The notes below the pieces were generated by a model. It did not search any database, was not told where the DNA came from, and saw nothing but the letters and a program-made list of their open reading frames with translations. From NCBI GenBank assembly GCA_033763895.1, contig JANRJQ010000002.1, positions 1 to 53,816 on the forward strand: 53,816 nt of DNA. Reading direction: 5' to 3'. This document shows, piece after piece, positions 1 through 53,816 of this stretch (positions are counted from its first letter, which is position 1; every line of letters starts with the position of its first letter). Made by a program: the position numbers and the translations under genes. Source of the DNA: Chloroherpetonaceae bacterium. GTDB lineage: Bacteria > Bacteroidota > Chlorobiia > Chlorobiales > Thermochlorobacteraceae.

Positions 1-169
1 ATCACCGCCACACGGAACAAACCGGAAGTTTTTCTCAAACCTCGGCTTTCACCACCACCGCCCGCCTTCGCTTGCATTTACAAGCCTTTAGCCCATTTCC
101 CCATCATTTTCTCATTTCTCAAACTTCCGAATCCTTTATAGTTGGTACCTCAAAAGATTCGAGGCAGTA

Positions 170-177
170 CAAACGTA
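170..177 (-). promoter_or_regulatory. possible -7 element of a leftward promoter
   Basis: On the minus strand this reads TACGTTTG, a match to the Bacteroidota TAnnTTTG -7 element. No clear -33 TTG lies at the expected distance. It would fire leftward, out of the window. No gene was recognised in positions 1-216. Confidence 0.2.
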
Positions 178-216
178 TGAAAGAATTATGCCGAAGAGAA
201 GGATTATCTAAAATGA

Positions 217-240
217 AAAAGGCGGTTTAACCCGCCTTAG
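217..240 (-). terminator. rho-independent terminator of the ATP-grasp gene
   Basis: A 7-bp stem (AAGGCGG 219-225 paired with CCGCCTT 232-238) has a 6-nt loop. On the minus strand it is followed by a T-rich run. It lies just downstream of the stop codon of the minus-strand gene that begins at 1259. Confidence 0.7.
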
Positions 241-266
241 TCTAAGTAAACAGACGCAATCTGTTT

Positions 267-1259
267 TTACTTTGACAAAAATTTCACCCAATCATAAGGA
301 GCTTCAGCGCCACTTTCAGCGACTTGTTCGGCTTTTTCTATCAGGAAATTCGTCATTGTGTTAATAATCCAATTGTAGTTGTCGTGACCAACGGAGTGAA
401 AATCGGCGTCCGGTGCCGGGTTGAGGTAATCAATGGCGTACGGGATTCCGTTTCGAACTGCAAATTCAAGTGTATTGAGTTCATAGCCTAACGCATTACA
501 AATGTCGAGGCAATAGGTTTCGAGTTTTTTCTTCATTTCCTCTGTTGGTTTGAAATCGGCAACATACCTGAGATGATGCGGGTTTCGCGGTTCATAAGGC
601 ATAATATGAACATGCTTTTTCCCAACACAATAGCAGCGGTAATACTCAGTAAAATCAATGTCTTCCTGCATGACCATAACCAAGTCTCCGGTTTGGTTAT
701 AGACGCTAAAAAATTCATCAGCATTGTGAATTTTATAAACATTCTTCCATCCACCGCCTGAATGTGGCTTAAACCAAAAAGGAAACCCGATATACTCAAA
801 GTACTCTTGCCAATTGAGAGGGTAAATGAGATTTCTCATTGAATCGGAGGTTGTGTTCGGTGGGTGTTGGTTGCTGGGAAGCAAAACCGTTTTTGGAACA
901 GGGATGCCCATTTTATCCGCGACTGCATAATTAAAAAATTTATCATCAGCACTCCACCAAAAAGGGTTGTTAACAACATAAGTTCCGCTCAGGATAGCAT
1001 TCTTTAAATAAGCACGGTAAAAAGGAATGTCATGAGAGATACGATCGAGAATGACTGTATATTCACACGGCTCAGCCATTTTTGCACCGCCGGCACGAAC
1101 AAATTCTGCAGAAATTTTCTTGCCCGATGACTCTGCAACCCGATTTATATTGGCGATAAGGCCTTCAGGAAAACTGTTTTCCTGCCCACGGAGAACACCG
1201 ATTTTCAAGGTTTCACCTTTTTGATTTCGCTCAATCGTGCCTTTTTTTGTTTTTGCCAT
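267..1259 (-). CDS. ATP-grasp domain protein, RimK/glutathione-synthase-like
   Basis: This 330-residue protein shows the layout of an ATP-grasp ligase. The N-terminal part is Rossmann-like (about 15-110). A central segment contains FWFKPHSGGGW (about 160-172), which resembles the ATP-grasp lysine/glycine-rich loop. The C-terminal part has FAVRNGIPYAIDYLNP (about 265-281), resembling the metal-binding strand in which acidic and Asn residues hold Mg-ATP. Family members join a carboxylate to an amine or thiol nucleophile with ATP. The substrate cannot be read from the sequence. The gene is monocistronic and followed by a good terminator. No Shine-Dalgarno sequence precedes the ATG at 1259. The family assignment is fairly secure; the exact reaction is unknown. 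Confidence 0.75.
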   Translation of the reverse strand: MAKTKKGTIERNQKGETLKIGVLRGQENSFPEGLIANINRVAESSGKKISAEFVRAGGAKMAEPCEYTVILDRISHDIPFYRAYLKNAILSGTYVVNNPFWWSADDKFFNYAVADKMGIPVPKTVLLPSNQHPPNTTSDSMRNLIYPLNWQEYFEYIGFPFWFKPHSGGGWKNVYKIHNADEFFSVYNQTGDLVMVMQEDIDFTEYYRCYCVGKKHVHIMPYEPRNPHHLRYVADFKPTEEMKKKLETYCLDICNALGYELNTLEFAVRNGIPYAIDYLNPAPDADFHSVGHDNYNWIINTMTNFLIEKAEQVAESGAEAPYDWVKFLSK

Positions 1260-1421
1260 AGGAATTTTTGAATAAGTTTATTGAATGAATTACGGGTAAA
1301 TTTACTAAACACAACGACGATTCTTTGCAAAACAAAGTCTGAAATCAGAAAAAGAGATAAAAAAACATTCACTTTCTCAAAAATCCGAAACTTTACTCAA
1401 TTTCTCTTCGTTAATCGACAA

Positions 1422-1456
1422 AATGACTGCAAGTCATTAAATAACTGATGGTCATT
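1422..1456. promoter_or_regulatory. tandem TetR-type operator upstream of the TolC-like gene
   Basis: AATGACTGCAAGTCATT (1422-1438) is a perfect 7-bp inverted repeat around a 3-nt centre. A second, imperfect copy, AATAACTGATGGTCATT (1440-1456), follows at an 18-bp period and matches it at 13 of 17 positions. Pairs of such palindromes next to efflux genes are typical of TetR-family repressors. No tetR gene lies in the window, so the regulator is unidentified. The second copy covers the upstream in-frame ATG at 1448, which favours translation from 1496. Confidence 0.55.
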
Positions 1457-1495
1457 ATGTTCCTGAAAGTTCAAAATTTCACTGAAAACCATTTT

Positions 1496-2878
1496 ATGAA
1501 ATCGCTTATCAAAACGCCAAAACGGCTGCTCGTTATTCTTTTTATAGGCGTAACGGCATTGTTAATTGTTCCGCTACGAGCCCAAGTGAAGATTTTATCT
1601 CTTGATGAAGCAGTCACACTTGCTTTGGAAAATAATCGTGAATTGCAGATTTCTAAATTAGAAAGTGAAAAAAACGACCAATCGGTTCGTGAGGCGTGGG
1701 GAAATGCAATGCCTTCCATTTCATTTTCAAGTAACTTTACGCATAGTTTTCAAACCGCACAATTTTTCCCTCGCAGTTTCGGAAATCCGGGTGCAACTGG
1801 TTTTCAAGGCATTACACTTTCCGGAGTAAATAGCGCAAATGCAGGAATTACACTTCAGCAACCACTTTATCGCGGTGTGGTTTACGCTGCAATATCAGCT
1901 GCAGATATCTTTGCAACTTTGAGTCAAAAGGGTGTTGAAGCGACAATGGCTCAAACCATTACCGATGTAAAAAAATCTTATTATGATGTGCTCATTGTTC
2001 AAGAGCAATTGAAGCTCATCGATCAGAGTATAGCGCGATATGAATTGGCTTTGAATGACACGAGAGGGCTTTTTCGTCAAGGGTTAGCCTCCGACCTTGA
2101 CACATTAAGAGCGTATGTCGCCCTTGAAAATCTTCGGCCCAGTCGTATTAAAGCGGAAACAGGAATCGATATCGCGCTCACGGTTTTGAAAACAAAGATC
2201 GGAATCAGCGCTACCGATAATATCTCACTCAGTGATTCTCTTCAAGAAAATGGACTTCAAGCCCCAATTGCTTTTGAAGAAGCCTATGCCACCGCACTTT
2301 CCGAACGCCCAGAGGTTGAACAATTAAAATTGCAAGTGGATGCAAGCGAAGCCTTAATCGACGCTGAGTTTTCGAATCACCTTCCAACTTTAGACGCTTT
2401 CGCACAATTTCAAACGCTAACCCTTACCGATAATTTTGAATTTTCAAAATATAACTTCATTAGTCAGTACTCTCTTGGAATTCAATTGAATGTTCCCATT
2501 TTCAACGGATTTAAGACAGATGCAAAGGTTCAAAAGGCAGAGATTGAAAAGAAGCAATCAGAAACTCGATTTGAAAATCTGAAAGAACTTATCCGCGCCG
2601 AAGTTCGGGTGAGTCTTTCGGGCGTTCAAGAATCTAGAAAGCGAATCCTTTCACAATTAAAAACGGTTCAGTCTGCCGAAAGAAGTTATGAGATTACCAG
2701 AAGCCGTAGGCAGCAAGGCTTGGTTTCACTTTTAGAGGTTTCAGATGCAGAACTTGCACTCGCTCAAGCAAAAGGAAATTACCTTCAAGCGGTGTATGAT
2801 TTCCTGATTGCAAAAGCCAATCTGGATAAAGCATTAGGGGTGGCGACTAAATTCGCAAAATCAGAATCAAAGAAGTGA
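1496..2878 (+). CDS. TolC-family outer-membrane efflux channel
   Basis: Outer-membrane factor of about 460 residues. A signal peptide (about 1-30: basic start, hydrophobic core, ending LRAQ) is followed by two OEP repeats of long helices and short beta segments, as in TolC/OprM. Characteristic stretches include SLDEAVTLALENN near the N-terminus, and LEVSDAELALAQAKGNYLQA and DFLIAKANLDKALG near the C-terminus. Such proteins form the trimeric channel through which RND, ABC or MFS pumps export drugs or other substrates. A longer reading frame starts at 1448, but the signal peptide and the operator over 1440-1456 argue for 1496. Unusually, no membrane-fusion protein or pump gene accompanies it here. 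A bidirectional terminator follows. Confidence 0.88.
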   Translation: MKSLIKTPKRLLVILFIGVTALLIVPLRAQVKILSLDEAVTLALENNRELQISKLESEKNDQSVREAWGNAMPSISFSSNFTHSFQTAQFFPRSFGNPGATGFQGITLSGVNSANAGITLQQPLYRGVVYAAISAADIFATLSQKGVEATMAQTITDVKKSYYDVLIVQEQLKLIDQSIARYELALNDTRGLFRQGLASDLDTLRAYVALENLRPSRIKAETGIDIALTVLKTKIGISATDNISLSDSLQENGLQAPIAFEEAYATALSERPEVEQLKLQVDASEALIDAEFSNHLPTLDAFAQFQTLTLTDNFEFSKYNFISQYSLGIQLNVPIFNGFKTDAKVQKAEIEKKQSETRFENLKELIRAEVRVSLSGVQESRKRILSQLKTVQSAERSYEITRSRRQQGLVSLLEVSDAELALAQAKGNYLQAVYDFLIAKANLDKALGVATKFAKSESKK

Positions 2879-2960
2879 TTTTAACTCACTAAGTGCTTGT
2901 ATAAGTTGCATCAGCAGTTAAAGCAAATTAAACTTACTGCTTAGTTCGCTTCAAAAACAA

Positions 2961-2992
2961 AAAAGGGCTTCTCCGAAAAGAAGCCCTTTTTA
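2961..2992. terminator. bidirectional rho-independent terminator
   Basis: A 12-bp stem (2961-2972 with 2979-2990, core GGGCTTCT/AGAAGCCC) has a 6-nt loop and is flanked by A-run and T-run on either side. It can therefore serve both converging genes, the TolC-like channel and the WD40-CAP protein. Confidence 0.85.
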
Positions 2993-3041
2993 TTGCTGAA
3001 ATTAAACGGATTGAAAGTGTTAAAGCCCTTGAAATGATTGG

Positions 3042-4670
3042 TTACTTCTCATCATATCCACCAGCAAAGTTTTGAACGCACATTGTTCGATAAACTGAAT
3101 GTGCACCAATCCCAATTCCCACAACATTAAACGAGCTGTTGAAGATATTCACGCGATGACCACGGCTTGGTACACCATCATCAACAATTAATTGAATCAC
3201 GATCTCCCTCGCTGTTTTTGAGCCGTAGGCAATATTTTCACCGGCGCTCATTTTCCAAGTTCCATAACGATTCATTCGCGATCCCATATCAGATCCATTA
3301 GAACCGGTGTGTCCAATTTTTCCCGTTGGTCCTTGATCATTACAATGATCTTTGGCTGCTTTCGCTAAACCGTTTGAACTTTTCAAGGCACCAATCGGCT
3401 TGGCACCTTTAAGATACCGAATCGCTTCATCCAAGGCATCAACGCCTTCGCTGGTAATGATTGCTGTTTCACCGGGTTTTTCAAAGCGTTTGCCTTTGAA
3501 ATAAGGCCTTATCGATTCTAATTCAGCTGCGTAGGCTTGCGGGTTGGTTCGTGCACGGTTCAATTCAGAGACCACTTCATTTTCGAGAGCGCTCATTGAA
3601 GTCGAATTGTTGTTTGAAGACGAAGCAGGAGTGGGCGGAGCATCAGCATGTTTTGGGATATCGGCAGTTGGTGGTGGCAATGGCGGTTCGGGTGGCGGCT
3701 CTGGTTTTGAACGGCGGCGTTTTTTTGATTGAACCGGTTCTCGAAATTTCCATAAGCGAATTGCTTTGCTATCGCCTCCGCTTGCCAATTGACTTCCATC
3801 GGGACTAAATGCGACGGCATAAACAAAATCGGTATCCATATGTTCGAAAAGCAACTTGCCTGTAAGCGGATCCCAAATACGAAGAAAATTATCGGAACTT
3901 CCGCTTGCTAATAATTGGGCATCGGTATTGAAAGCAACGGCATTAACTTCAATGGCAGCATTATGTTTTAGCGTTTGAGCAACCGTTCCTGTTACCATAC
4001 TCCAAAGCCGAACATTGCCATCTTGACTTGCAGTTGCAAGAAATTTTGAATCGGGGCTAAATGCCATACCTTTAACATAATGATCTTTGGCATAGGCTAA
4101 AAGCTTTGCCTTTTGAACATCCCAAAAAGCAATTGAGCCAAAACTCATTACAGCGGCAATGACGCGGCTATTAGGGCTGAAAGTAAGTGCTGAAATTTGA
4201 TCCAGACCTGCTTCCATTGTTCGAAGCAATTCACCGGTTGATACATCCCAAAAGCGAATGGTGTTATCGTAACTACCCGTGGCAATAACTGTTCCATCAT
4301 AACTGAAGGAAACAGAGAGGATATCACGCTTGAGCCCGCTCATCGATTGGAGTAGCTTTCCGGTGCGGGCATTCCAAACTTTAATGAGTCGATCGTCACT
4401 TGCTGTAACCAAAAGCGTTTCATCGGTAGGGCTAAAAGCAAGAGATCGAATTGCCTTTTTGTGTGCGCCCTTTATAACCCGGAGTTCCTCGCCGCTTTCT
4501 GCATTAAAAATATAAATGTTCCCTTCGCGTCCCGCTCCGGCAACAAGTTCGCCATCGGCATTAAATGAAATAGAATTAACTTTCCCGACAAGTTGCGCGC
4601 GGAGAGGGATTGTCTCAGAAAAAAAGATTGAACAAAAAAGGATTAGGAAAAAAAGTGGTTTCTTTTTCAT
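3042..4670 (-). CDS. secreted WD40 beta-propeller fused to a CAP/SCP domain
   Basis: A 542-residue exported protein. The start at 4670 gives a clean signal peptide (MKKKPLFFLILFC...RAQ); the frame is open for 16 more codons upstream, but these do not look like a leader. Residues about 25-325 hold roughly seven WD40 repeats, with recurrent motifs such as VNSISFNADG, AFSPDS, LASGSSDN and IRLWKF, expected to form one seven-bladed propeller. A proline-rich linker (about 330-355) leads to a CAP/SCP (PF00188-like) domain (about 360-542). This domain has HTGSNGS, AGENIAYG, GHRVNIF and CVQNFAGGY, so the usual His/Glu cavity residues are present. CAP domains bind lipids or act as extracellular adaptors or enzymes; no substrate can be inferred. 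The combination is uncommon. Confidence 0.85.
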   Translation of the reverse strand: MKKKPLFFLILFCSIFFSETIPLRAQLVGKVNSISFNADGELVAGAGREGNIYIFNAESGEELRVIKGAHKKAIRSLAFSPTDETLLVTASDDRLIKVWNARTGKLLQSMSGLKRDILSVSFSYDGTVIATGSYDNTIRFWDVSTGELLRTMEAGLDQISALTFSPNSRVIAAVMSFGSIAFWDVQKAKLLAYAKDHYVKGMAFSPDSKFLATASQDGNVRLWSMVTGTVAQTLKHNAAIEVNAVAFNTDAQLLASGSSDNFLRIWDPLTGKLLFEHMDTDFVYAVAFSPDGSQLASGGDSKAIRLWKFREPVQSKKRRRSKPEPPPEPPLPPPTADIPKHADAPPTPASSSNNNSTSMSALENEVVSELNRARTNPQAYAAELESIRPYFKGKRFEKPGETAIITSEGVDALDEAIRYLKGAKPIGALKSSNGLAKAAKDHCNDQGPTGKIGHTGSNGSDMGSRMNRYGTWKMSAGENIAYGSKTAREIVIQLIVDDGVPSRGHRVNIFNSSFNVVGIGIGAHSVYRTMCVQNFAGGYDEK

Positions 4671-4807
4671 ATCAGATGTCTTTAAGAAATCAAATAAAGC
4701 CAAATTGGAAATTCGCAATTCTATATTTCGTTAAAACTGCACTTCAAATGAAATTTCCAAGAGTGAAATCAATCAACTTGAATATAGATGTGCGTTTTTT
4801 GCATAAC

Positions 4808-4827
4808 AATGACACAAATATGTCATT
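4808..4827. promoter_or_regulatory. inverted repeat between divergent genes
   Basis: AATGACA (4808-4814) and TGTCATT (4821-4827) form a perfect 7-bp inverted repeat with a 6-nt centre. It lies in the 222-bp gap between the WD40-CAP gene and mutS. It could bind a dimeric regulator of either gene. The assignment rests only on symmetry and location. Confidence 0.3.
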
Positions 4828-4892
4828 TCAGTGAATTGGTTTATTCGTGAATTCAAACGAAGAGATTATTTTATAAAAAAATTGAATAAGCT

Positions 4893-7562
4893 TTGCCAAA
4901 AGGAGAAGAAACGCCGCTGATGCGGCAATACGAGAAGATAAAATCGCAGTATCCCAATGTGGTTGTTCTTTTTCGTGTAGGTGACTTTTATGAAACATTT
5001 AATGACGATGCCAAAAAAGTATCGGCAGCCTTAGGGATTGTATTAACCAAACGCTCGAACGGCGCGGCCTCTGAAGTGCCGCTTGCCGGATTCCCGCATC
5101 ACTCACTTGACGGATATGTAGAAAAGTTGGTTCGGAAAGGATTTCGAGTTGCTGTGTGCGATCAAATGGAGGATCCAAAATTTGCAAAGGGAATTGTCAA
5201 AAGAGAAATTACGGATATCATAACACCGGGCGTAAACTTTAGCGATAAACTATTAAGTGAACGAAAAAACAACTATCTCACCGCCCTCCATTTTTCATAT
5301 CAAAAAAAGGAAACGATTGTGGGCGTGGCATTTATTGATGCGACAACAGCCGAATTTCAAGTATCTGAAATACACCTTGCCGATCTCAAGGATTTACTAA
5401 GTACCATTAACCCAGCTGAGGTTTTAATTTCAAAATCAGAAAAAGCGAGAATCACGGAGATAAAAAAATTTATCACTGAATCTGCCTTTACCGAATTGGA
5501 AGACTGGCGATTTCAGGGTGACTTTGCAAGAGAAACGCTCACCACGCATTTTCAAACCCACTCCCTTAAAGGTTTTGGGATTGATGGATTTCAAGAAGGA
5601 ATAATCGCTGCGGGAGTAATTCTTGGGTACTTACAAGAAACACAACGCGCAAAACTTTCTTATATCCAAAAAATTACGCCCTTTGATATGGGCAGTGTGA
5701 TGTCGCTTGACCCACAAACAAAGCGAAACCTTGAATTAACCGCAACACTTCAGAATGGGGGAAGAGAAGGTTCTTTGCTTTCAGTATTGGATAAAACTCA
5801 AACCTCAATGGGGGCAAGGCTTTTCAAAAAAATGATTGCCCGTCCTTCGAAAGATTTATCCTTAATAAATTCAAGGCTTGATGCCGTAAGGGCCTTTGTA
5901 GGTTCAAAGGAAATTCGCACAGCACTTTGTGAATTGATGAGTAACATCTGTGATCTTGAACGCGTGTTTTCAAGAATAGCAACACATCGGGCATTGCCAA
6001 AAGAGATATTAGCATTTTATGCTTCAACGGCGTTAGTCCCAAAAATTAAAGAGATTCTTTTGAACATACCCGCTGAGCCCTTTCCTGAACTGCTCAAAGA
6101 AATTTGGGATGGACTTTATGAAATGAAGGAAATCCAAGATGAAATAGAACGGGCGTTAAATCCCGATGCTTCAAATTCTTTAGGCGAAGGCGGTGTGATT
6201 AAAGAAGGCTACTCGCCTGAACTCGATGAGTATCGAACACTTTCCTCTCATGCAAAAGACAGACTTTTAGAAATCCAAGAAGAAGAGCGGGTAAAGACGG
6301 GAATCGGATCTCTGAAGGTACTTTACAATAAAGTCTTTGGTTATTACATCGAGGTTAGTAACGCAAACCGCGCAAAAGTCCCTGATTATTACGAGCGTAA
6401 ACAAACGATGGTAAATGCCGAGCGATTTATGATTCCGGCGTTGAAAGAATATGAAGAGAAAATTCTCAATGCTGCAGAGCGCATCGCGGAGTTAGAAGTA
6501 AAACTTTTTCAGGAATTACGAATAAAAATATCGAAAGAATCGGGTCTAATATTAAGAAATGCCGCTTCTATCGCACTTCTCGATACCCTGCTTTCGTTGG
6601 CAACCGCGGCGATAGAGTATGATTATGTTTGCCCTGAACTTCATGAAGGTGATGAGCTAGAAATAGAATTGGGTAGGCATCCGGTGCTTGAACGAATTTT
6701 ACCCGTGGGCGAAACTTATGTTCCAAACAGCACCCTGCTCAATCACCAAACGCGCGTGATGTTGATAACCGGACCGAATATGTCGGGCAAGAGTTCTTAT
6801 TTGCGTCAAACCGGATTAATCGTTCTATTGGCTCAAATCGGGAGTTTTGTCCCTGCTGCGCGGGCGCGCGTGGGAATTGTTGATAAAATATTCACCCGTG
6901 TGGGTGCTTCGGATAACTTGGCTGAGGGTGAAAGTACCTTCTTGGTTGAAATGAATGAAGCCGCCGCAATTCTTAATAATGCCACCGCAAAGAGTTTGAT
7001 TCTGCTTGATGAGGTGGGGAGAGGAACGAGCACTTACGATGGAATGTCAATCGCTTGGGCGATGACTGAATATTTGCACGATGTGATTGGCGCAAAAACT
7101 CTGTTTGCAACGCATTACCACGAATTATCCGAATTAGAAACGCAACTCTCAAGGCTTAAAAATTTTCATGCGACCGTTGCGGAAAGCGAAGGAAAGGTAA
7201 TCTTTTTAAGAAGGATTGAAAAAGGTGCGGCTGAAAGCAGTTTTGGTATTGAAGTTGCAAGAATGGCGGGGTTGCCGGAACAAGTGATTTCACGCGCCAA
7301 AGAAATCTTGGGTGAATTGGAATCGGCTGAAGCTGCGGCATTCAATGACGGGGACTCGTCTCCTTCAAAAGGAAAAAAGGGGAAAAAGGCAGAGCGGTTT
7401 TCGAAGGTCAAACCGAAGGATGATTTTTATCAAATTTCCCTTTTTGAAATTGGGGATTCAAAAGTGAAGGAAGCACTTGATAAAATTGATGTTAATAAAC
7501 TTACGCCAATCGAAGCCCTTTTAAAATTAGCAGAGATAAAACGACTCGCCGAGAAGCTATGA
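4893..7562 (+). CDS. mutS: DNA mismatch repair protein MutS
   Basis: 889-residue MutS. The start is TTG: only this start preserves the conserved N-terminal TPLMRQYEKIKSQYP stretch, since the next ATG (4920) would cut into it. The mismatch-recognition motif is RVGDFYETF (Phe-x-Glu type, about 28-36). The connector, lever and clamp regions follow. The ATPase has Walker A GPNMSGKSS (627-635), Walker B with Asp706-Glu707, and the signature GRGTSTYDG. Near the C-terminus QISLF (847-851) resembles a beta-clamp-binding peptide. MutS recognises mispairs and small loops as a dimer and recruits MutL. The gene stands alone, transcribed toward rplU, without a recognisable Shine-Dalgarno sequence. Confidence 0.97.
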   Translation: MPKGEETPLMRQYEKIKSQYPNVVVLFRVGDFYETFNDDAKKVSAALGIVLTKRSNGAASEVPLAGFPHHSLDGYVEKLVRKGFRVAVCDQMEDPKFAKGIVKREITDIITPGVNFSDKLLSERKNNYLTALHFSYQKKETIVGVAFIDATTAEFQVSEIHLADLKDLLSTINPAEVLISKSEKARITEIKKFITESAFTELEDWRFQGDFARETLTTHFQTHSLKGFGIDGFQEGIIAAGVILGYLQETQRAKLSYIQKITPFDMGSVMSLDPQTKRNLELTATLQNGGREGSLLSVLDKTQTSMGARLFKKMIARPSKDLSLINSRLDAVRAFVGSKEIRTALCELMSNICDLERVFSRIATHRALPKEILAFYASTALVPKIKEILLNIPAEPFPELLKEIWDGLYEMKEIQDEIERALNPDASNSLGEGGVIKEGYSPELDEYRTLSSHAKDRLLEIQEEERVKTGIGSLKVLYNKVFGYYIEVSNANRAKVPDYYERKQTMVNAERFMIPALKEYEEKILNAAERIAELEVKLFQELRIKISKESGLILRNAASIALLDTLLSLATAAIEYDYVCPELHEGDELEIELGRHPVLERILPVGETYVPNSTLLNHQTRVMLITGPNMSGKSSYLRQTGLIVLLAQIGSFVPAARARVGIVDKIFTRVGASDNLAEGESTFLVEMNEAAAILNNATAKSLILLDEVGRGTSTYDGMSIAWAMTEYLHDVIGAKTLFATHYHELSELETQLSRLKNFHATVAESEGKVIFLRRIEKGAAESSFGIEVARMAGLPEQVISRAKEILGELESAEAAAFNDGDSSPSKGKKGKKAERFSKVKPKDDFYQISLFEIGDSKVKEALDKIDVNKLTPIEALLKLAEIKRLAEKL

Positions 7563-7624
7563 TAATGAATTGCCTCCGGAAAGAAGGTTAAAGCAAAGTT
7601 TTTTATTAAAAGGAGTTCGATTCC

Positions 7625-7655
7625 TTTGCAGATTGGTAGAAAACACCTATCTTTG
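7625..7655 (+). promoter_or_regulatory. Bacteroidota-type promoter of rplU-rpmA
   Basis: TTTG at 7625-7628 (-33 element) and TATCTTTG at 7648-7655 (-7 element, consensus TAnnTTTG) are separated by 19 bp, the canonical spacing of the Bacteroidota housekeeping promoter. It lies 38 bp ahead of the rplU ATG. Confidence 0.75.
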
Positions 7656-7693
7656 CGGCTCACTTTGAAAAATTTAGACGCGATTTTTGAACA

Positions 7694-7990
7694 ATGAAAA
7701 CGCTCGTTTCCATTTCTGATAAGCAGTTTTTTGTAGAAGCCGGGGATATGATTAATGTTCCGACTCAAAAAGCAAATGTAGGGGATACAATTACCTTTGA
7801 TAAAGTATTGCTGACTGCGGACGGTGCAAATACCAAACTTTCACCAAAACTTACGGTCACTGCAAAAGTTTTAGAACACTTTAAGGACGATAAAGTCTTG
7901 ATCTTCAAGAAAAAACGTCGCAAGCGTTACCGCCGGACAAAAGGTCACCGACAAGGTTTGACCAAAGTTGAAATTGTCTCGGTTGGATAA
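7694..7990 (+). CDS. rplU: 50S ribosomal protein L21
   Basis: 98-residue ribosomal protein with the typical L21 layout. The N-terminal beta strands contain QFFVEAGDMINVP. The basic C-terminal tail (IFKKKRRKRYRRTKGHRQG) contacts 23S rRNA. L21 binds domain II of 23S rRNA and helps large-subunit assembly. The length fits the family (about 100). It is followed 30 bp later by rpmA, the almost universal L21-L27 pair. A good FCB-type promoter lies directly upstream and one terminator follows rpmA, so the two genes form a compact bicistronic unit. Confidence 0.97.
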   Translation: MKTLVSISDKQFFVEAGDMINVPTQKANVGDTITFDKVLLTADGANTKLSPKLTVTAKVLEHFKDDKVLIFKKKRRKRYRRTKGHRQGLTKVEIVSVG

Positions 7991-8020
7991 TATTTTAATT
8001 CACACTAAACACTAACGACG

Positions 8021-8284
8021 ATGGCACATAAAAAAGGGGCAGGGTCGACGAAGAACGGACGCGATTCCAATCCGCAATACTTGGGAATTAAAGCTTTTGG
8101 CGGAGAAACTGTAAGCGCAGGTTCAATTATTGTTCGCCAGCGCGGTACGCGCTATAAGCCCGGAAAGAATGTTGGCTTGGGCAAGGATCATACCATTTTT
8201 GCTTTAACCAACGGAACCGTTCTTTTCAAGACCGGTAAAGAAGATAGAACTTTTGTTCATATCACGCCTGTGGCACAAGCGTAA
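8021..8284 (+). CDS. rpmA: 50S ribosomal protein L27
   Basis: 87-residue L27. The N-terminal tail [15 protein letters not shown] reaches toward the peptidyl-transferase centre and is followed by the conserved [22 protein letters not shown] segment, shown here only in part as [15 protein letters not shown]. The start gives the native MAHKKG form without the cleavable extension seen in Firmicutes. It stabilises tRNA substrates in the large subunit. It is the second and last gene of the rplU-rpmA unit, closed by a strong terminator. Confidence 0.97.
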
Positions 8285-8308
8285 AAGCTTGTTTCATTAA
8301 GACTTTAA

Positions 8309-8341
8309 GGCTGTTTATTTCCGGATAAACAGCCTTTTTTT
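8309..8341 (+). terminator. rho-independent terminator of rplU-rpmA
   Basis: A perfect 10-bp stem, GGCTGTTTAT (8309-8318) with ATAAACAGCC (8325-8334), has a 6-nt loop and seven T residues (8335-8341). It lies 24 bp after the rpmA stop. Confidence 0.92.
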
Positions 8342-8360
8342 ATTCATCGAAATTTTAGTT

Positions 8361-8879
8361 ATGACAATACGCTCTTTGAAAGCGGAGGATAAAGAACCTC
8401 TTCGAAAACTTCTCTGGGAAACGAATTCCTTCAGAAGCGATGAGATTGAAGTTGCGATGGAACTCGTTGAAGAAAATCTATCGAAACAAGGGAAGCTTAC
8501 GCCGGAGGATTATCACATTGCTGTTTCTTTCAACGATGAATCAAAAACCGTTGAAGGCTATGTCTGTTTTGGGAAAACACCAATGACCATCAGCACCTTC
8601 GATTTATACTGGATTGCTGTTCATCCTAAAGCCCAAGGAAAAGGGCTGGGAAAAAAATTATTTTTTTATGCTGAAATGGAATCGGCAAAGATGGGTGGAA
8701 GACTTTTTGTCATTGAAACCTCCTCACAACCTAAATATGAGGCGACGCGTCAATTTTATGAACGTATCGGTTGCACATTAGAAGCGACCATTCGAGACTT
8801 TTATGACCTTGGCGATGATAAGCTCATTTACTCAAAAAGAATCGAAGGCCATACTATTGGGAAGGATACACACAGATAA
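8361..8879 (+). CDS. GNAT-family N-acetyltransferase
   Basis: 172-residue GCN5-related acetyltransferase. Motif A, YWIAVHPKAQGKGLGKKLF (about 93-111), carries the QxxGxG pyrophosphate loop that binds acetyl-CoA. Motif B follows as FVIETSSQPKYEATRQFYERIGC, quoted here as ATRQFYERIGC. Such enzymes acetylate an amine of a small molecule or protein; the acceptor cannot be predicted. The gene lies directly after the rpmA terminator. Its last 26 bp overlap the 3' end of the convergent sugar-dehydrogenase gene, so both C-termini are encoded by the same DNA on opposite strands. Confidence 0.85.
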   Translation: MTIRSLKAEDKEPLRKLLWETNSFRSDEIEVAMELVEENLSKQGKLTPEDYHIAVSFNDESKTVEGYVCFGKTPMTISTFDLYWIAVHPKAQGKGLGKKLFFYAEMESAKMGGRLFVIETSSQPKYEATRQFYERIGCTLEATIRDFYDLGDDKLIYSKRIEGHTIGKDTHR

Positions 8880-10149
8880 TCAGATGTGTGGTATCATCAC
8901 TGCCTATAAATAAGCGACCTCGGCGGTCGGTGAGCAATCCAACAGGCCTTCCCCAACGCTCGGGCCGCGAGCCATCATATTTCGGTACAAAGCCTGTTAG
9001 GAAATCGGAGACGGAATTGGCTTCCAAATCAAAATCATTATCGAAATCGAGATATACGACCTTGTATCCTGTTGCAGGGTTACGATTCCACGAACCGCGA
9101 TACGCCACAAATGCCCCGCGCTTAAACTCCTTTGGAAATGTTTCGTTTGCAAACTCAATAGCCATCAAAGCGGAATGGGCTTGAACAAGTGCAGCCGGTT
9201 GCTTCATTGAGCGCACACGTGCGGAGTCTTCTTTGGTGATGGGCAAAAGACGCTCGTAATCTCGGCTGCCTTTATAAAAATCAAAATAAACCCCGTGGGC
9301 ATACGCAATCGGGTAGCCATAAAAACCGCCATCGCGAATGATATCAATCCACTCCGGTGGAATATCGTTGCCTTGATTATCGCTTCCGTTATTGGTTGCC
9401 CAAAGTGCATTGGTTCTTGGGTGAACCGTGAGCCCCACAGCGTTGCGAATTCCACTCGCATAAATTCTTCGGTTCTTCCCTTCAATTGAGTATTCTTCAA
9501 TGATGGCGCGGTAGTCTTCGCGGCATACATTGCAAAGCGAGCCGATGGAGAGATACACTTTTCCATTTTTTTCATCAAAGGCAAGAGTGCGGGTATCGTG
9601 ACCGCCGCCGGGTTGAGTGGCACCGGAGGCAATGTTATTGATGAAAACGGAGCGGGTTTCAAAGCGGCCATCGCGGTCGTCATCATTTAATTTCCACACA
9701 CGGCGCTCTTCGGTAACATAAAGAGCATCTTGATAAAAGGCCACATCGTGGGGCGAGTCAAAACCTTCTGCGGCAATAAATGCTTCATCCGCTACGCCAT
9801 CTCGGTTGCGGTCGGGCAGGGCAATAATTTCGCCGCTGTTTTTATTCGCAACATAAATGGTGCTATCCGGCGACCACGCCATAAAGCGGGGTTTATCAAG
9901 TTTCGGGCGGCCATTTCCACCGATATAAAATACTTTGGCGCGCCAACCCTGAGGAAGGTTTACTATTTTGGGTTCAATCAATCCTTTATACTGTTCGGGG
10001 ATTTCGAGTGCAACCGAGCGAAGTTTTAAATCTTTAATTGGGGTTAACCTTACGCCGGATGGTTGAGCCAGAACGAAAGAAGCAGAAAAGAGAAGACAAC
10101 AAATAAGAGTCAGGTGAGTCAATGAGAAAACATTTTGCTGTTGAGTCAT
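8854..10149 (-). CDS. secreted PQQ-dependent sugar dehydrogenase (sorbosone/glucose dehydrogenase fold)
   Basis: 431-residue exported beta-propeller. The ATG at 10149 gives a signal peptide ending FVLAQ; a TTG four codons earlier is less likely. Repeated strands such as GWRAKVFYIGG, FMAWSPDSTIYVAN, SPHDVAFYQDALYV and GGGHDTRTLAF match the soluble glucose/sorbosone dehydrogenase propeller (GSDH-like). In that family a His, Arg and Lys/Asn set holds PQQ at the top of the propeller. A CNVC pair (Cys206, Cys209) is common in this branch. The enzyme probably oxidises aldoses or sorbosone in the periplasm. No PQQ biosynthesis gene is present in the window, so the cofactor would come from elsewhere. 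Confidence 0.83.
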   Translation of the reverse strand: MTQQQNVFSLTHLTLICCLLFSASFVLAQPSGVRLTPIKDLKLRSVALEIPEQYKGLIEPKIVNLPQGWRAKVFYIGGNGRPKLDKPRFMAWSPDSTIYVANKNSGEIIALPDRNRDGVADEAFIAAEGFDSPHDVAFYQDALYVTEERRVWKLNDDDRDGRFETRSVFINNIASGATQPGGGHDTRTLAFDEKNGKVYLSIGSLCNVCREDYRAIIEEYSIEGKNRRIYASGIRNAVGLTVHPRTNALWATNNGSDNQGNDIPPEWIDIIRDGGFYGYPIAYAHGVYFDFYKGSRDYERLLPITKEDSARVRSMKQPAALVQAHSALMAIEFANETFPKEFKRGAFVAYRGSWNRNPATGYKVVYLDFDNDFDLEANSVSDFLTGFVPKYDGSRPERWGRPVGLLTDRRGRLFIGSDDTTHLIICVYPSQ

Positions 10150-10301
10150 AATCCAAAACAAAAATGTGTGAAATGAAAGTGGTTAAAATTTTTCACGAGC
10201 AGAGTCAAGCAAAAAGAGTTTCATTTGTTGTGAAGTAACTCCTTTTGAGAAAATTAAACTTTAAGCAGCAGGGATTGGCACATGTCAACACAATGATCGA
10301 A

Positions 10302-10706
10302 TTAATCTGTCATAAAAATTGATATTTCAATCGAAAGCCTCTCGTAAACAAAATTGAACTCGTCGATCGTTGCATAGATTAATTTCCCGCAATCCATTAA
10401 CCGCGCAATCACTTCATTATTTTTCTTTGGCACATAGCCAACTTTTTCACCGCGTTCTGTTTCAACACGAATTGCAAATTCGTCATAAAGATTTTCTTGT
10501 TCGCGAATTAATTTTAGTCGGTCATTTTTACGAAGAGTTTTTGATAGTGTCTCAGGGTCAGGATTTTCTAAATGAAAAGTTCCGGCTATATAGGTTTCAA
10601 GAAGAAGAATTTCTTTTGTGAATGGGAGGGGAAGAGGGCTTTTTCCATCTGTAACCTCATTTAAATATTTCCCTAAATGGATGTTGAAAGGCGAGAGATT
10701 TGGCAT
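10302..10706 (-). CDS. HIRAN-domain protein
   Basis: 134-residue protein, most of which (about 35-130) resembles a stand-alone HIRAN domain. Visible motifs are LLETYIAGTFHL, the central LIREQENLYDEFAIRV and GEKVGYVPKKNNEVIARL near the end. HIRAN domains bind 3' single-stranded DNA ends in eukaryotic HLTF and occur in bacteria alone or fused to helicases and nucleases. The gene starts 11 bp after the J-domain-like gene and is almost certainly co-transcribed with it. No catalytic residues are expected. A role in recognising damaged or stalled DNA is inference from the domain. Confidence 0.7.
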   Translation of the reverse strand: MPNLSPFNIHLGKYLNEVTDGKSPLPLPFTKEILLLETYIAGTFHLENPDPETLSKTLRKNDRLKLIREQENLYDEFAIRVETERGEKVGYVPKKNNEVIARLMDCGKLIYATIDEFNFVYERLSIEISIFMTD

Positions 10707-10717
10707 TGCAAAGAGAA

Positions 10718-11512
10718 TTAAGTCAATAAATTTATGTTAGCTTTAAGCTGTTCTATTTGCATCTGAAGATTTTTTTTTAATCCTTCAATTTCATTTCTTT
10801 TATTTTCAATCTGAGCCGGATCGGATAAAATTGATTTATAACGAAACGGTACATCAAGCGAAAGGTTTGAAATTTTAGAGCTAATTTTGTTGATTTTTAC
10901 CTCCCACGTTTCTCTTTCCTGCATCAATGTCTCTAAATGGCTTTCCTCTTTTTCAAAGTTTATCGGAATTGATGTTGTCACATAGTCCCAAAGCGTTTTC
11001 AGGGCATCTATATCACGATTTTCGTAGGCATAAAGGGCTGAATACCAAAGCCCTTTATGTACTTCAGTCTGATTTGGGTTTAAATCGGGATGCAAAGTTT
11101 TTGCCAAAGCGTGATAAAGACTTGTTAATTGTTTGCTAACTTCAGAACTCATTTGAGAATTCAAATGTTTTTTTGAGGATTCAACGGATTCTGCCCAAAC
11201 TCTTAAAGATACCTTCCATTCTTCAAATTCAGTTTCAAGAATTTTATCAATCTGTTTTTCATTGGGATATTCATTCCTATTCAATGCAGCTTGAATCAAT
11301 TCTTTTTTTCGTTGAAGTCGTTTTAAATCGCAATGAAGAAAAAAAACTTCCAATTCAAATTGGCCTATCTCCTTTTGATAGAGTGCTTCCAAATTTGGCT
11401 TTTGAACTTGAATCATATTATCGAAGGTTAAAAAAAGCTCTGCATAGGTTTCCTTAAGCTTATTGATGCACTTCTTCAAATCATTTGTTAGTGTGTGGGT
11501 CTGCGGTATCAT
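10718..11512 (-). CDS. coiled-coil protein with J-domain-like segment
   Basis: 264-residue cytoplasmic protein without signal peptide or membrane helix. Residues about 45-120 and 195-260 are rich in Glu/Lys/Leu heptads and are probably coiled coils. Between them, about 125-175, lies LYHALAKTLHPDLNPNQTE, followed by an amphipathic helix. This reproduces helix II, the invariant HPD (141-143) and helix III of DnaJ J-domains, which stimulate the ATPase of Hsp70/DnaK. It is a divergent J-domain, so an assay or structure prediction would be needed to confirm DnaK partnership. It is the first gene of a two-gene unit with the HIRAN protein. Confidence 0.6.
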   Translation of the reverse strand: MIPQTHTLTNDLKKCINKLKETYAELFLTFDNMIQVQKPNLEALYQKEIGQFELEVFFLHCDLKRLQRKKELIQAALNRNEYPNEKQIDKILETEFEEWKVSLRVWAESVESSKKHLNSQMSSEVSKQLTSLYHALAKTLHPDLNPNQTEVHKGLWYSALYAYENRDIDALKTLWDYVTTSIPINFEKEESHLETLMQERETWEVKINKISSKISNLSLDVPFRYKSILSDPAQIENKRNEIEGLKKNLQMQIEQLKANINLLT

Positions 11513-11619
11513 AATATCTTAATCTAGATTATGAAGTGATGAAGATTTTTGAAAGTATTGAAATCTATTACCAAAGCTATTAAAGAATGTACTGCTCTTC
11601 AAAAAGCATTTTGGCGTTG

Positions 11620-11651
11620 TTGGGAACTTTCACGTTCTAAAATTATTTTTG
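11620..11651 (+). promoter_or_regulatory. Bacteroidota-type promoter for the intergenic RNA candidate
   Basis: TTG (11620-11622) and TATTTTTG (11644-11651, TAnnTTTG) are separated by 21 bp. They point rightward into a structured, gene-free segment. The predicted transcription start is about 11658-11660. Confidence 0.45.
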
Positions 11652-11658
11652 CAATGTT

Positions 11659-11831
11659 TCAGTATAGATTTTTTTATTGAGTCGAGACGATAGTCGTATC
11701 TGCCCCTCGGCGGAAGTTGGATAGCCAACAGCGGGTGCAAATCCCGCCGACTTAACATAAATTTTGAATCTGAAAAGCGGCTCGACTGCTGAGTAGGATT
11801 CACCCGGGACGGTGAAAGCCGCCCCTTTTTT
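11659..11831 (+). ncRNA. structured intergenic RNA candidate with tRNA-like acceptor/T-arm
   Basis: About 170 nt between a promoter-like sequence and a T-run (11826-11831). TGAGTCG (11678-11684) pairs over 7 bp with CGACTTA (11748-11754). The latter directly abuts a 5-bp hairpin with a 7-nt loop (GCGGG-TGCAAAT-CCCGC, 11731-11747), which is the exact acceptor-stem/T-arm geometry of tRNA; ACA follows. Inside lie GTTGG-ATAG-CCAAC (11716-11729) and a second GC-rich hairpin (about 11699-11714). Downstream a three-way junction closed by GCGGCT/AGCCGC (11777-11782 with 11817-11822) contains TTCACC-CGGGAC-GGTGAA (11799-11816) and ends in U-run, like a terminator. The middle does not match a normal tRNA D-arm or anticodon arm, and the T-loop has G where tRNA has U55. 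It may be a trans-acting small RNA, a decayed tRNA or a lineage-specific RNA. Confidence 0.45.
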
Positions 11832-11833
11832 AT

Positions 11834-12253
11834 TCAACGATCCGCAAGGAAGGCTTTACCCAAAATCATTATGTTTTTTTCCTTCAAGCGCAATTCTTCA
11901 ACTTTAATCCTCACGGCTTCCAACACTGCTTGTAAATTCAACTTAATGTCGCTATTAGTGAATCTCAAAAAAGAAATTTCATATTGCGAAATCACGTCTT
12001 CGCGTGCTTTGTCCCTTGCCTGTGCCTCGTCGGTAAAATGAACGCCTCCATCTAATTCAATCGCCAAGCGAACTTCGGGTGCGTAAAAATCAATTACAAA
12101 GCGCTCGACGCTATACTGCCGTCGAAACTTACAGTTTGCCAGCCGTCGGTCGCGTACACAATTCCAAAATATCGCCTCTGCTTCGGTTTGGTTCTGCCGT
12201 AACTTCCGTCGCAAGTCTTTCACTTCCGTCCGATTAAAGACGCGCTTGGTCAT
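11834..12253 (-). CDS. DUF559 endonuclease-like protein
   Basis: 139-residue PDDEXK-superfamily protein of the DUF559 (Vsr-like) type. Visible signs are LRQNQTEAEAIFWNCVRDRRL (quoted in part: TEAEAIFWNCVRDRRL) at the N-terminus, then Asp55 in FVIDFYAPE and Glu66-x-Asp68 in LAIELDGGVHF, the likely metal-binding site, and RFTNSDI near the C-terminus. The true start is the ATG at 12253; an upstream in-frame extension merely translates a palindromic repeat. Such proteins are predicted DNA nucleases, frequently solitary and mobile. It sits downstream of the methylase gene in the same orientation, separated by the cruciform repeat, and was probably not an original part of that operon. Confidence 0.8.
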   Translation of the reverse strand: MTKRVFNRTEVKDLRRKLRQNQTEAEAIFWNCVRDRRLANCKFRRQYSVERFVIDFYAPEVRLAIELDGGVHFTDEAQARDKAREDVISQYEISFLRFTNSDIKLNLQAVLEAVRIKVEELRLKEKNIMILGKAFLADR

Positions 12254-12326
12254 ATACTCTGCTTGGTTGATTAAACTTTCTACTGCATTGCATAAAATAA
12301 CGGTTGTGGTCGTGTGCAAGTGTGCT

Positions 12327-12412
12327 GACCTCACCCTGTTTCGGCTTGTGCCGAAACGACCCTCTCCTTGCAAGGAGAGGGACGTTGCCGCTTGCGGCAT
12401 CAGGGTGAGGTC
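12327..12412. repeat. 86-bp nested palindromic (cruciform) element
   Basis: Outer arms GACCTCACCCTG (12327-12338) and CAGGGTGAGGTC (12401-12412) are perfect 12-bp inverted repeats. They enclose three perfect hairpins: TTTCGGC/GCCGAAA (12339-12356), a 22-bp uninterrupted palindrome (12360-12381) and TGCCGC/GCGGCA (12386-12399). It is GC-rich compared with its surroundings. It supplies the last codons and the TGA stop of the methylase gene. It looks like a non-autonomous mobile or REP-like repeat; only one copy was seen in the window. Confidence 0.8.
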
Positions 12413-15400
12413 ACCACCACCGCAATCTCTTCCGCCGTTAAGCCATAAAGCGCATAAACCTTTTCATCAATCTCCCGCTCAAACCCCGCCGTCTCTTCGC
12501 CCACAGACTTCGCAGCAATTACCGTTTTTACCAATTCAACAATCTGTTTCTCTGTCTCGACTGAATCGGGTTTGGCGATGCCAAAAGCGTTTAGGTAATC
12601 GGGCGTAAAAGCAAAATAGCCGCCGCGAAAAATTGTACCTGTATTTTTTAAAAAATACCAAAGCAGTTCTGAGTTCAGTAAGCCTATCAAGTAATGATAG
12701 TCAAGTATAATTCCGCTCTTTTTAATCAAGCCAAAGCATTTTGTATTACCGTAAAAAATGCCTTCCAAATCAGAACTAAACTGACTTTTCAGCCCTAAAT
12801 ATGGACATATCAACTTTGGCTTATCAAACAAAGTCAAGTTTTTTGGATAGATATAACGAAACCAAAATTCGTCGTGCATCAATTTTCCATTTTCTCTTTC
12901 TCGCAAAACTTGTTCATTCTTTTTTAGATACGCATAGCCTTTTGGGAAAAGCGTTTTGATTTCTTGCTCCGTGTAAAGAGCGGCTTTACCATTGTTGAGT
13001 TTGTAAGGGAAAATTACATAGTTATTTGTTTTTAAGGTTTCGTAGCGATGCACTTGGTCGCCTTTAAGCAAGGGCTTTACAAGACCGCACTCGATTTCTA
13101 CTTCTTGGTCAAGTTCTTTGGAATAGCCTTTAATGATGTAGCCGCTGTTCGTGCAATTCAAGAGGAAATACACCGAGTCTTTAGATGTTGCAATCCCTTG
13201 AAAGATTTTCTCAAAAATGTCTTTAACCTTTAAAGGTTGCTGCTGAATTTTCTTGAGAATATTATGGGTTTGGTTATCTGAAAGAATCCACCCTTCGAGG
13301 GAAAGCGAATCAGGGTTAAATGTATTAAATCGTGAATCATCGAGTTCATTTAGAAAATGGTGAAGGTCTTCATTAGTCAATAAATCTCGGTTTAATTGAA
13401 AATAATTAAGGTGATTTGAATTGGGTATAAACCATTGCAGACCCGTATAAGTGGAAGCATTAAATACTTGATAGGCTTCAAAGGAAATTATTTTCTGTGC
13501 TGCTTTATAATTTTTCACGACTTCTCGAAGTCCTTTTCCAAATGCGGAATTTGTCCATTTTACAGGCATGATATAATTCAATATCCCTCTATGTGTGAGC
13601 AATTCGAGCCCTCTTTCCACAAAGAGTACATATAAATCAAAAGAGCCTGTCGCTGAATTAAAAATACTTGCAAGTAAATTGGCATAAGCACTATTAACCT
13701 TTCGTATTCCTTGAATTCGTAAGTAAGGCGGGTTCCCGATAATAACATCAAAGCCTTTTGAAATGCCAAACATCCAGTTTTTGTCAAAAAAGGGACTTGG
13801 TATTGAGTCATTGAATGGGTCCCACACGTCAAGTCTCGCTGCAATAGAAGCAAAAAGCGGCGGGCCTTCTTTCAAGTCTGTAAGCGTACTTTGTTTGGTG
13901 TTTTCGAATTTGGCTTTAATGAGTGCTTTCTTTTCAGGGTCGTGAGCATGATCGTAATAGGTATTTCTCAGCGTTTGCAGTTCGGTGAGGTGCTTTTTAT
14001 AGGCTTCAAAAAAGATATTAATCTCAGACGTTTTTTCAAGTTCCTCGAGTCCTAATCCTATTAAGGTATCGGCACAAATGAATTTAAAATCAAGGTTGGG
14101 CAGGGGCTTCAAGTTGAAATTGTGTTTTGTGTCTATGGGTTTATACTCTTCATCCAAAACCAATGAGAGCCACGCGCGAAGCCGTGCGATTTCGGTGGCC
14201 ATCGGCATAATATCCACGCCATAGATGTTGTGGCTTAAAATATCCTTTTTGAGTTCATAACGGGTTTTGAGTGTGCCCAGTGCTTCGTTTAACTCCACCA
14301 ATTGATGCAAGGCTCCCATCGGGAATGCACCCGAGCCGCACGCGGGATCCAATATTTTCACGTCTTCTATCCAACGAAGCAGCTTTTGACGGTCCTCTTT
14401 GCTTTCAATGGCTTTCTCGGGATTTTGAGAAAAGAGTTTGGTGAGGCTTTCATCAATCAATTTTTTTTCTGACTTGGAAAGTTCTGCTTTTTTGAGTGGG
14501 ATTGAAAGCTGTTGATGCGGTTTTTCTCCAAAAAGATTTGGAGTGGGTTCGGGGTTATTGAGTGCTTCGGTTTTGGCCGAAAGAATCTCCTCTTCCCACC
14601 GCGAGGCGAGAAATGTTTTGAGGCTTTCGCGCACCATATAATCCACAATTTCGCGGGGCGTATAAAACGCGCCAAAGGCTTTGCGGTCGTTGGCTAATTG
14701 TTCGGTTTCCTGATTTTGGCTGGCCAAAAGGTTTTCGAAAATGCGGCCAAGCATTTCGGGGTCAACGGCCACTTGTTGGTAGGTGCTGCTGCTTTCATCA
14801 ACCGTGAAGTCGTAGCTTTCGAGGGTGGAAACAAATTCTAAAAGCCACACATCAATGGAAAGCGAAGGAATTGCACGGTCTTCGGCGCTGAAATCAAAAA
14901 GGCCGCCATTGAGATACGGAACTTTAGAAAAATGTTCGGCTGCAAAGGGGTGGATTTCTGTATGCGCACGATCTTCAACTTTGGTATTGAGCGTTTTGAA
15001 AAAGAGCGCCGATAAAATGGTATTGAAAAAATCAGGATTTGCGTCAATGGCTTTGGTGCCAATTGATGCAGTCGGGATGATGCCCTTTTCCTTGAGAAAC
15101 CAACAAAAGATATAGCGGCCAATGAGGCGAATGGCAAATTGTTTTTGGAGCCTGTCTTCGATGGCAGGATACTGATAGCGAATAAGACCAAGCAGTTTAT
15201 CGAAACTTTCTTTTATGGCTTTGTAAAACTCCTTATTGACCTCTTTAATATCAAGCGACTCCCAAAGCACAGTTGCAATATCAGGTTTAGGAAGCCGTTC
15301 AATCCCTTGCCATTTATGGAGAATTTTTTCGTGTTGGGTAACCGTAAGCCGATTAGCAAATGTAATAATGCGCTTTTGATTGCCTTTATTAAGGACGATA

Positions 15401-15831
15401 AAAAGCTTTTGATAGTCGGGCGTAGTAACAAAATGGATAAAATAGGGACGAGTTGAAGGAAGCGCGGCGGGGCTTCCTTCACCACCTGCATTCATGAGAG
15501 ATTCAAAGGCTTGGTAACTTGTTAGGCCCGGGTCGTTATCGACCAGTTGAACGAGCGTGTCTTTGCGTATTTTTTTTAGAACAGCAAATCGCACGAGAAT
15601 TTTAGTATGGTATGCAGAAAGACGGAATAATTGTGCCTGATTGGTGATTGGCGCGCCTGCAAGCCACTCGCGGAGTTTTTGAGTTTGAGGTGTAATGAGT
15701 GGCGGTTTCTGAAATGGTTCTGCGGGAATGCCCATCCACTCTAAAAGGGCAGAAGAAAAGGCAAGAATATGGTCGCGTTTTCCTTCGGAAAATTTGGAAA
15801 GAAGTTCATTTAAGCGAGGTAATGACATCAT
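12400..15831 (-). CDS. Eco57I-type adenine DNA methyltransferase with TaqI-like specificity region
   Basis: 1143-residue N6-adenine methylase of the large Eco57I/type IIG kind. An N-terminal helical region (about 1-330) has RYIFCWFLKEKGII near 250 and precedes the SAM-binding motif I DPACGSGAF (495-503) and the catalytic NPPY motif (700-703). The C-terminal half carries a TaqI-type target-recognition region ending FRGGYFAFTPDYLNAFGIA. No N-terminal PD-(D/E)xK nuclease motif is obvious, so cleavage may be provided by the preceding PLD-helicase gene (12-bp gap, same strand). It would methylate the host recognition site and define target specificity. The last four residues and the stop lie in the cruciform repeat, so the original C-terminus may have been altered by its insertion. 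Confidence 0.85.
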   Translation of the reverse strand: MMSLPRLNELLSKFSEGKRDHILAFSSALLEWMGIPAEPFQKPPLITPQTQKLREWLAGAPITNQAQLFRLSAYHTKILVRFAVLKKIRKDTLVQLVDNDPGLTSYQAFESLMNAGGEGSPAALPSTRPYFIHFVTTPDYQKLFIVLNKGNQKRIITFANRLTVTQHEKILHKWQGIERLPKPDIATVLWESLDIKEVNKEFYKAIKESFDKLLGLIRYQYPAIEDRLQKQFAIRLIGRYIFCWFLKEKGIIPTASIGTKAIDANPDFFNTILSALFFKTLNTKVEDRAHTEIHPFAAEHFSKVPYLNGGLFDFSAEDRAIPSLSIDVWLLEFVSTLESYDFTVDESSSTYQQVAVDPEMLGRIFENLLASQNQETEQLANDRKAFGAFYTPREIVDYMVRESLKTFLASRWEEEILSAKTEALNNPEPTPNLFGEKPHQQLSIPLKKAELSKSEKKLIDESLTKLFSQNPEKAIESKEDRQKLLRWIEDVKILDPACGSGAFPMGALHQLVELNEALGTLKTRYELKKDILSHNIYGVDIMPMATEIARLRAWLSLVLDEEYKPIDTKHNFNLKPLPNLDFKFICADTLIGLGLEELEKTSEINIFFEAYKKHLTELQTLRNTYYDHAHDPEKKALIKAKFENTKQSTLTDLKEGPPLFASIAARLDVWDPFNDSIPSPFFDKNWMFGISKGFDVIIGNPPYLRIQGIRKVNSAYANLLASIFNSATGSFDLYVLFVERGLELLTHRGILNYIMPVKWTNSAFGKGLREVVKNYKAAQKIISFEAYQVFNASTYTGLQWFIPNSNHLNYFQLNRDLLTNEDLHHFLNELDDSRFNTFNPDSLSLEGWILSDNQTHNILKKIQQQPLKVKDIFEKIFQGIATSKDSVYFLLNCTNSGYIIKGYSKELDQEVEIECGLVKPLLKGDQVHRYETLKTNNYVIFPYKLNNGKAALYTEQEIKTLFPKGYAYLKKNEQVLRERENGKLMHDEFWFRYIYPKNLTLFDKPKLICPYLGLKSQFSSDLEGIFYGNTKCFGLIKKSGIILDYHYLIGLLNSELLWYFLKNTGTIFRGGYFAFTPDYLNAFGIAKPDSVETEKQIVELVKTVIAAKSVGEETAGFEREIDEKVYALYGLTAEEIAVVVTSP

Positions 15832-15843
15832 AAAAATTTGGAA

Positions 15844-18800
15844 TTAGACGGTGAACACTTGGAGAACATCAGCTAAGCTTGGTATTTCTTCTCCTGTTGA
15901 AGAATTGGGTTGTTCTGAAAACTTTAAGAACGTTTGAATAATGCCATCATCAAACGCGTTCCCACGGCGATTGGCGCGGTTGATGTCACGAATAAGGCGT
16001 CTGGTTTCTTTGATTAAAAAGGAATTCGAGGTATGATTAATGAAATCATCGACTTTCATAATATCGTTTTCGGCATACCCTAAAGTAATCATACGGCGAA
16101 GCAGCGTGCCGATTGCTTCACGATGGGCTTCATTGAAACGATTATTGTGCTGAGCAATCGGAATTTGGTAATACTCTTTGAAATGCTCTAAGTAGGTTTC
16201 GAAAGGTGCTTTTTCTTTGAAGTTATCTCTGAAGCGTTTATTTTGTTCAACTGATGCTTTTATATAGAGAAGTCCTTCATTAAGCGTAATCTGCTCCGGG
16301 ATAATTTCGCTTTTTTGGCGTTTAAAGAGGAAAAAATAGCCGGAAGACTCTGTTGTATCAGTACCTGCAGAAAAATGAACCAAATAATTAAACCCGTCAT
16401 CGTCTTTCTTCCGCTGGATTTTGCCCCATTTCCCTTTAGGAAGGTTGATAATGCTTTGTTTATAAGATTCTGAGAAATTGGTGTTTCGGTCAAATTCTCG
16501 TAAGTCTTCGAGGAAGATGTCATCGGTAGCCAGTAATTCGGAGGTTTCAAAGATGCGTTGAAACGCGGCGAGTCGTTTTTGTTCATCGCGGCTGTAAAGG
16601 TCTTCGGAAAATTCCTGTGAGATAGGCTCTTCGTCAAGAACGCTTTGGTCTGTGCCGACGGAATAGCGTATGAGATTAATCTTATCTTGAAGTTTACTAA
16701 CCAAATTCAAATAGCTTTCAAGTTGCTCGGTTGGTCTGAAATTATAGATGAATATTTCTTCAAACGGGCTCCCAATACGATTTATACGGCCATTGCGCTG
16801 AATCATACGAACCGGATTCCAATGCAAATCATAGTTGACAATCATTCCGCAATCTTGAAGGTTTTGCCCTTCAGAGAGTTTATCGGTAGCGAGTAAGTAA
16901 TCAATTTCTTTTTCACCCTGCTTCAAGGCGTATTTCTTCGCGTTTGGAGCAAAACGGCAAGCAAAGTTTTCAACCTCATTTTTTGTACCGAGTGCAAACT
17001 CCACATTTTTTCCTTTCGTCAGAAGTTGGGGGAGATGTTCTTTGAGATACTGAAGAGTATCGGCAAAGTAGGTAAAGACTAATACTTTTCGATCGTCATT
17101 TGTATTGAGGTGTTTTGCTAGAACCGCAATCTTATCATCTTTTTTGATCAGCAATTGAATTTGCTTTTTTAAGATGTCAAGAAGGCGGAGGTCTTTTTCG
17201 ATGTCTTCTTTGAGAGTTTCGATTCTAAAGTGCGCGTTGCTTGCTTCAATAGGTGCATTCTCGCCAAAGTCAAAGGAATCAATATCAATATCGAGTTCAT
17301 CTTCCTCGGCATTTTGTTCGTTATAGGAATCAAGCACTTTATTGAGAGCGTCTAAGTTTTTTATCGAAAAAATGCGATTGTATTTCAAGAGATTGTTTTT
17401 GAAATCGGTTAGCTTTTTTTCGTAAGTGATGATGGATTTTTGAATTGAAAAAATTGATGATTCCAGCCGCTTTAGGAATACCGTTCTAAAAATACCGTAA
17501 ATCCCGATTTGGCGAGTTAAAAGCCGGTTATCATCGACATCAAGATTAAGATCGTCTCGATTAATCCCGTAGTATTCGTGGCGGTAAATATTATAGCGAT
17601 AGCAAGGGAAACCAAGGCAAAGAATTGCAGAATAGATAATTTCGAGAGATGAGTGAATTGGTTTTTCTCTTTTTGAATAATGGTCAAAGAGGTCAAGTGG
17701 ATGTGCAAGAAACTTGAGTTCGGCTAAGCTATCGATATTGAAATTCAAAGCCTCAGATAGTAAAGGATATTCTTTAGAAAGTTTAAGAAGATCGGAACGG
17801 TATTGATTGGGAACTTCGTACTCTAAATTGTCTGGAATTGACTGAGGAAATTTTACTTTTTTTCCATTGATTTCAAGTCCCTCAGGGTATTCTTTTTCGA
17901 TTCCTTGCCGGGTACGTTTTACAATTACTTTGTTTAAGAGAGGGGTAAGTTGTTCTCTTAAACCGCTGTAATCAACAGACCTTGTTTCACGAATTTGTCT
18001 TTTAATTTCTTTTTGAATGCTTTGTATTCGGTCTTCGAAGGTGATGTATTCGCTTCGTGATCGATCATAAAACTTACCGATAGTTTGAAACTCGCCTCCC
18101 GATCCCAGCATGATTTGATTGGTAAGATCAGTGAGTTGGTTGTTTATGGGTGTTGCAGTCAGTAAAAGTGTTTTTGAATTTGGGTTAAGCCTTCGCCAGT
18201 CGATAAATTCTTTGAACCTATCTCCGCCGCTTCCACGAAGGTTATGGCTTTCATCAAACACAAATAACCCGATTGGGATGTTGTAAACTTCTCGAGTTTG
18301 CTTGATTTTGGCAATATCCTGTAAACTGTAAATTTCAGGTAAGTGGGCAAATTGAAAGTCATTAAATGCTGATTGCCACTGCGGTATGAGGCTTGCAGGT
18401 GCAACAATTACCACACGTTGATTTTTGATGTTTTTATAATAAGAAATGACCTTTATTGCCGTGTAAGTTTTACCTAACCCTACTGAATCAGAAAGCATTG
18501 CCACACTTTGGCGTTCAAGTTTTTTAATCAGTGAATTTGAATTTTTAACCTGAAAAGGAAAAAGTGTGGGTGAATTTTCGTCTTCTGTTTCTTTATCGAA
18601 GACAGAATTTTTCTCATCGTTTAAGTCTTCTCCAAAAATCCTGTAAAGTGAGTGGATATACATTTCATATGGGCTATAACACATAGAGCCGTGTCGGCTT
18701 AATGTCAGAATTTCTTCAACAAAAACCTTTGTCCAAGGTTCACTTTCTTGCCAAAGACTTTCGAACCAAGAGCGATGCGAAGGATGTTGGGAGATGTTTT

Positions 18801-19350
18801 TTCGGATATAATTAACCGTTGCGTTATTGTCTTCCACCTGATTGAGCTCTAAATTTCCTTCGAGTCCCTGTTTAGTGAAATTTGAGCTCCCAATTATTCC
18901 AATCGCATTTTCTTCTTCAGAGCCAAAGATGTAGCACTTCGCGTGGAGAAATGACTTTTTATATACGCGTATTTCAAAACGGCTGTCAGCATTTTCAGAA
19001 GAAAATTCTTGAAGGAGCTTTGCTGCAGAAGAATACTCGTCTTTAAAGCTTAAGGTTTCAAGATCTCTTTTGAGGTACTTCTGAGGAAAATCGGGATCTG
19101 GTTTTGAAGGATTTTTTATTTGATATGATCGCACACTTGGTTCTTCACCTAAAAGCAGGTGCAAACGAGTATTTCCTCTATTAAAAAAATAAGATAGTTC
19201 CGATTGTAGTAAAGCAATTGCTGGTAAATCCCAGTAACCGGTAGCAATTGAAACTTCAGATACCGATGGGTTTTTGAAAAGATTCTTTAAGGTTTCTGAT
19301 AAGAGGTAATCTTTGCTTGAATTATCAATAAGCTTAAAATTGCTTTTCAT
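15844..19350 (-). CDS. PLD-nuclease/SNF2 helicase fusion, restriction/defence
   Basis: 1168-residue protein. Residues about 10-190 form a phospholipase-D-type nuclease domain with the HxK motif FLHAKCYIF (His136, Lys138) followed by GSSNFT. Only one HxK is evident, so an active site would need dimerisation. A SNF2/SF2 motor follows: Walker A GLGKT (291-295), DESH (366-369), TATPINN, a long insertion, then the C-terminal lobe with FTYFADTLQYLKEH, TDKLSEGQNLQ and QRNGRINRIGS (about 845-860). PLD nucleases with SF2 motors act in restriction systems such as NgoAVII and CglI, where they are separate subunits. The neighbouring methylase suggests a two-gene restriction system in which this protein translocates and cleaves. 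No frameshift was seen. Confidence 0.85.
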   Translation of the reverse strand: MKSNFKLIDNSSKDYLLSETLKNLFKNPSVSEVSIATGYWDLPAIALLQSELSYFFNRGNTRLHLLLGEEPSVRSYQIKNPSKPDPDFPQKYLKRDLETLSFKDEYSSAAKLLQEFSSENADSRFEIRVYKKSFLHAKCYIFGSEEENAIGIIGSSNFTKQGLEGNLELNQVEDNNATVNYIRKNISQHPSHRSWFESLWQESEPWTKVFVEEILTLSRHGSMCYSPYEMYIHSLYRIFGEDLNDEKNSVFDKETEDENSPTLFPFQVKNSNSLIKKLERQSVAMLSDSVGLGKTYTAIKVISYYKNIKNQRVVIVAPASLIPQWQSAFNDFQFAHLPEIYSLQDIAKIKQTREVYNIPIGLFVFDESHNLRGSGGDRFKEFIDWRRLNPNSKTLLLTATPINNQLTDLTNQIMLGSGGEFQTIGKFYDRSRSEYITFEDRIQSIQKEIKRQIRETRSVDYSGLREQLTPLLNKVIVKRTRQGIEKEYPEGLEINGKKVKFPQSIPDNLEYEVPNQYRSDLLKLSKEYPLLSEALNFNIDSLAELKFLAHPLDLFDHYSKREKPIHSSLEIIYSAILCLGFPCYRYNIYRHEYYGINRDDLNLDVDDNRLLTRQIGIYGIFRTVFLKRLESSIFSIQKSIITYEKKLTDFKNNLLKYNRIFSIKNLDALNKVLDSYNEQNAEEDELDIDIDSFDFGENAPIEASNAHFRIETLKEDIEKDLRLLDILKKQIQLLIKKDDKIAVLAKHLNTNDDRKVLVFTYFADTLQYLKEHLPQLLTKGKNVEFALGTKNEVENFACRFAPNAKKYALKQGEKEIDYLLATDKLSEGQNLQDCGMIVNYDLHWNPVRMIQRNGRINRIGSPFEEIFIYNFRPTEQLESYLNLVSKLQDKINLIRYSVGTDQSVLDEEPISQEFSEDLYSRDEQKRLAAFQRIFETSELLATDDIFLEDLREFDRNTNFSESYKQSIINLPKGKWGKIQRKKDDDGFNYLVHFSAGTDTTESSGYFFLFKRQKSEIIPEQITLNEGLLYIKASVEQNKRFRDNFKEKAPFETYLEHFKEYYQIPIAQHNNRFNEAHREAIGTLLRRMITLGYAENDIMKVDDFINHTSNSFLIKETRRLIRDINRANRRGNAFDDGIIQTFLKFSEQPNSSTGEEIPSLADVLQVFTV

Positions 19351-19420
19351 AATTTTTTTTGAATTGGTAGTTTGTGGAAGCGAAAAAAAGAATCAAAAAA
19401 ATAAGTAAATATCACCAATA

Positions 19421-19545
19421 GTTAGCTCTTCGAGAAAAGCTCGACATTAAAGACGCCCTCGACACGCTTAATTTTTTCGACAAGGCGGTAGAGGTAGTCG
19501 ATATCTTTCGTTTGAAGAATCGCGATGCATTAAACTATTCCGTTT
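19421..19545 (-). pseudogene. relA/spoT 3'-end fragment, copy C
   Basis: This matches the last about 120 bp of the relA/spoT gene at roughly 78% nucleotide identity by eye. The minus-strand reading frame is intact to a TAA stop and yields the RelA tail (RLVEKIKRVEGVFNVELFSKS; shared core EKIKRVEGVF). It has no start or upstream gene. It lies 70 bp upstream of the PLD-helicase gene and occupies most of the 357-bp gap 19351-19707. Interpreted as a scar of insertion or duplication at the relA 3' end. Confidence 0.75.
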
Positions 19546-19592
19546 TTTTGAATATATAGGGATTGTGTGAGAGTTTTTGATACTTCAAAAAA

Positions 19593-19677
19593 GTGTTATT
19601 GAATACTTTGAATCAATCTTCGTTTTCAATGTTTATGAATAACGGGAATTGAAATTTATTAGAGGCATGAAGCATTT
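19593..19677 (-). pseudogene. DUF2283 antitoxin-like gene remnant
   Basis: This is clearly homologous to the last about 28 codons of the intact DUF2283 gene at 21296-21511 (EMLHASN, FQFPLFI, then the same terminal TTCAAAGTATTCAATAA). A one-base deletion near the end shifts the frame. The 5' part is missing; the TPR gene ends 30 bp away. With copy C it repeats the order DUF2283-relA 3' end found at 21121-21523. Confidence 0.7.
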
Positions 19678-19707
19678 CAAAAATTCATATTCATTCTTTC
19701 ATTCATC

Positions 19708-21045
19708 CTATTTTAAGTTTGCCTTTTGTTCTTGAATCTTATTCATTCTGGCCTGAAGACTTCCAATTGCCTTTTGTATTTCAATTGCTAATAAACGAAG
19801 TCTGCTTATTGTTCCATCTAAGGGTGTCATGATAAATGAAATTCGTTCATGATCAATTTGAGTCAGAATATCTTCCACATCTCTCATTTTCTTCATCGCT
19901 TCTGTATCATGACGTTTATTTACTTTTTGACGCAGTACATAAACGATACAATAAATACTCATCTCTGTAAAAGCTTGAGAGTTAATGAGACTTTGGTTAC
20001 ATACGCCATCATGCATTGTCCATTGACCCGAAAGACCCTCCAGACCGCCTGTTCTTAAGAAAGGACTTGTCCGTACATCAATTCTTGAGTTAGAAGCGAA
20101 AGAGGCTATTGCTGCATTGCTTAACTGAGCAATTCTTTTAATTATTGCTAAATTTTCTTGATACTCCGGTGTCATTGCTTCAACAACGATTTCCGGGACT
20201 TGATACACCTTCATTGAATCTTGCTGAGAATTTTGGTATGCCTTAAGAGCGTTTTTTGCTTTTTGATTCCCCTTAAGACTTATTTCCGCCAAATCTTTCA
20301 TTCCTTGATTATTTCCAAGATTTGAGAGTAAAATTCCACGTGCATACCTTGCTTCATCGTAATTTGCATCAAGATTGAGGGCATTATCATAATCCAAAAT
20401 TGCATCGTTGTACTTTCGGTAGAATTCCTTTATTAAAGCGCGTTGATAATACGCTTCCGGTGAAGGTTCTATAACAATGGATTCTGAGAGATCTTTCACT
20501 GCCGCTTCGGGATTTCTAAGTTGGAAGTAACAATATCCTCTATTGTAATATGCTTTTGAATTTCGCGGGCTGTGTTTTAAAAACTGGGTAAAATCGGCAA
20601 TTGCCCCTTCAAAATTCTTTAATGCAATTCGGGTAAGTCCCCTTTCATATACGTAGTTCGGTGTATTAGGGGATAACTGAACGGCTTGGTTAAAGTCAAT
20701 TTGTGCCTCAACAAAATTCCCAAGAGCATTGTAGCATAACGCTCTTTGAAAAAAGGGCTCGGCGCTATCGGGGTAGAATTTAATGACAGTTGAATAATCA
20801 TAAAGCGATCCAAGAGAATCACCGATTACTCGCCTTACTTCTCCTCGTTTCATCAAAGCAGTATAGTTTTTAGGGTCTCTTTGAAGAACATCTGTAAAGT
20901 CCAGTATTGCGCGATTGTATGAACCTGATTGAAATCTTGCTATGCCAAGATTCAATAGACTATCAATTGAAATATTCCTTGTTTGAGCATTTAGACTTTC
21001 TGATAATAACAAAAAGGTAAGAAGTAGGAGACTGAATCGTTTCAT
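19708..21045 (-). CDS. secreted TPR-repeat protein
   Basis: 445 residues. A signal peptide (MKRFSLLLLTFLLLSESLNAQ, about 1-21) precedes about seven tetratricopeptide repeats (about 25-265), recognisable from recurring A--YY-RG-C, AI-DF-- and YP-S/--P---- patterns such as FVEAQIDFNQAVQLSPN and AVKDLSESIVIEP. A C-terminal region (about 280-445) has no recognised family and ends with a predicted coiled coil (QKAIGSLQARMNKIQEQK). TPRs are protein-protein adaptors; the protein probably acts in the periplasm or at the outer membrane. It lies between two relA 3'-end fragments, interrupting a DUF4258/DUF2283 unit, which suggests it came in by insertion or rearrangement. Confidence 0.8.
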   Translation of the reverse strand: MKRFSLLLLTFLLLSESLNAQTRNISIDSLLNLGIARFQSGSYNRAILDFTDVLQRDPKNYTALMKRGEVRRVIGDSLGSLYDYSTVIKFYPDSAEPFFQRALCYNALGNFVEAQIDFNQAVQLSPNTPNYVYERGLTRIALKNFEGAIADFTQFLKHSPRNSKAYYNRGYCYFQLRNPEAAVKDLSESIVIEPSPEAYYQRALIKEFYRKYNDAILDYDNALNLDANYDEARYARGILLSNLGNNQGMKDLAEISLKGNQKAKNALKAYQNSQQDSMKVYQVPEIVVEAMTPEYQENLAIIKRIAQLSNAAIASFASNSRIDVRTSPFLRTGGLEGLSGQWTMHDGVCNQSLINSQAFTEMSIYCIVYVLRQKVNKRHDTEAMKKMRDVEDILTQIDHERISFIMTPLDGTISRLRLLAIEIQKAIGSLQARMNKIQEQKANLK

Positions 21046-21120
21046 ATAAATGTTGTGGGGTTAGATGATTTTAATCCTATAAATCTCCCAATTATTGAAA
21101 AAAAAAGATTAAGAATCCAT

Positions 21121-21263
21121 TTAGCTCTTCGAAAATCGATCAACTTTGAAAACACCTTCGACGCGTTTGATTTTTTCAATAAAGCGGGAATGATGATCGG
21201 TGTCTTTGACTTGAAGAATCACGGTGCATTCAAATATTCCGTCTTTTGCATTCAGGGTGATGA
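21121..21263 (-). pseudogene. relA/spoT 3'-end fragment, copy B
   Basis: About 140 bp matching the 3' end of the real relA/spoT gene at close to 89% identity by eye. The minus-strand frame is open to a TAA stop and encodes the same tail (core EKIKRVEGVFKVDRFSKS). Most differences are synonymous or conservative. There is no start codon or upstream domain. It lies between the TPR gene and the DUF2283 gene and explains a spurious plus-strand reading frame at 21055-21291. Confidence 0.8.
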
Positions 21264-21295
21264 AATTGAGTGTATAGTAAATATTTCTTAAAGGG

Positions 21296-21511
21296 TTATT
21301 GAATACTTTGAATCATTTTCTCATTTTCAACTTCTATGAATAACGGGAATTGAAGGTTATTCGAAGCATGAAGCATTTCAAGGCCTACGATGTTTCCATC
21401 TTTATCAAAGTCTAGAATCAGACCTTTCTTTATTTCATCTGATTCCTTAATTTTTGCACCTGAAAATTCAATTCTCAATATATCCACAGATTTATCATAA
21501 CTGATTTTCAT
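21296..21511 (-). CDS. DUF2283 protein, putative antitoxin
   Basis: 71 residues of the DUF2283 family: MKISYDKSVDILRIEFSGAK, then KGLILDFDKDGNIVGLEML. The start at 21511 is set by a good Shine-Dalgarno sequence (GGAGG, 5 nt upstream) and by its one-base overlap with the DUF4258 stop (TAATG), implying translational coupling. DUF2283 genes often accompany DUF4258 genes, and the pair is regarded as a putative toxin-antitoxin module; that function is inferred, not demonstrated. A TTG four codons upstream is an unlikely alternative start. A truncated relative lies at 19593-19677. Confidence 0.82.
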   Translation of the reverse strand: MKISYDKSVDILRIEFSGAKIKESDEIKKGLILDFDKDGNIVGLEMLHASNNLQFPLFIEVENEKMIQSIQ

Positions 21512-21762
21512 TATTCCCTCCAATATTTATTGATTTTAGAAGTTAAGTAAAGGGTAATAACTCTCTTTGGCTCATCTTCTGCTACAAAAATCCTCAAAAG
21601 ATACAATTTCTCTTCCCCAATATCGACTTTTGATTGATAAACCCAAATATTGCCTTCATCTTGAAAAAATTGATCCGGCGTTTGTAAAGTTTTTTCAACT
21701 AAAGCGATATTAATATTTCGACGAATAATCTCTTTTTTTGCATAATCAGTAAAAAGAATCAT
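21511..21762 (-). CDS. DUF4258 protein, putative toxin
   Basis: 83 residues resembling DUF4258 proteins. It begins FTDYAKKEIIRRNI, a helix typical of RelE/BrnT-like small toxins, then VEKTLQTPDQFF and a beta-rich second half with KLYLLRIFVAE and KRVITLYLTSKINKYW. These are predicted RNase-like partners in toxin-antitoxin pairs. The stop codon overlaps the start of the DUF2283 gene by one base, and the partner's ribosome binding site lies inside this gene. The pair sits directly downstream of relA/spoT, 49 bp from its stop. Confidence 0.75.
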   Translation of the reverse strand: MILFTDYAKKEIIRRNINIALVEKTLQTPDQFFQDEGNIWVYQSKVDIGEEKLYLLRIFVAEDEPKRVITLYLTSKINKYWRE

Positions 21763-21811
21763 AATTATGATATAAGTGATGGTTCAAATATCAATAACGG
21801 TATAAAAGGAC

Positions 21812-23995
21812 TCAGCTCTTCGAGAATCGCTCGACCTTGAAAACGCCCTCGACGCGTTTGATTTTTTCAACGAGGCGGGAGAGATGATCGGTGTTTTTGA
21901 CTTGAAGAATCACGGTGCCTTCAAACATTCCGTCTTTTGCATTGAGAGTGATAGAGCGGATATTGGTTTCTGCCTTTAAGATGGCTTGGGTAATGTTATT
22001 CGTCATTCCAATTTTATCTTCTCCGAAAATTTTAAGTCCGGCAAGGAAGTTGTTTTCTTTTGTATTGCGCCAGCGTACGCTCACGACTTTAGGGCTGCGG
22101 GTAAGGTTTTCATCGGTCATGTTTTTGCAGTTTCGGCGGTGAACTTTCACCACACCGCCGGCTGTCACCAACCCGATAATATCATCCCCCGGAACGGGAT
22201 TGCAGCACTTGCCGTAAGCAAAGGCAATATTTTTAAGCCCTTCAATTACGATAGCCGATCCAGTAACCTCTGATTGTTCATCAGTTTCAAAACGCGCTTC
22301 TTTAACAAAACTTTCAAACTCTGCCAATTGCTTTTCAGCTTTTTGCTCAGGCGTCTCAACTTCGACTTTAACCGACTCGGGGTCAATTTGCTTTGTTGCA
22401 AGCGCTTGAAAGAAATCTTGCGCTGTGTTGATTCCAAACCGGCGAGCGATTTTTGCGATATCACCTTCTGAAAAAACTTTTTTTGTTTTTTGAACGGCTT
22501 TCGTCCAAAGGCTTTTGCCTTCTTCAATTTCCTTTCTGCGCTGATCGTTGAGCAATTGTCGAATTTTTACCTTCGCGCGATGTGTAACAACAATCTTTTC
22601 CCAATCGGGTTTTGGCGTTTGATTTTTTGAGGTAATGATTTCGACTTGATCGCCCGATTTTAGTTTGGTAGAAATCGTTACAATCTTTCCGTTAACTTTA
22701 GCCCCAATACATTTTGAACCCACTTCGGTATGAATTTCAAACGCAAAATCAAGTGGGGTTGAACCCACCGGGAGCATTTTCATATCACCTTTTGGTGTGA
22801 AAATGTAGATTTCATCTTGATACAAATTCATTCGAAAGCCTTCCATAAACTCGCGCGGCGAGGAGGCGTTTTCAATGAGTTCGCGTGCCCATTTCAGCAC
22901 ATTATCAAAGGCTTTATCATCGGTTGTGATTTTCTCTTTATACCGCCAATGCGCGGCAACCCCGCTTTCGGCGAATTCATCCATCTTCTTGGTTCGAATC
23001 TGGATTTCAATTAATTGGCCATTGGGTCCGACAACCGTGGTATGAAGGGATTGATACCCGTTATGTTTGGGAACTGAGATATAATCTTTAAAGCGTTCCG
23101 GAATTGGTGTGAATTGCTGTGTAATGTACCCGTAAACGGCAAAGCATTCTGAAGAGTTATCAGTGTCGAGAATAATTCTGATGGCGTAAAGATCATAGAT
23201 TTGATCGAAACTTTTTCCTTTATCGACAATCTTTTTATGAATCGAGTAAAGGTGTTTCGGTCGGTAAGCGATGCTGAACTTAAAATTCCGTTTATGCAGT
23301 TCCTTTTCAATCGTAGCGGCAAAGCGCGCTAAATAATTTTGACGATCTTTATCCTGAAAATTGATTTGAGAAGACAGGGTTTCGTAGGCTTCGCGATCGA
23401 TGTACTTAAAGGCCAAATCTTCTAACTCCGATTTCATTCTTCCAAGCCCAAAGCGATTAGCAAAGGGCGCGTAGATATCACGAGTTTCAAGTGCGATTTT
23501 CAACTGGCGGTGCGGTGGTAGTGCATCGAGTGTACGCATATTGTGCAACCGATCGCAAAACTTGATGAGAATCACTCGGATGTCGTTAATCATTGAAAGC
23601 AGCATTTTGCGAAAAGATTCTGCTTCTTTGATTTCACGATTGGCAAAAAAGCCGGCAATTTTGGTCAGTCCTTCAACAATCGCCGCGACTTCCTCACCAA
23701 ACTCTTCATTCAAGTCGTCAAGGCTGTAATCGGTATCTTCAATCACATCATGCAAAAGCGCGGCGGCGACAGAGACATCATCAAGCGGGAGTTCGTTCAG
23801 CATGATTTTTGCAACCTCAACGGGGTGAAAGAAATAGGGCTCTCCGGAAGCACGTTTCTCCTCACTATGAGCACGGTAACACAAAAAAAACGCACGGCGA
23901 ATCAAATCCTCGTCAAACCGATGAAGCTTTTCGCGGCATAGCGAAAGCAACTCATCAAGTTTGACATAGTGCTGCGGTTCAATTTGTGCAATCAT
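21812..23995 (-). CDS. relA: bifunctional (p)ppGpp synthetase/hydrolase RelA/SpoT
   Basis: 727 residues from the ATG at 23995; a longer frame to 24112 adds 39 residues unlike the family. Domain order: HD hydrolase with HDVIEDTD (His82-Asp83), synthetase with RPKHLYSIHKK, RFKDY and HNGYQSLHT, TGS (about 385-450), a Cys-rich segment AYGKCCNPVPGDDIIG, and a C-terminal ACT domain. RFKD (301-304) matches the RxKD signature of bifunctional Rel/SpoT enzymes rather than the ExDD of synthesis-only RelA, and the HD site is intact, so both making and degrading (p)ppGpp is expected. Two partial copies of its 3' end lie downstream. Confidence 0.95.
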   Translation of the reverse strand: MIAQIEPQHYVKLDELLSLCREKLHRFDEDLIRRAFFLCYRAHSEEKRASGEPYFFHPVEVAKIMLNELPLDDVSVAAALLHDVIEDTDYSLDDLNEEFGEEVAAIVEGLTKIAGFFANREIKEAESFRKMLLSMINDIRVILIKFCDRLHNMRTLDALPPHRQLKIALETRDIYAPFANRFGLGRMKSELEDLAFKYIDREAYETLSSQINFQDKDRQNYLARFAATIEKELHKRNFKFSIAYRPKHLYSIHKKIVDKGKSFDQIYDLYAIRIILDTDNSSECFAVYGYITQQFTPIPERFKDYISVPKHNGYQSLHTTVVGPNGQLIEIQIRTKKMDEFAESGVAAHWRYKEKITTDDKAFDNVLKWARELIENASSPREFMEGFRMNLYQDEIYIFTPKGDMKMLPVGSTPLDFAFEIHTEVGSKCIGAKVNGKIVTISTKLKSGDQVEIITSKNQTPKPDWEKIVVTHRAKVKIRQLLNDQRRKEIEEGKSLWTKAVQKTKKVFSEGDIAKIARRFGINTAQDFFQALATKQIDPESVKVEVETPEQKAEKQLAEFESFVKEARFETDEQSEVTGSAIVIEGLKNIAFAYGKCCNPVPGDDIIGLVTAGGVVKVHRRNCKNMTDENLTRSPKVVSVRWRNTKENNFLAGLKIFGEDKIGMTNNITQAILKAETNIRSITLNAKDGMFEGTVILQVKNTDHLSRLVEKIKRVEGVFKVERFSKS

Positions 23996-24168
23996 AAAAT
24001 CAAATGGTTCAATTACTCCGGTTAATCTTTTGAGGAGAAAGTAATCATATTCGTTTGAAAAGGTTAATCGTTTAATCTTTAAGAATAAACCAAATTTCTT
24101 CTTCAAAAACAATTTGAAAGAAAAGTAGGTTCTCCGAATAAGATTTCAATAATTCAATTCAAGTATTT

Positions 24169-24972
24169 ATGAAAATTTCTCTTTCACCGCTTCAACAAGG
24201 GATAGTCAGTTTTTTAGAATCCAATGAAGATTGGCTTCGCCCGATTTTAGTTGAAAAAATGTTTCAAAATGTCGATCTCGAAACTGAAGGTAACATGCTT
24301 CGAAATCCCAATGTGATAGTGCCCGAGTATTACCTTCAAGATTTTCATAGCGTTCGCGGCGGCTATTTGAATAAAGATGCAGCGCTCACCTACGACCCAA
24401 TCACTTCAAAAATATTGGTGCCAAGCGAAGACATGCTTCGCACGGAAACGGCCGCTCGTATCCCCAAAACAGCGAAAAAAGTTTTGGACATAGGATGCGG
24501 AACGGGAACGGCAACACGTGCGATAGCAACAGCACTTCCCGAATCACAGGTAACAGGCGTTGACCTCTCGCCTTACATGCTTGCGGCAGCAAAAATGAAA
24601 GCAAAGTCATTTAACAATATTTCTTTTTTGCATGCCAATGCCACAGAGCTTCCATTTGAAAACGAAAGTTTTGATGCGGTTTCAGCATCGCTCTTATTTC
24701 ATGAAATGCCAAAAAGTGCAGGAGAACTCGTAATCAAAGAAGTTCTTCGTGTTTTAAAGCCCGGGGGTACTTTTACAGTGTTTGACGGTGCTCAGTATAA
24801 TGGCGTTGCAAAATTGGGTGGCAATATCAGTTCAACTTTATTTCTAGAACCTTATGCAGAGGAATTCCTTGCATCGAATCTTGCAGAAATGATGTCGATT
24901 TTAGGATTTAAGGAGGTTGAATCGACTCCGATTGTTGTATTTTATGAAATCAGACAGGGCATTAAATCATGA
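24169..24972 (+). CDS. class I SAM-dependent methyltransferase
   Basis: 267 residues with a Rossmann methyltransferase core: motif I VLDIGCGTGTATRAI (about 107-121), the acidic residue of motif II in VTGVDLSPYML, FLHANATELPFENESFDAV (motif III/IV) and EVLRVLKPGGTFTVFDG (motif VI). This is the UbiE/COQ5-like Methyltransf_11 type that methylates small molecules. An N-terminal helical region (1-95) is family-specific and unassigned. It lies 8 bp ahead of the ArsA/GET3-type ATPase gene, so the two are probably co-transcribed. In phototrophic Chlorobiota some such enzymes act in pigment or quinone synthesis; nothing here proves that. Confidence 0.85.
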   Translation: MKISLSPLQQGIVSFLESNEDWLRPILVEKMFQNVDLETEGNMLRNPNVIVPEYYLQDFHSVRGGYLNKDAALTYDPITSKILVPSEDMLRTETAARIPKTAKKVLDIGCGTGTATRAIATALPESQVTGVDLSPYMLAAAKMKAKSFNNISFLHANATELPFENESFDAVSASLLFHEMPKSAGELVIKEVLRVLKPGGTFTVFDGAQYNGVAKLGGNISSTLFLEPYAEEFLASNLAEMMSILGFKEVESTPIVVFYEIRQGIKS

Positions 24973-24980
24973 GATTCTGA

Positions 24981-25913
24981 GTGACATTATTTGAGCATTT
25001 TGCATCTAAACGCTTGATTATTGTTGGGGGAAAAGGCGGTGTGGGAAAAACGACCATTGCCGCCGCACTTTCGATAATGATCTCTCAAACCCACAAAACA
25101 TTAGTTGTTTCTACAGACCCTGCCCACTCACTTTCAGATTCATTTCGCCAATCGATAGGAAGCGAAATCACCAAGCTTTCAGAAAAGTATCCGCTCTTTG
25201 GATTAGAGATTTCTGCTGAAGATGCGTATCGAAAATTTATTGATCGGTATCGCAATCAATTAAAACTTCTCTTTGATAGCTCAACATACTTCGATGAAGA
25301 GGATATCAATGAAATGCTCTCGGTCTCTATCCCGGGGCTTGATGAAGTAATGAGTTTGAAAACGATCATCGACCTTTTGACAGAAAATCAATTTGATCGA
25401 ATCATCATTGATACCGCACCAACCGGACATGCGTTGCGTTTGCTTTCAATGCCGGATGTCTTGGATACTTGGATAAAAATGTCCGCTAAAATGCGTTGGA
25501 AATACAAAGAAGTCATTCAAACATTTAAGGGAAGTTATACACCGGATGAAGGAGATGATTTTTTAGTTGAGATGAAGAAATCGGTAAAGAGAATCGAAGC
25601 AATTCTGAAAGATAAGAACGCCTGCGAATTTTTGCCGGTCATGATTCCTACGGAAATGTCTTTTGCAGAAACAGAACGGTTAATCCTCGCTCTTCAACAA
25701 GAGGGAATAAATGCCGAGCATCTTTTTATCAATCAGGTTCTGCCTCCAAAAGAAGCTGGTATTTACTTTGCGCAAAAAGTAAAAGAAGAGCAGGCGCTGA
25801 TAAAAAGGATACAATCGAAAATCGACTTGACTTTACACCTAGTCGAACAGGAGCCTTTAGAAGTAAGAGGAATGGAAAGGCTGTTTGCCTTTGCTTCGAA
25901 AAACTTGAAATGA
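24981..25913 (+). CDS. ArsA/GET3-family ATPase
   Basis: 310 residues beginning at a GTG. The deviant Walker A VGGKGGVGKTTIAAAL (about 15-30) carries the signature lysine of ArsA/MinD ATPases. STDPAHSLSDSF follows (switch I-like), then IIDTAPTGHALRLLSMP (A-loop/switch II), both hallmarks of ArsA/GET3. There is a single nucleotide-binding domain, as in GET3, rather than the tandem ArsA. No arsB, arsC or arsR is nearby, so arsenite export is not supported. Chlorobiota often carry several such ATPases of unknown client. Spacing to the upstream methyltransferase is 8 bp. Confidence 0.88.
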   Translation: MTLFEHFASKRLIIVGGKGGVGKTTIAAALSIMISQTHKTLVVSTDPAHSLSDSFRQSIGSEITKLSEKYPLFGLEISAEDAYRKFIDRYRNQLKLLFDSSTYFDEEDINEMLSVSIPGLDEVMSLKTIIDLLTENQFDRIIIDTAPTGHALRLLSMPDVLDTWIKMSAKMRWKYKEVIQTFKGSYTPDEGDDFLVEMKKSVKRIEAILKDKNACEFLPVMIPTEMSFAETERLILALQQEGINAEHLFINQVLPPKEAGIYFAQKVKEEQALIKRIQSKIDLTLHLVEQEPLEVRGMERLFAFASKNLK

Positions 25914-25993
25914 GAATTCAAAGATTGAAATGAACCCCGTTTTCACCTATCTTCTTAAAAGCGATGATTTGAAAATTGAATTCAGCATAAAGG

Positions 25994-26416
25994 ATGGCTA
26001 AAGTCACGAAGTCCAAAAAGAAAACAGATCAAGAGCTGATTGTTGACGCCAATGAAGCAATGAATCGTGCAATTGCACCATATTCCAATTTTCAAGTTGG
26101 TGCAGCGCTTGAGTGCGAGAATGGCGAAATCATAACCGGTCATAACATTGAAAGCTCATCATATAGTCTTACGCTCTGTGCCGAGCGAGTCGCCATTTTT
26201 AAGGCATTATCTGAAGGTCATCGAAGTTTCAAACGAATTGCTATTGTTGCAAGCTCAGGTGAAATCTGTACACCGTGCGGGGCTTGCCGGCAGATTCTTG
26301 CCGATTTTGCACCTAAAGCCAAAATTATTCTTTCCAATAAACAGGGAAAAATGAAACGCTTCCAATTGCGCGAATTATTACCGCACCAATTTGATGCGAG
26401 TGTACTTAAATCTTAA
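25994..26416 (+). CDS. cdd: cytidine deaminase
   Basis: 140-residue homotetramer-type cytidine deaminase. The zinc site is complete: Cys62-Ala-Glu64 (LCAERVA), with Glu64 as the proton shuttle, and Cys95/Cys98 in PCGACRQIL. Residues 28-42 (PYSNFQVGAALE) and the HNIESSSYSLT loop bind the nucleoside. It converts cytidine and deoxycytidine to uridine and deoxyuridine in pyrimidine salvage. A short lysine-rich N-terminal extension precedes the fold. The length is slightly above the usual 130-136 residues. It stands in the plus-strand run between the ArsA-like ATPase and the transglutaminase gene. Confidence 0.95.
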   Translation: MAKVTKSKKKTDQELIVDANEAMNRAIAPYSNFQVGAALECENGEIITGHNIESSSYSLTLCAERVAIFKALSEGHRSFKRIAIVASSGEICTPCGACRQILADFAPKAKIILSNKQGKMKRFQLRELLPHQFDASVLKS

Positions 26417-26444
26417 CCTGCCTTATTCATCCTGATTTCATATC

Positions 26445-29400
26445 ATGTCAATCCGTGTTGCAATCCGTCATCATACCGAGTATCATTATGACCGGCCGGT
26501 TAAACTTTCACCTCATATTTTCAGGTTAAAGCCGGCACCGCATTGCCGAACAGCCATTGAATCTTACTCCTTTAAGCTTGAACCCAATAACTATTTCATT
26601 AATTGGCAACAAGACCCTTTTGGAAATTACTTGTCGCGGGTGGTCTTCCCCGAAAAAACAAATCGATTGATTGTGGACATCGAGGTTATTGCCAATTTAT
26701 CCATCATCAATCCGTTTGATTTCTTTCTTGAAGAATCTGCTTCTCATTATCCTTTTCAGTATGACGAGCAACTAAAGCGAGAACTCTTGCCTTATTTGGA
26801 AGTGAGAGAAGATGGTTTGCTTTTAAGAGATTGGATAAAGAAAATCAATCGAGAAAGACTTGGTACGGTTGACTTTTTGGTGATGTTAAACCAAATGCTT
26901 TGGAAAGATATTGCTTACACGATTCGATTAGAACCCGGTGTTCAAAGTTGCGAAGAAACACTCACTAAAAAGTCGGGGTCATGCCGCGATTCCGCGTGGC
27001 TTTTGGTACAGATTGTGCGTCATCTTGGGCTTGCGGCGCGGTTTGTTTCCGGTTATTTAATTCAATTAAAACCCGATGTCAAAGCCATAGATGGACCAAG
27101 TGGTTCGGAACATGATTTTACTGATTTGCACGCTTGGGCTGAAGTTTACATTCCGGGAGCAGGGTGGATTGGGTTTGACCCGACTTCGGGCTTGCTTGCA
27201 GCGGAAGGGCATATTCCACTTGCTGCAACGCCGGATTTCCAGAGTGCAGCGCCGGTCACAGGAGCAACTGATATTTGTGAAGTGACATTTTCATATCACA
27301 ATACCGTCGAACGAATTTATGAACGCCCCCGTGTGACAAAACCATTTAGCGAGGAGAGTTGGAATGAGATATTAAAACTTGGAGAAGCGGTTGATTTGCG
27401 ATTGCAAGCCGGAGATGTTCGGCTTACAATGGGCGGTGAACCAACCTTCGTTTCAATTGATGATATGGAATCGGCACAGTGGAACACCGCGGCCGATGGT
27501 GGCCACAAGCGGCATTTGGCCAACGATTTGGTAAAGCGATTGCGCCTAACATTTGCGCCCGGGGGATTACTTCATTTTGGTCAAGGGAAATGGTACCCGG
27601 GTGAAGAATTACCTCGCTGGCAATATGGTTGTTATTGGAGAAAAGACGGCATTCCTATTTGGCATAACGATGCGCTATTTGCAGATATAGAAAATGATTA
27701 TGGGTTTACTCATAAAAATGCAGAGCAATTTGGACTTTTGTTAGCAAATAAGATTGGATTAAGTCAAGAGTTTCTCACGGTGGCGTTTGAAGATGCGATT
27801 TATTACGCCGTCAAAGAGCAAGAGCTTCCACCGAACATCGACCCACATCAATTTGATTTGAAAGACTCTTTAGAGAGAAAAAGGCTTGCACGGCTTTTAG
27901 AGCGAGGAATGGAAACACCGGCAGGTTATGCTCTTCCGATTATGTGGGATTTGGCCGAGGATACTTGGGTATCGTGTGACTGGAAGTTTAAAAGAGAGAA
28001 ATGCTATTTGCTTGCAGGCGATTCGCCGATGGGCTATCGGTTACCTTTGAAATCATTACCATATTTAGCTCCTGAGAAAAGGCCGATTGATCTTCCGCGA
28101 GATTTACATCAACCTTTGCCGCCTCTTGATGACTTTTCTTTACAAACCGAAAGAGATGCAACGCAAGCACGAACAAAATCAAAAGCCTCTGAATGGAAAG
28201 AAACAGGGAAGCTAAGAGAAGTGATTTACACAGCAATCTGTCTTGAAGCTCGTGCTGGAAAGCTTTATGTTTTTATGCCGCCGGTGTCTTATTTAGAACA
28301 TTACTTGAAATTGGTTGCTGTGATTGAAGAAACGGCTCGCGAACTCTCAATGCCCATAATTCTTGAAGGCTATGAGCCACCACGAGACTATCGGCTCGAA
28401 GTGCTCAAAGTAACGCCCGACCCCGGCGTTATTGAAGTCAACATTCACCCGTCAAAAACTTGGAGTGAATTGGTTAAGAAAATAGAATCGCTTTATGAAA
28501 CAGCACGGCACGCAAGGCTTGGTACGGAGAAGTTTATGCTTGACGGAAGGCATACCGGAAGCGGCGGCGGAAATCATATTACAATAAGCTCCAGTACGCC
28601 TTCAGATTCACCGCTCCTTCGAAAGCCCGATTTGCTTAGAAGTCTTATCACATATTGGCAACATCATCCTTCGCTCTCATATCTTTTTTCAAGTGCATTT
28701 ATAGGGCCAACGTCACAAGCGCCAAGAGTCGATGAAGGACGAGACGAACGGCTTTATGAATTGGAAATTGCTTTTTCAAATATTAAAGAAGGAATTGAGT
28801 CACAACCATTTTGGCTCATCGATCGATTGCTTCGGCATTTGCTGACAGATTTATCGGGGAACACGCATCGCTCAGAATTTTGTATTGATAAGCTTTTTTC
28901 ACCGAATTCCCCAACAGGACGACTGGGAATCCTCGAATTTAGAGGCTTTGAGATGCCCCCACATTATCAAATGAGTTTACTTCAACAATTGCTTGTGCGA
29001 GCACTGATTGCGAAATTTTGGGAAAGACCTTATAAAAAGCCACTTGTTCGCTGGGGAACAGCATTGCATGATAAGTTTATGTTGCCACATTATGTAAAAT
29101 CGGATTTGTATCACGTATTAGAAGATCTTGCAGAAGATGGGTTTCAATTTGACCCGCATTGGTTTGATTCTTTTCTTGAATTCCGATTCCCACATTATGG
29201 CACGACAAAATTAGGCGATATGGCAATTGAACTCCGTGCAGGTATCGAGCCTTGGCATGTATTGGGAGAAGAAATGAGCAATATGGGAACGGCAAGGTTT
29301 GTCGATTCAAGCGTTGAGCGATTGCAAGTAAAACTTTCAGGATTAATTGATTCTCGACACGCTTTACTCTGTAATGGTGTTCGCGTTCCCTTACACGCGA

Positions 29401-29855
29401 CTGGCAAACAAGGAGAATATGTATGTGGTATTCGGTACAAAGCGTGGGCACCGCCTTCTGCACTTCACCCTACGATAAATGCTCAGACGCCGCTAGTTTT
29501 CGATCTTGTTGACCTTTGGAATGAAAGGGCGGTTGGCGGATGTGTTTATCATGTCGTGCATCCCGGCGGAAGAAACTATGAGACTTTTCCAGTTAATGCT
29601 TATGAAGCAGAGGGAAGAAGGATTAACCGTTTTGAAGAAGGTGGGTTTACGCCCTCAACCTTACTTCCTCCTCCTGAGATTACGGGTGCATACAGAAGCT
29701 TTTCTGAAGTGAGATATGAATCGGTGAAAGACATTAAATCTCTTACCTCGGCGACTGCTTTTCAAGCTTTACTCCCCCCAAAAATGATAAAGGTTAAAGA
29801 GCTTTCAGAGAGCCTTGAATATCCTTATACGCTTGACTTAAGGCGTCAATTCTAA
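26445..29855 (+). CDS. transglutaminase-like/DUF2126 protein
   Basis: 1136 residues. The first third is a bacterial transglutaminase-like cysteine peptidase fold: N-terminal beta domain (about 1-90), then the core with SGSCRDSAW (Cys180), DLHAWAEV (His229) and GFDPTSGL (Asp245), a complete Cys-His-Asp triad. The remainder (about 315-1110) matches the layout of DUF2126, with MGGEPTFVSIDDMES, GGLLHFGQGKWYPGE, DGRHTGSGGGNH and LEFRGFEMPPH. Proteins of this fusion occur in genomes with a circularly permuted ATP-grasp/alpha-E peptide-ligation system. No such partner is adjacent, so the target peptide is unknown. It is followed 12 bp later by the glutamate symporter gene. Confidence 0.88.
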   Translation: MSIRVAIRHHTEYHYDRPVKLSPHIFRLKPAPHCRTAIESYSFKLEPNNYFINWQQDPFGNYLSRVVFPEKTNRLIVDIEVIANLSIINPFDFFLEESASHYPFQYDEQLKRELLPYLEVREDGLLLRDWIKKINRERLGTVDFLVMLNQMLWKDIAYTIRLEPGVQSCEETLTKKSGSCRDSAWLLVQIVRHLGLAARFVSGYLIQLKPDVKAIDGPSGSEHDFTDLHAWAEVYIPGAGWIGFDPTSGLLAAEGHIPLAATPDFQSAAPVTGATDICEVTFSYHNTVERIYERPRVTKPFSEESWNEILKLGEAVDLRLQAGDVRLTMGGEPTFVSIDDMESAQWNTAADGGHKRHLANDLVKRLRLTFAPGGLLHFGQGKWYPGEELPRWQYGCYWRKDGIPIWHNDALFADIENDYGFTHKNAEQFGLLLANKIGLSQEFLTVAFEDAIYYAVKEQELPPNIDPHQFDLKDSLERKRLARLLERGMETPAGYALPIMWDLAEDTWVSCDWKFKREKCYLLAGDSPMGYRLPLKSLPYLAPEKRPIDLPRDLHQPLPPLDDFSLQTERDATQARTKSKASEWKETGKLREVIYTAICLEARAGKLYVFMPPVSYLEHYLKLVAVIEETARELSMPIILEGYEPPRDYRLEVLKVTPDPGVIEVNIHPSKTWSELVKKIESLYETARHARLGTEKFMLDGRHTGSGGGNHITISSSTPSDSPLLRKPDLLRSLITYWQHHPSLSYLFSSAFIGPTSQAPRVDEGRDERLYELEIAFSNIKEGIESQPFWLIDRLLRHLLTDLSGNTHRSEFCIDKLFSPNSPTGRLGILEFRGFEMPPHYQMSLLQQLLVRALIAKFWERPYKKPLVRWGTALHDKFMLPHYVKSDLYHVLEDLAEDGFQFDPHWFDSFLEFRFPHYGTTKLGDMAIELRAGIEPWHVLGEEMSNMGTARFVDSSVERLQVKLSGLIDSRHALLCNGVRVPLHATGKQGEYVCGIRYKAWAPPSALHPTINAQTPLVFDLVDLWNERAVGGCVYHVVHPGGRNYETFPVNAYEAEGRRINRFEEGGFTPSTLLPPPEITGAYRSFSEVRYESVKDIKSLTSATAFQALLPPKMIKVKELSESLEYPYTLDLRRQF

Positions 29856-29867
29856 TACTAAAAAAAT

Positions 29868-31088
29868 ATGATAAAACTTGATATGATTCATACGCTGGCA
29901 TTCGCCGGTTTGGTCATATTTTTGGGGCACTTTCTCCGAATTTGGATTCCTGTTTTAGCCAAATACAGCATTCCCTCTCCTGTGATTGGAGGGCTTCTCG
30001 TTGCTTTTACGATTGCATTTTTCAAAACGGGTGATGAATTGCCAATCCAATTTGATAATTCCTTACAAACCCCATTGATGATTGCCTTTTTTGCCTCTGT
30101 GGGTTTTAGCGCAAGTTTATCGCTATTGAAAGTTGGTGGTAAACAGGTTTTGCTTTTTTTTGGAATTAGCTCCTTAATGCTTGTTATACAAAATATTATA
30201 GGGGTTGGGTTGGGAACTGTGCTCAATGTTCACCCTCTTTTTGGTTTAATGTGCAGTTCGGTTACTTTAGCAGGTGGGCCGGCAACGGCACTGGCATTTG
30301 CGCCGGAATTTGAAAAGGCTGGGATGCAAGGCGCAAGTGTTGTTGGCATCGCTGCCGCAATGCTGGGAATAATTTTCGGTGGTGTAATCGGAAGCCCTAT
30401 TGCTACTCTTTTAATTAGAAGAGACGCACTGGATAAAAAAATTGGACTTTCTAATTCTGACAAAAATAACTTACCTGTTTCAGTTATTGAGGGAAATAAG
30501 AGTTTATCAAAAAGTATTGAAGAAGAATCGGGTTTCTCTCTCCTCAAATGTATTGTAGCGATATTGCTTGTCATGTGGGTCGGCTCTTGGCTTAGCAACG
30601 CAATTGCAACATCTGGCGCTACACTTCCAGCGTATATCGGCACTATGATTATTGCATCTATTGTTCGGAACTTGGATGATCGGTTTCAGTGGTTTCGCTT
30701 ATCTAATAAAGTGATTGATGATTTAGGAAACGCAGCTCTCTCTATTTTTCTTACTGTTGCATTAATGACCTTAAAAGTTTGGGAAATCAAAACGCTCGCC
30801 TTACCGATGATTCTTATCATTCTCATTCAAACCATTGCCGTCGGTTTAGTAAGCTATACGGTGATATACCGAATGATGGGGCTCGACTACGATGCCGCCA
30901 CTATGAGTGCTGGTTTTAGCGGCTTTATGCTTGGAACATCGGCCAACGCAATGGCGAATATGAAATCAATTACCGATCGATATGGGGCTGCATCAAGGGC
31001 TTTTTTGGTAGTTCCAATAGTTGCAGCATTTTTGATTGATTTCACGAATGCGGTTTTCATTACATTTTGTTTGAACCTTTTGAAGTAA
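29868..31088 (+). CDS. gltS: sodium/glutamate symporter GltS
   Basis: 406-residue polytopic inner-membrane protein with about ten or more hydrophobic segments. Typical GltS stretches are IPSPVIGGLLVAF near the N-terminus, and SSVTLAGGPATALAFAP with GVIGSPIATLLIRR in the middle; they recur in inverted form as GFSGFMLGTSANAMANM near the C-terminus. The family imports glutamate with sodium. The gene follows the transglutaminase/DUF2126 gene by 12 bp and precedes the serine-dehydratase subunit gene by 9 bp, so all three are probably one transcript linked to amino-acid use. Length is close to the E. coli protein. Confidence 0.93.
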   Translation: MIKLDMIHTLAFAGLVIFLGHFLRIWIPVLAKYSIPSPVIGGLLVAFTIAFFKTGDELPIQFDNSLQTPLMIAFFASVGFSASLSLLKVGGKQVLLFFGISSLMLVIQNIIGVGLGTVLNVHPLFGLMCSSVTLAGGPATALAFAPEFEKAGMQGASVVGIAAAMLGIIFGGVIGSPIATLLIRRDALDKKIGLSNSDKNNLPVSVIEGNKSLSKSIEEESGFSLLKCIVAILLVMWVGSWLSNAIATSGATLPAYIGTMIIASIVRNLDDRFQWFRLSNKVIDDLGNAALSIFLTVALMTLKVWEIKTLALPMILIILIQTIAVGLVSYTVIYRMMGLDYDAATMSAGFSGFMLGTSANAMANMKSITDRYGAASRAFLVVPIVAAFLIDFTNAVFITFCLNLLK

Positions 31089-31097
31089 AAGCGAATA

Positions 31098-31823
31098 ATG
31101 AAAAAAACAGGAGAACCCAGTCTTTTCGATATTCTTGGGCCAATCATGATAGGTCCTTCGAGTTCGCATACAGCAGGAGCCAGCCGGATTGGATTTGTAG
31201 CGCGTCAGCTACTTGATGTTGAGCCTACGGAAGCAGTAATTACACTTTATAATTCCTTTGCAAGAACACACAAAGGGCACGGAACGGATTGTGCTATTAT
31301 TGGTGGGATATTAGGGTTTGAGCCTGATGATGAAAGGCTGAAAAGTTCCTTTGAACTTGCGTGGCAGAAAAACTTAAAATGGGATTTCAAATTCGCTGGT
31401 GATGCCGAGCGCTTTCACTCCAATGCCGCGCGAATTCGATTAAATGGGAAATCGAATGACGATTCTAATCGCTCTATTGAAGTTGTTGGTGCTTCACTTG
31501 GTGGTGGAAGAATTTTGATTCAAGAGATAGAAGGATTTGCACTCGAATTTAACGCTCAACTTGATACACTAGTGATCATTGCAGAAGATATCAAGGGGAG
31601 TATTCAAAAAATTTCGGGAGTAATTTCTGAATCAGGTCTCAATATTGCACAGATGAGCGTTTCAAGAAATGTGACTCAAAGCATTCCTTTAGCAAGTATG
31701 GTTATTGAACTTGACCAAGCACCACCAAACGAAACGGTAAGAGCAATTGGCAATCTTCATTGGGTAAAATTCTCACGACTTGTCCCCTCGATGTTTTCAA
31801 GCAGCTCTCGGTATGAAAAGTAA
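31098..31823 (+). CDS. sdaAB: L-serine dehydratase, iron-sulfur-dependent, beta subunit
   Basis: 241 residues. The N-terminal part has the SDH beta signature DILGPIMIGPSSSHTAGA (about 10-27), FARTHKGHGTD and an ASLGGGRILI element. The C-terminal ACT-like domain (about 155-225, TLVIIAEDIKGSIQKISGVI) is a regulatory ligand-binding fold. In two-subunit serine dehydratases this chain pairs with an alpha subunit that carries the 4Fe-4S cluster and converts L-serine to pyruvate and ammonia. No alpha gene is adjacent: the next gene is a histidine kinase. Either sdaAA lies elsewhere or this subunit is an orphan. It lies 9 bp after gltS. Confidence 0.92.
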   Translation: MKKTGEPSLFDILGPIMIGPSSSHTAGASRIGFVARQLLDVEPTEAVITLYNSFARTHKGHGTDCAIIGGILGFEPDDERLKSSFELAWQKNLKWDFKFAGDAERFHSNAARIRLNGKSNDDSNRSIEVVGASLGGGRILIQEIEGFALEFNAQLDTLVIIAEDIKGSIQKISGVISESGLNIAQMSVSRNVTQSIPLASMVIELDQAPPNETVRAIGNLHWVKFSRLVPSMFSSSSRYEK

Positions 31824-31856
31824 ACCTAAGTCGCTTGATTTAATTTTCGGTTAATG

Positions 31857-31884
31857 TTGAACCCCCGCTTTAGCGTTATATTTA
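31857..31884 (+). promoter_or_regulatory. possible FCB-type promoter of the histidine kinase
   Basis: TTG (31857-31859) and TATATTTA (31877-31884) are spaced by 17 bp. The second is one base off TAnnTTTG. It lies 20 bp before the kinase ATG. Confidence 0.35.
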
Positions 31885-31904
31885 ACGATAATACTTAAAT
31901 CAAG

Positions 31905-34004
31905 ATGGTAAGAACTGCCGGATTTTTCTTTCTCCTTTTAGTCTTTACCTCAGTTCAAAGCACCGCACAAATCGAACGTGATAGCTTAGTTCTATCGATT
32001 CAAGCTCTTCCCGATTCAGAAGAAAAAGTAAAAAGGTTTCATGATTTGGCTTGGCAATTCAGGCGTTCTGAGCCTGTGTTTTCGAAGCTACTACTGGAAA
32101 AGGCCGAGCCAATAGCGAAGAAATTGAATAACGCAGCACTACTTGCAGAAAACTATAATTTCCAAGGCGTCGTCTTGCGAAATCAAGGTCGATTTGCTGA
32201 GTCGATTAACTTTTTCTTTCAAGCTTTGCAACTTACCGAATCTTCGAATCCAACAGGATTAATAAGGCAGCAATATGGATACTCGCTCAATAATATTGGC
32301 GATATCTATCAGCGTATTGATGATATCGAAAATGCGATCATTTATTCCAATAAAGCGATTCGTGTATTTAAGGAACTTCACGACTCCGCCGGACTCGCGT
32401 ATGCGTATTTACGATTAGGAGAACTTTACGAAAACGAGCATAAGTATGACTTGGCTCTCTCCTCATTTCAAAATGTACTTGCGCTCCGAAAAACTAAAGG
32501 CAGCAATGAGCAAATCGCTACCACAATGGCTAGAATTGCCAGAACCTACTTGCAACTCCGATTGCCCGAAAATGCATACCCATTGATTCAAGAAGCCCTG
32601 AAGATAAAACCGATTCCACCTCACATTGATGTGTATTTGAAAGCTTCTGAAGCAGAAGTACTTTTTCAAAATGGGCTTTCTGAAAAGGCGCTCAATTTAG
32701 CGGATTCAGTTCTTCAATCTGCCCGAAAAATCGGGCTTAAAGAATATGAGCGTGATTTACATTACACACTCTTTCGTGCGTATCAGAAAATAGGAAACGA
32801 TAAGAAAGCCTTGGTCCATCATTTGGACTACACTTCACTTAAAGATTCGCTGGGCAATGTATTAACAACCGGGAAGATTGCTGATTCAAGAATGAATTTC
32901 GAATTGAACAAGAAAAACTCTGAAATCAAAATACTTGAACTTCAAGCGGAGCGGCAAATCTTTGTCAATATTCTTACTTCGCTCGTTTTTTTAATCATTG
33001 TGGGGTTCATGTTTGAAGTGGTGAGAAGAAATCGAAGTCGAACGCGAATTAACCAAAAACTCAATGAACAAAACTCAACGATTCTGATTCAAAATCAGGA
33101 AATCATCAAGCAAAAAGAGTTTTTGATGGCTCAGGCCGAGAGGCTTGAGAGTGCCTTGAGAAAGAAAAATGAAGCATTCGATCAACTTTCAGTAATGATA
33201 CAAGAAATCACGCTGCAGAAAGATCGAGTTGAGGAGCAAAGAAAAATCGCAGAAAGTGCAAATTCCTTTAAAACTGAACTCTTGGGGATTGCTGCACATG
33301 ATTTGAAAAATCCACTGACAATTATCAAAGGCTATACGGAACTTCTTCTTGAAAAGGAAAATCTCAATGCAGAGGAATCCGATATGCTCTTCAGAATTAA
33401 AGAATCGTGTGAGCGAATGATGAGATTAATCAATGATCTCTTAGGAACCGCATCGATTGACTCCGGTAACCTCAAATTAAATTTTTTATCAACGAACATT
33501 ACAGCCCTTACCGAATTTGTTATTGAACAAAACCTTACACTGGCTCAAAGAAAAACTCAGAAAATTTTGTTTCAACCGGAAGGTAACTTTTTCGTTTGGG
33601 CCGACTCCGAAAGGTTAAAAACCGTCATTGACAACCTTTTAAGCAATGCAGTAAAATATAGCCCGAAAGGAAAAACGATTGAGGTGTCTTTATTGAAAAA
33701 GGAGACGAAAGAGATTTTGCACTATTTGAACCCTAATGAACGCTGGGAAGCCGCATCAGGGAATGTGTTATTAGCCGTTAAAGATGAAGGCCCCGGTTTT
33801 AGTGAAGAAGATCAAAAGAAACTCTTCAAACGATTTCAACGATTAGCCGTTCGGCCAACGGGAGGAGAGTATTCAACCGGATTAGGACTCTCTATTGCGA
33901 AGGATTTGGTTTCGGCAATGAATGGAAAAATTTGGGCTGAGTCCGCAGGCAGCGGTAAGGGAAGCTGTTTTTATATTCTATTTCCACTGCATCAAATTGA
34001 ATAA
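31905..34004 (+). CDS. TPR-containing sensor histidine kinase
   Basis: 699 residues. A signal peptide (about 1-22, ending STAQ) leads to a periplasmic array of about six TPRs (about 40-320). One membrane helix (about 350-370, ILTSLVFLIIVGFMFEVV) is followed by a cytoplasmic coiled coil (about 375-450). The HisKA dimer domain has the phospho-acceptor His465 in LLGIAAHDLKNPLTIIKGY. The HATPase domain shows the N box LLSNAVKYSPKG, G1 DEGPGF and G2 GLGLSIAKDLV. TPR-type sensor kinases of this layout are frequent in Bacteroidota. The signal is unknown, and no response regulator gene is adjacent, so its partner is elsewhere. pbpC starts 8-14 bp after its stop. Confidence 0.93.
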   Translation: MVRTAGFFFLLLVFTSVQSTAQIERDSLVLSIQALPDSEEKVKRFHDLAWQFRRSEPVFSKLLLEKAEPIAKKLNNAALLAENYNFQGVVLRNQGRFAESINFFFQALQLTESSNPTGLIRQQYGYSLNNIGDIYQRIDDIENAIIYSNKAIRVFKELHDSAGLAYAYLRLGELYENEHKYDLALSSFQNVLALRKTKGSNEQIATTMARIARTYLQLRLPENAYPLIQEALKIKPIPPHIDVYLKASEAEVLFQNGLSEKALNLADSVLQSARKIGLKEYERDLHYTLFRAYQKIGNDKKALVHHLDYTSLKDSLGNVLTTGKIADSRMNFELNKKNSEIKILELQAERQIFVNILTSLVFLIIVGFMFEVVRRNRSRTRINQKLNEQNSTILIQNQEIIKQKEFLMAQAERLESALRKKNEAFDQLSVMIQEITLQKDRVEEQRKIAESANSFKTELLGIAAHDLKNPLTIIKGYTELLLEKENLNAEESDMLFRIKESCERMMRLINDLLGTASIDSGNLKLNFLSTNITALTEFVIEQNLTLAQRKTQKILFQPEGNFFVWADSERLKTVIDNLLSNAVKYSPKGKTIEVSLLKKETKEILHYLNPNERWEAASGNVLLAVKDEGPGFSEEDQKKLFKRFQRLAVRPTGGEYSTGLGLSIAKDLVSAMNGKIWAESAGSGKGSCFYILFPLHQIE

Positions 34005-34018
34005 TCGTTTGGGTGGAC

Positions 34019-36580
34019 ATGCGCTCTAAACTTTTGCGAACACTTAAAATATCGTTATGGGCGACGCTCATCTTTGATGGTTGGCTTATCATTTGGCTCT
34101 TCACCCCGCTTTTACCCCAAGAAAGAAAACCATTTCTTGCGACTTCATTAAAAATTTACGATCGAAATGGCATGCTCCTACGGGAGGTATTGAGTCGTGA
34201 GGGTGGCGTTTCTGAAAGAGTTCAACTCAATGCTATTCCCGATAAACTTCAACAGGCACTGATTATCGCAGAGGATAAAAATTTTTATTCACATCGTGGG
34301 ATTGATTGGCTTGCTACGCTTAGAGCTTTGAAGCAAAATCTACTTTCGGGAGAAGTGATTTCAGGTGCTTCAACCATATCTCAGCAACTTGCAAGGCTAC
34401 GATTAGGAATTGGGAGAGGTATTCTTGAAAAAGGAGTTGTGATGCTTTATGCTTTTCGATTAGAAATGCATCTCTCCAAGGCTGAAATCTTGGAAGATTA
34501 TTTGAATCGAGTTCCCTTTGGAAATCAAGCGATTGGAATTTCAGCAGCGTCTGATCTTTACTTCTCAAAGAAGCCCTCCGCACTGACCCTTGCAGAGTCG
34601 TCGCTGCTTGTATCGATTTTGCCGATGCCTTCTTCCACCAATCCCTTTAGAAATCAAGAAGCTGCACTTAAACGTAGAAATCAACTTCTTTATCGATTAA
34701 AAGAAGAAAATCTTATCTCAAAGAATCAACTTGAAGAGTCTGTTCAAGAGCCATTGGAGGTGGAAGGGAAGAAAAAATGCTTTCAAGCCCCACATTTTGT
34801 CGAGTATCTATTACAAGCCTTTTCAGACTCGCTTGAATCAGTTTCAGAAATTGAAACAACATTAGATTTAGCTCTTCAAAATGACCTTCACATTTACCTT
34901 CGCGATCACCTTGAACGATTGAAAAAAAAGCAAGTTACCAATGGTGCATTGATTGTACTGGATAACCATCAGGGTGAAGTGCTTGCCTTTATCGGAAGCC
35001 GCGATTACTTCGATGAATCAATCAGCGGGGAATATTCCGTAATCACCGCAAATCGGCAGCCCGGTTCTGCCCTAAAACCTTTTGTTTATGCAATTGGGAT
35101 TGAAGAGGGGATTCATGCCTCCACTATTCTTGCCGATTTACCCCAGCTTTTTGCTTCATCTAAGTTTCAAGTCGGTGAAAATCTTTATAGAAATGAAAGT
35201 TTCATTCCCGAAAATTTTGATCGAAAATATCACGGGCCTATTCGCTTGCGTCAAGCATTGGCCTGTTCTTACAATATTCCTGCGGTATTGATGAATGAAA
35301 AAATCGGGGTAGCCAACTTTTATCATTTTTTGAAAAGAGCAGGGATTACAACCTTGAATGAGTCTCCTGAACATTATGGTGTTGGATTAGCACTTGGAAA
35401 TTCGGAAGTCAGACTGATGGATTTGGCCGAAGCCTACATGATTTTTCAAAATCGAGGAATAAGGAAACGGTTATCCTTTTTAAGAAAGTCTAAATCTTCG
35501 GGCAGCGATTCCCCCACGGCGCTTTCAATGCCGAATTCTGAAGAAGCCATTCTTTCACCACAAGCAGCATTTATCATCTCTGATATTCTATCGGATAATA
35601 GCGCTAGGCGTCCGGCGTTTGGAGCTAATTCTCCTTTGAATCTCCCTTTCGCATCACTTGCAAAAACAGGGACAACGAAGGACTTCAGAGATAATTGGGC
35701 CTTCGGTTCAACCGCCGATTTCACTGTCGGTGTTTGGGTTGGAAATAGTAATGGGATGCCGATGAAAACGCTTTCAGGAATCGACGGTGCCGGACCAATC
35801 CTCAAAGACATCTTAATGCATTTGTATAAAAAGCAACCGAATCTGCCGGGATTTCAAATTTCTCGATTTACCGTGCCTCCGAAAATTGTTACCAAAGAAA
35901 TCTGTACCGTTTCCGGAGATTTGGCGAACATTCATTGCCCAACGACAATGAATGAGTTTTTTTTGAGAAACTGTGTTCCGCAAACAGAATGCACTCAGCA
36001 TCGTCTTCTTGAAATCGATACGCGAAATGGATTCTTGGCACATCACGAAACACCTAATATTTACAAGGCCTCAAAGGTATTTGAAGATTACCCGCCGCAA
36101 TTTCAGCAATGGGCAAAAGAGCAAGGAAAACAACTTCCACCTGAAACGTACTCGACACTTAGAGAAAAAAAATTAAATAACCCTGAACCTTCTAAAAGGG
36201 TTGCGTCATACCAAAATGAAACTGCAACCCTTGAGCTGAATGACAATGAAACAACGCAATACAAAATTATGTATCCAAAGCCGGATATGATTTTTGCGAT
36301 CGATAAACACCTTCGAGCAGAGTATCAAAGAATAAATATCAGTACGATAGAGAAAAAAGGGGCACGTTTTTTTTGGAAACTTAATGGTCAACCGCTGAGC
36401 CCAAATGGCATTAAAGATTCATTAGCGAGTAAAAGTGAAATCGACTCGACATTTTGGGCTTCTTCTATTTCTTGGCAACTTGAAAAAGGCATGCATACGC
36501 TTGAATTATTTGAAATGAATATGAAATCGAAACGTCAATTCAAAAAGATTGATGAAGTCAGGTTTACGGTGGTTGAATAA
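34019..36580 (+). CDS. pbpC: penicillin-binding protein 1C
   Basis: 853 residues from the ATG at 34019; a GTG two codons earlier is possible. An N-terminal anchor helix (about 8-32) precedes the GT51 glycosyltransferase, with catalytic Glu85 in AEDKNFYSHRGIDW and GASTISQQLARLRLG. The transpeptidase has SALK (350-353), SYN (417-419) and KTGT (549-552), so both activities appear intact. The C-terminal BiPBP_C-like domain (about 750-853) is typical of PBP1C. The protein polymerises and cross-links peptidoglycan. The alpha-2-macroglobulin gene that often accompanies pbpC is absent here. It overlaps the transcriptional context of the upstream sensor kinase, with only a 14-bp gap. Confidence 0.95.
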   Translation: MRSKLLRTLKISLWATLIFDGWLIIWLFTPLLPQERKPFLATSLKIYDRNGMLLREVLSREGGVSERVQLNAIPDKLQQALIIAEDKNFYSHRGIDWLATLRALKQNLLSGEVISGASTISQQLARLRLGIGRGILEKGVVMLYAFRLEMHLSKAEILEDYLNRVPFGNQAIGISAASDLYFSKKPSALTLAESSLLVSILPMPSSTNPFRNQEAALKRRNQLLYRLKEENLISKNQLEESVQEPLEVEGKKKCFQAPHFVEYLLQAFSDSLESVSEIETTLDLALQNDLHIYLRDHLERLKKKQVTNGALIVLDNHQGEVLAFIGSRDYFDESISGEYSVITANRQPGSALKPFVYAIGIEEGIHASTILADLPQLFASSKFQVGENLYRNESFIPENFDRKYHGPIRLRQALACSYNIPAVLMNEKIGVANFYHFLKRAGITTLNESPEHYGVGLALGNSEVRLMDLAEAYMIFQNRGIRKRLSFLRKSKSSGSDSPTALSMPNSEEAILSPQAAFIISDILSDNSARRPAFGANSPLNLPFASLAKTGTTKDFRDNWAFGSTADFTVGVWVGNSNGMPMKTLSGIDGAGPILKDILMHLYKKQPNLPGFQISRFTVPPKIVTKEICTVSGDLANIHCPTTMNEFFLRNCVPQTECTQHRLLEIDTRNGFLAHHETPNIYKASKVFEDYPPQFQQWAKEQGKQLPPETYSTLREKKLNNPEPSKRVASYQNETATLELNDNETTQYKIMYPKPDMIFAIDKHLRAEYQRINISTIEKKGARFFWKLNGQPLSPNGIKDSLASKSEIDSTFWASSISWQLEKGMHTLELFEMNMKSKRQFKKIDEVRFTVVE

Positions 36581-36699
36581 ACAAATGAAAAAGAAAGTAT
36601 TCAACACATGAAAATATGTTTAGAGCAAGGCATTAAGAATGAATCAATTGGAAAGTGTGTTGCTAACTCGACTGACTTCAACAACTTAATTCATCGTTT

Positions 36700-38076
36700 G
36701 TGACAACCAAAGATCTCTTTCAGTTTTCTTTTAAGAATTTAAGACGCGCTAAACTCCGCACCTTCCTTACGGTTCTTGGCGTTTCTATCGGTGCAGCGGC
36801 CCTTTCCGCAATGCTCTCGTATGGAACAGGTGTCCAGAAGACATTTACCGACGAATTCAGCGACCTCGAACTCTTCAACACAGTGAGAATCACTCCCAGC
36901 AATTCTGATTTAAATGCACTACTGACTTTTTCAAGAAAAACTGTAAAAAGTACCGCCAAAGGAAAACGCGATGAAAACCAAATGGTTCTCACTCAAAAGG
37001 TTTTTCGAGACATTCAATCGTCTGTTCAAAGCCGATTCCCGAAAACCATTGTCTATCCCGAAGTGATTTTCCCCTCCAAAATCGCCATCGATTCTTTGCA
37101 AACCGTTGTGATGGCAGAGGCTCTCCCAGCGGCCATTGGCTCGCTTGCGGGCTTTCGCGATATTCGCATCGGGAAGTTTTTCAATAGTGATAGTTCCAAT
37201 GAAGTCGTGATCTCCGAAATCCTCTTAAACCGAATGGGGTTCAAAAATTCAGATAGCATCATCGGAAAAAAAGTAAAAGTGGTGACAGTTTCAATGGACT
37301 TTAATAAAGCTGCTGCTTACGCCGCTGTCCCATTCAACTACGCGCTTGGACTTCCTCTCATCGAAAATACCATTGAATTTACCATCGGCGGTGTAATGAG
37401 TGACGATATTCAAAAGCTATCGAGCGGATTCCGAATGATTTTACCCATAAAAACTTCAAACAAAGTCAGTCGCCTGAACTTTCTTTCAACCGTTGACTTG
37501 CTTCGAGGTATCGAACAAACGGACGGCTACCAAGCCATTATCGTTCGTACCTCTTCAACTGATGAAGCCGATGAGGTCAAAGCATTTTTAGCCGAAAAGG
37601 GCTACAATGCCGTTAGCTTTTTAGATCAATTCAATGAGTTGAAAAAGTTATTCTTGGTTTTCGATATGGCGTTGGCATTGGTAGGCACCATTGGTCTTAT
37701 TGTAGCCACGCTTGGAATCATGAACACAATGATTATGTCAATTATGGAGCGTTATCGTGAAATTGGCATTATGAAAGCAGTTGGCGCAAGCGACCGCGAT
37801 ATTCGCAAAATCTTTTTCGTTGAAAGCGGCATCATCGGTTTTTTAGGCGGAATCGTTGGGTTAGCTCTTGGTTACTTTGTGACTCAATTGATTACCCTTG
37901 CGGCGAATGTGTATATCGTTAGCAAAGCCGGTACTGAACTGTCATTTTTCTATTTCCCGTGGTGGCTTGGAGTGCTTTGTATTCTCTTTTCAATTCTCAT
38001 AAGCCTTCTTGCAGGTTTTTACCCGGCTAACCGCGCCGCTAAAATTGACCCGATTGAAGCTTTAAGGTTTAACTAA
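36700..38076 (+). CDS. MacB/FtsX-type ABC transporter permease
   Basis: 458 residues, GTG start. Topology is the MacB type: one membrane helix near the N-terminus (about 18-42, after the NLRRAKLRTFLTVLGVSIG motif), a large periplasmic MacB_PCD domain (about 45-300), then the FtsX domain with three helices (about 315-450). The latter includes the coupling segment MERYREIGIMKAVGAS that contacts the ATPase. Such permeases transmit ATP-driven motion to export substrates or lipoproteins. No ATP-binding partner gene lies beside it, so its ATPase must be encoded elsewhere. It ends at a bidirectional terminator against gcvP. Confidence 0.88.
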   Translation: MTTKDLFQFSFKNLRRAKLRTFLTVLGVSIGAAALSAMLSYGTGVQKTFTDEFSDLELFNTVRITPSNSDLNALLTFSRKTVKSTAKGKRDENQMVLTQKVFRDIQSSVQSRFPKTIVYPEVIFPSKIAIDSLQTVVMAEALPAAIGSLAGFRDIRIGKFFNSDSSNEVVISEILLNRMGFKNSDSIIGKKVKVVTVSMDFNKAAAYAAVPFNYALGLPLIENTIEFTIGGVMSDDIQKLSSGFRMILPIKTSNKVSRLNFLSTVDLLRGIEQTDGYQAIIVRTSSTDEADEVKAFLAEKGYNAVSFLDQFNELKKLFLVFDMALALVGTIGLIVATLGIMNTMIMSIMERYREIGIMKAVGASDRDIRKIFFVESGIIGFLGGIVGLALGYFVTQLITLAANVYIVSKAGTELSFFYFPWWLGVLCILFSILISLLAGFYPANRAAKIDPIEALRFN

Positions 38077-38081
38077 AAAAA

Positions 38082-38105
38082 ATCCCGCAATTGGCGGGAT
38101 TTTTT
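38082..38105. terminator. bidirectional rho-independent terminator
   Basis: ATCCCGC (38082-38088) and GCGGGAT (38094-38100) form a 7-bp stem with a 5-nt loop. An A-run precedes it and a T-run follows (to 38105), so it can act on both strands between the convergent permease gene and gcvP. Confidence 0.88.
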
Positions 38106-38126
38106 ATTTCACTAGAAAATAAGAAC

Positions 38127-41027
38127 TCAATTTGCAAGGACTTCCGCTTCGGCATAGCTTGCAATGGGTTCGCAAGCGCAAACCAAATTCCGATCGCCAT
38201 ACGCGCCATCAATCCTACGAACGGTAGCCCACATTTTTCCTTCGCGTACAAACGGCAGTGGGAAAGCTGCTTTTTCGCGGCTGTAGGGCTTTTCCCAATT
38301 TTCAGCCGTAACCATTGCAGCCGTATGCGGCGCATTCTTGAGCACATTGTTGGCTCGGTCAGCTCTGCCTTCTTCCACTTCACGAATCTCTTCACGAATC
38401 GAAAGCATCGCGTCGCAGAAATGGTCAAGTTCTTGCAGCGGCTCCGATTCCGTCGGCTCAATCATAATCGTGCCCGCCACAGGAAATGAAAGCGTTGGCG
38501 CGTGAAAGCCATAATCCATCAATCGCTTTGCCACATCTTCCGCCTCGATTCCCACAGACTTGAACTTGCGTAAATCCACAATCATCTCGTGGGCGCAGCG
38601 TCCTCGCTCATTGGTGTAAAGAATCGGATATTCTTTCTCCAACCGTGCCTTGATATAATTGGCATTTAAGATAGCGTACTTCGTGGCATTGGTTAAGCCT
38701 TCGCTGCCCATCATTGCAATGTAGGCGTATGAAATGGTGAGAATCGATGCGCTTCCATACGGAGCGGCAGAAATAGCCGTAATGGCTTTATCGCCGCCTG
38801 TTTTGTGCAGCGGATGCGAGGGCAAAAATGGCGCAAGCTGTTTGGCAACACCAATTGGTCCCATTCCGGGCCCGCCACCGCCGTGAGGAATGCAAAAAGT
38901 TTTATGCAGATTCAAGTGGCACACATCAGCGCCAATTGCAGCCGGACTTGTAAGTCCCACTTGTGCATTCATATTGGCGCCATCCATATACACCTGCCCG
39001 CCGTGGTGATGAATGGTATCGCAAATTTCGCGAATGTTTTCTTCAAACACGCCGTGGGTAGAGGGATAAGTCACCATCAAGCAGGCAAGCGTTGCGCCAT
39101 ATTGCTCGGCCTTCGCCTTCAAATCGTTCACATCAATGTTCCCGCGTTCATCGCACTTAACCACAACCACTTGCATTCCGGCCATCACCGCGCTTGCCGG
39201 ATTAGTCCCGTGTGCCGACTGCGGAATAAGGGCAATATTCCTATGACCTTCTCCTCGAGACTGGTGAAACGCCCGAATCGTCATCAGCCCCGCATATTCA
39301 CCTTGCGCTCCTGAATTCGGTTGCAGCGAAACGGCATAAAAGCCCGTGACTTCGCAGAGCCATTTTTCGAGATTTTTGATCAGCGTGGCATAACCTTTGG
39401 CTTGTTCTGCAGGCGCAAAAGGATGAAGTCCGCCAAACTCCGGCCAAGTAACCGGAATCATTTCTGCGGTGGCATTGAGCTTCATTGTGCATGAGCCTAA
39501 AGAAATCATTGAATGCACCATAGAAATATCTTTGTTTTCAAGGCGTTTCAAATAACGAAGCATTTCGTGCTCGCTATGATGCGCGTTGAAAACAGGGTGA
39601 GTGAGATAACCCGATTCGCGAACAAAACCGTTTGGCCAATTCAGTTCTAATTCTTCCGCCATTGAACGAAGTTCAGAAAGAGAAACAATTGGCGAGGAAG
39701 CGCCTTCAAAGTCAAGTAAATCAAGAAGCGAGGCAACATCTTCAAGTGTAGAGGTTTCATCAAACGAAACGCCCACCCGATTTCCGTCATAACGAAGATT
39801 GATACTCGCTTTTTCAGCTTTATGTTTTAGCGCGCCAATCTCATTCAAAGTGAATGAAACGGTATCAAAAAAAAATTCGGAGATAAGCGTATAACCTTTC
39901 TTTTTCAGCCCTTCCGCAAAGAGCCGTGCAAGGCCGTGAGTGCGGGTTGCAATTGCTTTGAGTCCGCTTGGTCCGTGATATATGGCGTAAGCGGCTGCCA
40001 TTACCGAAAGCAAAACTTGCGCGGTACAGATATTCGAGGTTGCCTTTTCGCGGCGAATGTGTTGCTCGCGGGTTTGAAGGGCCATTCGCAAAGCGCGGTT
40101 GCCATCGGCATCGATTGAAACACCTATTAAACGACCCGGAATCAATCGTTTGAATGCTTCCTTTGTCGCGAAGAACGCCGCGTGCGGGCCACCGTAACCC
40201 ATTGGAACACCAAACCGTTGTGCGGAGCCGAAGGCGATATCAGCACCCATTTCACCCGGCGATTTCAGCATCGTGAGCGAAAGCAAATCGGTCGCCACTG
40301 CAACAGTGACACCATAATCATGTGCGGAAGAAATCAGCGAAGTAAAATCTGAAATTGAGCCTGTGGTATCGGGATATTGAACAAGCACGGCAAAAAGATC
40401 GGGCGAGGTAAGGTCAAGTGTTGCAAGATTTCCTACCTGCAACTTTACGCCAATCGGTTCGGTGCGGGTGCGGAGTAAATCGAGCGTTTGCGGATGGCAT
40501 TTATCAGAGGCAAAGAAGACTTTCGCCTCTTGCTTCTCCTGAGGTCGCGCAGCATAGAGAAGATGCATTGCCTCAGCGGCGGCGGTGGCTTCATCCAAAA
40601 GCGATGCATTGGCAATTTCAAGACCGGTTAAGTCGATGACCATTGTCTGAAAATTGAGCAGCATTTCCAAACGGCCTTGCGCAATCTCGGCTTGGTAGGG
40701 CGTGTAAGCCGTGTACCATCCGGGATTTTCAAGAATATTGCGCAAAATGACATTGGGCGTATAGGTGTTGTAGTAACCCGTTCCAATAAAGGACTTGAAG
40801 ATTTTATTTTTTGCAGCTAAAGTTTTGAACGATTTCAAAAATTCATGTTCGGTTTGCGGGGCTGGAAGCTTCATTGATTTCTTTAATCGAATGCCGCTTG
40901 GGATGGTTTGATCAATCAGTTCATCAAGCGAACCAACGCCAATCGCGGAAAGCATTTTTTCGAGATCGGGTGAAGAGGCATTATGTCGAGATTCAAAAGA
41001 CTCTTGATAGTCTATCGATAATTTCAT
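38127..41027 (-). CDS. gcvP: glycine dehydrogenase (decarboxylating), P-protein
   Basis: 966-residue, full-length single-chain P-protein with both the alpha-like and beta-like halves. The PLP lysine is K709 in [17 protein letters not shown]. Other conserved stretches are [31 protein letters not shown] and [12 protein letters not shown]. It decarboxylates glycine and passes the aminomethyl group to lipoyl-H protein. The start at 41027 is fixed by a strong AAGGAGT Shine-Dalgarno sequence (41032-41038), one of the few in the window; the frame is open for 12 codons upstream. Other gcv genes are not nearby. It is divergent from the glutamine amidotransferase gene. Confidence 0.97.
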
Positions 41028-41067
41028 TAAAACTCCTTGGTAAGCAATATTGGTTAAAAACAAAATG

Positions 41068-41075
41068 CAAAGATA
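41068..41075 (-). promoter_or_regulatory. -7 element of the gcvP promoter
   Basis: On the minus strand this is TATCTTTG, identical to the rplU -7 element, about 40 bp upstream of the gcvP ATG. No good -33 TTG lies at the standard distance, which lowers confidence. It lies in the 303-bp gene-free gap 41028-41330. Confidence 0.4.
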
Positions 41076-41252
41076 CGGTGCGAAAAGTGTTTTTTCTGTG
41101 TTTCAAGTGGTGCAAAAGTTATCCATAAGAATACAAGTTCACGAGACATTCAGTTCAGTTCAGCCAAAGTTCTCACAAAAAAATGGAAATAATTTTTGAA
41201 ATGAATTCTTCAAGGAAAAACAAATGCGCCGTGAAAATTTTTTTCGAACGCC

Positions 41253-41282
41253 TTTCATCACGGAATGAAAGTGTTAACTTTG
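41253..41282 (+). promoter_or_regulatory. FCB-type promoter of the glutamine amidotransferase gene
   Basis: TTTC (41253-41256) and TAACTTTG (41275-41282, a TAnnTTTG match) are spaced by 18 bp. They lie about 48 bp before the ATG. The rest of the 303-bp intergenic gap shows no further gene or structure. Confidence 0.5.
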
Positions 41283-41330
41283 CACTCTTTTTCAAAGCTT
41301 CGGCTTTGACTCACTAAAAATGAACGGACT

Positions 41331-42203
41331 ATGTGCAGAATTGGCGTTTATCGCGGAAAACCAATTACACTTCGCAGGCTTATTTTCGACCCGCCCCATA
41401 ACTTTGTTGAGCTTGCGCGTCAGCCCAAAGAAATGGTGATTACACCAATTAATGTCGATGGCTACGGAATCGGATGGTATAATTTGGAGGTTAGCCCTGA
41501 ACCCGCCGTGATGAAATCTGAAAAGCCGTTCTGGCACGATTTGAATGTTTCGAGTATTTCGGGGAAAATCAAGTCGGGGAATATTTTTATGCATGTTCGC
41601 GCTGCCTCGCCCGGCCTTTTGGTGCATCAAGCCAACTCGCATCCGTTTCAATGGAAAAATGAAATGATGATGCACAACGGCATTATCAGCGATTTCAAAA
41701 AAGGCTTTATGCGCTCAATTCGCCAACTGATGAACGACGATATATATTCGCATATTCTTGGAACTACCGATTCAGAGCACATCTTTGGGCTTTATCTCAC
41801 CATTCGCCAAGCCAATCCTGATTTAACAATGAGTGAAGCCGTGCTCGAAACCTTTTCGCGCTTAAACCATTTGGCACAAAAGCACAATGCCGATTTAATC
41901 TTAAACATTGCCTTGACCGATGGGAAAACGACCATCGTCACCAAGTACACCACCATCGATAAAGCCGCCACGCTTTATTATGCAGATCGCTCTCCGTTCT
42001 TTCCCGAAGCCGTTGTTGTGGCCTCCGAGCCACTCGACCGCACTGATCCAAGTTGGAAAGAGTTCCCAATGAATACAATGATGGTGATTGGGGAAAATAA
42101 TGAGTACTCACTCACGCCAATTGCGAACCCATTTGTCAAAGACGGCGAATTCCCGAAAGCCAAGCCTGTCACACTCAAGGTTTCGTTTCCTGCGGAGGAT
42201 TAA
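41331..42203 (+). CDS. class II glutamine amidotransferase (YafJ/EgtC-like)
   Basis: 290 residues. Catalytic Cys2 (MCRIGVYRG) becomes the N-terminal nucleophile after Met removal. GYGIGWY, FMHVRAASPG, SHPFQW and MMMHNGIISDF form the Ntn-hydrolase glutaminase pocket, and GTTDSEHIFGLYL follows. Related enzymes (EgtC, YafJ, DUG3) hydrolyse a gamma-glutamyl amide bond of a small molecule or peptide. No egtB, egtD or synthetase domain is present, so the substrate stays open. The length matches the stand-alone family. It is monocistronic behind its own promoter. Confidence 0.9.
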   Translation: MCRIGVYRGKPITLRRLIFDPPHNFVELARQPKEMVITPINVDGYGIGWYNLEVSPEPAVMKSEKPFWHDLNVSSISGKIKSGNIFMHVRAASPGLLVHQANSHPFQWKNEMMMHNGIISDFKKGFMRSIRQLMNDDIYSHILGTTDSEHIFGLYLTIRQANPDLTMSEAVLETFSRLNHLAQKHNADLILNIALTDGKTTIVTKYTTIDKAATLYYADRSPFFPEAVVVASEPLDRTDPSWKEFPMNTMMVIGENNEYSLTPIANPFVKDGEFPKAKPVTLKVSFPAED

Positions 42204-42270
42204 GTTTATTGGAATGAATAGGGAAGTGGAGCTTTGATTTTAGCTTGATTTTGAACAAGGTCAGTAAAAT

Positions 42271-43101
42271 CTATTCTCTACCCAATTTCTTTTGTTCTTG
42301 AGATGGGGGAAGAAAGTTTTCATTGGTGATGACTTTCTTACCCGTTTTTTCTTCTAATGCCAATCGTGCATCCTTTGCAATTTTGCCGCCTTTCTTTCCT
42401 GCATTAGCATTTTCATCGATACCTTTCGCTTTTTCGGTTTCTGCAATTTGACGTGTCGAAAGTTCTGCGAGCGCCGTAAAAATGAGCTCCGCTTCGCTTA
42501 TGTGGTCTCGCAAATTTTGCGTTTTTAATCCTTTCAAATCTTTGTGTTTCTTAACCGTAAGCCCAGTCCATTCTTGATGAATGATATTGGTGAGGAATGC
42601 AAATTCATCGGCTTTCTGCACCCCACTTTCTTTCCAATAATCAGTGAGTTTATTGCGAGTTTCTTGGCCGGTCATACGCTGTTGAATCCACTTTTCACTT
42701 CTTCCCAGTTTTTGCCAATTTTCTCGGGCTCTTTCAAGACTTTGCTCGGGGTCTGCAATTTCCTGCATTCGTTCATATCCGACCTTTGCCAGCTACTGCT
42801 TAAATGGTTCAGCTTTCGGAGATGGGATAGATTGAATAAGCCTGAGTAACTACTGAGTATCTGCTACATCCGTCAACCTCAACTTTCCATCTGGTGCTTC
42901 CATTTTCAAAGCGTTACAATTTGTAACGGTTTCGTTTCCCTCTGCCAATAGTCTTTTTTTCATTACGCGCCAATAAACTTGAGGGTTATCACTCTCAGTT
43001 AAAATGGCTATGACATCCACAATGGCGAAGTGCCAAGTTTACTTTTCTTCATCCCAATGTGTGCGGACTTTCTTCGATTCAAAGAGTTTGATGTTGGACA
43101 T
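42271..43101 (-). pseudogene. Bro-N/DinD-type protein, inactivated by three in-frame stops
   Basis: From the ATG at 43101 a single frame runs 277 codons with no insertion or deletion, but contains TAA at codon 21 (43039-43041), TAG at codon 84 (42850-42852) and TAG at codon 103 (42793-42795). The translated parts look like a Bro-N/antirepressor-type domain (VDVIAILTES, YWRVMKKRL, KLRLTDVADT, SIPSPKAEPFKQ) and a DinD-like C-terminal half (QRMTGQETRNKLTDYWKESG, NIIHQEWTGLTVKKHKDLKG, AGKKGGKIAKDARL). The longest open part, 42271-42768, starts at an internal Met and lacks the Bro-N domain. The likely original residues at the stops were Gln, Gln and Trp. Such genes occur in prophages and damage-responsive loci. 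A TAnnTTTG-like element (43210-43217) lies upstream. Confidence 0.85.
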
Positions 43102-43385
43102 AAAAATGATGGGTTAGGTTATAAAATAAAATAAGGAATTGGATCAAAGAAGTCAATGCAAGATAAATAAACTGAGGATTGAATAGCGGTTAAACCAAAG
43201 GTTAAATATCAAAGCTACTAAGCCCGAGATTTTCAACTTAAAACAGCCTATCGATTTCCTTGAAAAGGTAATTTCATCACTTTTTCAGTATAGCAATAAA
43301 GAAAATATTGACGGCTAAATTCCATTTAGGGAACTCACAAATAATACTGAATAACTATTTTAATAGGAATTGCACCTCAAGTATT

Positions 43386-44249
43386 TTATTTGAATAGGGA
43401 GTATATTTTTTTGCCAGCCGCGATCACACCCAAAGCTAAAATTCCACCAAGCATTCCAAACATAAATTCTTTAAGAATATCCGGCCAATCGGTTAAAATA
43501 TGATGTAAATAGCCGATATTATGAGAAAAAATTCCACCTGAAACAAGAATTAATGCAAGGGTTCCTACCACAGAAAGTACCTTGATAACTACAGGTAAAG
43601 CTTTAACCAATAGTAAGCCAATCGAATTCATTAATCCCGTATTATTCGACTTTTTAATGAACATAAAACCTAAATCATCCATACGAACAATAAGAGCAAC
43701 AATGCCATAAACCCCAATGGTTGCGATGATGGAAACAGCGGATAAGGTTAAGATTTGAATACTTAATGAACTATTTAATACCGTACTAAGCGCGATAATG
43801 ACAATTTCAACAGAGAGAATAAAATCGGTGGTTATGGCTGATTTTACTTTCGCCTTTTCAGTTTCTGCATTTTCATTTAATTCTCCAACTGAATTAGGCT
43901 CCAATACTTCCTTTTTGTGAAAGAAGAATTCGACAATTTTTTCAGCACCTTCAAAAGCGAGGTAAAATCCTCCTAAAATCAGGATTGCGGTTATTGCTGA
44001 GGGTAAAAAAATATTCAATAATAAAGTTGCAGGGACAATAATGACTTTATTAATAAATGAGCCCTTCGTAATTGCCCACAATACCGGAATTTCTCTTGAA
44101 GAAATAAAGCCTGTCGATTTTTCGGCGTTGACGGCCAAGTCGTCTCCCAGAATTCCCGCTGTTTTTTTGGTTGCGAGTTTTGCATTAACCGCGACATCAT
44201 CCATTAACGCGGCGATATCATCTAAAAGTGCAATAAGACCTGAGGCCAT
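43386..44249 (-). CDS. DUF808-family membrane protein
   Basis: 287 residues. The N-terminal SGLIALLDDIAALMDDVAVN, then AATKKTAGILGDDLAVNA-like stretch (here ATKKTAGILGDDLAVNA), is the hallmark of DUF808 (E. coli YedI). About six hydrophobic segments follow (about 70-95, 145-170, 175-200, 225-245 and near the C-terminus), so it is an inner-membrane protein. Function is unknown for the whole family. Length fits (about 290-310). It is flanked by 284 bp and 235 bp without recognisable genes, and no partner gene is apparent. Confidence 0.9.
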   Translation of the reverse strand: MASGLIALLDDIAALMDDVAVNAKLATKKTAGILGDDLAVNAEKSTGFISSREIPVLWAITKGSFINKVIIVPATLLLNIFLPSAITAILILGGFYLAFEGAEKIVEFFFHKKEVLEPNSVGELNENAETEKAKVKSAITTDFILSVEIVIIALSTVLNSSLSIQILTLSAVSIIATIGVYGIVALIVRMDDLGFMFIKKSNNTGLMNSIGLLLVKALPVVIKVLSVVGTLALILVSGGIFSHNIGYLHHILTDWPDILKEFMFGMLGGILALGVIAAGKKIYSLFK

Positions 44250-44484
44250 CGTGAAATTAAATTGATTTAAAGAAGTTGAAAGATGAATGTATTGAATAAT
44301 TAAATATGGAGTAAAGAATCAATATTTTACGAAGCTAATACTATTAGTGTATAAAATATAAACTGTGCCAAAGGACTGGTTCCTATGCGCAAAGTTTGAT
44401 TTTAATTTAATTGTTTACTAGAAGCAGAAGGGATCAATGTTTTATTTTTGTCTTACCTGATAATAAAACAGATATTAGAGGTAC

Positions 44485-46179
44485 TCATAATACTTCTATA
44501 TCTGTTGCAATTTTTGAGTCCCCAAGTAAACTGGGATTGAATTTTATTTTTTTACCTTGCCAAATAATTTTATTTGAATCACTTTCAATTATATATTGCT
44601 TAGTAAAAAAATAATCTACCCCGTCTTGACCTCTAACAAACCCTTTTTCGTTTGAGAGAAAACTTATTTCACCTTCAATTTTATTTGGTATTTCACTCTG
44701 TGCGATTATTTCTTCGTTAATGTTAGTAGATCTAGTAATCCACTCTCCAGTATTCAAAGACCTTAATTTATCAATTCTTTCACTTCCAATTAGATAATGA
44801 GTGGGTATATCTTGAAGTATGCAGTAAGCGTAGTCAAATGCATAAGTCGTTCCTTTCCTTCCCGTTCCCGCATCTATTACTTTTATCAAATTAAATTCTT
44901 GCGATTTTTCCATATATTTATATAATGCTTGAGCGTTATATGGGAACTTAAATCTAAAAGTACTTCTACTTTTACATATTTTAGCCAGATTATTCAGATA
45001 CTCTTTCTCCAAATCAGTATAACCCGTTAATATCGTTTCGGAATGCCTTTTTAAAGCATTGACTGCATCCGAGTGCTTAACTTTTTCCTTTCCATTGTTT
45101 AACTTAAATGACTCATTCATTGAAGAGTCTAAAAGTTGGATTAGTCTTCTGTAATTTCCTCCTGAGCCATTAATCAATTCTTCGATACAATCACCATCAC
45201 TTGTATTTTCACAATCAAAAATTTCTCCTATACGTATTTGGGGTTCATCAAAGTCCACATTTAGATAGTTTTCAATTATTCCTTCAACTCGGCGTCTATA
45301 AGTACGATAATTTTGTACAGTATCTATATTTTCTTCTAACGCAACAACATCACCATACCTTGTTTCAGTAAGTATATCAGAATAAGAGTTTGGATATACT
45401 GCAACTTTTGTCCTTATAAAATCATTAGTTCTTAATTGATTCATAAAGATTTCAAAGAATGAGTCGTTTGTTTCAGCTTTAAAAAAGTTCTTATCTAATG
45501 AACCCGCTTCATCAATCAAGATTAAAATTTTTCCGCCAGAATCACGGATTAGAGTGTCGTACGCCAATACAATATCATTTATGCCCGGATTTTTCTTTTG
45601 TTTAATTTCAACAACTTCATTTTTCTTAAATGCCGTAGAAGCTTCAAAAAATTTGTAATTAGTTTTTGCATTCAATCCAAATTCTGATGAAATCTTTTCG
45701 ACATACTCATCTGATCCTAGTTTCAAAAGTTGATTAGTAGTGTTCTTTATTTTTTCAGGGAAATAAGTATCACTTTTAATCTTTTTCATCCCAAGATGAA
45801 CATTTGCCATTCCTTTAGCATCTTGAAGTTTTAAATATACATTTGAAAGCTCTTCAACAATTTTAATTACTAATCCCTTATAAATTTCTGATGGTTCCTT
45901 TAAGTGTTGAAAATCACTGAGTCTTATAAAGACTGGAAGGATTAGTTCTTGATTTTCAATTAAAGATGGTACTAGTTTGAAAAGGTAAAAGGCATAATTT
46001 GCTCTTAAATACATCGTTTTACCTGATCCCATTCTACCCTTAATTATAGAGTTTTCATATTCTATTGGGGTACTAAGTCCATTTATTGGATTTACAAAGA
46101 GAGAAAGAATGTCGCTCAGATTATATTCGTCAGCGTTTCTCGTTTTAAATGGTCTTTTTCTAAAAATGTCTTCTGTCAT
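44485..46179 (-). CDS. P-loop ATPase with C-terminal cold-shock-like domain
   Basis: 564 residues from the ATG at 46179; the frame is open 38 codons further upstream but that part looks non-coding. Walker A is GRMGSGKT (48-55), Walker B ILILIDEAGS with Asp223-Glu224. The fold resembles ORC/Cdc6-like or Sll1717-type AAA/STAND ATPases, followed by a helical region (about 320-490). The last 60 residues (EISFLSNEKGFVRGQDG, VDYFF, GKKIKF) resemble a cold-shock/OB-fold domain with RNP1- and RNP2-like strands, which would bind RNA or ssDNA. The gene is distinctly AT-rich against its neighbours, a sign of recent transfer. An antiphage or nucleic-acid-sensing role is inference. Confidence 0.7.
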   Translation of the reverse strand: MTEDIFRKRPFKTRNADEYNLSDILSLFVNPINGLSTPIEYENSIIKGRMGSGKTMYLRANYAFYLFKLVPSLIENQELILPVFIRLSDFQHLKEPSEIYKGLVIKIVEELSNVYLKLQDAKGMANVHLGMKKIKSDTYFPEKIKNTTNQLLKLGSDEYVEKISSEFGLNAKTNYKFFEASTAFKKNEVVEIKQKKNPGINDIVLAYDTLIRDSGGKILILIDEAGSLDKNFFKAETNDSFFEIFMNQLRTNDFIRTKVAVYPNSYSDILTETRYGDVVALEENIDTVQNYRTYRRRVEGIIENYLNVDFDEPQIRIGEIFDCENTSDGDCIEELINGSGGNYRRLIQLLDSSMNESFKLNNGKEKVKHSDAVNALKRHSETILTGYTDLEKEYLNNLAKICKSRSTFRFKFPYNAQALYKYMEKSQEFNLIKVIDAGTGRKGTTYAFDYAYCILQDIPTHYLIGSERIDKLRSLNTGEWITRSTNINEEIIAQSEIPNKIEGEISFLSNEKGFVRGQDGVDYFFTKQYIIESDSNKIIWQGKKIKFNPSLLGDSKIATDIEVL

Positions 46180-46320
46180 AATTACTTGATTCTTAAAATA
46201 ATTAAAAACCAATTCTATTGTAGTTGTGATAAGATGATTAAATATATAGAAATATAGTCGGTTTTTGATAATACTTCCAATATTCATCATCAAATAGACT
46301 TTATCTTCTTTTGTTCAAAT

Positions 46321-46360
46321 AAAAAAACGGGTTGAAAACCCATTGGCTTTCAACCCGTTT
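46321..46360 (-). terminator. strong terminator of katG
   Basis: A 13-bp perfect stem, AAACGGGTTGAAA (46325-46337) with TTTCAACCCGTTT (46348-46360), has a 10-nt loop. On the minus strand it is followed by a T-run. It lies 32 bp after the katG stop and insulates the ATPase gene, which must have its own promoter within 46180-46320. Confidence 0.88.
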
Positions 46361-46391
46361 GAAAATCTTATGATTTAGAGACTTGAAACAA

Positions 46392-48860
<2,469 letters not shown>

Positions 48861-49113
48861 TTAGTTAATCAAAAACGAAACGGCTTAAAGTTTGTCAATT
48901 TTTTTGATAATTGAAAGTTATATAATTAAAAATCCAATCGATTTTGTCTATAATTTATCATTGATTCATTTTCAAAAATCGACCTCTCAAAGGTCAATTC
49001 ACAGGATTTTCGTTCAGGTTTCACTTCATTGCTTTGAAAGTATTATGTTATCAGATTAATATCGGAACTCGAATTCTGAAAAGTTTCTGAGTTAAAACAA
49101 AAACACAATTTGT

Positions 49114-49638
49114 ATGACTTTAGAAGATAAAATTAGAAAAGAAGTCATCCGCGAATACGGCGATGGCTATCATGCATTTGGATTAAACCGCATAATGGGC
49201 AATATCGTGGGGTTGCTCATAATTGCAAGTGAGCCACAATCGCTCGATGAAATTTGCAAACAGCTTGGGCGAACCAAGGGCGTGGTGAGTCAGATCATGC
49301 GGCGGCTTGTTGAGCGAAATTTGGTGCGGAAGGTTCTTTCTACCGGTACGCGAAAAGATTATTACGAAGTTCATCCCTCCGTATTTGAGAATGCGTTTCG
49401 AAATAACCTTGAACTTATTCGCAACAACACGCGAATTGCCAATCGATTGAAGGATTTGGCGGAACAAAGTAAGCACGAGTCGCTGGAGCCATTACAATTA
49501 AGGCTTTCCGAGATGGCAAGGTTCTATGAACTTACCGTTGATCACTACGAACGGTTTTTAGCTGAGTGGCACGGTGAGCGAGATAAGCTGCATTCAAAGT
49601 TCACAAAAGCAGAAAAGAAAAAGAATCTGAAAAAATAA
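49114..49638 (+). CDS. GbsR/MarR-family transcriptional regulator
   Basis: 174 residues. The winged helix-turn-helix spans about 30-90, with recognition-helix region SLDEICKQLGRTKGVVSQIM and wing VRKVLSTGTRKDYYEV. The C-terminal helices (about 95-165) are typical of the GbsR subgroup that dimerises. It probably represses nearby promoters. It stands between katG (divergent) and the fabG-acyl ligase operon (93 bp downstream, same strand), and could control either one. A GACCT/AGGTC inverted repeat at 48981-48995 in the divergent gap is a candidate operator. Confidence 0.88.
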   Translation: MTLEDKIRKEVIREYGDGYHAFGLNRIMGNIVGLLIIASEPQSLDEICKQLGRTKGVVSQIMRRLVERNLVRKVLSTGTRKDYYEVHPSVFENAFRNNLELIRNNTRIANRLKDLAEQSKHESLEPLQLRLSEMARFYELTVDHYERFLAEWHGERDKLHSKFTKAEKKKNLKK

Positions 49639-49731
49639 TTTTTTTTCTTCATTACGTTTTATATTTTTCAAACGTTCAAAACATTAGAAATTTCTGACAA
49701 TTCAATTTCTGTTTTAAGAAATTCAAAGACA

Positions 49732-50478
49732 ATGAGACGCTTGGAAAACAAAGTCGCCATAATTACCGGCGGCGCTCAAGGGATTGGCAAAGCAACTGCG
49801 TTGAAATTTGCAGCAGAAGGCGCAAAGCTCATCATTTGGGATATGAATGAAGAGAAAGGGATACTCTTCACTGAAGACCTGTCAAAAATGGGCGCTCAAG
49901 CATTGTTCCAAAAAGTGAATGTTTCCTCATTTGAATCTGTAAGTTTAGCCCTTCAATCAGCGTTACAAGTATTTAGCCACATTGATATTCTTATCAATAA
50001 CGCCGGCATCACCCGCGATTCCTCTCTACTCAAAATGACCGAAGAACAGTGGCAACAAGTCATTGATGTTAATCTTACCGGCGTATTTCATTGCACAAAA
50101 GCCGTTGCGCCAATAATGGTTGAGCGCAAGTCGGGCAGAATCATTAATGCAAGCTCAGTAGTAGGCATCTACGGAAATTTTGGGCAAACCAATTATGTCG
50201 CTACAAAAGCCGGAGTCATTGGGATGACACAAGTTTGGGCAAGAGAACTTGGCCGCAAAGGCATTACCGTAAATGCCGTAGCCCCCGGATTTATCGCAAC
50301 AGACATGATTCAAACAATTCCTGAAAAAATTTTAGAAGGCATTAAAGAAAAAACGCCGTTGCAACGCTTCGGAATGCCCGAAGACATTGCCAATACATTT
50401 TGTTTTTTGGCTTCAGATGAAGCCTCATTCATTAACGGCGCTGTTATCAGTGTCGATGGTGGGTATATCCCGGCATAA
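49732..50478 (+). CDS. 3-oxoacyl-ACP reductase-like short-chain dehydrogenase
   Basis: 248-residue classical SDR close to FabG. The NAD(P)-binding TGGAQGIGKA (about 12-21), the structural NNAG, the catalytic Ser in INASSVVG, the YVATK catalytic pair and APGFIATDM are all present, and it ends in SVDGGYIPA. It would reduce a 3-keto-acyl thioester. It heads a likely operon with a KAS III homologue, an MFS transporter and an acyl-CoA/AMP ligase. Because other acyl-chain enzymes follow, a dedicated pathway rather than housekeeping FabG is likely, but this is inference. Confidence 0.92.
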   Translation: MRRLENKVAIITGGAQGIGKATALKFAAEGAKLIIWDMNEEKGILFTEDLSKMGAQALFQKVNVSSFESVSLALQSALQVFSHIDILINNAGITRDSSLLKMTEEQWQQVIDVNLTGVFHCTKAVAPIMVERKSGRIINASSVVGIYGNFGQTNYVATKAGVIGMTQVWARELGRKGITVNAVAPGFIATDMIQTIPEKILEGIKEKTPLQRFGMPEDIANTFCFLASDEASFINGAVISVDGGYIPA

Positions 50479-50495
50479 AGAAAGTTTTATTCCAT

Positions 50496-50511
50496 TGCTC
50501 CATTAGGAGCA
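50496..50511 (+). promoter_or_regulatory. hairpin sequestering the ribosome binding site of the KAS III gene
   Basis: TGCTCC (50496-50501) and GGAGCA (50506-50511) form a perfect 6-bp stem with an ATTA loop. The AGGAG at 50505-50509, the best ribosome binding site for the next gene (TTG at 50521), lies in its 3' arm. It may couple translation to the upstream gene. Confidence 0.45.
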
Positions 50512-50520
50512 TTAACTGAA

Positions 50521-51516
50521 TTGAGAATGAGAAGCGCAGTGATTGCATCAAGCAGTCTTTATGCCCCTTCGCGGGTACTCACCAATCAATATTTCAACGA
50601 AATGTTGGGCGAGGATGTTGGAACTTGGCTTGAGCAAAATCTCACCATTCGCGAAAGGCGATGGGCACAAGCAAACGAATCCACCGCCGACCTTGTTGAG
50701 AATGCCGCTAAGGACGCTCTTCATAAAGCAGAACTTTCCGCAGAAAAAATCGATCTCATCATTGTAGCAACCGATACTCCCGAATACATCTCCCCATCAA
50801 CAGCTTCTGTGGTTCAATATCGCTTGGGTGCTAAAAATGCTGGAACATTCGATTTAAATACAGCATGCGCGGGTTTTGTAACCGCATTGGATGTTGCCTC
50901 CAAATACATCGCTTCCGATGAGCATTATCAGAATATTCTTGTGATAGGGGCTTACACGATGAGCAAATACTTAGACCTTCATGATAAAAAGACCGTAACA
51001 CTTTTCGCTGATGGTGCCGGTGGGTTTGTGCTTTCATCAGAGGCGAATTCAAAACGAGGTTTTCTTTCTAGCCAACTACTCACCGAGGGTCAGTATCACG
51101 GCTGGATGGGGATATATGGCGGCGGAACACATCTTCCAACCACCACGGAAACGCTTGATAAAAAAGATCATTTACTCAAGTTTGTGAAAAAGTTTCCAAA
51201 AGAATTGAATCCGGAAATTTGGTCACAAATGATTCAAACCCTCTGCAGTCGAGTGAACATTCAGCCTTCGGATGTTGCGCAGTATTTCTTTTCACAAATC
51301 AATATTAACAGCATTTGGGATACGCTTGGGAAATTGAATCTGCCCAAAGAAAAGGCACATACAATTATGGATCGATATGCCTATACAGGTTCAGCCTGCA
51401 TCCCGATGGCCTTTCATGAAGCGGTAGAACTTGGAAAAGTGAAGCGCGGTGATTTGGTGATGTTTGTGGGTTCAGGCGGCGGGCTCTCGTTTGCAAGTGC
51501 TGCTTTTCGGTATTAA
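50521..51516 (+). CDS. KAS III (FabH/OleA) homologue with altered active site
   Basis: 331 residues from a TTG start placed 11 nt after AGGAG; an ATG at 50527 is the alternative. The thiolase-fold N-terminal half has the nucleophile Cys116 in DLNTACAGFVTAL. In the C-terminal half the usual HQAN motif is SQIN (Ser258 in place of the catalytic His), and the GNTSAAS loop is AYTGSAC (Tyr288 in place of Asn). It cannot use the standard Cys-His-Asn decarboxylative condensation. It may be an acyltransferase, a thioester-binding partner subunit or a novel synthase. The family is clear, the reaction is not. Located between the FabG-like reductase and the MFS gene (18-bp gap). Confidence 0.85.
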   Translation: MRMRSAVIASSSLYAPSRVLTNQYFNEMLGEDVGTWLEQNLTIRERRWAQANESTADLVENAAKDALHKAELSAEKIDLIIVATDTPEYISPSTASVVQYRLGAKNAGTFDLNTACAGFVTALDVASKYIASDEHYQNILVIGAYTMSKYLDLHDKKTVTLFADGAGGFVLSSEANSKRGFLSSQLLTEGQYHGWMGIYGGGTHLPTTTETLDKKDHLLKFVKKFPKELNPEIWSQMIQTLCSRVNIQPSDVAQYFFSQININSIWDTLGKLNLPKEKAHTIMDRYAYTGSACIPMAFHEAVELGKVKRGDLVMFVGSGGGLSFASAAFRY

Positions 51517-51534
51517 ATCATTTAAAGGTAGGAA

Positions 51535-52812
51535 ATGAAAGAGCAGATGATTGCCAATGAAACTCAGGGAGAAGCAAGCCGATATGCGTGGGCGGTGCTT
51601 GCACTTCTAACCTTGGTGTATTTGCTCAATTTTTTGGATAGGATGCTCATTTACATTCTCTTCACTCCCATCAAAAAAGAAATGCACTTTACCGATGTAG
51701 AACTTGCATTGCTCAGTTCTACCTCATTTGTCATTTTTTACACTGTTCTCGGAATCCCTTTTGGAAAATTGGCCGATAAAATTGAGCGGAAAAAAATGAT
51801 TGCTTTCGGGCTTGCGGCGTGGAGTTTCTTTTCCGGCATGACGGGTTTTGCGGCTGATTTTTGGAGCATTTTCGCGTGCCGTGTTATGGTGGGTGTCGGC
51901 GAGGCCACTCTTGGCCCGGCGGCGCTTTCACTTCTTTCTGATTTTTTCCCGAAGGAAATTCGAGCGACTGCTCAAGGAATTTATTCTTCTGCAATTGCCA
52001 TTGGAAGCGGCCTTGCTTTTCTGCTTGGTGGTTGGATTGCTGATACTATGGGATGGCGTTATGCCTTTTATTTCCTTGGCTTCCCGGGTGCGATCATTGC
52101 ATTTCTCGTTATTTTGATTCGAGAGCCAAAACGAGGTGAAAATGAAAAACCTACTGAAAGCATTCAAGAAAGTCGGTTGATTGAACTCTTGAAAACCAAA
52201 ATGCTTTGGCTTCATCATTTGGGATACTCTGTTTTTAATGTTGCTTCCGCAAGTGTCGGCGCTTGGCTGACGATTTATTTTGTGCGTGTTCATAAGCTTT
52301 CAGTAAGCGAAGTTGGTCTTTGGTTTGGGTTGGCAATGATGACAGGAGGGCTCGCGGGAATGGTTGTTGGAGGCATTTTAGCCGATCGATTTCGAAAACA
52401 ACATTTGGGTGGAAGAATGCTTCTTGCCAGCATCTCGGCTATTGCAAGTTCATTACTCTGGGCTTTGATGCTTTTTGGGAATGAAGTTAAAGTTCTGCTT
52501 GTATTGAATATCGCGTTGCAGGCATTTTCTCTCTCTTGGTTAGGTCCGTCTTTTGCCGATTTAAATGATTTGGTTGAACCAAAACAGCGAGGTTTGGCCG
52601 TTGGCGTTTACTTTTTTCTGGTGAATGTTTTTGGCTACGGAATCGCGCCGCTCCTGATTGGATGGATTAACGATGCAATGCAAATCACCTTGAATCCGGA
52701 AGCAATGAGAACCTCCCTGATGATATGTCCTATTGCTTGTGTGATCGCATCAGGGATTCTTTGGTTTGGTAGCAGAGAAATGAATGTGAAGTATGAAGGG
52801 GTGAATCGATGA
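51535..52812 (+). CDS. MFS transporter, spinster-like
   Basis: 425-residue major facilitator with about 12 membrane helices. The loop 2-3 motif GKLADKIERKKMI (about 80-92) and the related GILADRFRKQ between helices 8 and 9 are diagnostic. LLNFLDRMLIYILFTPIKKE in helix 1 and EATLGPAALSLLSDFFP in the first half resemble spinster/hexuronate-type carriers. It may export a product or import a substrate of the adjacent acyl-processing enzymes. A Shine-Dalgarno-like AGGA precedes the start, and the stop overlaps the next gene by 4 nt (ATGA), indicating translational coupling. Confidence 0.9.
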   Translation: MKEQMIANETQGEASRYAWAVLALLTLVYLLNFLDRMLIYILFTPIKKEMHFTDVELALLSSTSFVIFYTVLGIPFGKLADKIERKKMIAFGLAAWSFFSGMTGFAADFWSIFACRVMVGVGEATLGPAALSLLSDFFPKEIRATAQGIYSSAIAIGSGLAFLLGGWIADTMGWRYAFYFLGFPGAIIAFLVILIREPKRGENEKPTESIQESRLIELLKTKMLWLHHLGYSVFNVASASVGAWLTIYFVRVHKLSVSEVGLWFGLAMMTGGLAGMVVGGILADRFRKQHLGGRMLLASISAIASSLLWALMLFGNEVKVLLVLNIALQAFSLSWLGPSFADLNDLVEPKQRGLAVGVYFFLVNVFGYGIAPLLIGWINDAMQITLNPEAMRTSLMICPIACVIASGILWFGSREMNVKYEGVNR

Positions 52813-53816
52813 ATACAGACTGGTTGAAAAAACTATCGTCCTACTTCCCAAAGAAAGTTGCGATGAAGGAAGTAGAATCGGGGAGGGAATTGACCTATGA
52901 GCAATTTCAAAATTGTGCGTCTCGCTTAGCGTCTGTTTTAACACATGATTTGGGATTAAAGCACGGGGACCGCGTAGCGATTTTAGCTGAAAATTCGCTT
53001 GAGCATTTTATTCTCTTTTTTGTTGCTCAAAAAACCGGACTCATCATTGTTCCATTAAACTATCGACTCTCATCAAGCGAAATCGGTGATCTCTTGACGG
53101 ATTGTACGCCGTCGTTACTCATCATTGAAGATAAATTTCAACATCTCATTGAAGGCTATATAGCACCGCAGATAAAAATCTGGGAGCTAACGAAGGTTGA
53201 GCAACTCTGTTATCAAAAGAAGGAGGAACCGTTCGATTTCGAGAGCAAAGAGCTTAATGAAGATAATTCACTTTTTATACTCTACACTGCGGGTACGACA
53301 GGAAATCCAAAAGGGGTTTTGTATTCACACAAAATGCTTTTCTGGAATAGTATCAACACCTCGCTTCGAATCGATTTGACGAGTGAAGATCGAACATTGA
53401 CTTTCTTGCCGCTTTTTCACACGGGCGGGCTCAATGTGGTTGCAACGCCTTTTTTGCATCGCGGCGGGTATGTGGCGTTGGTGAAAAAGTTTGAGGCAGC
53501 GCTTGTGACTTCCCTCTTGGAAAGCGAATCGATTACCATTTTTATGGGAGTTCCTACAACGCTGAAGATGATGGCGGAGTCAAATGCTTTTCAAAGCACT
53601 TCGGTTAAAACCGTACGGTTTGCTATGGTTGGCGGCGAGCCGATGCCGCTCCCTTTGATTGAAACTTGGCACAATAAGGGTGTTTGGATTCGTCAGGGGT
53701 TTGGCATGACGGAGGTTGGGCCAAATCTTTTTTCATTGCATCAAGACGATGCAGTAAGAAAAATCGGATCTATTGGAGTAACGAACTTTTATCTCGACGC
53801 AAGAATCGTTGATGAT
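52809..53816 (+). CDS. acyl-CoA synthetase/AMP-dependent ligase (partial, runs off window)
   Basis: The frame is open from the ATG at 52809 to the window end: 336 residues of a family usually about 500 long. The P-loop YTAGTTGNPKGV (about 158-169) and GFGMTEVGP (about 300-308, motif A5) identify the adenylate-forming superfamily, of the fatty-acyl- or aryl-CoA ligase kind. The C-terminal hinge and catalytic Lys lie outside the window. It would activate a carboxylic acid to the acyl-AMP and then a CoA thioester, possibly for the upstream reductase and KAS III homologue. Its start overlaps the MFS stop (ATGA). Confidence 0.92.
   Translation, partial: MNTDWLKKLSSYFPKKVAMKEVESGRELTYEQFQNCASRLASVLTHDLGLKHGDRVAILAENSLEHFILFFVAQKTGLIIVPLNYRLSSSEIGDLLTDCTPSLLIIEDKFQHLIEGYIAPQIKIWELTKVEQLCYQKKEEPFDFESKELNEDNSLFILYTAGTTGNPKGVLYSHKMLFWNSINTSLRIDLTSEDRTLTFLPLFHTGGLNVVATPFLHRGGYVALVKKFEAALVTSLLESESITIFMGVPTTLKMMAESNAFQSTSVKTVRFAMVGGEPMPLPLIETWHNKGVWIRQGFGMTEVGPNLFSLHQDDAVRKIGSIGVTNFYLDARIVDD

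What the first reader, a model, noticed from the sequence alone, without database searches (positions are those of the whole stretch)
12400..19350. Two-gene restriction/defence operon: PLD-SNF2 fusion plus Eco57I-type methylase
A phospholipase-D nuclease domain (His136, Lys138) is fused to a complete SNF2 motor (GLGKT, DESH, QRNGR). The next gene, 12 bp away, is an N6-adenine methylase with a TaqI-like specificity region but no obvious nuclease. In NgoAVII and CglI the PLD nuclease and SF2 motor are separate subunits; here they are one chain and the methylase supplies specificity. It also resembles a split type ISP enzyme. It may be a distinct restriction subtype.
Basis: partly seen in the sequence, partly recalled or inferred. 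Interest (0 to 1): 0.68.

Follow-up and report, generated by a model that had tools for sequence, protein, structure and literature searches.

The report
Two-gene PLD-SNF2 restriction-modification operon
Two neighbouring bacterial genes very probably form an ATP-driven restriction-modification system, one protein marking the cell's own DNA and the other cutting unmarked invaders; the same gene pair was described on a dairy-bacterium plasmid in 2018 but apparently never tested in the laboratory.

Summary
15844-19350(-) encodes an intact PLD-SNF2 fusion; 12 bp downstream, 12400-15831(-) encodes an intact Eco57I-type m6A methylase with a TaqI_C specificity region and no recognisable nuclease. Fourteen orthologues (59-64% identical) keep every catalytic motif; 12 have the methylase next door, usually behind an Xre regulator that the window lacks. 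The motor has no hypervariable part, whereas the methylase TRD has only ~10-25% identity, so specificity lies in the methylase. Independent support: homologous operons in Lactococcus and a Bacteroidota genome carry a silent inverted TRD plus a serine invertase, and TRDs are swapped between plasmids. Best explanation: an ATP-dependent two-subunit restriction-modification system working like a split Type ISP/IIG enzyme with a BfiI-like PLD nuclease. It fails membership tests for CglI/NgoAVII, Type ISP, DISARM and DUF499/BREX-related systems. The architecture is not new: L. lactis pLd8 orf33/orf34 (PMC6098607, 2018) has it, PLD-ATPase fusions were noted in 2014, and SauUSI is a single-chain PLD-SF2 enzyme. 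It is a new member of a sequence-described, apparently untested kind.

The parts
15844..19350 (-). PLD-SNF2 fusion protein (1168 aa), predicted restriction/translocation subunit
   Evidence: Pfam PLDc_2, RE_NgoFVII, SNF2-rel_dom, Helicase_C; PADLOC C3a139 'HKD+Snf2' 1e-53; 14 orthologues at 59-64% identity
18721..19350 (-). N-terminal PLD nuclease domain (residues 1-210); H136, K138, N157, E168 invariant
   Evidence: alignment A5; profile hit to BfiI, PDB 2c1l, E=1.9e-6, aligned across the HxK...N...E stretch
16636..18567 (-). SNF2-type ATPase motor (residues about 262-905): GLGKT 18466-18480, DESH 18244-18255, QRNGR 16786-16800
   Evidence: all motifs invariant in 15 sequences
15844..16503 (-). 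C-terminal region of the motor protein (residues 950-1168), least conserved part (0.55-0.61 mean identity) but not hypervariable; function unknown
12400..15831 (-). Eco57I-type N6-adenine methyltransferase with C-terminal TRD (1143 aa), predicted modification and specificity subunit
   Evidence: Pfam Eco57I 4.3e-36, TaqI_C 2e-11; PADLOC REase_MTase_IIG 7.3e-98
15142..15831 (-). methylase N-terminal domain (residues 1-230); no conserved D/E-x-K; tracks motor phylogeny; candidate motor-docking part (inferred)
   Evidence: alignment, Mantel r=0.51 p=0.017; followed by an MmeI-like helical spacer
13462..14349 (-). methyltransferase catalytic region: DPACGSG 14329-14349, NPPY 13723-13734
   Evidence: invariant in all aligned relatives
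12583..13077 (-). TaqI_C-like target recognition domain (residues 919-1083), hypervariable
   Evidence: Pfam TaqI_C; mean pairwise identity 0.10-0.24 over residues 801-1100
15832..15843 (-). 12-bp spacer between the two genes (one operon predicted); the genes overlap by a few bases in most relatives
11834..12400 (-). DUF559 (Vsr/PD-(D/E)XK-like) ORF behind the methylase; adjacent, probably not a core component
   Evidence: Pfam DUF559 1.6e-25; absent downstream of the orthologous pairs that I read

Best explanation
The two genes encode an ATP-dependent, two-subunit restriction-modification system. The methylase binds a probably asymmetric site through its TaqI_C-like TRD and methylates adenine, protecting the host chromosome. 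The PLD-SNF2 protein has no sequence specificity of its own; it docks on the methylase (most likely its N-terminal half) when the site is unmethylated, its SNF2 motor translocates along double-stranded DNA using ATP, and two PLD domains dimerise into one metal-independent HxK active site that breaks invading DNA. It works like a Type ISP/Type I enzyme split into two chains, with the Mrr-like nuclease replaced by a BfiI-like PLD nuclease and the methylase resembling a Type IIG enzyme without its nuclease. Shown by sequence: domains, intact motifs, gene linkage, location of hypervariability, TRD swapping in relatives. Inferred: complex formation, translocation, cleavage, the modified base and the site.
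For: All catalytic motifs of both proteins are invariant over 15 and 11 orthologues. The methylase is adjacent in 12 of 14 orthologous loci, and an Xre regulator precedes the pair in 11. The PLD domain's best solved relative is the restriction endonuclease BfiI. Motor identity is 0.55-0.91 along its whole length, against 0.10-0.24 in the methylase TRD, so specificity most likely sits in the methylase. Methylase N-terminal and middle parts track the motor tree (Mantel p=0.017 and 0.004) while catalytic and TRD parts do not (p=0.31, 0.26). In the homologous Lactococcus operons a silent TRD lies inverted next to a serine invertase, and the expressed TRD of pJM1F is 99.2% identical to the silent TRD of pUCCL629A. 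A Bacteroidota relative has the same arrangement with the same 12-bp repeat core, CGACCGATTTTA, the codons of RPIL in RPILRG. An 11.8-kb L. plantarum plasmid carries the pair with little else. An independent group inferred the same split of roles for L. lactis pLd8 (PMC6098607).
Against: No biochemistry, methylome or phage data for any member was found. The window copy lacks the usual regulator and its methylase is shortened by about 10-20 residues at the C terminus, so it might be partly degraded. Structure models were poor (mean pLDDT 57.6 and 48.2), so neither the docking surface nor the fold of the methylase N terminus was tested. The Mantel tests rest on 11 related sequences.
Confidence: 0.6

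Rival explanations
1. Type III- or CglI-like enzyme: a restriction-modification pair with the same division of labour, but cutting at fixed positions near the site, with the SNF2 ATPase used as a switch rather than for long-range translocation.
For: A BfiI-type PLD nuclease cuts at fixed distance; CglI and NgoAVII combine a PLD nuclease and an SF2 ATPase and cut 6-7 nt from the site (PMC4267653).
Against: There is no B3 domain and no C5 methylase; the motor is SNF2/RapA-like. No sequence test here separates fixed-distance from collision cleavage.
Confidence: 0.2
2. BREX/DISARM-like defence: the methylase marks self and the PLD-SNF2 protein blocks or degrades invading DNA through a sensing route of its own (replication intermediates, modified bases) rather than through the methylase TRD.
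For: The motor resembles DrmD, BrxHI and HmaA, and the methylase also resembles PglX and DrmMI. BREX and DISARM pair SNF2 motors with PglX/DrmMI-type methylases.
Against: No DrmA/DrmB, PglZ, BrxC or DUF499 gene is near; the pair stands alone, even on a small plasmid. Invertible TRDs imply that site specificity matters for the whole system. The PLD active site is invariant, which argues for cleavage.
Confidence: 0.13
3. The window copy is decaying or only the methylase is active (orphan methylation).
For: No Xre gene, shortened methylase C terminus at a palindromic insertion, degenerate relA 3' copies beside the operon.
Against: Both long ORFs are intact with every catalytic motif retained.
Confidence: 0.07

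Closest known systems
L. lactis FM03P plasmid pLd8 orf33/orf34 putative Type II(G) RM system (PMC6098607, 2018)
   Same: Two adjacent genes: PLD-SNF2-helicase protein and an m6A methylase with TaqI_C and no nuclease; a small ORF and a recombinase gene lie beside them; same proposed roles
   Different: Only about 27% identical over part of the motor; a separate lineage in the tree; opposite gene order
Type ISP (LlaGI/LlaBIII)
   Same: Order of functions nuclease-motor-m6A methylase-TRD; one TRD for an asymmetric site
   Different: ISP is one chain with an Mrr-like PD-(E/Q)XK nuclease (PMC3874165); here two chains with a PLD nuclease and an SNF2 motor
Type IIG (MmeI/Eco57I)
   Same: Methylase matches Type IIG models and the MmeI helical spacer
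   Different: No N-terminal PD-(D/E)XK nuclease motif; nuclease is in a separate, predicted ATP-dependent protein
CglI/NgoAVII/BceSIV
   Same: PLD nuclease working with an SF2 ATPase, plus a methylase
   Different: Those have separate R (PLD-B3) and N (DEAD-Z1) proteins and a C5 methylase (PMC4267653)
SauUSI (Type IV)
   Same: PLD nuclease and SF2 ATPase in one chain, in that order
   Different: SauUSI carries its own SRA domain for 5mC (PMC7913695) and has no methylase partner
Type-2 BR (DUF499-centred, 'Hma'-like) systems
   Same: HKD/PLD-SNF2 fusion with an N6-methylase
   Different: They have a DUF499 ATPase and DUF3780; in the locus read here the methylase is of DUF1156 type and the motor about 24% identical and in another clade (PMC12839542)

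Membership tests
PLD-SNF2 + Eco57I/IIG-like methylase RM pair (as pLd8) | PLD and SNF2 domains fused in one chain | tested here: met
   Pfam hits in 15 of 15 orthologues
PLD-SNF2 + Eco57I/IIG-like methylase RM pair (as pLd8) | Adjacent m6A methylase with TaqI_C and no nuclease domain | tested here: met
PLD-SNF2 + Eco57I/IIG-like methylase RM pair (as pLd8) | ATP-dependent restriction and cognate m6A methylation | not testable with these tools
   needs wet-lab work; no report found for pLd8 either
Type ISP | Nuclease, motor, methylase and TRD in one polypeptide | tested here: not met
   two ORFs here and in all relatives read
Type ISP | N-terminal Mrr-like PD-(E/Q)XK nuclease | tested here: not met
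   PLD domain instead
CglI/NgoAVII | R protein = PLD + B3 TRD; separate DEAD-Z1 ATPase | tested here: not met
   no B3 or Z1 profile hit; fused SNF2
CglI/NgoAVII | C5-cytosine methylase | tested here: not met
   Eco57I-type m6A methylase
Type IIG (MmeI/Eco57I) | PD-(D/E)XK nuclease in the methylase chain | tested here: not met
   no profile hit; the acidic positions of the only candidate motif vary among relatives; fold not tested because the model was poor
Type-2 BR / Hma | DUF499 ATPase in the locus | tested here: not met
   only DUF499 gene found in the genome is on another contig, C8
Type-2 BR / Hma | DUF3780 protein | tested here: not met
   no match in the genome
DISARM | DrmA, DrmB and DrmC with DrmMI/DrmD | tested here: not met
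   no such neighbours among the ORFs scanned; DrmD model 147 bits against cut-off 610
SauUSI-like Type IV | C-terminal SRA domain, no methylase partner | tested here: not met
   no SRA hit; methylase adjacent

The most novel reading that the evidence does not exclude
These pairs are a distinct, biochemically unknown class of translocating restriction-modification enzyme: two subunits, SNF2 motor, metal-independent PLD nuclease, specificity only in an exchangeable methylase TRD that some lineages switch by programmed inversion at the RPILRG codons.
Probability: 0.5. Interest if true: 0.55.

Novelty: new member of a known kind. Interest (0 to 1): 0.4.

Why it matters
If right, it is a recurrent two-protein restriction enzyme outside Types I-IV and ISP as usually defined, whose specificity can be changed by swapping a TRD in one subunit while the nuclease-motor stays the same. 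The three loci of this kind in one genome and the invertible TRDs in relatives make it testable how SNF2 motors and PLD nucleases cooperate in restriction, and add a probable phase-variable methylation system for methylome work.

Tried and rejected
Structure prediction of both proteins with 11 and 15 aligned sequences gave low-confidence models (pLDDT 57.6 and 48.2); I made no fold search with them. A hidden nuclease in the methylase N terminus was considered (consensus PD...EQK around residues 138-153) and rejected because the acidic positions are not conserved and the window has N at 151. The DUF559 ORF as a third nuclease subunit was rejected because the relatives read lack it. Island borders by synteny with family members failed: neighbouring genes are not conserved. 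No tRNA or Rfam feature in the region. Attribution to BR systems was rejected by gene content and tree, though long branches make the deep tree unsure.

Full report
Observation. The two ORFs are as described: PLD-SNF2 at 15844-19350(-), 1168 aa, and methylase at 12400-15831(-), 1143 aa, with 12 bp between them and no internal stops. Profiles give PLDc_2, the NgoFVII PLD domain, SNF2 and Helicase_C for the first, and Eco57I, MmeI_Mtase, MmeI_hel and TaqI_C for the second; nothing nuclease-like is found in the methylase. PADLOC's best model for the first is 'HKD+Snf2' (1e-53) and for the second Type IIG (7e-98). No NCBIfam equivalog passes its cut-off.

Relatives. A genome scan found fourteen orthologues at 59-64% identity over the full length, thirteen from Bacteroidota and one from a MAG labelled Victivallis. 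The methylase is the next gene in twelve, one contig ends there, and one has a single ATPase gene in between. Eleven have an Xre-type regulator directly upstream, generally overlapping the motor gene; the window has none. None of the family members searched with this protein has a close orthologue, and few genomes of the phylum do, so horizontal acquisition is likely. The same genome has two further PLD-SNF2 + Eco57I-methylase loci, from other lineages: one with a DUF1016/YhcG nuclease gene in between (contig C14) and one with a KilA-N gene in between (C10), plus a separate DUF499 system (C8). Relatives of the C14 and C10 types elsewhere are also next to such methylases, while a further branch sits in larger multi-gene loci. 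In a maximum-likelihood tree the window clusters with the Bacteroidota orthologues, the Lactobacillales plasmid proteins and L057 (100/100), apart from BR-system helicases; the deep branches are long and unsure.

Where specificity lies. Over 15 orthologues the motor protein has 0.55-0.91 mean identity in every 50-residue block. Over 11 methylases residues 801-1100 fall to 0.10-0.24, while residues 351-400 reach 0.89. The motor is thus the same machine working with many TRDs. Distances in the methylase N-terminal and middle parts follow those of the motor (Mantel p=0.017 and 0.004), those in catalytic and TRD parts do not (p=0.31 and 0.26), as expected if the N-terminal half docks on the motor and the catalytic-TRD half is exchanged. 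This is suggestive, with 11 sequences.

Invertible TRDs. In L. cremoris pJM1F the pair is followed by a TaqI_C fragment on the opposite strand and an Mpi-family serine invertase gene; pUCCL629A has the same layout. The expressed TRD segment of pJM1F (L037 7794-8289) is 99.2% identical to the silent, inverted one of pUCCL629A (L044 16708-16213), and the silent one of pJM1F is 85% identical to the expressed one of pUCCL629A. A Bacteroidota relative (L057) also has an inverted TaqI_C fragment and a resolvase-family gene. Both taxa share the inverted core CGACCGATTTTA, in Lactococcus the codons of RPIL within RPILRG. Inversion is inferred from swapped states between plasmids; both orientations in one culture were not seen. 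No such arrangement was seen in the window.

Nuclease. The PLD profile's best solved match is BfiI (2c1l, 1.9e-6), aligned through the HxK motif and the following N...E stretch; H136, K138, N157 and E168 are invariant in alignment A5. BfiI and SauUSI form one active site from two PLD domains (PMC7913695), so dimerisation is expected here (inferred). The methylase N-terminal region has no conserved D/E-x-K and runs into the MmeI-like helical spacer (a weak match), so it looks like a Type IIG scaffold without its nuclease.

Comparison with what is known. The architecture was described in 2018 for L. lactis FM03P pLd8 orf33/orf34, with REBASE calling the methylase Type IIG and the authors placing restriction in the PLD-SNF2 protein (PMC6098607). 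That record was read here by name and length; it is a distant lineage with the opposite gene order. Fusions of PLD nuclease and ATPase were counted in 2014 (PMC4267653), SauUSI is one, and Type-2 BR helicases are another. A BR Type-2 locus read here (L088) has DUF499, DUF3780, a DUF1156 methylase and a motor 24% identical over 342 residues; the window has neither DUF499 nor DUF3780 nearby. Each established class fails at least one tested defining feature (membership table). I found no experimental study of any two-gene member in the held library, which lacks most subscription journals.

Verdict. A restriction-modification pair of a kind already described from sequence but, as far as I found, untested. 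Restriction-modification with specificity in the methylase is well supported (about 0.8 over both cleavage modes); the split-ISP translocating mode is put at 0.6 and fixed-distance cutting at 0.2.

Noticed in passing
window 19422-19680, 21121-21381 and 21814-21938: The 3' end of the relA/spoT gene (21812-24112) is present in two further degenerate copies (75-78% identity), one just upstream of the PLD-SNF2 gene and one upstream of the TPR gene, as if modules had been inserted repeatedly behind relA.
   Followed up: partly
window about 12322-12417: An imperfect palindromic element, single copy in this genome, lies across the end of the methylase gene and supplies its stop codon; the methylase C terminus is about 10-20 residues shorter than in relatives.
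   Followed up: partly
L021 (contig C14) 5172-13481: Second PLD-SNF2 + Eco57I-methylase locus in the same genome, with a DUF1016/YhcG PD-(D/E)XK gene between them.
   Followed up: partly
L022 (contig C10) 6935-14497: Third PLD-SNF2 + Eco57I-methylase locus in the same genome, with a KilA-N protein gene between them; methylase matches a full-length PADLOC IIG model.
   Followed up: partly
L023 (contig C8) 7345-17001: SNF2 helicase with a NOV_C domain, DUF1156 methylase and DUF499 ATPase: a Type-1 BR/Hma-like system.
   Followed up: no
L037 7794-10230, L044 15046-17359, L057 1568-3554: Silent inverted TaqI_C TRD plus serine invertase next to homologous pairs; likely phase-variable methylation specificity on dairy plasmids and in Bacteroidota. 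In pLd8 (L090) a small ORF and a recombinase gene also lie beside the pair, but no such test was made.
   Followed up: partly
L041 6536-16307, L066-L071: A different branch of PLD-SNF2 proteins sits in larger loci, e.g. with DUF4391, a DUF2130 protein, a site-specific methyltransferase and a DEAD/DEAH helicase: apparently a multi-gene Type III-like system.
   Followed up: no
window 10302-10706: Stand-alone HIRAN domain protein; it matches the PADLOC candidate family PDC-M03B over its HIRAN part.
   Followed up: no

Follow-up and report, generated by a model that had tools for sequence, protein, structure and literature searches.

Three relA 3' ends in a row: probable successive insertion of recombinase-less cassettes behind a relA gene

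The window analysed here, the whole stretch of 53,816 nucleotides at the start of contig JANRJQ010000002.1 of a Chloroherpetonaceae bacterium, contains a relA/spoT homolog followed by two displaced copies of its own 3' end, with small genes and a TPR protein gene lodged between the ends and a restriction-like operon beyond them (Table 1). The duplicated stretch at the current end of the gene is called tail0, and the displaced copies, moving outward, tail1 and tail2.

Table 1. Features of the relA region and of the adjoining operon
Feature	Position	Strand	Basis
relA/spoT homolog (HD_4, RelA_SpoT, TGS, ACT_4)	21812..23995	-	Pfam and ORF
tail0, current 3' end of relA, duplicated stretch, stop TGA	21812..21952	-	
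DUF4258 gene, 83 aa, putative RNase-type toxin, youngest insert in the proposed order	21511..21762	-	weak Pfam match
DUF2283 gene, 75 aa, putative antitoxin, overlaps the DUF4258 gene	21296..21523	-	PF10049, E 4e-19
Junction, DUF2283 stop to tail1	21262..21295	-	
tail1, displaced relA 3' end, stop TAA	21121..21263	-	
Intact TPR protein gene, 445 aa, putative cargo of the inner insert	19708..21045	-	ORF, Pfam
DUF2283 gene remnant, 3' end only	19590..19680	-	
tail2, outermost displaced relA 3' end, stop TAA, oldest in the proposed order	19422..19548	-	
PLD-SNF2 helicase, neighbour	15844..19350	-	Pfam
Eco57I/type IIG-like DNA methyltransferase, neighbour	12400..15831	-	Pfam

Tail1 (21123-21261) is 88.5% identical to the relA end (21814-21952) over 139 ungapped bp (E about 1e-45), and tail2 (19424-19548) is 78.4% identical to it over 125 bp (E about 1e-22). 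These values agree with the estimates of about 89% and about 78% given in an earlier note on this DNA, and the three tails are confirmed as real. In a search of the genome that holds the window, the relA-end sequence turned up in these three copies alone. As the same note had read, the RelA frame stays open in both displaced tails through EKIKRVEGVF to a TAA codon, whereas relA itself ends with TGA; the 5' part of tail2 contains an additional in-frame TAA. The three tails are homologous up to the relA stop codon, beyond which their sequences are mutually unrelated. A tree with nine relatives places the three tails in one group (92% support). We found no other genome of the organism's genus, and a RelA search of genome contigs matched two distant organisms only. 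The second relA tail that a relative (G005) seemed to have was rejected: contigs C34 and C139 are identical over 141 bp where the first ends and the second starts, which reads as an assembly break.

Between relA and tail1, the DUF4258 gene precedes the intact DUF2283 gene, and the intact TPR gene sits between tail1 and tail2, where about the last 90 bp of a second DUF2283 gene are kept as two matching pieces (87% and 96%). DUF2283 sequence thus lies beside both displaced tails, intact at one and decayed at the other, as had been noticed previously. The TPR gene has a 69% identical relative at G000:C7:95393-96578. The Pfam match of the DUF4258 protein (E 7e-4) is under the curated cut-off; its structure, predicted with no alignment (mean pLDDT 72), has two helices and four strands, and no PDB entry matched this fold with an E of 0.001 or lower. 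A small toxin-like gene, here weakly matched, that overlaps a small partner is the layout of a type II toxin-antitoxin module, and as judged from sequence the DUF4258-DUF2283 pair resembles such a module, the toxin and antitoxin roles being putative. No mention of DUF2283, alone or together with DUF4258, was found in the searched literature.

The restriction-like operon begins close to tail2, the start of the helicase gene being 71 bp beyond it by our measurement (70 bp in the earlier note), a proximity from which relA had been proposed as a possible integration hotspot for defence cargo. The proposal found no support: no relA tail was found on the far side of the operon, and the helicase and the methyltransferase were not found in the stretches downstream of relA (1 to 18 kb) in 19 relatives. 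More generally, none of 20 window genes besides relA was found downstream of relA in these 19 genomes, barring one 31% match to DUF2283, at 8.6 kb from relA in one relative. Arrival of the restriction-like operon by insertion at the relA end is therefore not supported.

The same pattern is found at other genes. In the same genome, the ppc gene (PEP carboxylase) is followed by a PBECR2/DUF4258-like gene (PBECR2 nuclease match, E 5e-9), by DUF2283 and then by 60 bp that repeat the ppc end at 91.7% identity. At the gene for 4-hydroxyphenylpyruvate dioxygenase (HPPD), four species of one related genus present both states of the site: in two of them (G003, G008) it is filled with the pair and a displaced tail of about 42 bp, and in the two others (G005, G007) it is empty, and the one tail present there aligns to each of the two copies; in G005 this tail is followed by the same DNA that G003 and G008 carry after their displaced tail. 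The empty site with a single 3' end that had been expected from insertion is thus present, at a locus other than relA. Further duplicated ends are those of a cytochrome c assembly gene (in G005 and G008; the orthologous DUF2283 places in G003 and G007 carry no such repeat), of the tmRNA gene (60-bp repeat), of an E2 acyltransferase gene, and of the O-acetylhomoserine sulfhydrylase and an HsdR-like gene, these last two with ParE as cargo. The targets are unrelated to each other, the insert lies in either orientation, and the repeat at gene ends varies from 36 to 139 bp (139 bp at relA, 60 bp at ppc, about 42 bp at HPPD). Strict targeting of 3' ends is ruled out as a rule by repeats of 5' ends, at tgt (L095, 38 bp, 82%, a weak case) and at another gene (L270, identified by eye). 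At both relA and ppc, 34-35 bp separate the DUF2283 stop from the tail copy, but a fixed cassette end was rejected too, since other loci are spaced differently.

The frequency of such repeats was surveyed with limits of 700 bp and E 1e-4, which were chosen after the pattern had been seen. Direct repeats bracket 16 of 94 DUF2283 places in the class, the other 78 having no bracket, 17 of 50 sampled among the places listed outside the class in the same phylum, and 4 of 30 ParE places. Contig ends shorten several of the 94 and three of the 50 loci; of the 30 ParE loci, 26 have 700 bp or more on either side. Among controls, the gene of ribosomal protein L21 is bracketed in 0 of 30 cases in the class and 0 of 30 in the phylum (0/60; one of the phylum loci is shortened by a contig end), and random places in 5 of 600. 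Half of the class brackets (8/16: L100, L104, L105, L110, L122, L131, L132 and L149) are dispersed, whole-gene or unassigned repeats and not clean gene ends; that of L100 lies within a kinase gene, away from its end, and L104, L105 and L110 are whole-gene copies. Among the 17 brackets outside the class, the gene family was tested for L271 only, and several of the others look like dispersed repeats. As for ParE, L189 and L195 are gene ends, L190 is a dispersed intergenic repeat, and in L180 what is repeated is the 5' end of the antitoxin itself. The survey suggests that displaced-end footprints are common around DUF2283 genes, and the bracketing of ParE loci weakens the idea that this trait is exclusive to DUF2283.

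The DNA directly displays the three tails in their order along the molecule, similar arrangements at other genes, and both an empty and a filled site at HPPD. Taking these observations together, we consider it probable that at least two recombinase-less cassettes were inserted successively at the relA 3' end, each insertion duplicating the gene end at length. This agrees with the earlier view that the old relA end was displaced, more than once, while the gene retained a complete one. In each event the new cassette would land directly behind relA, whose end would stay complete, and the previous end would be pushed away as a dead tail together with its former downstream DNA. Since the newest cassette would always adjoin relA, we infer that the tails run outward from young to old, from tail0, which is in use, to tail1 and then tail2. 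The latest cargo would be the DUF4258-DUF2283 pair, and the earlier one the segment that now holds the TPR gene and the DUF2283 stump. We also infer, from these short sequences, that the incoming DNA would have brought its own allele of the gene end, which may have served as a homology arm for host recombination, and that the displaced copy could later act as a second arm. Such a cassette would need no enzyme of its own, and any strain with the gene could receive it, whatever sits downstream. The upstream junction common to tail1 and tail2 would result from a second round, between the donor's displaced tail and the recipient's working tail.

The distribution of differences along the codons bears on the origin of the tails. 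When six genes are pooled, counting within the repeats only and with the sulfhydrylase included, 35 of 54 differences between gene tails and displaced tails fall at third positions, an excess (p 0.002-0.008) over the share of 0.45-0.48 in simulated tails that were copied and then decayed. Two tails were excluded from the pool: the HPPD tail of G008, whose single difference is at a third position, because it is orthologous to that of G003, and the tail of the cytochrome c assembly gene because of an indel in it. Tail1 and tail2 differ from each other at 7 first, 7 second and 18 third positions over 126 bp (p 0.006 against one third), and at 3, 4 and 17 over the last 84 bp, a stretch chosen after looking; relative to a simulated serial history, p is 0.035-0.054 for the 126 bp and 0.001-0.004 for the last 84 bp. 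A mosaic test gave Fisher values of 0.027 at one cut, chosen after looking, and of 0.11 and 0.27 at neighbouring cuts. The third-position excess between tails suggests that donor alleles entered by recombination, and it lends moderate support to the origin from diverged alleles that had been put forward for the tails. This origin is not needed everywhere: at HPPD in G008 the gene tail and the displaced tail differ at one site only, which makes the import of an allele unnecessary there.

A hypothetical transposition-like activity that inserts the cassettes and copies its target would account for the nearly identical HPPD copies of G008, and also for the variety of the repeats, which vary in length and orientation, affect unrelated genes and in some cases lie at 5' ends. 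The tails would then have started out identical and diverged afterwards, with silent changes in the gene copy and unconstrained ones in the displaced copy. However, the pooled third-position excess is above what simulated copying and decay produces, by a small margin, and reading the borders case by case brought to notice neither an enzyme nor a conserved cassette end; we regard this activity as an unlikely source of the repeats. Tandem duplication by unequal crossing-over, in which a block composed of the DUF2283 end and the dead tail would have been doubled around the TPR gene and then decayed, appears quite improbable. It would explain why positions 19422-19680 and 21121-21381 align in register across the junction (74.9%, 263 columns, with 75/85 identical positions in the DUF2283 part and 95/129 in the tail part), and on this point it competes with serial insertion, as a common upstream junction is also expected from block duplication. 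Nevertheless, two dead copies should differ roughly evenly by codon position, unlike tail1 and tail2, the sequences behind the tails are unrelated, and the ppc and HPPD cases would be left unexplained. Finally, an integrase-type genomic island inserted by site-specific recombination at the relA 3' end, one of the two mechanisms put forward in the earlier note, would fit the complete end of relA and the presence among the targets of the tmRNA 3' end, a classical integrase site, but it is very improbable, because none of the 18 window proteins scanned with Pfam matched an integrase or transposase family, the targets are unrelated, repeat length and DUF2283-repeat spacing vary, and 5' ends are used too. 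On case-by-case reading of the cassette borders, no common attachment core was noticed.

Beyond successive insertion at relA, we propose tentatively, as something possible rather than probable, that the displaced end of a host gene is itself a mobility device: gene and tail would be the two homology arms by which recombinase-less mobile cassettes enter empty alleles or stack on filled ones, a device widely used by toxin-antitoxin-like pairs in the phylum, and the relA locus would be a stratified record of its rounds. In our assessment, the movement of chromosomal toxin-antitoxin genes without an attached mobile element is poorly explained. Duplicated gene ends would provide an ordered and testable footprint of it, as the old neighbourhood stays with the displaced tail and the new cargo adjoins the gene end, and the order of stacked tails would rank successive arrivals. 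Fragments of housekeeping genes in genomes can be displaced ends and not ordinary pseudogenes.

Several known systems share features with this locus. Integrative elements at gene 3' ends restore the end of the gene they enter and push its old end aside, as at relA, but each is equipped with an integrase and a fixed core, which the scanned proteins and the borders did not reveal here. In Escherichia coli the mazEF toxin-antitoxin pair lies directly downstream of relA; the likeness is that of a toxin-antitoxin-like pair behind relA, and the families differ from DUF4258-DUF2283. Minimal mobile elements, as defined in PMC3082526, are cassettes that enter by homologous recombination in conserved flanks and need two flanking genes. 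The entry proposed here is similar, except that one gene would give both arms, one of them being its own displaced end, and two conserved flanking genes with alternative cargo were not found at relA in 19 relatives. Insertion with long target duplication, which PMC1643837 and PMC3874152 relate from Nobusato et al. (2000), was described in Helicobacter, often in link with restriction-modification: a segment present in one genome and missing in a relative is flanked by repeats of ~100 bp, the target is single in the empty genome, and a mobility gene is unnecessary. In the available text of PMC2654758 and PMC3031569 the term appears in the reference list only. The HPPD alleles, with one target copy in the empty G005 and G007 versus filled G003 and G008, and the long variable direct repeats that flank the inserts conform to this description. 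In contrast with it, the cargo here is toxin-antitoxin-like, with a restriction-like operon as a neighbour that has no far-side relA tail, the clean cases have the end of an intact gene as their repeat, and at one gene end insertion probably occurred at least twice.

The relA gene is followed, downstream of the end in use (tail0), by two displaced copies of its own 3' end, tail1 and tail2, in the order listed in the table. The earlier note had put their identities at about 89% and 78% and had read both copies in the RelA frame to a stop, and this is confirmed: tail1 matches tail0 at 88.5% identity over 139 bp (E near 1e-45) and tail2 at 78.4% over 125 bp (E near 1e-22), and in both the RelA frame runs on through EKIKRVEGVF and ends in TAA, although tail2 carries an in-frame stop farther upstream. 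A search of the same genome found no further relA tail. Homology among the tails stops at the relA stop codon, and the DNA after each is unrelated. On the other side DUF2283 sequence does accompany both displaced tails, as noticed earlier (an intact gene and a stump), and the junction is common to tail1 and tail2: an in-register alignment of 263 columns, 74.9% identical, runs from the DUF2283 end through a weakly conserved linker into the tail (75/85 identities in the DUF2283 part, 22/44 in the linker, 95/129 in the tail). By family membership the DUF4258–DUF2283 pair is putatively toxin–antitoxin-like; a search of known structures returned nothing with E up to 0.001. The TPR gene has a 69% identical relative elsewhere in this genome (G000:C7:95393-96578, locus L076), and the 16-kb stretch around that second copy holds no relA tail.

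Features of the relA locus and of the adjacent defence operon
Feature	Coordinates	Strand	Place in order
tail0, current relA end	21812-21952	minus	first, then DUF4258
DUF4258 gene	21511-21762	minus	
DUF2283 gene	21296-21523	minus	
tail1	21121-21263	minus	
TPR gene	19708-21045	minus	
DUF2283 stump	19590-19680	minus	
tail2	19422-19548	minus	
PLD-SNF2 helicase gene	15844-19350	minus	after tail2
Type IIG-like methyltransferase gene	12400-15831	minus	after helicase

Filled and empty sites can be compared at the 4-hydroxyphenylpyruvate dioxygenase (HPPD) gene of relatives. In G003 and G008 a DUF4258–DUF2283 pair begins at the stop codon of the gene, and a displaced tail of about 42 bp lies behind the pair. 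G005 has one tail: its stretch of about 41 bp aligns to both the gene end and the displaced copy in G003, and it is followed by the same DNA that follows the displaced copy. G007 is likewise empty, with 39 bp aligning to both copies. The HPPD case is an insertion with duplication of the gene end, and the older junction is that of the displaced copy, where the ancestral neighbour is retained. This anatomy, a long gene-end duplication, recurs at several other genes and is stacked at relA.

The window's own genome holds a second case at ppc (PEP carboxylase): behind it come a PBECR2/DUF4258-like gene, DUF2283 and then 60 bp that repeat the ppc end at 91.7% identity. Directly behind this displaced tail lies a second small gene pair (L075:7144-7658, G000:C14) resembling yefM-yoeB, as if cassettes pile up at ppc too. 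The 98 genomes of the class Chlorobiia yielded 94 DUF2283 places, all of them examined, and 16 are bracketed by a direct repeat (flanking the place within 700 bp, E below 1e-4); elsewhere in the phylum Bacteroidota the count is 17/50 for a sample of the places listed, and for ParE toxin loci it is 4/30. Among the controls, ribosomal protein L21 was bracketed in 0/30 places in the class and 0/30 in the phylum, and positions picked at random behind the relA genes of relatives in 5/600. By reading, eight of the 16 class cases lie at ends of intact genes, namely relA, ppc, HPPD (two genomes), a cytochrome c assembly gene (two genomes), the tmRNA gene (its last 19 bases and the next 41) and tgt (5' end, weak), and the remaining eight are repeats of a dispersed, whole-gene or unassigned kind. 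Against the pattern stand the 78 class places that have no bracket and the DUF2283 genes that follow the cytochrome c assembly gene in G003 and G007, which do not have the repeat present in G005 and G008. The tmRNA insertion, a DUF4258-like/DUF2283 pair at the 3' end of the gene (L127:3391-3789, G043), looks recent because its 60-bp duplication is perfect. Clean cases with ParE cargo are those at an O-acetylhomoserine sulfhydrylase gene (convergent) and an HsdR-like gene, and in a case from outside the class a DUF4258-like/DUF2283 pair is enclosed by a 109-bp duplication of the end of an E2 acyltransferase gene. One DUF2283 gene (L110:458-3158, G015:C14) is flanked by two whole-gene copies of about 310 codons, 79% identical.

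A protein search through the complete genomes of 40 relatives gave no genuine second relA tail; the sole match, in G005, comes from two contigs that overlap by 141 identical bp. Nor was a second tail seen in the DNA around relA in 19 relatives (in G005 and G008 relA is at or near a contig end), and the roughly 1 to 18 kb searched behind relA in these relatives contained none of 20 further window genes, apart from a DUF2283 match (31%) at a distance of 8.6 kb in one relative. The nine searched genomes of the family include no other member of the window's genus. One of the family, G001 (rated 100% complete), has only weak and partial RelA matches; the eight others have a strong one. When a tree is built from the tails and nine relatives, the three tails form one group with 92% support, which places their divergence inside this lineage.

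Mismatches at codon positions 1, 2 and 3 number 4, 2 and 11 between tail0 and tail1 (141 bp), 7, 7 and 18 between the two dead tails (126 bp), and 11, 8 and 35 when relA, ppc, HPPD of G003, the sulfhydrylase, the HsdR-like gene and E2 are pooled. The third-position share of 0.65, a modest excess from few loci, compares with 0.45-0.48 (p 0.002-0.008) in simulations of a copied tail with silent changes in the gene copy and free decay in the other. Therefore part of the divergence probably dates from a time when both versions still functioned as gene ends, in different alleles. Towards the 3' end of the two dead relA tails, a stretch chosen after looking, 17/24 mismatches are at third positions. 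Changes private to tail2 fall at third positions in 1/10 cases in its 5' part and 11/15 in its 3' part (Fisher 0.004 at this cut, 0.015 at another), the pattern expected from a crossover within the tail; a companion test, on shared sites, falls under 0.05 at only one cut out of three. The earlier proposal that the ends came from diverged alleles is moderately supported by the third-position excess.

The earlier note had also considered an element that integrates at the gene's 3' end, or repeated unequal recombination, with relA as a possible integration hotspot for defence cargo. No integrase or transposase was found among 18 window proteins scanned, repeat length is variable and unrelated genes are hit, which argues against an integrase-type element. 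Host homologous recombination with donor DNA would explain these properties, as well as the various orientations and the stacking; the gene would serve as first arm and the displaced tail as second, and the first displaced tail may have originated by illegitimate end joining or through an unknown enzyme. The defence operon does start close to the outermost copy, 71 bp beyond tail2 (about 70 bp had been stated). Its arrival by the same route would predict a further relA tail beyond it, and none was found on that far side, so that a hotspot for this operon is not supported; the operon may lie near the insertions by chance, or through an older event that has since lost its mark. Window positions 12322-12417, at the boundary between the end of the methyltransferase gene and the start of a DUF559 gene, are self-complementary (98 columns, 78%), and an intergenic 36-bp palindrome (89%) lies at 46325-46360.

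The present case fits the kind described as 'insertion with long target duplication', which is reported from Helicobacter genomes, frequently in association with restriction-modification genes (PMC1643837), and whose duplications measure about 100 bp (PMC3874152). It differs in its cargo, in that the clean cases have their target at a gene end, and in the repeated use of one site. It also differs from minimal mobile elements, whose definition requires two conserved flanking genes (PMC3082526).
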